Shown: piece by piece, positions 1-25,722 of the stretch
How positions within the stretch are numbered: position 1 is the stretch's first letter
Layout of the letters: each line of letters begins with the position of its first letter
IMG/VR virus record: IMGVR_UViG_3300032605_000888
Location: 1-25,722 of that record
DNA length: 25,722 nt
Source: a virus
Reading direction: 5' to 3' (one strand)
The notes under the pieces: model-generated
What the model was told of the DNA's origin: nothing
Seen by the model: only the letters and a program-made list of their open reading frames with translations
Database searches by the model: none
Program-made: the position numbers and the translations under genes

Positions 1-444
1 TTCATGGTTAGCACCATCATGCGCTAATTGACAAGAAAATACAGGAACAGCATATTTCTTATCTGCATGTTTATTGACTGTAGTATCGCTAGTTCCGCAA
101 CGCATATCCTTAATAAGAATACGACGGTACCATTGATTCCACTCCTGTTCTGTTGCGTTCATACGCAAATAGTTAATCGCGGTAAGTGCGGCAATGCCTG
201 TCACTTGACGTGAGCTAAGGGAGTCGGCCGTTTTCCAAAATGCATCAGATGTAATACCCTTACCGTCGCCTGACTTTTCTTCTACCTTCTTTACACCAAA
301 GGTAACCATAGCATCATACGCCGCACGGAATCCACGAAACAATTCGTCGTTGCCTGCAATGCTCTCACGTTTGATAATAGCTTCTTTGGCCAACCGACTA
401 GCATCTGCTTCTAGCTCTGCAACAACTTCCCAGGGTTTCAACAT
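1..444 (-). CDS. ATP-dependent DNA ligase, T4 gp30-like, N-terminal part (cut by window edge)
   Basis: The 148 visible residues form the N-terminal DNA-binding region of a phage ATP-dependent DNA ligase, which seals nicks during replication and repair. The reading frame was translated by hand from ATG at 444 and is open to the window edge. Recognisable blocks are RQVTGIAALTAI and WYRRILIKDMRCG, which match the T4 gp30 pattern (RKLTGNAAIEEL, then RRVMMRDLECG), followed by PVFSCQLAHDG near the expected start of the adenylation domain. The catalytic KxDG lysine is not visible and probably lies beyond the edge. The start overlaps the stop of the upstream 71-residue gene as TAATG, which implies coupled translation. 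Family assignment rests on remembered T4 similarity. Confidence 0.8.
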   Translation of the reverse strand, partial: MLKPWEVVAELEADASRLAKEAIIKRESIAGNDELFRGFRAAYDAMVTFGVKKVEEKSGDGKGITSDAFWKTADSLSSRQVTGIAALTAINYLRMNATEQEWNQWYRRILIKDMRCGTSDTTVNKHADKKYAVPVFSCQLAHDGANHE

Positions 445-659
445 TAAGCTACCTCTTTCTCACGGAATGATAAAATTATATCACGTACACGCTCCCGGTC
501 TACGCTGTCGCCTTCAAATTCTGTTTGACCAAAATCTTCTTCCATACGGACTTTGTATAACTGGGTTGCAAGGATAACCTGCTTAGAAGTAAAACCGTAA
601 TCGTAAATGCCGTTAGGACCATAAAAATCTAACATATATTTGGTAAAATTTAAGTTCAT
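444..659 (-). CDS. Small phage protein of unknown function (71 aa)
   Basis: I do not recognise this 71-residue protein. It is acidic towards the C-terminus, with aromatic-rich residues 8-21 (YMLDFYGPNGIYDYG). It has a clear AGGAG ribosome site upstream of ATG 659 and sits directly behind the sigma70-type promoter at 690-718, so it should be the first gene of an early transcript. Its stop overlaps the start of the DNA ligase (TAATG), so it is probably co-translated with the ligase. Confidence 0.75.
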   Translation of the reverse strand: MNLNFTKYMLDFYGPNGIYDYGFTSKQVILATQLYKVRMEEDFGQTEFEGDSVDRERVRDIILSFREKEVA

Positions 660-689
660 TTACGGCTCCTGTTTATTTACTATACAACT

Positions 690-718
690 ATTATACATTA
701 AATGGATTTAATGGACAA
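690..718 (-). promoter_or_regulatory. Sigma70-type early promoter, cassette copy 1
   Basis: On the minus strand, TTGTCC (718-713), a 17-nt spacer, then TATAAT (695-690). The transcribed leader GTTGTATAGTAAATAA and an AGGAG site follow, as in the other cassette copies in this window. It drives the 71-aa gene and the ligase. Confidence 0.8.
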
Positions 719-733
719 CCACTTTAAAAGTGG
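719..733 (-). terminator. Small hairpin over the stop of the 64-aa gene
   Basis: CCACTT and AAGTGG form a 6-bp stem with a 3-nt loop, overlapping the TAA stop at 726-724 and lying immediately upstream of the -35 of the next promoter. No U tract follows on the minus strand, so termination is uncertain; it may only be an RNA end-stabilising hairpin. Confidence 0.35.
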
Positions 734-918
734 AAATCCCTTACCCAATCAAACCGTGTAGTAGCAGGAACCCAACGTCTTTGTTGTCTTTTGTGCTCAG
801 GAAGATGTAGATCGAACTCAACAAGAACCCAGTCTCGTTGTTGCGAAAAAGCAACAGTTTCTTGGGTGCGTACAACACGAACAAAACGATCGTTAAAACG
901 AGCAACTGTTATTGTCAT
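724..918 (-). CDS. Small basic phage protein of unknown function (64 aa)
   Basis: This 64-residue protein is rich in Arg, Phe and Trp (for example RFNDRFVRVVRT near the start and RFDWVRDFHF at the end). I do not recognise a family. It has its own promoter at 948-976 and a purine-rich AAGGGGGG ribosome site upstream of ATG 918. It ends in the hairpin at 719-733, so it looks like a single-gene early transcript. Confidence 0.7.
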   Translation of the reverse strand: MTITVARFNDRFVRVVRTQETVAFSQQRDWVLVEFDLHLPEHKRQQRRWVPATTRFDWVRDFHF

Positions 919-947
919 ACACCCCCCTTGTTATTCACTATACAACT

Positions 948-976
948 ATTATAACATTTTGGGAATTAATGGTCTA
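948..976 (-). promoter_or_regulatory. Sigma70-type early promoter, cassette copy 2
   Basis: Minus strand TAGACC (976-971), a 17-nt spacer, TATAAT (953-948), then the conserved leader GTTGTATAGTGAATAA. The -35 overlaps the last codons of the upstream 130-aa gene. Confidence 0.75.
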
Positions 977-1366
977 CCAGTCCTGTTCTGCTTGCTCGGT
1001 GGTATTCTTTAGTTCATTCCACATATACTTCTGTTCGCATTCTTTGTAATAAGAATCGCGAGCTTCCCGTGCATCCGATGAACACCACCACTGGACTGCT
1101 TCGTAACTACCTTGACATTCACGTGGAGCACACTCGCGAATCCACATAGCCAAGCCCCAATAGGTTTGTTTGTTGGCAGAGTCTGCATTGTATAAGGCAC
1201 GTTCAAAATCGTAGGCAAACATAGCTTCTAAGTGTCCACCTGGTGGCAAGCCGTCGAACAAAAAACGATTTAATGCTTCTGTAGTCTGCTCAGAGAAGCG
1301 CATACCCATATACCTAAGGTTTTCGTATACCTCTGTTTCAAAATCGAGTTTCATACGTTCAGTCAT
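974..1366 (-). CDS. Phage protein of unknown function (130 aa)
   Basis: This 130-residue protein is rich in Glu, Tyr, Trp and Cys (MWIRECAPRECQG about residues 74-86; Cys also at about 95 and 109). The spaced cysteines could bind metal but no named zinc-binding pattern is evident. It overlaps the preceding 68-aa gene by ATGA (1363-1366), so it is part of a coupled operon that begins at the promoter at 2693-2721. No family is recognised. Confidence 0.75.
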   Translation of the reverse strand: MTERMKLDFETEVYENLRYMGMRFSEQTTEALNRFLFDGLPPGGHLEAMFAYDFERALYNADSANKQTYWGLAMWIRECAPRECQGSYEAVQWWCSSDAREARDSYYKECEQKYMWNELKNTTEQAEQDW

Positions 1367-1569
1367 TTTTCAACTCCAAAATGTTTTTTCAAAACCTCAA
1401 CACACCGACGAACTTCCATATCCTCACGGTTATTATCGCCCATATAACGCTTTTGTACAATATCAACACATTCCTGCACAATCAGGTCTGCAAGCACCTG
1501 CGCCCGATTAGCAATCTCAGGAGCCGCATATCCTGCTTCTAGCATTAGTTCTTTTAATCGTTCGTTCAT
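1363..1569 (-). CDS. Small phage protein of unknown function (68 aa)
   Basis: This is a 68-residue, probably all-helical protein (MNERLKELMLEAGYAAPEIA at the start, ending LKKHFGVEK). It overlaps genes on both sides by ATGA junctions (1363-1366 and 1566-1569), the signature of translational coupling in this operon. I do not recognise a family. Confidence 0.75.
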   Translation of the reverse strand: MNERLKELMLEAGYAAPEIANRAQVLADLIVQECVDIVQKRYMGDNNREDMEVRRCVEVLKKHFGVEK

Positions 1570-2000
1570 GCTGTTTCCTTTGCTACTGCTTCGTGTAGTG
1601 GGTTAAACTCATTACTTGAGTCTAGTACATACCAAACACCGTGATCATACAAATAAAAATATTCACAGCCACTGGCTTCGTAATGCTCAACAAAATCTGC
1701 TTCGCTACCAAAGCTGACGAACGTAGCATCTTCCTCTTCGCGATCGCGATCGTAGAAAGTGCATTGTTGAGCAATCCCATCAGGTAAGTATTCCGAACGT
1801 TGTGAAAAGTCATGCTTCTCACCAATGTCTGCACCAATGCACGACATATCTCCCATGGAGATCAACTTGTTTACTTTGATGCTATCTTGGTAGTAAGTAT
1901 CAATGCATAGGCCAACATGCCCAACATAACCATCGTAATGACAATAGATGGCTTTAATACGATCACCGTGCTTGATACCGATTGCTGAACGTGTACTCAT
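1566..2000 (-). CDS. Conserved phage protein, MSTRSAIGI-type (144 aa)
   Basis: The N-terminus MSTRSAIGIKHGDRIKAIYC, continuing HYDGYVGHVG and later KLISMGDMS, matches a widespread phage hypothetical family that begins with a TRS-x-IGI and a YCHxDGY block. The function is unknown to me; a small-molecule or nucleic-acid binding fold is possible but unsupported. The protein is acidic overall (DRDREEEDATF). It overlaps the upstream SWIM-finger gene by ATGA at 1997-2000 and the downstream gene likewise, so it is a middle member of an early operon. Confidence 0.8.
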   Translation of the reverse strand: MSTRSAIGIKHGDRIKAIYCHYDGYVGHVGLCIDTYYQDSIKVNKLISMGDMSCIGADIGEKHDFSQRSEYLPDGIAQQCTFYDRDREEEDATFVSFGSEADFVEHYEASGCEYFYLYDHGVWYVLDSSNEFNPLHEAVAKETA

Positions 2001-2353
2001 TGTGCTTTTTCCTCCACCGATTTAACATGCTTACATTCGCCACGGAACATAAACCCTGGGCATGTACATTTTAACATATTATCTGTTTTCTGGACAACAT
2101 AAGTATCACCCTTACTACCTGTAAATTCCCACTTTTCTGATTTTACTTCGTCTAAGTTGATTTCACCTAGTTCTTTAACTTCTATAAAGGTTCTACGACG
2201 TTGATCAAAGTTCAACGGTTTCTTAAAGGTAACAGTATCGCCTGATCCGGCTTTGATATAACCATACATCTTGCTCTTATCAGTAGTCAACAAGTAAGTA
2301 TGGTTTGGAGTTGGATGAGCCCAATCCCGAGTAGTTTCTTTGTAGAATTTCAA
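1997..2353 (-). CDS. SWIM zinc-finger protein (118 aa)
   Basis: The C-terminus carries KCTCPGFMFRGECKHVK, which fits the CxCxnCxH pattern of SWIM zinc fingers, a DNA- or protein-binding module. The rest (residues 1-90) has several beta-rich stretches (YLLTTDKSKMYGYIKAG). The only start that fits is TTG at 2353, immediately after the TAA stop of the upstream gene (TAATTG) with GGAG about 9 nt upstream; the first in-frame ATG would lose about 28 residues. The zinc finger is seen; a role in nucleic-acid binding is inferred. Confidence 0.75.
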   Translation of the reverse strand: MKFYKETTRDWAHPTPNHTYLLTTDKSKMYGYIKAGSGDTVTFKKPLNFDQRRRTFIEVKELGEINLDEVKSEKWEFTGSKGDTYVVQKTDNMLKCTCPGFMFRGECKHVKSVEEKAQ

Positions 2354-2662
2354 TTACATGCTCCAGTAAGATTCACTAGCAGGTGACATGAATACTGGAG
2401 TGTTAATTGGTTCCATGAACTTCTTACCAGTCATGATGTTAGTACGTTCAATCATGTTAGTATCTACCAACATAACTTTCATTTGCTTTAGGTATTCATC
2501 TGAAGCGCACATACGGATACCGTTCTTGCCAGTAACTCGAATATCAATCCAAGGAATAGTTTGGCCTGCAGCATTTAGGTCCAGGACAATGTTTGTAATC
2601 TCACCAGTTAATTTACCAGCGGCACTAACCCAACTAATTTTGCTACCAATTTTTAAGTTCAT
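2354..2662 (-). CDS. Phage protein of unknown function (102 aa)
   Basis: This 102-residue protein begins MNLKIGSKISWVSAAGKLTG, a pattern like small SH3/KOW-type beta barrels that often start with a hydrophobic strand and a GK turn. No family is certain. It is first behind the promoter at 2693-2721 with an AAGGAG site, and leads an operon of overlapping genes down to 974. Confidence 0.75.
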   Translation of the reverse strand: MNLKIGSKISWVSAAGKLTGEITNIVLDLNAAGQTIPWIDIRVTGKNGIRMCASDEYLKQMKVMLVDTNMIERTNIMTGKKFMEPINTPVFMSPASESYWSM

Positions 2663-2692
2663 TTACTGCTCCTTATTAATCACTATACAAAC

Positions 2693-2721
2693 ATTATAGC
2701 ATTTTGGCCTTTTTGGATCAA
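2693..2721 (-). promoter_or_regulatory. Sigma70-type early promoter, cassette copy 3
   Basis: Minus strand TTGATC (2721-2716), a 17-nt spacer, TATAAT (2698-2693), then the leader TTTGTATAGTGATTAATAAGG. It lies just after the terminator of the metabolic cassette. Confidence 0.8.
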
Positions 2722-2740
2722 CCAAAATTTTACCCCGCAA

Positions 2741-2764
2741 AAAACCCCCATTTAAGGGGGTTTT
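2741..2764 (-). terminator. Rho-independent terminator after the PP-loop gene
   Basis: AAAACCCCC and GGGGGTTTT form a 9-bp stem around a short loop, and the minus strand continues with further T residues. It sits 18 nt after the stop of the PP-loop gene and closes the 7248-2782 cassette. Confidence 0.85.
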
Positions 2765-2781
2765 GGGGTGTTGTTTTTAGA

Positions 2782-3936
2782 CTACACTAAGTAGCTGTCC
2801 AAATCTGGCAACAAATACCCTGGGATATTGATATTATTGTTGATAATATAGTAAGGACTTGTACATTTCTTTAATCCCACCTGAGTGCCAGCGTTACGTG
2901 ATATATATTGATCGTTTATAGAGCTTAAGAACTGTTTATTAGTCCAACGCCAAGATTGAAAGTACTTGGGATTATAATCATTGATCCAATGGTCGCTTTT
3001 CCATAACATAGATCCTTTGGGTTTAGCGACCTGAAATGTATCTGGATTATAATCAGGACAACATACAATCTGATAGATGTGTTTATAGTAGGTGGAAATG
3101 TATTTTGTATCAGACCCTGTTAGCTTTAATTGTTTCATTTTTTCTAGGTTGTCTAAAATAAACTCAAGAATGTTGTGCGCCTGCATTACAGGAATCATTG
3201 GTGCGTCGGGGGACCAATAAAACATTTCTGTATTTCTGTCCGGGTCCTGAGCTCCGCCTAGATTATCAGTAAAATACGCATAAAAAGAATTGTTACTAAT
3301 CCCGCATTTAATTTTATCATATCCGAGTACTACGCCTACACTCTTATTTTTTTCTATTTGGGCTTGTTCAAATTTTGATTTACGATTAAATCTAAAAAAC
3401 GATAGCATCGACTGATAGTGATTACTTGCAAAGAAATCTGATTCAGATAGTTCTTGCTGAATACATTCTGAGTAATCATCAACTACTATATTAGTATTAG
3501 GATAGTTCTTTTTAATATAATCTAAGACAGGAACTACTGCGTATTCAAACTCACTGGATAAATTAGAAGAATCTTTATTGCTACTGTCGGGATCTTTGAA
3601 TTTACGTTCAGCAAATGCCCAGCGTGTGAATATTTCATCAACGTGAATGCCATTACTTAAAAAACTATTCAATACCGTCCATGAGTCCATTCCACCACTA
3701 AAGTGTATGATTACATAGTCATACTTGTCGCGAATTTGCTGAGCACGTTCTCTATATAAATCTCTTAGGGTACCTGCGGGCCGGTGACTCCAGTTGATAG
3801 CATTAAATACATCGTCATGAAACTTCCAAATCAATTCTTTGCCTGTTTTGGAGGCTTGAAACACAGCCTCAGACTTGTTTATGTATATTTGATCGCCGAC
3901 TGTATAATAGCCATGTGGTGAATTAATTGGAATCAT
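2782..3936 (-). CDS. PP-loop ATP pyrophosphatase, asparagine-synthase-like
   Basis: This 384-residue protein carries the N-type ATP pyrophosphatase motif SGGMDS at residues 80-85 (context VIIHFSGGMDSWTVLNSF), which binds ATP pyrophosphate in enzymes that adenylate a carboxylate or carbonyl (asparagine synthase, GMP synthase, tRNA thiolases). The N-terminus MIPINSPHGYYTVGDQIY resembles phage proteins of this type that I recall from marine T4-like phages, but no substrate is established. An upstream ATG at 3963 exists; I choose 3936 because it overlaps the upstream stop as ATGA, like neighbouring genes. It is the last gene of a cassette with two methyltransferases and Bug-like proteins, suggesting a small biosynthetic or modification pathway (inference). 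Confidence 0.8.
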   Translation of the reverse strand: MIPINSPHGYYTVGDQIYINKSEAVFQASKTGKELIWKFHDDVFNAINWSHRPAGTLRDLYRERAQQIRDKYDYVIIHFSGGMDSWTVLNSFLSNGIHVDEIFTRWAFAERKFKDPDSSNKDSSNLSSEFEYAVVPVLDYIKKNYPNTNIVVDDYSECIQQELSESDFFASNHYQSMLSFFRFNRKSKFEQAQIEKNKSVGVVLGYDKIKCGISNNSFYAYFTDNLGGAQDPDRNTEMFYWSPDAPMIPVMQAHNILEFILDNLEKMKQLKLTGSDTKYISTYYKHIYQIVCCPDYNPDTFQVAKPKGSMLWKSDHWINDYNPKYFQSWRWTNKQFLSSINDQYISRNAGTQVGLKKCTSPYYIINNNINIPGYLLPDLDSYLV

Positions 3937-4562
3937 CGGTAGCACATAAATGAAGTAAAACACCAGCTGGCATCAATAATTTGTATATTTTTAAATCCAA
4001 TGCACTCTAAGGTATCCAGGTACCACTTGGGATCTCGGATATACATTATATCTTTTACAGCGTTTTCTTTAGATTCAATTTCTTCCAGAGTTACACCTTG
4101 CGCTAATTTCCAATTATGATAATGATTTATAGCAGTAGGATCCAGACTTGTCTTTTCGCTTAAGATAAAGAAACCGTCTGGTTGCATATTACGATGTATG
4201 TCTATTAGATATTTTTCTTTATCTTCTATAAAGTGTAAAGTCCAGTTACACAGAACAGCATCAAATGTTTCGTTGGGAAATCTATCACTGTGTATCAATC
4301 TAGCAACGCTGGGATCACAATATTTTAACATTGCATGACTGGCCTCGACACCTATTAAGTTATCAAATCCTGCAGAATTTAATCTACGTAGAGTTTCTCC
4401 TGTGGCGCAACCTACATCAATGATGCAACTCGATTCTTCTAAGTACCATTTGCACATACTAACGCATTTATCAATTACAAGATCGTAGTTGGGTATATGT
4501 TGACGTGCATGGTCAACAAAGTTTTTGGCAATGCCATCATCAAACTTCCAAGGTTGGGTCAT
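3933..4562 (-). CDS. Class I SAM-dependent methyltransferase, CmoA-like
   Basis: This is a 209-residue class I methyltransferase. Motif I is IIDVGCATGETLRRL (about residues 53-67), followed by an acidic motif II (LIGVEASHAML) and a motif IV region (FDAVLCNWTLHF). The N-terminal PWKFDDGIAKNFVDHARQHI and the GCATG motif recall CmoA-type carboxy-SAM enzymes that act on tRNA wobble uridine, but that assignment is not certain. ATG at 4562 is preferred over 4640 because it sits 10 nt after the upstream stop and avoids a long overlap. It couples by ATGA to the PP-loop gene. Confidence 0.75.
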   Translation of the reverse strand: MTQPWKFDDGIAKNFVDHARQHIPNYDLVIDKCVSMCKWYLEESSCIIDVGCATGETLRRLNSAGFDNLIGVEASHAMLKYCDPSVARLIHSDRFPNETFDAVLCNWTLHFIEDKEKYLIDIHRNMQPDGFFILSEKTSLDPTAINHYHNWKLAQGVTLEEIESKENAVKDIMYIRDPKWYLDTLECIGFKNIQIIDASWCFTSFMCYR

Positions 4563-4572
4563 ATGGGTTATG

Positions 4573-5172
4573 TTACTTGATATTTTGGTAAAAGTCAATG
4601 GTCTTTTGTTGTTGCTCTCGAAAATCTTCTGCGGTTCCATTCCAGGGGCGGAACTCTAAATCTTCAAGACGTTGACGGTATTTGTCTTTTTTGAATCCAT
4701 CAACTAATACTTGTTCTAGCTTCTTTGCTAATTCTGGATCCATTGTAGCTGGCGCAACGATGCCATACCAATTGTCTATATCTATTCCAGGATACAACGT
4801 ACTTAAACAATCTATATCAAGGCCGCTGACACTATCTAATACAGCAATAGCGCAAACGTCGGGGTTAGCTTTTGCAGCCACCCAAGTGTCAAATGCAAAG
4901 TCTATTTCACCTGCAACCAATGCTTCAGCCTGTGTGGTACTACCAGTATAGGTGCGGGTAGTGGGTGTGGGTAAGCCGGCAAGTTTAATCCATTGATTGA
5001 TAACTCTTGCAGTTGGTTCGTGCCAGAATCCCAGAGTAAATCCCTCATGGACTTTTTTTAAAAAATCATTATAACTGCGAATATCTAGTGTGGAACGTGC
5101 TACAAGAACAAAACTGGTACGGGCTACAGGTGTTAACGGGACAAAACTGTCCCGTGTATATCCTAAGGACAT
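4573..5172 (-). CDS. Bug/TctC-like solute-binding protein, C-terminal part of a split gene
   Basis: These 199 residues align by eye with residues from about 95 to the end of the intact Bug-like protein encoded upstream: TRDSFVPLTPVARTSFVLVA matches the upstream EQSFVPIVPLANISYVLAV, GSTTQAEALVAGEIDFAFDTW matches GSTPQMQDLVGGQVMSGFDTW, and IDNWYGIVAPATMDPELAKK matches VGVWYGLWAPTGTPKATVDE. It starts at ATG 5172, which overlaps the TAA of the N-terminal piece (TAATG), so it could be made by re-initiation, or the pair may be a frameshifted pseudogene. Bug proteins bind small carboxylates in the periplasm; this half alone would lack part of the binding pocket and has no signal peptide. Confidence 0.7.
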   Translation of the reverse strand: MSLGYTRDSFVPLTPVARTSFVLVARSTLDIRSYNDFLKKVHEGFTLGFWHEPTARVINQWIKLAGLPTPTTRTYTGSTTQAEALVAGEIDFAFDTWVAAKANPDVCAIAVLDSVSGLDIDCLSTLYPGIDIDNWYGIVAPATMDPELAKKLEQVLVDGFKKDKYRQRLEDLEFRPWNGTAEDFREQQQKTIDFYQNIK

Positions 5173-5435
5173 TACGCTAGATTAGATCCAACGCTGGTAG
5201 CACAACCTACCATTAATTTGTCTGCTAAGTTTGCACCAACTGAAGTAGCACAACCTACCATCAAACTACTATCTTTACTCGAGGCGTAACGAGCACCAAC
5301 AGCGTTATTATCGCCTGGCATGTTTGTTACAGTAACGTCGTAACCTGCTTCTTTAAGAATATCCATAGCAATACGACCAACTGAGTCAGTTGCGCCACCT
5401 TGAGGATAAGGAACTACGATTTCTAATTTTGACAT
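5172..5435 (-). CDS. Bug/TctC-like solute-binding protein, N-terminal part of a split gene
   Basis: This 87-residue product starts MSKLEIVVPYPQGGATDSVG, the N-terminal signature of mature Bug/TctC proteins, directly at ATG 5435 with GGAG 7 nt upstream. It therefore has no signal peptide, unlike the intact homologue at 5459-6400. Near the end a 16-residue unit, LMVGCATSVGANLADK, is followed by a near-copy LMVGCATSVGSNLA and then TAA, after which the C-terminal piece continues in another frame. The repeat copies share their first bases but differ at many synonymous positions later, suggesting recombination between diverged copies rather than a simple slip. The unit may be a pseudogene, a split protein, or contain a sequencing error. 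Confidence 0.7.
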   Translation of the reverse strand: MSKLEIVVPYPQGGATDSVGRIAMDILKEAGYDVTVTNMPGDNNAVGARYASSKDSSLMVGCATSVGANLADKLMVGCATSVGSNLA

Positions 5436-5458
5436 ATTATTACTCCGGGAATATGCAA

Positions 5459-6400
5459 TTATTTATCTACTTCTGCGGCAATACGCTTTAGTATCTGCAA
5501 ATTACGTTTTTGTAACACAAGTAGAGATTCTGAAGTGCCACCATATGTTTTAATATTAAGCATATCCATCTTTTCGCGGTACTTAGATTCTTTAAATGCT
5601 GCATTAATGATTCGGTTCAACTCGTCTACGGTAGCCTTGGGAGTACCTGTTGGAGCCCATAACCCGTACCATACACCCACATTCAATTCTGGGTGTGCAG
5701 TTGATATAGCAATAGCCGAGCTGTCGGGTTTAATTTTTTTAATAACTGATAATCCACCCTGGTCCAATGTAGCAAGTACACGGACCTTGTCGGCAGCAAA
5801 GAACGGCTGAATTGCTAACCATGTATCAAATCCCGACATGACCTGCCCGCCAACTAAGTCCTGCATTTGCGGAGTAGATCCTTTGTACAAAATGATTGTC
5901 GGACGAGGCAACCCCTCTTTCTTAGCCCAATCATAAAATATATTAGCAGTATTGGCATTCCAAAACGCCAAATTAAATTTATCTGGATTCGCCTTAACAT
6001 AAAATTTAAACTGTTCGTAATTTTTAATAGGACTACCGGAGGGCACCGCCAGTACATAACTAATATTTGCTAACGGTACAATAGGAACAAAACTTTGTTC
6101 TGTGTATTCCATACCTTGTGCTTTAAATGCTATGTTAGCGTCAAGAGCACCTGTTGCACCAACAAACAATGTTTTGCCATCGGGTTTTCCTTTAGCAACA
6201 TAATTGGCACCAATGACAGCATCAGCTCCGGGCTTGTTTACAACAATACTTGGCATACCGTGTTCATTAAGAATTTCGCCAACAATGCGTCCTAGACTGT
6301 CTGTGGCCCCTCCCGGTGGATAAGGTACTACAATTTCAATTGGCTGTGCCGCAAATACTGCTGTTGATACAAATAATAATAGTGTTGCTAAAAATTTCAT
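5459..6400 (-). CDS. Bug/TctC-family periplasmic solute-binding protein
   Basis: This 313-residue protein has a signal peptide (MKFLATLLLFVSTAVFAAQ, predicted cleavage after VFA) and the family signature IEIVVPYPPGGATDSLGR, followed by NKPGADAVIGANYVA, GSTPQMQDLVGGQ and VGVWYGLWAPTGTP. These are hallmarks of Bug proteins, the extracytoplasmic receptors of tripartite tricarboxylate transporters, very abundant in Burkholderiales. No TctA or TctB transporter genes are in this window, so the phage would depend on host components or use the protein otherwise. An upstream in-frame ATG at 6433 exists, but ATG 6400 overlaps the methyltransferase stop as ATGA and gives a correct signal peptide. The length is normal for the family. 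Confidence 0.88.
   Translation of the reverse strand: MKFLATLLLFVSTAVFAAQPIEIVVPYPPGGATDSLGRIVGEILNEHGMPSIVVNKPGADAVIGANYVAKGKPDGKTLFVGATGALDANIAFKAQGMEYTEQSFVPIVPLANISYVLAVPSGSPIKNYEQFKFYVKANPDKFNLAFWNANTANIFYDWAKKEGLPRPTIILYKGSTPQMQDLVGGQVMSGFDTWLAIQPFFAADKVRVLATLDQGGLSVIKKIKPDSSAIAISTAHPELNVGVWYGLWAPTGTPKATVDELNRIINAAFKESKYREKMDMLNIKTYGGTSESLLVLQKRNLQILKRIAAEVDK
5460..5467 (-). promoter_or_regulatory. Late-promoter-like element (GATAAATA)
   Basis: GATAAATA, 7/8 to T4 late TATAAATA, 24 nt upstream of the split Bug-like gene. It is also coding sequence for the last codons of the upstream gene (GAT AAA TAA), so it could be chance. Confidence 0.35.
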
Positions 6401-7248
6401 TTCTTCATCCAATCTACGTAATTTTTGTTCCACTCAGCGGGATCATTGAATATGTCCTCACACAAACTGTGATGACGTGCTTTTGAATCTCGTGTAAACT
6501 CTACAACAAAGCGACCAATTTTCTTTGGATCTTTAAACATACCAAAGTTATCGGGGAACTCTGTTTTAAGTTGTTCGTAAACATCTAGGTTAGCAGTAAA
6601 GCCATTAATTTCCATAATAGTCTTTAGTGCAGCAATACTTGAGTTAGCGGCTGTACACTTGATACTGCCGTTAACTGCGGCCAGCATAGTCATGTCGCCA
6701 GCTTGCCATTCTGTATAAGGGATTTCGTATTCCAAGTCGTGCCAAAAGTCGTGCGGTAGTATATCTTGGTTGCCGTTCCACATCCACTTAGGATGGCGGC
6801 TTTCTACAATAATGTGATCACCTCTATGTGCTAAGTGTCTCATAAACCAAGCATGGTCGTGGTGGCCAAATAATACACCCCAACAAAAGATAATATCATA
6901 TTTTTCATCATTACCAAGAAAGAACTCTGTTAAACTTTGGTTAATGATTTCCCAGTTATTATCTTTATGATACTTAGTTAATAGTTCAGTTGCCGTTTCG
7001 CAAAACTCTGGACTAATCTCCACACCTGTGTAACTTGCGGCACCATTGCTTAAACACCAATCGCCTGTTTGTCCAATGAAGCTACCGATATCTAATATAC
7101 GTTTATTAAGTAATCGCTCGGGAGGCAATAGCCATTCGTGTTTTTTAATTGTAATGTTAGGGTTCATTGGAACGCCACACTCTGGTGGACGATTCGCTCT
7201 AAAGTCTTTTTCCAAGAACTCAGGATGTTGTTTGAAGGAGTTTATCAT
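6397..7248 (-). CDS. Class I SAM-dependent methyltransferase (283 aa)
   Basis: A class I methyltransferase fold is indicated by motif I RILDIGSFIGQTGDWCLSNG (about residues 49-68), an acidic strand-2 end (SYTGVEIS) and a later YDIIFCWGVLFGHHDH block in the motif IV position. The substrate is unknown; the long C-terminal region (after about residue 165) with EIPYTEWQAGDMTMLAA may be a substrate domain. It is the first gene of the cassette, starting only 20-odd nt after the tmRNA 3' hairpin, with no strong ribosome site, and it couples by ATGA to the Bug-like gene. Confidence 0.8.
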   Translation of the reverse strand: MINSFKQHPEFLEKDFRANRPPECGVPMNPNITIKKHEWLLPPERLLNKRILDIGSFIGQTGDWCLSNGAASYTGVEISPEFCETATELLTKYHKDNNWEIINQSLTEFFLGNDEKYDIIFCWGVLFGHHDHAWFMRHLAHRGDHIIVESRHPKWMWNGNQDILPHDFWHDLEYEIPYTEWQAGDMTMLAAVNGSIKCTAANSSIAALKTIMEINGFTANLDVYEQLKTEFPDNFGMFKDPKKIGRFVVEFTRDSKARHHSLCEDIFNDPAEWNKNYVDWMKK

Positions 7249-7270
7249 TTTATCTTTGAAAGTGAGAGAA

Positions 7271-7284
7271 GCCCCCGGAGGGGC
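7271..7284 (-). terminator. GC hairpin at the 3' end of the tmRNA gene
   Basis: GCCCC and GGGGC form a 5-bp stem with a UCCG loop followed by TTCTCTC. It is probably the transcript end or the 3' hairpin of the tmRNA coding piece. The U tract is imperfect. Confidence 0.5.
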
Positions 7285-7326
7285 TGGTTGTTTCTGTTAC
7301 GAGGCATTTCCTGCCCTAAGCAGTTT

Positions 7327-7359
7327 TTAGGCTGCTAATGCGTAAACTGAATCGTTTGC
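7327..7359 (-). other. tmRNA tag-peptide reading frame
   Basis: Codons GCA AAC GAT TCA GTT TAC GCA TTA GCA GCC TAA encode ANDSVYALAA and stop. The resume codon is GCA (Ala), preceded by ATAGAC. The C-terminal ALAA is the signal read by ClpXP-type proteases. Confidence 0.93.
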
Positions 7360-7443
7360 GTCTATAGATTTGCTTGATTTATGGTCATCGCCTACCCTGT
7401 TGCCTTTGTCGCTATCTCACCATGTCGAAACCTTGTCATCCCC

Positions 7444-7500
7444 ACCCAAGTATACTGTCCCACGGACTTTGCACTCCCATTTGGTTGCACAATATACTTA
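7444..7500 (-). other. tmRNA intervening segment removed during processing
   Basis: This 57-nt segment joins the mature 3' end (7501) to the mature 5' end (7443). AAGTATA and TATACTT at its borders are complementary and extend the acceptor stem, which would present both cut sites to RNase P and 3' processing enzymes, as in known permuted tmRNAs. Confidence 0.85.
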
Positions 7501-7596
7501 GGTGGAGATGCCGGGAATCGAACCCGGGTCCACAATGCCTTTACTCTAAAGGAATTACAACAATTCTATTGACTATCTAACCAATCCTTTAGTTCT

Positions 7597-7624
7597 ATCA
7601 TACAATATAATAAAACTGCTACAA
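7597..7624 (-). promoter_or_regulatory. Candidate promoter of the tmRNA gene
   Basis: Minus strand TTGTAG (7624-7619), a 16-nt spacer, TATGAT (7602-7597). Transcription would start near 7590, just before the acceptor piece. A late-like ACTAAATA also occurs at 7655-7662. Neither is strong. Confidence 0.45.
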
Positions 7625-7663
7625 TCATAAGATAGGCCAGATATGTCATATAATTATTTAGTG

Positions 7664-7840
7664 TTAAATACAGCTTGCGCCGTACTTATTTTCACCTGGT
7701 GTGCTAGGGACAAACATGATAGCTAGGCTAACGACCCATCCAACGTATGGTACTAGAGTTAGTAAAATCCATACACCACTTTGACCAAAGTCACGAATAC
7801 GTTGACTACCTGCGGCCCAAACAGGACTTATACGCTTCAC
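7664..7840 (-). CDS. Short DUF805-like membrane protein (C-terminal half only)
   Basis: Hand translation gives 58 residues from a GTG at 7840: QRIRDFGQSGVWILLTLVPY and then VGWVVSLAIMFVPSTPGENK. This matches the end of DUF805 inner-membrane proteins (R-x-HD-x-G-x-SGWW ... L-x-PGTPG-x-NxYG). The family is normally about 110-130 residues with more membrane segments; here only the last one or two are present. An in-frame TAA lies 11 codons before the GTG, so it cannot extend. There is no clear ribosome site. It could be a real short form, coupled to the 109-aa gene 22 nt upstream, or a remnant. Confidence 0.55.
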   Translation of the reverse strand: MKRISPVWAAGSQRIRDFGQSGVWILLTLVPYVGWVVSLAIMFVPSTPGENKYGASCI

Positions 7841-7862
7841 AGCGAGTGCCCGTTGTTAAAAA

Positions 7863-8192
7863 TTACTCAGCTACTGCGTCGAGTAATGCACGGGCTTTGA
7901 TATCTTCCAAGCTAGGCTTGGCTTTTACCTTGGTTGCTTTGGCAGATACTGTGCCATTGTACTTGGCATCAGCTGCGTCAATCGCCGCTTTATAGTCAGC
8001 GTTTGCATACAACTCAGTTGTCTTAAGGAATACAACCAATGCTGGCTTGGTCATGCCTTCTGGTAGCTCGAGCAAATTGATATCGCTATCTGTCTTTGCA
8101 AGGATCTTAACACGAGTCATGTCAGTAGCAAAACGTACTTTATACTGACCTTTAGTTTTAGAAACACCACCAACTTTGAACAATTTATTCAT
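7863..8192 (-). CDS. Small phage protein of unknown function (109 aa)
   Basis: This basic protein begins MNKLFKVGGVSKTKGQYKVR, has a central beta-rich part and an Ala/Lys-rich C-terminus (YNGTVSAKATKVKAKPSLED). I choose ATG 8192 over 8207 because GGAG lies 9 nt upstream of it while the earlier ATG has no ribosome site. Function unknown; charge suggests nucleic-acid association, which is only a guess. Confidence 0.75.
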   Translation of the reverse strand: MNKLFKVGGVSKTKGQYKVRFATDMTRVKILAKTDSDINLLELPEGMTKPALVVFLKTTELYANADYKAAIDAADAKYNGTVSAKATKVKAKPSLEDIKARALLDAVAE

Positions 8193-8258
8193 TTTGTAAA
8201 ACTCCATTTTTAAGTTAAATTAAATTTACTACATTGTATGCTGGACACACTCCAACAT

Positions 8259-8308
8259 ATTTCATATTATAGATTATTTCGAATTAAAATGCAACCATAA
8301 TATGAAAT
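8259..8308. repeat. 12-bp perfect inverted repeat in an intergenic gap
   Basis: ATTTCATATTAT (8259-8270) and ATAATATGAAAT (8297-8308) are perfect inverted copies with a 26-nt AT-rich loop. No U tract follows. It lies between the 42-aa membrane gene and the 109-aa gene and may be a weak terminator, an RNA processing site, or an operator. Confidence 0.6.
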
Positions 8309-8322
8309 TCCTTTTACCAAAA

Positions 8323-8451
8323 TTACTTGGCCAATTCTGTACTTTGGGACTTGACAGTTTCTACACCCTTGTCCATAATTCTAGCAATACCACTAAAGCC
8401 CACGGTTGCCAGGATCAACCCAAATACTGTACCGATGATAAACATTTTCAT
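8323..8451 (-). CDS. Small single-span membrane protein (42 aa)
   Basis: Hand translation from ATG 8451 gives MKMFIIGTVFGLILATVGFS as a membrane span, followed by a short polar tail (GIARIMDKGVETVKSQSTEL). An alternative ATG two codons later is possible. It lies 2 nt after the stop of the 60-aa membrane gene. Short proteins of this type, with a VGFSGIAR junction, are familiar from T4-like phages; their role is unknown. Confidence 0.75.
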   Translation of the reverse strand: MKMFIIGTVFGLILATVGFSGIARIMDKGVETVKSQSTELAK

Positions 8452-8453
8452 AA

Positions 8454-8636
8454 TTAGTCTTTCTTAGAAATTGATGTCTTGGTTAAACTCAGTAAAACTG
8501 CTGCCGCCATCCAATGTTCAAAATCTACTGGAATTGCCAGTGCAGGGAATAATGTATTCAATGCCCAGATTGCCGCAAGAGGCCCAACGACAATCATTAA
8601 TACCATGAATGCTAATGCCAAAAGAATTTTACTCAT
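8454..8636 (-). CDS. Small membrane protein (60 aa)
   Basis: Residues 4-25 form a strong hydrophobic span (ILLALAFMVLMIVVGPLAAI) and IWALNTLFPALAIPVDFEHW leads into a second weaker span near residues 42-52. A WALNTLFP-x-LxIP motif is common in short membrane proteins of T4-like phages. No function is known to me. It is coupled to the 93-aa gene upstream (overlap at 8636) and to the 42-aa membrane protein downstream. Confidence 0.75.
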   Translation of the reverse strand: MSKILLALAFMVLMIVVGPLAAIWALNTLFPALAIPVDFEHWMAAAVLLSLTKTSISKKD

Positions 8637-8917
8637 TATACACTCTCCAACATATTTGCAGGGACCTTGTAAACTGTACCAGCTGTGGTACGAACAAGAA
8701 CGTTTTTAACACTGACCTTTTCAACCACACCGTTATAAACAATACCACGACGTGAATCTGTAAACTTAACCGATGTACCTTTTACTAAAGTACCTTTATT
8801 CTTTTGACCTAACTGAGCACGGGCAAATTTAATTGCTTGACCAATGTCATCTAGTTCTGTGTTGGTAAAACTACCACTAATAATACTACTACGAATGTCA
8901 TGTAAACTTGAGTTCAT
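8636..8917 (-). CDS. Small phage protein with a KOW/SH3-like C-terminus (93 aa)
   Basis: The first 40 residues are helical (LHDIRSSIISGSFTNTELDD) and residues 46-92 look like a small beta barrel: GTSVKFTDSRRGIVYNGVVE, then VSVKNVLVRTTAGTVYKVPA. Such barrels often bind RNA or protein. Start ATG 8917 has an AAGGATAAG-type purine stretch upstream. No named family. Confidence 0.75.
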   Translation of the reverse strand: MNSSLHDIRSSIISGSFTNTELDDIGQAIKFARAQLGQKNKGTLVKGTSVKFTDSRRGIVYNGVVEKVSVKNVLVRTTAGTVYKVPANMLESV

Positions 8918-8926
8918 ATCTTATCC

Positions 8927-9268
8927 TTAATCTAAACGTGATCCGGCGTAAGCCTGGAAACCATATCGCTCAAATACTTCTGCCGCGGCACGAGCGCCTT
9001 CTTCTTTAGTGTCGATATTCTGACAACCCATATCACTCGGATTCCAAATCTGGAAACTACCGGTGTAACTTTTACGAATACCTGCTGCTTTCATTGCACG
9101 TCCTAACTTGGTGTTACCTTTGATACCAAAAATGTCTACCCAAGCAAAACCACAACTATACTGATCTTGTCCGCCTAACTTTTCATTGAAGTATTTGCGA
9201 GCGGCACGTTGAGCGGCTGTTTTAGCTTCAAACACAATTTCTTCAATTTGCTTTTGATCGTAGTTCAT
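8927..9268 (-). CDS. Phage protein of unknown function (113 aa)
   Basis: The protein begins MNYDQKQIEEIVFEAKTAAQ and includes CGFAWVDIFGIKGNTKLGRA and an ending with YGFQAYAGSRLD. I choose ATG 9268 rather than 9286 because GGAG lies 6 nt upstream. The sequence resembles conserved small phage proteins I cannot name. It follows the 51-aa gene closely (stop at 9270). Confidence 0.75.
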   Translation of the reverse strand: MNYDQKQIEEIVFEAKTAAQRAARKYFNEKLGGQDQYSCGFAWVDIFGIKGNTKLGRAMKAAGIRKSYTGSFQIWNPSDMGCQNIDTKEEGARAAAEVFERYGFQAYAGSRLD

Positions 9269-9269
9269 A

Positions 9270-9425
9270 TTAAACTCCACACGCATCTAAAAATTTTGCT
9301 TGATCAAATCTAGGATTAGTTGATTGTGCTACCTTGGCAAACGCAATCGCTGTCGCTAACCGTTGGGCCATGTCAGGCATCGAACTAATCTCTTTAGCCA
9401 TTGCTACAAAGTGTTTTCTGCTCAT
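9270..9425 (-). CDS. Tiny conserved phage protein (51 aa)
   Basis: Hand translation from ATG 9425 gives MSRKHFVAMAKEISSMPDMA, then AFAKVAQSTNPRFDQAKFLD and ending ACGV. This pattern (MSRKHF at the start, NPRFD then FL-x-ACG at the end) is one I recognise from many phages, of unknown role. It has a perfect AAGGAG site and sits immediately behind its own early promoter (9456-9484), so it is very probably real despite its size. Confidence 0.8.
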   Translation of the reverse strand: MSRKHFVAMAKEISSMPDMAQRLATAIAFAKVAQSTNPRFDQAKFLDACGV

Positions 9426-9455
9426 TTACTGCTCCTTATTAGTTACTATACAACT

Positions 9456-9484
9456 ATTATACTATTTTGGGAATTAATGGACAA
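9456..9484 (-). promoter_or_regulatory. Sigma70-type early promoter, cassette copy 4
   Basis: Minus strand TTGTCC (9484-9479), a 17-nt spacer containing ATTAATTCCCAAAATAG, TATAAT (9461-9456), then GTTGTATAGTAACTAATAAG and AGGAG. It is almost identical to copies 1-3. Confidence 0.85.
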
Positions 9485-9489
9485 CCGTT

Positions 9490-9675
9490 TTATGCTTGCC
9501 AATCTGTTGGTGCCAAGTCCACTGTTTCTTCAATTTCTGTCCACATATCGTACACACGATTAACTAGTTGAGCACGAACAGCAGGGTTTAACGGGAGCTT
9601 CTGCAACAATTCTTCAACTTCGTCCAGTTTGGAGTCAATTTCTTCTAGTAGTTCCAGAGTATAATTACTTGCCAT
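9490..9675 (-). CDS. Small acidic coiled-coil protein (61 aa)
   Basis: This 61-residue protein is strongly acidic and helical, with heptad-like Leu/Ile spacing in LELLEEIDSKLDEVEELLQK (residues 7-26). It is probably an oligomerising small early protein. It lies behind the promoter at 9706-9735 with an AAAAGGA ribosome site. No family recognised. Confidence 0.7.
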   Translation of the reverse strand: MASNYTLELLEEIDSKLDEVEELLQKLPLNPAVRAQLVNRVYDMWTEIEETVDLAPTDWQA

Positions 9676-9705
9676 TTAATAGTCCTTTTTGTTCACTATA
9701 CAAAC

Positions 9706-9735
9706 ATTATACATTATTGGTAATTTTTGGGTCAA
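9706..9735 (-). promoter_or_regulatory. Sigma70-type early promoter, cassette copy 5
   Basis: Minus strand TTGACC (9735-9730), an 18-nt spacer, TATAAT (9711-9706), leader TTTGTATAGTGAACAA. The -10 overlaps the stop codon of the 47-aa gene. Confidence 0.8.
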
Positions 9736-9850
9736 CCAAAATTTGTTGCGTAAATACAACTCCGCCCAATGTGCCCTTATACATATTAGCAACGGATTTG
9801 ATGTAAAACTGCATAACTTTACCGTTTTTTGTGATTAATGTATATGGCAT
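9707..9850 (-). CDS. Tiny phage protein (47 aa)
   Basis: Hand translation gives MPYTLITKNGKVMQFYIKSV and a C-terminal half with VVFTQQILVDPKITNNV. A clear AAGGA site and a dedicated promoter (9880-9908) support it. Its final codons and stop double as the -35 to -10 region of the next promoter. I recall similar short phage proteins starting with a beta hairpin; function unknown. Confidence 0.7.
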   Translation of the reverse strand: MPYTLITKNGKVMQFYIKSVANMYKGTLGGVVFTQQILVDPKITNNV

Positions 9851-9879
9851 TTGTATTCCTTATTAATTACTATAACAAC

Positions 9880-9908
9880 AGTATAGCATTTTGGGAATTA
9901 ATGGTCAA
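9880..9908 (-). promoter_or_regulatory. Sigma70-type early promoter, cassette copy 6
   Basis: Minus strand TTGACC (9908-9903), a 17-nt spacer, TATACT (9885-9880), leader GTTGTTATAGTAATTAATAA then AAGGA. Confidence 0.8.
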
Positions 9909-9982
9909 TTCGAAATAGTGTGGGATTTTTGCAACAGAAATTGGTAAATATTAGATATAAAACAATAACGAATTCAATAAAA

Positions 9983-10002
9983 AACCCGCCTAGTGCGGGT
10001 TT
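9983..10002 (-). terminator. Rho-independent terminator overlapping the stop of the ParB-like gene
   Basis: AACCCGC and GCGGGTT form the stem with a short loop and the minus strand continues TTTTTTATTG. The TAG stop of the 126-aa gene (9992-9990) lies inside the hairpin. It closes the 14145-9990 operon. Confidence 0.85.
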
Positions 10003-10370
10003 TGTTTTATTATAGGTTTCACGTAAGCAACAGGAATAGTTTTTGCTCCGGATAACCAGTAAGCGCATAATCGATGCCTTCCTTCTACTACGTATAAAGT
10101 AGGATCATTGAATTTAACATATACAGGAAGAGAGAAGGGTATATTGGCTTTTATTGTTGATATCATACTCTCTACTTTTCTCTTCTCGCCGATTTGTTTC
10201 TTAAAATGACCCCATATTCCTTTTGCCTGCGGAATAAATTTATCAATTGGTTCAGATTTTAAGTCAATGTCAACATTGTCGGGTGTAGTAGAATAAAAAA
10301 CCCATGCTGCATTGGTCAAATCATGTAGATTTGGTTGTGGTTGCAGACCTACAAATTCTTTAGCTCTCAT
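9990..10370 (-). CDS. ParB/sulfiredoxin-like domain protein with CTS-like N-terminus (126 aa)
   Basis: Residues 90-120 (VVEGRHRLCAYWLSGAKTIP then VAYV) carry the ParB/sulfiredoxin-like signature of an acidic-Gly-x-HR turn followed by a helix and a G-x-x-x-IP-V strand. Such domains bind or cleave nucleotides or DNA; here the activity is unknown. The N-terminus MRAKEFVGLQPQP resembles the start of neighbouring proteins (see findings) and the T4 capsid-targeting sequence. It starts with an ATGA overlap to the upstream 327-aa gene, and its stop lies within the terminator. Confidence 0.75.
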   Translation of the reverse strand: MRAKEFVGLQPQPNLHDLTNAAWVFYSTTPDNVDIDLKSEPIDKFIPQAKGIWGHFKKQIGEKRKVESMISTIKANIPFSLPVYVKFNDPTLYVVEGRHRLCAYWLSGAKTIPVAYVKPIIKQNPH

Positions 10371-11350
10371 TTTGCACTCGCTACAAACCTTAGGTCTCTG
10401 CTTGTGCTGCCCAACTCTTTTTTCATTTGTGGTCCGGCTTGTTTAACGTCAACACGGGCAACGTGTGTTTCTGGTTCGTCTTGAGTAGTTACATTTACCG
10501 GTTCGTCGGTCTTTGTATCAAATCCGTGTATGTTTAACTTGCGACCGTAACGACGTTCTAATTCTTGCCAAACACGATATCCACCTGTACTTTGTTTGTT
10601 GTCTGACACCAGGGTCAAGCCACGATTTAAAATTAAGAAACCATATAGGTCTGCGGCACGGTACTGATTCTTAGGACCAGAGTAAACACCTTGGATGACA
10701 AAACTGTCGCGATTTGATTTGTACGGACGACCAGTTGTACCCAGCTGACTTGTGCGGGTGCGGGTATCAAATACATAGTAAGTAACAGTACCGCGATCTA
10801 CCCAAGACCAAAGTTGATAGCCGTGTCCCATTTCTGCTACTAAGTCGCCCATATGACTAGACTCATCACCTTTGGGTATAGGCTTGCCATCATTAGGCAT
10901 AACGTCTAAATGTTCACGTTTGCTTTTGGCAACGCTAGGCACTAACGTAACTTCTGCTACATTTTTAATACCAACGTAAGCCTTTATAGTAGGAATGCCT
11001 AATGCTTTTGCTACATTAGCTCTATGGTAACCATCTAAGATAAATCCATCACCAATAACAATAGGAGGTGCTTTACTAAAGTCCATTGTTTTATATTGTT
11101 CTACTTTAGACGAATCTAACTTAGGCAAATCTGTCTTAATAGAATTTACAGGAATATCTTTTAATTCAAATCCTGTAAAAGTATTAGTAATATAATCAGT
11201 ATAATCACTGTGTAAATTTGAATCGTGATATTTGCGAATATAACCAATAATATCTTCTGTAGAAACAGATTGACTTTCCATAATACCAGTGCTACGACGT
11301 AGGCGTAGCTCGTCGCTGATTTCGTTTAGGAATAACTCAGATATTAACAT
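10367..11350 (-). CDS. ParB-like domain protein with CTS-like N-terminus (327 aa)
   Basis: A ParB/sulfiredoxin-like domain spans about residues 62-130, with an IPVNSIKTDLPKLD strand, then ILDGYHRANVAKALGIPTIK (DGYHR at 106-110). A second domain from about 185 (HGYQLWSWVDRGTVTYYVFD) includes LTLVSDNKQSTGGYRVWQEL, a pattern I recall from large marine phage proteins but cannot name. I take ATG 11350, which overlaps the upstream TAA as TAATG and gives the start MLISELFLNEISDELRL, similar to T4 Alt; the alternative ATG 11374 would cause a 25-nt overlap. It is coupled to genes on both sides. Confidence 0.75.
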   Translation of the reverse strand: MLISELFLNEISDELRLRRSTGIMESQSVSTEDIIGYIRKYHDSNLHSDYTDYITNTFTGFELKDIPVNSIKTDLPKLDSSKVEQYKTMDFSKAPPIVIGDGFILDGYHRANVAKALGIPTIKAYVGIKNVAEVTLVPSVAKSKREHLDVMPNDGKPIPKGDESSHMGDLVAEMGHGYQLWSWVDRGTVTYYVFDTRTRTSQLGTTGRPYKSNRDSFVIQGVYSGPKNQYRAADLYGFLILNRGLTLVSDNKQSTGGYRVWQELERRYGRKLNIHGFDTKTDEPVNVTTQDEPETHVARVDVKQAGPQMKKELGSTSRDLRFVASAK

Positions 11351-14145
11351 TACGTACTCATCTTTGCTCGACAACTAAACAAGCTAGGATCTTCTGCGCC
11401 GATACCACGTAACCAGGCCTGTGCTGTTGACCACGCACTGGTTTGGTCGTGGTCAGCAAAGGTGTGTACTACGTTTCCAGAATCAAGCTCGTATACAATC
11501 CACAGTGGAACACCATTGGGTGCTGTTGCTTGTACAGGATCGCCTGAACGGTATTGTATATACGCATCATCTCTACCAGTCAAATCATTCACATATCGTT
11601 TGGCATCTATTGCCAGGTCTCGTAACTGTGATGAATGCCCGGGCATGGTTGGCAAGAAACCATAGATCCTGTTATCACTGCCGCCACGTACTTCATAGTA
11701 GTCGCCAGTACTAGGACGTTGACTTAACATTCCCGCCGGCGGGGTAGTATTGTCTTGTTGCGGAGTACGATTTGCTACACGTTCTGCGCTGGCATCAGTT
11801 GGAACACTACTCATAGTAACTTCGCTACCACGTCTGCTTTCGATGCCTCGTTTAACTGCTTGCGCTTGAATCAACGTAATATCGTGAACTTGATCTATTA
11901 GATTACCGCTGCTATCTTTAAACTGCCAAGTGCGTGGAACAGTATTGGCATCGTTTGCATCTTTTGGTGTGTCTTTTTCGTTGTGCAGTTCTAAATCGTC
12001 TACACTATCAAAATCGTGTTGCTGTGCTACCTTGACCAATAGTTTCTGTGCTTCTTCACGACTGACATTCATAATAGTATCAACCACACGGCCAGTTGGA
12101 CGATAAACAACGTTCCAATTTGGTTTAGGTGCTTTGATACGTTTGGCTAGCTTTTCACGCTGACTCAACTCTGGTGCAGGTGCATCTGGATCTGCTGGAC
12201 GTAAGTTAAATCCAATACCTTCTTTGCTGTACTTGTCGTATACTGAATCAGCAGCTTCGCCTTTGGTAGCAAAGCCGTTTAGAGTTTCTAGTGTTTCACC
12301 TGTGTTGACATCGTAAACTTCCCAGTCGCCTGTGGCACTACGCATTGGACGTAAGGTGTATTCCTTCTGGAAACCTTCCATACTACCGCCGGGACTGATT
12401 TTCTGTTTGGCACGTTCCCACGCATCGGATTTGGTATAACCGTTGTACTCTTGACCAACAACGGCCTTGCCTGTGGCATCCCATAGTTTCCAATCGCCTT
12501 TGGGTTCGTTGCTTAGAGCTTTATCGGCCCAGCTCTTTTTAAGTTCTTCACTGCTGATAGCACCTGTGGCAAAACGTGCAAATAAATCCAATGCAGGATC
12601 ACCTTCTACTGGTGCAATAAGTTTGTACAACTTCTTGTAGTATTCTTTGCGTTCTAGATCGGGACGGCTGGCAATATACATAGCCTGTGCATAGCGCATC
12701 AGGGTATTTTGTAATTTAGCGATATCTTCAAAGTAGTTTGTACCACCAGCTGAGCGGAACTCGATATACTTGGCACCTTTACGTTTAGTAGGATCTGGAC
12801 TAGTATTTGCACCTTGTGGGTTAATACTTGTATACTTGCCAAAGCCAGCATTGCTGATCTCTAGAGCCTTTTGTGCTAGTTCCAACAGGTTGTGCTTCAT
12901 TAGTTCTAGCGCACCAGCTACAGCTTCTTTGTTGCCACGCACACGTGTCTTGATCTTTTTCATTGCGGCTTCGGCATAGTGATTACTAGCACGACCAAAT
13001 GATTCTAGCACGTGTTCATCACCTAAGAATAGTGCTAGTTTAACATAGTCAACATCGCCGCCCTTGTTAGGTAAACTAACGCCCATATGGAAGCCAGTTG
13101 ATTCGTTAGAATAAGCACCATTGGACTCGGCCCATTCAAAGAACTGTTGCAACTTGGCTAAACATTCTTGTAAGGGCATAGGAGGACTAACAATCTCTAC
13201 TGGCATGTTGTCCGAATCGTCTGCATCTAAACTTGAATCTGGTTCAAAAATCCAAGTTTCATCATCACGTGTAGCTGAATGATATCCACCGGACACTTTG
13301 GTTTTAACACCTAATTCTTTACTTAAACTATCAGCTAAACTGCGAGCATTATCTTCGCTGAATCCACCCTCACTGCTCTGACCAGTGTAAGTAATAACGG
13401 GCCACACCAATTGAAATTCACTAGCAATGTCACTCATCCAACGCAGGCCAACATCACCAAAGAAACTACTATCGTCATCGACATAAAAATCATTGCGGAA
13501 GTCATCTAATGCTGAGTCGTAAGTGCCATCTTGTGCTTTAATACTGTCTTGAACTAGTTCGTCTAGTAGGCCTTCTGCTTCTTCGCGAGCATTAATATAG
13601 TTTGCATAGGCTTTGTTTGTTTTCATTGCCTCACGTTGTTCAACGGAGCTATTAAATTGAGGAGCCTCACTACCTTGTATCAAGGCATCGCTAACTTCAT
13701 CTTCGGACAGATCCATCAACTCTAACTGTTTACGAGTTTCGTCATCCCAATCAAAATCATCTTCTTCGATAATTTTTTTAATTAAATCTTCTTGCTCATC
13801 ACGGAAAGCATCGTACATTTTCTCGTCGACCCATTCCATATACTTTTCATCTAGCCCTTCTTGTAACTTATCCAAGTCTCGGCCATATGTAGCATAACCG
13901 TACTCGTCGTTACCGAAAAAGTTTATAACATCATCGATGCTATTGCAACGCTCGTCAGCATCATAATCGGGTTCGGGATCTTCATCGTAATCGGCTTCAC
14001 CGCCTTGTCCGGTAAACACAAGTTCTGCTTCAAATCCGGCCATGATGCCTTCTGCTTCGGGGCTACTAGCAAACTGCTGTAACGAACGAGGATTCATGCG
14101 AAGCTCGTCTAATTGTTGTTCGGAAAGTAGGTCTTTATATCTCAT
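11350..14145 (-). CDS. Large amidoligase-like protein with C-terminal repeats (931 aa)
   Basis: The N-terminus MRYKDLLSEQQLDELRMNPR is CTS-like. From about residue 36 (AGFEAELVF) to 490 the sequence fits the amidoligase/glutamate-cysteine-ligase-like COOH-NH2 ligase fold: GFE-x-EL strand, an acidic insertion (51-240), WIFEPDSSLDADDSDNMPVE and IVSPPMPL (298-325), STGFHMGVSLPN (349-360), and KYIEFRSAGGTNY (459-471). Such enzymes form amide bonds between carboxylates and amines using ATP. The C-terminal half (about 550-915) contains at least five copies of a unit with W-x-V then a TG or SG turn and a helix (starts near 551, 607, 676, 739 and 881). No ribosome site is visible. A late-like element and a hairpin precede it. 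Confidence 0.75.
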   Translation of the reverse strand: MRYKDLLSEQQLDELRMNPRSLQQFASSPEAEGIMAGFEAELVFTGQGGEADYDEDPEPDYDADERCNSIDDVINFFGNDEYGYATYGRDLDKLQEGLDEKYMEWVDEKMYDAFRDEQEDLIKKIIEEDDFDWDDETRKQLELMDLSEDEVSDALIQGSEAPQFNSSVEQREAMKTNKAYANYINAREEAEGLLDELVQDSIKAQDGTYDSALDDFRNDFYVDDDSSFFGDVGLRWMSDIASEFQLVWPVITYTGQSSEGGFSEDNARSLADSLSKELGVKTKVSGGYHSATRDDETWIFEPDSSLDADDSDNMPVEIVSPPMPLQECLAKLQQFFEWAESNGAYSNESTGFHMGVSLPNKGGDVDYVKLALFLGDEHVLESFGRASNHYAEAAMKKIKTRVRGNKEAVAGALELMKHNLLELAQKALEISNAGFGKYTSINPQGANTSPDPTKRKGAKYIEFRSAGGTNYFEDIAKLQNTLMRYAQAMYIASRPDLERKEYYKKLYKLIAPVEGDPALDLFARFATGAISSEELKKSWADKALSNEPKGDWKLWDATGKAVVGQEYNGYTKSDAWERAKQKISPGGSMEGFQKEYTLRPMRSATGDWEVYDVNTGETLETLNGFATKGEAADSVYDKYSKEGIGFNLRPADPDAPAPELSQREKLAKRIKAPKPNWNVVYRPTGRVVDTIMNVSREEAQKLLVKVAQQHDFDSVDDLELHNEKDTPKDANDANTVPRTWQFKDSSGNLIDQVHDITLIQAQAVKRGIESRRGSEVTMSSVPTDASAERVANRTPQQDNTTPPAGMLSQRPSTGDYYEVRGGSDNRIYGFLPTMPGHSSQLRDLAIDAKRYVNDLTGRDDAYIQYRSGDPVQATAPNGVPLWIVYELDSGNVVHTFADHDQTSAWSTAQAWLRGIGAEDPSLFSCRAKMST

Positions 14146-14155
14146 AATCAGTCAT

Positions 14156-14183
14156 AAAAATAGGGTAGATTTAGTCTACCCTA
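14156..14183 (-). terminator. Hairpin with U tract between NUC1 gene and 931-aa gene
   Basis: TAGGGTAGA and TCTACCCTA form a 9-bp stem with a 5-nt loop, followed on the minus strand by TTTTT (14160-14156). It looks like a terminator for the nuclease gene, yet it lies downstream of the late-like element at 14185-14192, so it would also sit at the very 5' end of the 931-aa transcript. Confidence 0.75.
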
Positions 14184-14184
14184 G

Positions 14185-14192
14185 TATTTATC
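14185..14192 (-). promoter_or_regulatory. Late-promoter-like element (GATAAATA)
   Basis: GATAAATA (7/8 to T4 late TATAAATA), 40 nt upstream of the 931-aa gene and just upstream of its leader hairpin. Confidence 0.55.
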
Positions 14193-14211
14193 ATGCTACA
14201 GTCTTAGATGA

Positions 14212-15045
14212 TTAATCTGCGTCTGCGTTGGCACCGCATTTGGCACGTTTAGCGTTGGTTAATGCACCAAAGTTAACTGGCCATTCTTTACCTGGTTGTA
14301 GTTCAACACCGCCTGGTGGCAATGCAAACTGTACTCCAGCGTCTTGCATAATAGTAGCAACAGGCACACGGAACTTGGTTAAGTCATTGCCCAAGTTTGG
14401 ATATGGTGCTGTGTGTGGGAATCCCCATCCAGCGTACTGTTTAGTTTGGTTATCAATAACAATCTTGTAAAAGCCATGTGGTACAACTACGCCTTTACCA
14501 ATTGTTTTGTCGCCTGGGCCATATAAACCGCCAGCAATAACTGTAAATGAGTTGTTGCCTTGTACTGCCCAACCACGTACACTAGTTTCTAATAGTTTCC
14601 AGATACCACGGTTCAAACTACCTGCTTGTGGACTCATGTTAGTCATTAGGAATGATTCAAATTCAACCTGTGTGTCCCATGATAAGTCACCATCGGGTGC
14701 CATATGGCCTTTGTCGTAACCTGTGCCAGCATAGTCGCCAGGAACAGCGCCATTTTGAACAAATTGATTTGGAGCAAATGCGTTAGTACGAGCAACACAA
14801 CCTAATGCGTTTTGTGGTAATAGTTCATACATTACATAGTTAGGTAACTTGGCAGCCGCATCGTAACCTACCAAATATGCTTGTTGGCAAATTGGTTGTA
14901 GTTGACGTTGAGTCTGTGGGAAACCGTAGGGTGCGTGTACCGCACATTGAGCTGGTGGAAACGGCTGACGCTGTGTCCACGCACTAGCTTGAGTACTTGC
15001 TAGAGCTGTTACTGCAAATGCCAAAATGGCTAATAGTTTTTTCAT
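14212..15045 (-). CDS. Secreted DNA/RNA non-specific endonuclease (NUC1 family)
   Basis: This 277-residue protein has a signal peptide (MKKLLAILAFAVTALASTQA, then SAW) and the NUC1 motif GYDKGHMAPDGDLS (DKGH at 111-114, usually DRGH, with His as general base), followed by FLMTNMSPQAGSLNRGIWKL containing the Asn metal ligand region. These beta-beta-alpha metal nucleases degrade DNA and RNA without sequence preference. Export would place it in the periplasm or outside the cell. Several Cys (34, 53, 83 and near the C-terminus) could form disulfides. AAGGAG lies upstream of ATG 15045. The Arg-to-Lys change at the motif is tolerated in some homologues, to my knowledge. Confidence 0.88.
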   Translation of the reverse strand: MKKLLAILAFAVTALASTQASAWTQRQPFPPAQCAVHAPYGFPQTQRQLQPICQQAYLVGYDAAAKLPNYVMYELLPQNALGCVARTNAFAPNQFVQNGAVPGDYAGTGYDKGHMAPDGDLSWDTQVEFESFLMTNMSPQAGSLNRGIWKLLETSVRGWAVQGNNSFTVIAGGLYGPGDKTIGKGVVVPHGFYKIVIDNQTKQYAGWGFPHTAPYPNLGNDLTKFRVPVATIMQDAGVQFALPPGGVELQPGKEWPVNFGALTNAKRAKCGANADAD

Positions 15046-15066
15046 TATTGAAAATCTCCTTGTAAT

Positions 15067-15996
15067 TTATTTAGTGTGTGGTACCAACGCAGGTATGGTT
15101 TCTATTCCACGTGCTCTTGCGGCTGTAACTCTGTGGTTTCCGTCAAGTACCCAGCCCTCTGCATCTGCTACTACAGGGCGATTCTTAATGTCGCTTGGGG
15201 TGATGTTTTCAACGTGATCCCAGTCAATGTCAATGACACGACGGTAAGGGTCATCTTGATGTACATATTCAGGAGTTTTTAAATCTGCCACGGGTATATT
15301 TTTTAATAACCAAACTTTATGTGCTAAGATAGGTTTAGGCATATGGTATTCATCATGTATGCCTTGTACATACTTTAACACCTGACGACTAGTATACATA
15401 CCACCTTTACGTGACACATCAATTAATTCTTCATCTTCTGACACTTCTAATTTCTTAGGTTCTATCTTGCCGGCAAGTGCTTTTGATAATTGATGTAAGG
15501 TATGTTTATAATCTTTGTCTTTGTGCAATATACCAATACCACCATTGGCTTCCCAAAGTTTGATGTTGGTATCCCAGTCATCTATTAAGATGTTGGGCGT
15601 GCCGTTGGCCTGGCGAGCAAATTTAAACTTTTCGTGATCAAATATAATTGCTTGCGGTTGATGTGCTCTTAGATATTTCTTTAACCAATCAGATTTTCCC
15701 TCTGAACTATCCTCAACATTACTCATTAAGGGGCTACTCAAAATACTATACTTGTCTGTTAATTTTAAAATACCTGTCATTAAGCGTCCAGCATTTGGTA
15801 AGGGCGGTAGCTCTGCAAAAAAGCCAGGCTTCTTTGCAATTTGATCGACCCCTAATTCTTTACGGTGTATTTCGCGCCAGTATGCAACATCGTGCGCTTG
15901 TGCAACTTCGCCAAAGAAATCGGCTAGGACGCCGTCCATATCAACATAGATTATGGGACGGGTTTCGTATTTGGATTTAAACTCTGTTGACCTCAT
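15067..15996 (-). CDS. HAD-family phosphatase fused to a ParB-like domain (309 aa)
   Basis: Residues 14-175 form a HAD domain: YVDMDGVLADFFGEVAQAHD holds the DxD nucleophile motif (D19, D21), followed by ILSSPLMSN (motif II region) and NILIDDWDTNIKLWEANGG (motif IV), resembling 5'-nucleotidase-type HAD enzymes. The C-terminal part (about 225-309) has VWLLKNIPVADLKTP and then EGWVLDGNHRVTAARARGIE, a ParB/sulfiredoxin-like domain. The N-terminus MRSTEFKSKY is CTS-like. There is no ribosome site, and the start codon lies in a hairpin (15991-16011). It may act on nucleotides or DNA ends; substrate unknown. Confidence 0.82.
   Translation of the reverse strand: MRSTEFKSKYETRPIIYVDMDGVLADFFGEVAQAHDVAYWREIHRKELGVDQIAKKPGFFAELPPLPNAGRLMTGILKLTDKYSILSSPLMSNVEDSSEGKSDWLKKYLRAHQPQAIIFDHEKFKFARQANGTPNILIDDWDTNIKLWEANGGIGILHKDKDYKHTLHQLSKALAGKIEPKKLEVSEDEELIDVSRKGGMYTSRQVLKYVQGIHDEYHMPKPILAHKVWLLKNIPVADLKTPEYVHQDDPYRRVIDIDWDHVENITPSDIKNRPVVADAEGWVLDGNHRVTAARARGIETIPALVPHTK
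15068..15075 (-). promoter_or_regulatory. Late-promoter-like element (ACTAAATA)
   Basis: ACTAAATA (6/8), 22 nt upstream of the nuclease ATG. It overlaps the last codons of the upstream gene, so it is weak evidence; the same 8-mer recurs at 7655-7662 and 24542-24549. Confidence 0.35.
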
Positions 15997-16011
15997 AGTG
16001 TATTTATGAGG
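15991..16011 (-). promoter_or_regulatory. Hairpin holding a late-like element and the start codon
   Basis: CCTCATA and TATGAGG form a perfect 7-bp inverted repeat with a 7-nt loop. CATAAATA (16008-16001) begins in the 5' arm and runs into the loop, and the ATG of the HAD-ParB gene lies in the 3' arm. A transcript from upstream would hide the start codon; one from the late-like element would be nearly leaderless. Confidence 0.5.
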
Positions 16012-16022
16012 TAGTATCTTGC

Positions 16023-16577
16023 CTAGCCGTATAATTCCTGGTACCAGGATAAGTTCTTTTGCAAGAACATATGGTACATATTACGCTGTTTAATGCAGAT
16101 CTCTTTGTTAATAGTGATCCAGTCTGCAGGTGCTAGTTTAACTTCTACTTCACTATCACCGTAGCAGTTTTTAGTTTCTAGCCCATGCTTATGACATAAG
16201 TGTTGTATGGGCTTGTTCCACCCTAAACAATGCATATAAAGCTCTTTATATCTGCGGTTTCGTGCCCAGAATATGGCCTCTTCTAGCATGGTGCCAGCAA
16301 TGCCCTGTCCGCGGAAGTCTTCGTGTACAATGACACCAAACTCCACAGCACGATTGCTTATTGCAATATGAATAGTACCAGCCCAACGATTACCTTCTCG
16401 AGCTACCAGGAAGTAGTGTTCGTCTGGATTGCCAATGATACGATCCATTAGGCTATCAATAACATACTGACTGCCTGCTACGCCAAAATATAACTGACGA
16501 GTTTCTTCGTCCTGAATTAATAACCAGTCGCGATACTGTGAGTAGTCTTTAACGGGTAAAAATTCAGTAATGATCAT
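16023..16577 (-). CDS. GNAT-family N-acetyltransferase (184 aa)
   Basis: The acetyl-CoA binding motif A is GVIVHEDFRGQGIAGTMLEE (R/Q-x-x-G-x-G form), preceded by a WAGTIHIAISNRAVEF beta-sheet region and followed by MHCLGWNKPIQHLCHKHGLE, the usual helix-strand end of GNAT enzymes. The acetyl acceptor is unknown. ATG 16577 (MIITEFLPVKDY) is preferred to 16595 because it follows the stop of the 30-aa gene by 1 nt (TAAAATG), the usual spacing here. Confidence 0.82.
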   Translation of the reverse strand: MIITEFLPVKDYSQYRDWLLIQDEETRQLYFGVAGSQYVIDSLMDRIIGNPDEHYFLVAREGNRWAGTIHIAISNRAVEFGVIVHEDFRGQGIAGTMLEEAIFWARNRRYKELYMHCLGWNKPIQHLCHKHGLETKNCYGDSEVEVKLAPADWITINKEICIKQRNMYHMFLQKNLSWYQELYG

Positions 16578-16578
16578 T

Positions 16579-16671
16579 TTAGTACCACTGTCCATTGACC
16601 ATACGTGCTTTAACTGTACGAGTACGTGCTTCTACCCAGGCCGCATATAGTTCTTTTAAAAATTCACGCAT
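16579..16671 (-). CDS. Tiny phage protein (30 aa)
   Basis: Hand translation from ATG 16671 gives MREFLKELYAAWVEARTRTV then KARMVNGQWY. The TAATG overlap with the 46-aa gene above and the tight junction with the GNAT gene below argue for a real coupled ORF. The R-x-R-x-x-x-A-R-M pattern near the end is basic. Function unknown. Confidence 0.6.
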   Translation of the reverse strand: MREFLKELYAAWVEARTRTVKARMVNGQWY

Positions 16672-16811
16672 TATAAACCTCTGAATTCAAAATACTTTTG
16701 CCAATATTCTGCATCGGCATGTGTTTTTGGTTCTTTAGCTGTTACAAACTGTTCTAAGGCGCTTGGTTGTGTTACAAAAAACTTGGTAAGTTCTTTTAAT
16801 AGTTTTGACAT
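16671..16811 (-). CDS. Tiny phage protein (46 aa)
   Basis: Hand translation from ATG 16811 gives MSKLLKELTKFFVTQPSALE and an ending with EYWQKYFEFRGL. GAGGAG lies 7 nt upstream of the start, and a late-like element is at 16855-16862. Small proteins with an EYWQKYFE-type end occur in T4-like phages; role unknown. Confidence 0.7.
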   Translation of the reverse strand: MSKLLKELTKFFVTQPSALEQFVTAKEPKTHADAEYWQKYFEFRGL

Positions 16812-16854
16812 TTTGTGTCTCCTCATGGTTTCTACTTAGTATTAAGTATAAACT

Positions 16855-16862
16855 TATTTATC
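16855..16862 (-). promoter_or_regulatory. Late-promoter-like element (GATAAATA)
   Basis: GATAAATA, followed on the minus strand by AGTTTATACT. The same order (ATAAATAAGT-x-TATACT) is found at 23903-23888. It is 44 nt upstream of the 46-aa gene. Confidence 0.6.
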
Positions 16863-16886
16863 ATGCAGAGCAACATTTATTCAAAA

Positions 16887-17141
16887 TTATTTTACCGGTT
16901 TAAGTAACCATCCCTGTCCAGAATGTTCATGTAGCCACGAGTAGAATGGTGCAGGAATGTTTAGGATACCGTTGTTGTGTGCTAGATATTGATATTTGGG
17001 CAGTATTTCGTAACCGTTTATTGTAGTCGGCTGTGTACTATCTAATGTTATGGTATCAAATAATCCCGCACTAGTTTCTATTCCATCTATTAGAATAGTT
17101 AGTTGAGTCTTAGTAGCCAGCAGATCTGAGTAGTTCTTCAT
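16887..17141 (-). CDS. Small protein overlapping the radical SAM gene (84 aa)
   Basis: This 84-residue protein begins MKNYSDLLATKTQLTILIDG and ends with PAPFYSWLHEHSGQGWLLKP. Its start overlaps the last 32 nt of the radical SAM gene in another frame, so the two are translationally linked. The INGYEILPKYQYLAHNNGIL segment and its C-terminal pattern seem conserved in phages, as I recall. It could be a partner or substrate of the enzyme, but no core peptide with Cys or repeated residues is evident. Confidence 0.7.
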   Translation of the reverse strand: MKNYSDLLATKTQLTILIDGIETSAGLFDTITLDSTQPTTINGYEILPKYQYLAHNNGILNIPAPFYSWLHEHSGQGWLLKPVK

Positions 17142-18384
17142 ATTCGGGTAAGTACCTTAGGATGCCATTGTTTCTACTGGCTTCTAATAATTTAATGTAG
17201 TCAACAAGAGCAGGCAGTCTAAATGATTCGTCTGGTTGATTTTCCAAGTAATCTATATAACTACGAGCATCTTGGATAATCTGTTGCTGGGCAACTGCGG
17301 GATGTCTGGTGTTTATAATTTGTTCAGTGTTTGTGCTATCGTATCTATTGATCCAGCTAGATAATCTTTCTATCACCTGCGGTCTAACTGCCATGGGCAG
17401 TACACTAGGACGCATAAATGCTGGGTCGTTTAAAAAATTACAACTCTCAACAGCTATATTATGATTATAAGCATATTCGTATACAGTATCAAGATGCCAT
17501 ATAGTAAAGATAGTTGGAGTAATTCTTAACTGCACTAACCAGCTGGATTCCTGTGCAATTTCTATCCACTGCTCCATGATTTTAACAGAGTCGTCGATAT
17601 TGCCGCCATATCTAACGTAATCGTTTAATGGATGAATACATTCAATACTCATGCCAAGATTAACCTGCTCAAACTGTTTGAGTAAATCAACTATACTTTG
17701 ATCCCATACAGTAAGGTTAGTAGTAAACCCCACTGTAATTGTTTTATGCAAATTTTCTTCTATTAGAGTTTCTAATATTCGTTTAAAGCCGGGAGTGATT
17801 AATGTTTCACCGCCGATAAAGTGTAGGTATTTAATTGTTGTACTTGCTCGTAATGCATCAAGGAAGGTATTGAACTTGGCTGGATCTTCGCACCAGCTGG
17901 CACGCGGAGTTTGGTCAATTATTCCTATGCGTTTAAATTCTGATGCCAACTTGCTACTACTTGCTGGGTCACAGAATATACAAGCACTATTACAAAAGTT
18001 GCCTAGGTCAATTTGCCAGTCTTGCGGAGTTTGCTTTGTGACTGTATTTTTAAATTCATCAACCCAGGGACTTGATAACATGGTGTTAGTGAAGTCATTC
18101 AATTGAACACCAGTTTTAAGTAATTGTTTTTGACGACCACTTACTTTACCGTGCGCTTCCATTTGATAACATTCTGTACAACCTAACAATTTTTCCCCAC
18201 GTAACATAGACTCACGTACAGGAGCCATACCTTGTTGGAAAAACTCTAACGGAGCTGTGTCAGCAATGCTGGGCAAACTTGTTCTGTCCTGCTTGGTTGC
18301 CCAACGACAATATTCATAATGCCCAGAGTTATTGATTCTCATATGGAACCAAGGGCTCGGGCAAAATGAATCTTTAAATGTCAT
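17110..18384 (-). CDS. Radical SAM enzyme, phage twitch-domain type (424 aa)
   Basis: The radical SAM cluster motif is GNFCNSACIFCDP, CxxxCxxC at C131, C135 and C138, followed by LHFIGGETLITPGF (the GGE SAM-binding motif). N-terminal cysteines at C8, C26, C69 and C72 (FCPSPW, YEYCRW, LLGCTEC) may hold a second iron-sulfur cluster, fitting the phage 'twitch domain-containing radical SAM' type. Enzymes of this kind often modify peptides; the substrate here is unknown. It is coupled by ATGA to clpP upstream and overlaps the 84-aa gene downstream. Confidence 0.88.
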   Translation of the reverse strand: MTFKDSFCPSPWFHMRINNSGHYEYCRWATKQDRTSLPSIADTAPLEFFQQGMAPVRESMLRGEKLLGCTECYQMEAHGKVSGRQKQLLKTGVQLNDFTNTMLSSPWVDEFKNTVTKQTPQDWQIDLGNFCNSACIFCDPASSSKLASEFKRIGIIDQTPRASWCEDPAKFNTFLDALRASTTIKYLHFIGGETLITPGFKRILETLIEENLHKTITVGFTTNLTVWDQSIVDLLKQFEQVNLGMSIECIHPLNDYVRYGGNIDDSVKIMEQWIEIAQESSWLVQLRITPTIFTIWHLDTVYEYAYNHNIAVESCNFLNDPAFMRPSVLPMAVRPQVIERLSSWINRYDSTNTEQIINTRHPAVAQQQIIQDARSYIDYLENQPDESFRLPALVDYIKLLEASRNNGILRYLPEYEELLRSAGY

Positions 18385-19001
18385 CGTTTAGTAACAACCT
18401 CGTCTGCAAGTCCATATGCAACTGCTTCTTCCGCTGACAGGAATGTGTCAAACTTCATAGCTTCGTAAAGTTCATCATACTCTTTGCCTGCGGTGTTGTG
18501 ACGTGCATACAGTTCAGTTAGACGTTTATTAATACGAACGCTTTCTTCGAATGTACGCTTTGCATCTTCGAACTGCAAGTCTTGTACGTGTACACTACCA
18601 CGTGTACCTGGAGTACCTGAACTAACACGATGGATCATTGTGCGTGATTCTGGAAGAACTATTCGCTTACCTGCGGTGCCTGCCTGTGCAAGGAAGCTAC
18701 CCATGGAGCAGGCCTGTCCTAATACTATAGTGGATACATCAGGTTTGATAAACTGCATTGTATCGTAGATAGCTAGGCCTGCTGTAACGCTGCCACCAGG
18801 GCTGTTGATGTAGAATAATATGTCCGCATCTGGATTTTCACTTTCTAAAAATAACATCTGGGCAACAATTAAACTAGAACTGTGTTCGTTTACGTCTGTG
18901 TCCAGCATAACAATACGGTCACGCAACAAACGACTATAGATGTCGTAAGCACGTTCGCCATTGGCAGTTTTTTCCAGAACGGTAGGTACAAAATTAGGCA
19001 T
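18381..19001 (-). CDS. clpP: ATP-dependent Clp protease proteolytic subunit (206 aa)
   Basis: This is a full-length ClpP serine protease. The catalytic triad is visible: Ser99 in LGQACSMGSFLA, His124 in RTMIHRVSSG and Asp185 in KFDTFLSAEEA. The FYINSPGGSVTAGLAIYDTM block is the oxyanion/head region. Phage ClpP has been seen in several T4-like phages and may be used for head maturation or with host ClpX/ClpA. The sequence ends ADEVVTKR. A good AAGGA ribosome site precedes ATG 19001, and a sigma70-type promoter at 19029-19057 is probable. No ClpX or ClpA gene is present in the window. Confidence 0.93.
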   Translation of the reverse strand: MPNFVPTVLEKTANGERAYDIYSRLLRDRIVMLDTDVNEHSSSLIVAQMLFLESENPDADILFYINSPGGSVTAGLAIYDTMQFIKPDVSTIVLGQACSMGSFLAQAGTAGKRIVLPESRTMIHRVSSGTPGTRGSVHVQDLQFEDAKRTFEESVRINKRLTELYARHNTAGKEYDELYEAMKFDTFLSAEEAVAYGLADEVVTKR

Positions 19002-19028
19002 AACTTTCCTTAGTTGAATTGATTGTTT

Positions 19029-19057
19029 ATTGTAACAGAAAAGCTATTGTGTGTCTA
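19029..19057 (-). promoter_or_regulatory. Candidate sigma70 promoter of clpP
   Basis: Minus strand TAGACA (19057-19052), a 17-nt spacer, TACAAT (19034-19029). The -35 overlaps the SprT stop. It lacks the conserved leader of the early cassettes. Confidence 0.55.
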
Positions 19058-19543
19058 GCACTTTGTAAAGTCTTGATGTTTAAACCAACGCTTCTGACCG
19101 TGTGCTGTTTTTAAGTTAAGTCCATAGTATTCAAAGCGTTCGCGGAACATAAAGAAATCTGGACCATGTGCGCCACTGTGTTTATCCATGATACCGCCAC
19201 ATGCTTCAAAACGGTGTATGTCCCATTGGTACTGGTGAACCATTTCGTGTGCCAGGGTTTGCAAGAACCATTGTTGGCAAAACCATTTATCCATGATTTT
19301 AATAGTGCAGTAACTACCGGTATGGTCATAGTCGTTTTCCCATTGGCAAAATCCCCAGGTCTGTCGACGTACACCCTGTTCTATTTCGGGCTTGCGTAAA
19401 CGGTTATCAAACAGGTAACGATTGCAGATATTATATGCGTAGTTTATATCTGCGTAGCTAGGGCGGAACTGTAAACGTCGCTGGTACGTTATACTGGGAA
19501 GTTCTGCTTCCATTAATGCACGGATTGGATTCGGTCTAGCCAT
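19055..19543 (-). CDS. SprT-like zinc metalloprotease (162 aa)
   Basis: HEMVH at residues 99-103 is the HExxH zinc and catalytic site, with a downstream H-x-x-x-F context (KHSGAHGPDF, about 121-130) supplying the third ligand as in SprT/Spartan-like proteases, which degrade DNA-protein crosslinks in eukaryotes. Residues 33-45 (INYAYNICNRYLF) match the N-terminal SprT helix. ATG 19543 with GAGG 8 nt upstream is chosen; a longer start would need TTG at 19561. Its ribosome site lies in a hairpin with an internal T4-type late promoter (see that entry), suggesting late expression. Confidence 0.88.
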   Translation of the reverse strand: MARPNPIRALMEAELPSITYQRRLQFRPSYADINYAYNICNRYLFDNRLRKPEIEQGVRRQTWGFCQWENDYDHTGSYCTIKIMDKWFCQQWFLQTLAHEMVHQYQWDIHRFEACGGIMDKHSGAHGPDFFMFRERFEYYGLNLKTAHGQKRWFKHQDFTKC

Positions 19544-19546
19544 TGA

Positions 19547-19590
19547 AATGCCCTCGCTCAAGTATTTATATAATACTCCTGGAGGGCATT
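19547..19590 (-). promoter_or_regulatory. Ribosome-site-masking hairpin containing a late promoter
   Basis: AATGCCCTC (minus 19590-19582) pairs perfectly with GAGGGCATT (19555-19547), and the inner AGTATT/AATACT (19577-19572 with 19566-19561) extends it. The 3' arm contains the SprT ribosome site GAGG. The late element TATAAATA (19570-19563) is in the loop, so late transcripts would start after the 5' arm and leave the site free. Confidence 0.75.
19563..19570 (-). promoter_or_regulatory. T4-type late promoter TATAAATA
   Basis: An exact 8/8 match to the T4 late promoter, 20 nt upstream of the SprT start ATG 19543. Confidence 0.7.
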
Positions 19591-19618
19591 AACTACTAGT
19601 TTATACTACATAAACGGC

Positions 19619-20350
19619 TTAGTTATTGATTGTTACTTGTCCTACAACTGCACCAGGTTTCTGGATTGCTTCTGCCCTACGTGCTTGATACTCGGCATTG
19701 TTTACAGGCATTAGGTTAAGTGTACTGGTACTGCCATCGGGTTTGACCACACTAATTTCTTGACCTTTTTGTGTAGCTACCGGGGTCACTTCTGCATCAC
19801 CCAAGGGTTTGTTACCTGTAATTTCGTCTAGTTCTTTAAAGGCTTCCTTGGCACCACGCTTGGTGTCTTGATTACTTCGAGCACTAGTCGAAAGTGCAAC
19901 CAATACATAAGATCGAATACGTGTACCTTCTGCTACATGCTTCATCTCTACAGTTTCTACACCAGAGATATCAATGTCCGGGCAAATACTGCGGATTGCC
20001 ATTTCGCTTTGTTCTGTAGTGGTAGTTCCGTTATCAGCGGAATACACTTTAGTTTGACTACGGACCTTGCCGCCTGCACTTGTACAGATCTTGGCGTATG
20101 CAATAGTCTTGGCCTTCATATCAGCCATACCAAAGTCGCCACTGGTAGCAGTACCATTTTCAAATACTACACCGGGTGACTTGGGCAACTTGAACATCCA
20201 CTCGGGTGCCTGGTTGATCGCGGACTGCATATTAGCAGATTGCTGTGCTGATTGTAGTTGAGCTTGTTTAGTATAATTTGACTGAATCGAATTAGTACCA
20301 CAGGCACTCAATAAACCTGCTACTGCACCTACAATTAATAACTTCTTCAT
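19619..20350 (-). CDS. LPP20-like lipoprotein (243 aa)
   Basis: The signal peptide MKKLLIVGAVAGLLSACG ends in a lipobox LSAC, so the protein should be lipidated at Cys17. The body has PEWMFKLPKSPGVVFENGTA, then a helix DMKAKTIAYAKICTSAGGKV, the layout of LPP20-type envelope lipoproteins (PEW, G-rich strand, A-rich helix). It has its own promoter (20386-20414) with a consensus TTGACA -35. The role in infection is unknown; surface modification or superinfection exclusion are possibilities (inference). Confidence 0.75.
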   Translation of the reverse strand: MKKLLIVGAVAGLLSACGTNSIQSNYTKQAQLQSAQQSANMQSAINQAPEWMFKLPKSPGVVFENGTATSGDFGMADMKAKTIAYAKICTSAGGKVRSQTKVYSADNGTTTTEQSEMAIRSICPDIDISGVETVEMKHVAEGTRIRSYVLVALSTSARSNQDTKRGAKEAFKELDEITGNKPLGDAEVTPVATQKGQEISVVKPDGSTSTLNLMPVNNAEYQARRAEAIQKPGAVVGQVTINN

Positions 20351-20385
20351 TTTTCATCCCTTTAGGGTTTAGTTACGATAACAAC

Positions 20386-20414
20386 AGTATAACATTATGG
20401 TTAATATTTGTCAA
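20386..20414 (-). promoter_or_regulatory. Sigma70 promoter of the lipoprotein gene, cassette copy 7
   Basis: Minus strand TTGACA (20414-20409), a 17-nt spacer, TATACT (20391-20386), leader GTTGTTATCGTAACTAAAC. It is the closest to the full -35 consensus in the window. Confidence 0.8.
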
Positions 20415-20973
20415 TCACTTGCCATTTTGAATTTGGTGCAGTAGACAAACGACATACAACTCCTTGATACAACATCAAATTTTGGTTACGACTATCACGC
20501 TCAACGAACATACGACACTGAGTACGTTTGTACCAAAAATACTTACGCTCAGGAACATAGGTATGTAAGTCAGTTTCGGACTCCCATACTATATCCCCAA
20601 TTCTAACCGGATGAACACGAATATCCGGTAGATCACTACAGACCATTTGACTATCGGCATGCACTGAACTTGGTGCTTCTTCTAACATATTGCCACGGTG
20701 TTGATCTAATGCTTGAACACACGCTTCTGTTTCGGTTGTGCCATATCCAATACCTTCTACAGTTTGCCAATCGTTGTTGATGTGTAGGCGATACTTTAAT
20801 ACGCACTTCTGACCACGACCGTCGGGGCCGACCAATTTCTGTATATCAACTGGGCGGCTGTTAATTACTTGTTGAGATATATTTGTGCTAATTCTAGTGT
20901 AGCAGTCAGCCCTGGGTTGAGTACAGTACGCCGCTCCTGCCACTGCGATTGCAGATATAATTAGTAGTTTCAT
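20401..20973 (-). CDS. Exported Cys-rich protein of unknown function (190 aa)
   Basis: An N-terminal signal-like segment (MKLLIISAIAVAGAAYC, then TQPRADCYTR) precedes a soluble domain with Cys at about 57, 84, 112, 153 and 174, likely paired in disulfides in the periplasm. Other features are DWQTVEGIGYGTTETEACVQ and ERKYFWYKRTQCRMFVERDS. A lipoprotein signal is possible but there is no good lipobox. It overlaps the upstream lipoprotein gene by ATGA. Function unknown. Confidence 0.72.
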   Translation of the reverse strand: MKLLIISAIAVAGAAYCTQPRADCYTRISTNISQQVINSRPVDIQKLVGPDGRGQKCVLKYRLHINNDWQTVEGIGYGTTETEACVQALDQHRGNMLEEAPSSVHADSQMVCSDLPDIRVHPVRIGDIVWESETDLHTYVPERKYFWYKRTQCRMFVERDSRNQNLMLYQGVVCRLSTAPNSKWQVIDKY

Positions 20974-21251
20974 TTATTGTACCTATCGGGGTTGTTGCAC
21001 CCTATACGTAAACTCCAAATAATAATTTTGGCTTTTTCGTTATAAGCACGATCTGATTCAGACATATCTTCGGGATTCTTATTCAGTGTTCCTAATAACT
21101 TCAATTGGTATTCGACTTGCTGTGTTATTTGGTCAATCTGTGGACAGTTTGCATTGCTAACCTGGATACTAGCCAATTGGGTGTAACTAACCTGTGGACG
21201 GCTAGCACAACCAACTAGGCTAATAGCTAAAAGGATAGCAACAAGTCGCAT
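20970..21251 (-). CDS. Small lipoprotein, possible outer spanin (93 aa)
   Basis: MRLVAILLAISLVGCASRPQ is a lipoprotein signal with lipobox LVGC (Cys15). The mature part is short, with Cys at about 35 and 85. ATG 21251 is chosen over 21296 because it overlaps the upstream stop as TAATG and gives the correct signal. Being a short lipoprotein in the same operon as the SleB lysin, it could be an outer spanin, but the Pro-rich feature of many outer spanins is lacking; no partner i-spanin is evident. Confidence 0.7.
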   Translation of the reverse strand: MRLVAILLAISLVGCASRPQVSYTQLASIQVSNANCPQIDQITQQVEYQLKLLGTLNKNPEDMSESDRAYNEKAKIIIWSLRIGCNNPDRYNK

Positions 21252-21604
21252 TAGAACTGTGCCTTGGCCAAACGGGCTTCGCGATTGCGTTCCCAACTTG
21301 CGTCTAGGTTAGCACCTTGTCTAAATAGTTTATCGTATGCTTTTTCGGCTACTCCATAATGCTCATGAGCTCCGGACTTTTCAAAAAAGTCGTAGTCAAT
21401 GGTCCAGCGCGGAATGATAGTTACCCTAGCATCTGCATCATGCAAGATCGGTAGTTGTTGCCACTGGAACAATAACCGTTGAATAGTCTGTTCCCATTGT
21501 GTCTTGGCCCATGGTGTCTTGGCACGGGCTAATGCTTCGCGAGCCGCATCCAACCGTTGACCCAGTACTTCCATTTCATCACCATAAAAACGATAGTCTT
21601 TCAT
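21251..21604 (-). CDS. Phage protein of unknown function (117 aa)
   Basis: Helical N-terminal half (MEVLGQRLDAAREALARAKT then PWAKTQWEQTIQRLLFQWQQ), followed by VTIIPRWTIDYDFFEKSGAH. It has a good GGAG ribosome site. I recall similar proteins in marine T4-like phages but no function. Confidence 0.75.
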   Translation of the reverse strand: MKDYRFYGDEMEVLGQRLDAAREALARAKTPWAKTQWEQTIQRLLFQWQQLPILHDADARVTIIPRWTIDYDFFEKSGAHEHYGVAEKAYDKLFRQGANLDASWERNREARLAKAQF

Positions 21605-21617
21605 TTCTTCTCCTTGA

Positions 21618-22004
21618 TTAATAGTTACGACCTAGTACAACTTGTACCCGTTCATATACTTCGTCTTCTTCTGCTGTGTATGTATGGTCTTTGTCCCGAA
21701 ACATAAACTTGCTCATTATTTTGTGGAATTCATCAAATACTTTAAGTCGAGATGGATTTAATGTAACCTTGTCGTTTAGCAACCACGACTTTACTACACG
21801 CAACGTATCCACAGGGGCAAGGTCTTTATCCATCAATATAGTAAAACATTCATCTATTGTAGAGTCAGATTGTCCCCGTAATAAGTCACCGGCTTCTCGT
21901 ACCATATCCTCTACTGTACCATGCTTCATAATGAACTGTGCCGAGCGTCCTTGCAAACTTGCCCAGGCAAACTCTTCTTCGTAAGTTAGTGTTCTATCAG
22001 TCAT
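21618..22004 (-). CDS. Phage protein of unknown function (128 aa)
   Basis: The protein begins MTDRTLTYEEEFAWASLQGR and is helical and acidic, ending EDEVYERVQVVLGRNY. I choose ATG 22004, 1 nt after the SleB stop at 22006-22008, over the longer frame from 22115, which would overlap the lysin gene by more than 100 nt. No family recognised. Confidence 0.7.
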   Translation of the reverse strand: MTDRTLTYEEEFAWASLQGRSAQFIMKHGTVEDMVREAGDLLRGQSDSTIDECFTILMDKDLAPVDTLRVVKSWLLNDKVTLNPSRLKVFDEFHKIMSKFMFRDKDHTYTAEEDEVYERVQVVLGRNY

Positions 22005-22005
22005 A

Positions 22006-22542
22006 TTAGATCTCAATGTTACTGTTTTTAGCCTTATTGTAAAAAATATGATCACCAATTTGTCCTGCTTCGTGCCGAGTGTCGACCCATTTTGGATCAC
22101 GGATATATATGGCATGATAATACAAACTATGCATCAAGCCACTGACACGATAACCGGTTAAAACTTTTTCTGCTACTTGACGGCTCTCTGCCCAAACTGT
22201 AGGATCAGGGTTTGGTAACTTCTTTTGTAATGTCCACGAAAACTGAGACTTGGCATAAACTACCTTACAAACTGTATTGCCCCAGTGACCGGTCTTCAAC
22301 CGATTTACTGTCACATGAGCAACCGCATACTTTCCCGGCGTGGCTTCTACTCCTGCTTCATAATACACGTTTTTAGTTAAACAGTCGAGATCGTTCTTGG
22401 TGTAGTTTACCTTTTCTGTAGTTTGAATAATGTCTGTAAGCTGATCTATCTTGTCCTCAACCTTGTCCATACGCAATTCTTGACGCAGGAGTAAGAGTGC
22501 AAGTAGAGTGCAAGCAATAATAATTAAGTTACGGTTTGACAT
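22006..22542 (-). CDS. SleB-type cell wall hydrolase, probable endolysin (178 aa)
   Basis: Residues 50-175 match the SleB-type Hydrolase_2 pattern: CLTKNVYYEAGVEATPGKYA, VAHVTVNRL, VCKVVYAKSQFSW. The conserved Glu in the YYEAGVE block is the likely catalytic residue. The N-terminus MSNRNLIIIACTLLALLLLR is a membrane anchor or SAR-type signal, so the enzyme may reach the cell wall without a classic holin. It overlaps the upstream 75-aa gene by TAATG. Such enzymes cut peptidoglycan glycan strands and would release phage. Confidence 0.83.
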   Translation of the reverse strand: MSNRNLIIIACTLLALLLLRQELRMDKVEDKIDQLTDIIQTTEKVNYTKNDLDCLTKNVYYEAGVEATPGKYAVAHVTVNRLKTGHWGNTVCKVVYAKSQFSWTLQKKLPNPDPTVWAESRQVAEKVLTGYRVSGLMHSLYYHAIYIRDPKWVDTRHEAGQIGDHIFYNKAKNSNIEI

Positions 22543-22769
22543 TATCTATCCTGATTGTAGTCGTCGGCACCATCATTAAACTTTTCAGAAGCCAACAGAT
22601 TAATTTGATCACCAAATTCCTCTTCGAGCTGTTCTAGCTCGTCGTCTGACAATGGTGTGCCATCTTCATACTCAGCATAGCTAAAAAATGCATCACAAAA
22701 GTCTGGATAGTCGTCAGCCTCAACGCCATCGACTTCTACATTTTTTACTCGACGTCCATTTAATTGCAT
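22542..22769 (-). CDS. Small acidic phage protein (75 aa)
   Basis: Very acidic 75-residue protein (DGVEADDYPDFCDAFFSYAE, then DDELEQLEEEFGDQ), DNA-mimic-like in charge, although no known family is evident. It is coupled to the lysin gene by TAATG. Confidence 0.7.
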   Translation of the reverse strand: MQLNGRRVKNVEVDGVEADDYPDFCDAFFSYAEYEDGTPLSDDELEQLEEEFGDQINLLASEKFNDGADDYNQDR

Positions 22770-22773
22770 ATTG

Positions 22774-23103
22774 TTAAGCCTTTGGAATGTGATAAGTGAT
22801 GCCCTGTGGGCTTGCAGATTTTTTGTAACCCAATGTTTCGTAATCCGCTTCTAACAATTTTAAACTTGTACGGTCTTTAACTTGTGCCCGATCTACTTTA
22901 ACTGCGATAAACTTTTTACGATAGTTGATATGAATACCCTTGGCCCAGTAAACTAACTCTAACGCAAGAGCCATGCGATCTGCGGTAATTTTTTGTTTGT
23001 CTGAATAATGTGAAGATTCAACAATGTTACGCATACGGGCATCACGTGCGGCAGCAAAAGCATAGTAGCCTGCGGATTTTGTTTCTAGCTCTGTTGTTTT
23101 CAT
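22774..23103 (-). CDS. Phage protein of unknown function (109 aa)
   Basis: Basic, helical N-terminal half (YAFAAARDARMRNIVESSHY), then KKFIAVKVDRAQVKDRTSLK. First gene behind the promoter at 23134-23162. No family recognised. Confidence 0.72.
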   Translation of the reverse strand: MKTTELETKSAGYYAFAAARDARMRNIVESSHYSDKQKITADRMALALELVYWAKGIHINYRKKFIAVKVDRAQVKDRTSLKLLEADYETLGYKKSASPQGITYHIPKA

Positions 23104-23133
23104 TTTTATTTCCTTTTGTTTAACTATACAAGT

Positions 23134-23162
23134 ATTATACTATTTTGGGTATTTTGGGTCAA
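23134..23162 (-). promoter_or_regulatory. Sigma70-type early promoter, cassette copy 8
   Basis: Minus strand TTGACC (23162-23157), a 17-nt spacer, TATAAT (23139-23134), leader CTTGTATAGTTAAACAAAAG. Confidence 0.85.
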
Positions 23163-23170
23163 CCAAAAAC

Positions 23171-23192
23171 ACCGTTGTTTTTAAGCAACGGT
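23171..23192 (-). terminator. Terminator overlapping the stop of the 95-aa gene
   Basis: ACCGTTG and CAACGGT form a 7-bp stem; the minus strand then reads GTTTTTGG. The TAA stop (23183-23181) lies in the loop. Confidence 0.75.
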
Positions 23193-23468
23193 TTTATTAC
23201 GCTTTACTAGCATTTCTGATAAAGAAGGGTTCATAACTAGTGAAACTTTAAGGGCATTGATTTTAGTTTTTAAGTTAGCAAGTACTAACTCTACTTCTTG
23301 CATAGACGAGTCCACTTGCAAATCTACAAAATATTGTGCTTTGTTTGCGGTGAATGCGGGATAAGTGTCTGCAACAATGCGAACAGAAACGGGAGTGTTA
23401 GAATACGGGCTACGCTTAAAAGTTACTTTTGCGTATAATGTACTTACAGGTGTATTTTTATAAAACAT
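23181..23468 (-). CDS. Phage protein of unknown function (95 aa)
   Basis: A beta-rich first half (STLYAKVTFKRSPYSNTPVS then VRIVADTYPA) and a helical second half (MQEVELVLANLKTKINALKV). It is a single-gene early transcript, promoter 23497-23525, terminator 23171-23192. No family recognised. Confidence 0.75.
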   Translation of the reverse strand: MFYKNTPVSTLYAKVTFKRSPYSNTPVSVRIVADTYPAFTANKAQYFVDLQVDSSMQEVELVLANLKTKINALKVSLVMNPSLSEMLVKRNKTVA

Positions 23469-23496
23469 ACTTACTCCTTTTAGTTACTATAGAGCT

Positions 23497-23525
23497 AGTA
23501 TAGCATTTTGGTAATTTATGGTAAA
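23497..23525 (-). promoter_or_regulatory. Sigma70-type early promoter, cassette copy 9
   Basis: Minus strand TTTACC (23525-23520), a 17-nt spacer, TATACT (23502-23497), leader AGCTCTATAGTAACTAAAAG then GGAG. Confidence 0.75.
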
Positions 23526-23544
23526 CCAAAATTTGAGCCGTAAA

Positions 23545-23566
23545 AAAGCCCCAATTAAGGGGCTTT
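23545..23566 (-). terminator. Rho-independent terminator after the 72-aa gene
   Basis: AAAGCCCC and GGGGCTTT form an 8-bp stem with a 6-nt loop, and the minus strand continues TTTTTTACG. Confidence 0.9.
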
Positions 23567-23587
23567 ATGTTAGTGTGTACTAACCTA

Positions 23588-23806
23588 TTACTTTGTTGCA
23601 AACATCTTGGTGAAGTCCACTGATTTTGTAGACTCGGCTACTTGCTTGGCCAACTCTAAATTTGTTTCGTATACAGTCTTGGTAAAGTCTGCATAAGAGT
23701 CAACTAAAGTTTCTAAATTTGAGCGGATTGCTTTATCTTCAACGAATGTCAAAGGTTGCTTACTTGCTTGTGCTACTTGGTCGATTACGGATTTAAAATT
23801 AAACAT
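23588..23806 (-). CDS. Small helical protein, phasin-like (72 aa)
   Basis: Starting at ATG 23806 with AAGGA upstream: MFNFKSVIDQVAQASKQPLT, then LVDSYADFTKTVYETNLELA. The pattern of an amphipathic helix with F/Y at heptad positions and NLELAKQ recalls phasins, proteins that coat polyhydroxyalkanoate granules in betaproteobacteria, but at 72 residues it is shorter than typical and the similarity is only by eye. It has a leader of about 90 nt behind a late-like element (23896-23903). Confidence 0.6.
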   Translation of the reverse strand: MFNFKSVIDQVAQASKQPLTFVEDKAIRSNLETLVDSYADFTKTVYETNLELAKQVAESTKSVDFTKMFATK

Positions 23807-23895
23807 TTTGGTTTTTCCTTTATTAAGCGAAATGTTATGTGAAGCCCAAACTATTTGGCACCTCACTGTTTCATACTATGTTTATAGTATATACT

Positions 23896-23903
23896 TATTT
23901 ATG
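23896..23903 (-). promoter_or_regulatory. Late-promoter-like element (CATAAATA)
   Basis: CATAAATA, followed on the minus strand by AGTATATACTATAAAC; just downstream ATACTAT and ATAGTAT form a 7-bp hairpin with a 4-nt loop near the transcript 5' end. Confidence 0.6.
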
Positions 23904-23945
23904 TGCGGTTGCAACATTTTTATATTTTAATTTGCCCAAAAAAGG

Positions 23946-23953
23946 AATAAATA
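23946..23953 (+). promoter_or_regulatory. Late-promoter-like element on the plus strand (AATAAATA)
   Basis: AATAAATA (7/8), 54 nt upstream of the GIY-YIG gene. With the element at 23896-23903 it forms a divergent pair at the point where gene direction switches. Confidence 0.5.
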
Positions 23954-24006
23954 TTGATGTAGTTCGCGATACTGGAAATATCCAACTACTCTAACATAAA
24001 AGGACT

Positions 24007-24534
24007 ATGTCAGCAATGTATTTACACTATTACGTCTATGCCTATTTAAGAACCAATGGCACACCATATTATATCGGAAAAGGTAAGGGAACACGGGCAT
24101 GGAAGCATTACAATGATGCTATACAGCCTCCCGCAGACTTGTCACGAATTATAATACTTGAACGGAATTTAACAGAATTGGGTGCGTTAGCCATTGAACG
24201 CAGAATGATACGTTGGTATGGGAGAATAGATACGTCAACGGGGATTCTGCACAATAAAACAGATGGCGGCGATGGCGGGAGTGGAGTTAAAAAATCCAAA
24301 GAAACTAAACTTAAAATTAGCATAGCTCTTAGAAACAGATCAGCTGAAGCTCGTGCAGAAACTCGGGTAAAACAAAGTATAGCAGGGAAACAAAGAAAAC
24401 ACTCTGCGGAAACTCGAACTAAAATATCAGAAGCAAATAAAGGCAAGTCAAAAATAGGTGGAATGACTGGCAAATTGCATTCCGAAGAAACTCGAGCTAA
24501 AATGAGTTTGGCGGCAAAAAATAGACGCCGATAA
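24007..24534 (+). CDS. GIY-YIG homing endonuclease with NUMOD3-like repeats (175 aa)
   Basis: The N-terminal domain [20 protein letters not shown] carries a GIY-YIG-type pair (YVY[15 protein letters not shown]), with E and R residues following as in Seg-type enzymes. The C-terminal half contains several NUMOD3-like DNA-binding repeats ([34 protein letters not shown] and a related copy near 95-120). Such free-standing genes cut DNA of related phages and spread themselves. ATG 24016 is a possible later start. It is the first plus-strand gene, consistent with insertion as a selfish element. Confidence 0.88.
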
Positions 24535-24541
24535 AACACCC

Positions 24542-24549
24542 ACTAAATA
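24542..24549 (+). promoter_or_regulatory. Late-promoter-like element on the plus strand (ACTAAATA)
   Basis: ACTAAATA (6/8), 27 nt upstream of the 83-aa gene; the ATTAGGAGATATT ribosome site follows. Confidence 0.4.
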
Positions 24550-24576
24550 ATATTATCCAATCAATTAGGAGATATT

Positions 24577-24828
24577 ATGATTAAGCATATCAAACGTCTA
24601 TTAGGCATTTCCGCCGAGACTCCAGTAGTAGAAGCACCGGTAGTTGAAGTTGCACCACAATCTTTTCCATTGCCTACAGAAGTTAAGGCCACTGTTAAGA
24701 AGCCAACTGTAAAGAAGGCAACTACACGTGCAGCTAAACCAGCTACAGCTAAAAAGACAACTGCAAAGAAACCTGTTGCTAAAAAAGCTACTGCAAAGAA
24801 AGCAACTAAAAAATCTACTTCTAAGTAA
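24577..24828 (+). CDS. Ala/Lys-rich histone H1-like protein (83 aa)
   Basis: After a short hydrophobic start (MIKHIKRLLGIS) and an acidic/Pro linker, residues 37-83 are built of KK-x-T, AKK and ATAKK units (VKKPTVKKATTRAAKPATAK). Such tails bind DNA electrostatically, like Hc1/H1-type proteins; a role in DNA packaging or host nucleoid binding is inferred. It has a strong ribosome site AGGAG. Confidence 0.75.
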   Translation: MIKHIKRLLGISAETPVVEAPVVEVAPQSFPLPTEVKATVKKPTVKKATTRAAKPATAKKTTAKKPVAKKATAKKATKKSTSK

Positions 24829-24838
24829 TTAGACGTAA

Positions 24839-25722
24839 ATGGACGTTAGTATCTACATTCCCGATGAAAGTGTTAACGTCTTTCGTTTTCATATCAATCA
24901 GTTAGCCGGAAGAACTTTCGATGACTGGTCTTATTACCACGATGCAGAAATATTTAAAACATCTGCACGTGGTCGTAAGATAGCATGTTTCCAAATTCCA
25001 TATCCTTGGGATTCCCGAATTGAAGATCAGATTAACGATATCTACGATACTGTTGATTATATCTTGATCATAGGCAGTGAACTACATGCAAAGACTGTTG
25101 AATTTATTCAACGATTTGATTTAAAGAAAATTAAATACTTTATCTGCGGTTACCTACATCATCGCATGGTCAATGCCGAAGTTCTCAAGTTCCTAGATTG
25201 GTTCACTACCAGCGTACATTTTTATAAGAATGTTCGTCCTAGTATACTGTACGAACTTAAACCATTTGATGCAAAACCTTTACAGTTTGATGCCTTGCTT
25301 GGACGCAAAAAGCCACATAGAGATTTAGCCTATAATTTTCTAACACAGAACAACATGTTAGATCAAGGTGTAGTCACTTATATCAACGACTACAAGGTAA
25401 ACTTTGATTCTAGAGACTCTGAAAAATGGGTTTGGCAAAGTGAAGGCATTGAGGACTTTGAAGTACGTAGTCAAACTATAGACTTTACAGTAGACAGAGT
25501 AGATTACTATGGCTACAACATGAGTCTGAGTCAGATTATCCCCATAGACATTTATAACAAGACAGCGTACAGCTTAGTATGCGAAACTAACTTCGACAAC
25601 AACTTTGTGTTTATGACAGAAAAAACTGTCAAACCAATTCTTGCTCGTAGATTGTTTATTACCTTAGGTAATCAGTACCACTTGGCGGCCTTACATAGAT
25701 TGGGATTTAAAACATTCAACGG
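24839..25722 (+). CDS. Glycosyltransferase-like phage protein, N-terminal part (cut by window edge)
   Basis: Hand translation from ATG 24839 stays open for 294 codons to the window edge. The block FMTEKTVKPILARRLFITLG near residues 260-280, then HLAALHRLGFKTF, matches a C-terminal pattern of phage glycosyltransferase-like (exostosin or GT10-like) proteins that I recall (F-x-TEK-x-x-K-P-I...GFKTF). A central FDALLGRKKPHRDLAYNF fits a nucleotide-sugar-binding region. The stop lies outside the window. There is only 10 nt after the previous stop, so it is probably co-transcribed. Confidence 0.72.
   Translation, partial: MDVSIYIPDESVNVFRFHINQLAGRTFDDWSYYHDAEIFKTSARGRKIACFQIPYPWDSRIEDQINDIYDTVDYILIIGSELHAKTVEFIQRFDLKKIKYFICGYLHHRMVNAEVLKFLDWFTTSVHFYKNVRPSILYELKPFDAKPLQFDALLGRKKPHRDLAYNFLTQNNMLDQGVVTYINDYKVNFDSRDSEKWVWQSEGIEDFEVRSQTIDFTVDRVDYYGYNMSLSQIIPIDIYNKTAYSLVCETNFDNNFVFMTEKTVKPILARRLFITLGNQYHLAALHRLGFKTFN

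Follow-up and report, generated by a model that had tools for sequence, protein, structure and literature searches.

The window, a 25,722-nt stretch of DNA taken from an IMG/VR virus record, carries a circularly permuted tmRNA (ssrA) gene on its minus strand. We consider it quite probable that this locus is an intact, phage-encoded permuted ssrA whose product would serve as an auxiliary ribosome-rescue RNA, using the SmpB, AlaRS and nucleases of the host.

Two kinds of search located the gene. An independent ARAGORN call placed a permuted tmRNA with the tag ANDSVYALAA at 7592-7236 (minus strand). The covariance models of Rfam matched over their whole length: beta_tmRNA (RF01850) at 7614-7263 with 165.6 bits (E = 9.6e-52), and tmRNA_permuted (RF04321) at 7562-7327 with 145.3 bits, both on the minus strand and both above the respective gathering scores of 84 and 47. 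Sequence, Rfam and ARAGORN all put the tRNA-like 3' part ahead of the 5' part and the tag frame. A sequence-only reading of this DNA had proposed this permuted, two-piece order; every element that it named is present on the minus strand, and the covariance models recover them in permuted order. The parts of the gene are as follows.

7501..7592, minus strand: acceptor piece, first in the transcript (RF01850 and RF04321 alignments, ARAGORN, sequence)
7527-7511, minus strand: T arm (sequence)
7510-7504, minus strand: acceptor 3' strand CATCTCC (sequence)
7503-7501, minus strand: ACC after the acceptor 3' strand (sequence)
7444..7500, minus strand: intervening segment, 57 nt, whose ends pair and lengthen the acceptor helix (fold z -4.4)
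7327..7443, minus strand: coding piece, 5' part, with the acceptor 5' strand, the GGTTTCGAC loop and the tag frame (sequence, Rfam, ARAGORN)
7443-7437, minus strand: acceptor 5' strand GGGGATG (sequence)
7432-7424, minus strand: GGTTTCGAC (sequence)
7359-7330, minus strand: tag frame ANDSVYALAA, with stop TAA at 7329-7327 (sequence, ARAGORN)
7263..7326, minus strand: coding piece, 3' part (the RF01850 match extends to 7263)
7285-7270, minus strand: G+C-rich hairpin AGCCCCTCCGGGGGCT, end of the 3' part of the coding piece (fold)

Besides the T arm, the acceptor 3' strand and the ACC, the acceptor piece holds a strand for pairing with the coding piece; as in the beta_tmRNA consensus, the gene lacks the last A of CCA. 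The acceptor stem is paired at seven of seven positions, with the G3-U70 wobble at 7441/7506, just as had been described from the letters. The joining segment with pairing ends was likewise borne out: together with the acceptor stem, it forms a single long helix of -49.9 kcal/mol (z -4.4), and none of 200 shuffled sequences was equally stable. The gene elements and the long helix are far beyond chance. Presumably, the 57-nt segment is cut out of the precursor. The tag frame is open and ends, directly before the stop, in a small/hydrophobic degron. The T run behind hairpin AGCCCCTCCGGGGGCT is weak on the minus strand. No sigma-70-like promoter was found just upstream of the tmRNA on that strand, and expression may therefore depend on an upstream or a phage-specific promoter. 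Directly 5' of the gene lie two small, hydrophobic open frames (7566-7649 and 7664-7840, minus strand) of 27 aa (MTYLAYLMIVAVLLYCMIELKDWLDSQ) and 58 aa, the longer of which resembles a DUF805-like membrane protein by eye.

The surroundings of the gene are those of a phage. Proteins encoded in the window include an endolysin, a DNA ligase, a 5'(3')-nucleotidase, a nuclease and ClpP. The same sequence lies within a 78-kb contig (L123, record G001), which adds a weak match to a virion structural protein, a homing endonuclease, a second endolysin and large proteins matching phage families. Three neighboring genes are referred to below.

7863..8207, minus strand: gene for a 114-aa protein, function not assigned, upstream of the tmRNA and a marker of its slot (74-90% identical genes in the same place in eight relatives, the identical contig being excluded)
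18381..19001, minus strand: phage-encoded ClpP protease subunit, about 11 kb from the tmRNA (PF00574, 215 bits)
22006..22542, minus strand: SleB-type cell-wall hydrolase, an endolysin (phrog_938 lysis, E = 8e-23)

Relatives of the window were gathered by means of a 931-aa protein (11350-14145) that is unrelated to the tmRNA; this search yielded nine IMG/VR records of 30-357 kb. In all nine, a permuted tmRNA scored above the cut-off, sat after the 114-aa protein gene inside the same-strand gene block, and had an open tag frame with an Ala-Ala end. We conclude that the window tmRNA is a phage gene; the sequence-only reading, which had assigned the contig to a phage while allowing for host chromosome, was sound on this point. 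SmpB was not found in 17 records, most of them fragments, which makes its absence weak evidence; any function of the tmRNA would therefore depend on the SmpB of the host. The 931-aa protein itself, encoded on the minus strand, matches amidoligase (PF12224) weakly and falls in no PHROG family; it is kept in large phages at 53-69% identity.

Pairing is conserved among phage copies of the gene. The 104 distinct copies have 16 different acceptor-stem sequences, and 728 of 728 pairs are standard; when the acceptor 3' strands were shuffled among copies, the mean was 569 pairs and the maximum 604, on a parser that took the best-pairing of a few placements and demanded a 5' GGG, which somewhat favors pairing. 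G3-U70 is present in every parsed copy, across all 16 stem sequences. Pairing of at least 7 bp between the ends of the intervening segment was seen in 70 of the 104 copies, compared to 4 of 104 after shuffling. Judged by their sequences, the phage permuted tmRNAs appear functional. In three copies (L139, L141 and L148), the intervening segment, counted from the CCA end to the acceptor 5' strand, is about 95 nt long and contains a short open frame that starts in an AAAAGGA context and encodes a hydrophobic peptide (MFNDWHWTYLWGIAVVANYLFWIVKSLF..., MDHEAVLLGAFVLIGLVLVFF). This frame may be due to chance, as AAAAGG also pairs as a stem arm.

The phage copies are also set apart from bacterial ones. 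Because tmRNA sequences are short, best-hit counts were used instead of a tree. For each of the 113 distinct phage copies, the best match was another phage copy and not a bacterial permuted one, and for all 93 bacterial permuted copies it was bacterial; the bacterial set of about 94 copies was drawn from Burkholderiales and from a phylum-wide sample, and the true hosts may be missing from it. Of the 349 Burkholderiales genomes sampled, the nearest matched the window gene at only 77% over 106 bases (74 bits), and the match to phage copy L071 was 89% over 182 bases (235 bits). The window and L071 have the intervening segment in common, with few base differences that are mostly compatible with the stem, and their tags are quite different. 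This combination points to an exchange of parts between phage tmRNA genes.

From the observed anatomy, phage location, and conservation of the gene and its pairing, we infer a course of events that runs from transcription, processing and charging through SmpB use and tagging to a benefit for the phage. The permuted gene would give rise to one transcript, from which tRNA-processing nucleases of the host would excise the 57-nt intervening segment, leaving two RNAs that stay joined through the acceptor stem and the helix between the pieces. Host enzymes would complete the CCA (the CCA-adding enzyme), and host AlaRS would charge the molecule with alanine by way of G3-U70. With host SmpB, it could then enter ribosomes stalled on cut or stopless mRNA, append ANDSVYALAA and release them; the tagged protein would be degraded by host ClpX with ClpP of the host or, possibly, of the phage. 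A phage may profit from such an RNA because infection, with its mRNA decay, nuclease action and heavy late translation, adds stalled ribosomes. The roles put forward earlier, namely that the phage replaces or supplements host rescue or feeds its own ClpP, are plausible. The matter bears on the question of why a phage without SmpB carries its own ribosome-rescue RNA.

Might the gene be a passenger instead? That the contig comes from a host chromosome or is a bacterial piece binned by mistake is extremely unlikely: tmRNA, ClpP and TctC genes are typically bacterial, but the source is a virus record, endolysin, DNA ligase, 5'-nucleotidase and virion structural families occur in the window and its 78-kb longer copy, and the gene block recurs in contigs of up to 357 kb. 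The conserved phage gene block led us to rule out host contamination. It is also very unlikely that the gene arose as a by-product of integration at a host tmRNA gene, an attachment-site copy carried along unused. tmRNA genes are favored integration sites of mobile elements (PMC4383910), and an accessory cargo island (2782-7248) begins directly behind the tmRNA. However, the gene is complete in both pieces rather than a mere 3' fragment, its slot is conserved in the nine relatives, its nearest kin are phage and not bacterial copies, and a search of 26 records, tmRNA-bearing or related and in many cases incomplete, turned up no tyrosine integrase. An attachment-site remnant was ruled out on the complete gene, the conserved slot and this lack of an integrase.

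The main rival to auxiliary rescue is a competitor role, in which the phage tmRNA would draw SmpB or stalled ribosomes away from that of the host and alter the tag while adding no rescue. A precedent exists in phage DS6A, whose tmRNA consists of the tRNA domain only and, on expression in E. coli, inhibits that of the host (PMC11915505, PMC4131195), and some phage copies have long tags without an Ala-Ala end. The coding piece of the window copy, on the other hand, is full and its tag ordinary, so that this copy should tag and release as host tmRNA does. We therefore regard competition as unlikely for this locus and retain auxiliary rescue as the preferred reading.

The window gene is a further case of the already described two-piece phage tmRNAs; what is added here is their commonness in large environmental phages, their distinctness from sampled bacterial copies and their frequent adjacency to a lysis gene. 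The sequence-only reading had held that known phage tmRNAs are one-piece, a view that is outdated. OM43 phage Melnitz has a permuted two-piece tmRNA, and 53 of 133 distinct phage tmRNA structures in 2022 were two-piece, 50 of them aquatic; the Melnitz ssrA was proposed to keep the hijacked translation machinery in working order or to tag host proteins (PMC9004378). Melnitz and its marine kin resemble the window in having a complete permuted tmRNA gene in a large, lytic-type phage, with an integrase neither reported there nor found here. They differ in that the Melnitz ssrA is of the alphaproteobacterial type, whereas the window gene fits the beta model best, and in the genome neighborhood. Melnitz also has a glutamine riboswitch in the ssrA 3' domain, a feature that does not define the kind; no such Rfam match was obtained in the window up to E = 1. 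With the betaproteobacterial family (RF01850) and the merged one (RF04321), the window gene shares the piece order, acceptor stem, T arm, GGUUUCGAC loop, tag position, intervening segment and incompletely encoded CCA; those families are bacterial, whereas the window copy is phage-borne. The tmRNAs of mycobacteriophages Bxz1 and Wildcat and of Bacillus phage G are one-piece; they are phage-encoded like the window gene, but the latter is permuted. These three were listed as ssrA phages (PMC4131195) before any report of two-piece forms in phages. The permuted model applied here comes from the tmRNA database, which lists 79 bacteriophage sequences (PMC11915505). Pelagibacter phage HTVC008M gave a weak match to permuted tmRNA.

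Permuted tmRNAs were also found in Stenotrophomonas phages of the genus Menderavirus (IME-SM1, Bhz51 and others), isolated phages of 160 kb in which the gene is located in a tRNA cluster and the tag was called as VAANDDSYTVRIAA. Bhz51 (L122, OR797040.1) and L002 are isolated carriers. Across nine genomes of a Lysobacterales family centered on a Xanthomonas-labeled MAG, the one tmRNA type to reach the cut-off was the standard one-piece form. Because these carriers have been isolated and the related bacteria have the one-piece form, the RNAs of host and phage could be distinguished within a single infected cell by their form and tag. The Stenotrophomonas phages and their one-piece Lysobacterales relatives thus make a tractable pair with which the question becomes testable.

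How common is this arrangement? A search pattern for the permuted order (T loop, 65-95 bases, GGTTTCGAC) was found in at least 120 IMG/VR stretches; ARAGORN called a permuted tmRNA at 108 of 120 loci among the matches listed. Prevalence was gauged with 50 contigs of at least 25 kb, drawn with two arbitrary 15-mers that lie mostly in unrelated genes. A permuted tmRNA scored above the cut-off in seven of the 50, and in four of the nine contigs of at least 100 kb, in a small, length- and composition-weighted sample. This shows that permuted tmRNA genes are not rare in large environmental phages. It suggests that the permuted phage tmRNA is no marine curiosity, being common in such phages and evolving separately from the bacterial copies.

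Most phage tags resemble bacterial ones, and that of the window is ordinary. Tags of at least 20 residues were called in 24 of 108 phage copies vs. 5 of 94 bacterial copies, and tags without an Ala-Ala end in 16 of 108 vs. 2 of 94; a few of these calls are likely ARAGORN errors, on the phage and bacterial sides alike. Unusual phage examples are ANASKGEVTVSGKGIRFSARTAQRQTLAV, ANADTFDFSAMSFTGNTVRGAANESRFALAA and ANKIVAFSRQTALV. Tags of 23-33 residues, several of which end in LAV or FAV instead of LAA, occur in L014, L067, L071, L092, L105 and L027, and also in L012, L039, L045, L035 and L007. The C-terminal Leu-Ala-Ala is the part that ClpX recognizes, and tags ending in -AV or -LV may therefore be weaker degrons. 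No homolog of the long tag was found in phage records. The notion that the long GEVTVSGK tags are a conserved protein sequence was discarded: the frame is kept, but codon differences are mostly nonsynonymous and so lend no support to amino-acid conservation. Nor could a host be named by its tag, as the ANDxVYALAA pattern led, in bacterial genomes, to gammaproteobacteria with a one-piece tmRNA and to no permuted gene with the tag. A more far-reaching proposal is that the permuted tmRNAs form a long-established, phage-adapted family of large environmental phages, distinct from the copies of hosts and associated with the lysis module, with tags rewritten by phages; we offer it tentatively and think it rather doubtful. 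If it were true, the 22-33-residue tags of several lineages, some of which end in -AV or -LV, might rescue ribosomes without delivery to ClpXP, or with a fate chosen by the phage.

A SleB-type hydrolase gene lies within 3.5 kb downstream of the tmRNA and on the same strand at 29 of the 60 loci with enough sequence, compared to 2 of 159 control loci with such a gene. After dereplication of the hydrolases at 90% identity, 33 of 34 near copies were downstream and on the same strand. About a dozen loci have a ClpP-like protease gene after the hydrolase. In the window, the tmRNA, ClpP and hydrolase are on one strand, but spread over 15 kb. No earlier report of a link between tmRNA and SleB hydrolase was found in the literature searched. 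The link would fit late expression alongside the lysis genes. ClpP is encoded in eight of the nine relatives. A general link between permuted tmRNA and ClpP outside this lineage was considered and set aside: PF00574, which also takes in head proteases, was present in 20 of 34 large pattern-bearing records vs. 7 of 16 large controls, an unconvincing difference on small numbers, and in 4 of 12 control contigs without tmRNA.

The cargo island behind the tmRNA, which reaches to the next conserved gene, holds a TctC/Bug-type periplasmic solute-binding protein gene (4573-6433, minus strand; PF03401, 104 bits), flanked by one or two shortened or repeated copies. Genes of this type hint at a Burkholderiales-like host. 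Beside them (2782-4640 and 6397-7248, minus strand) are two methyltransferase genes and a gene for a 393-aa protein of no known family; L134 and L092 have similar gene sets, which suggests a mobile cassette.
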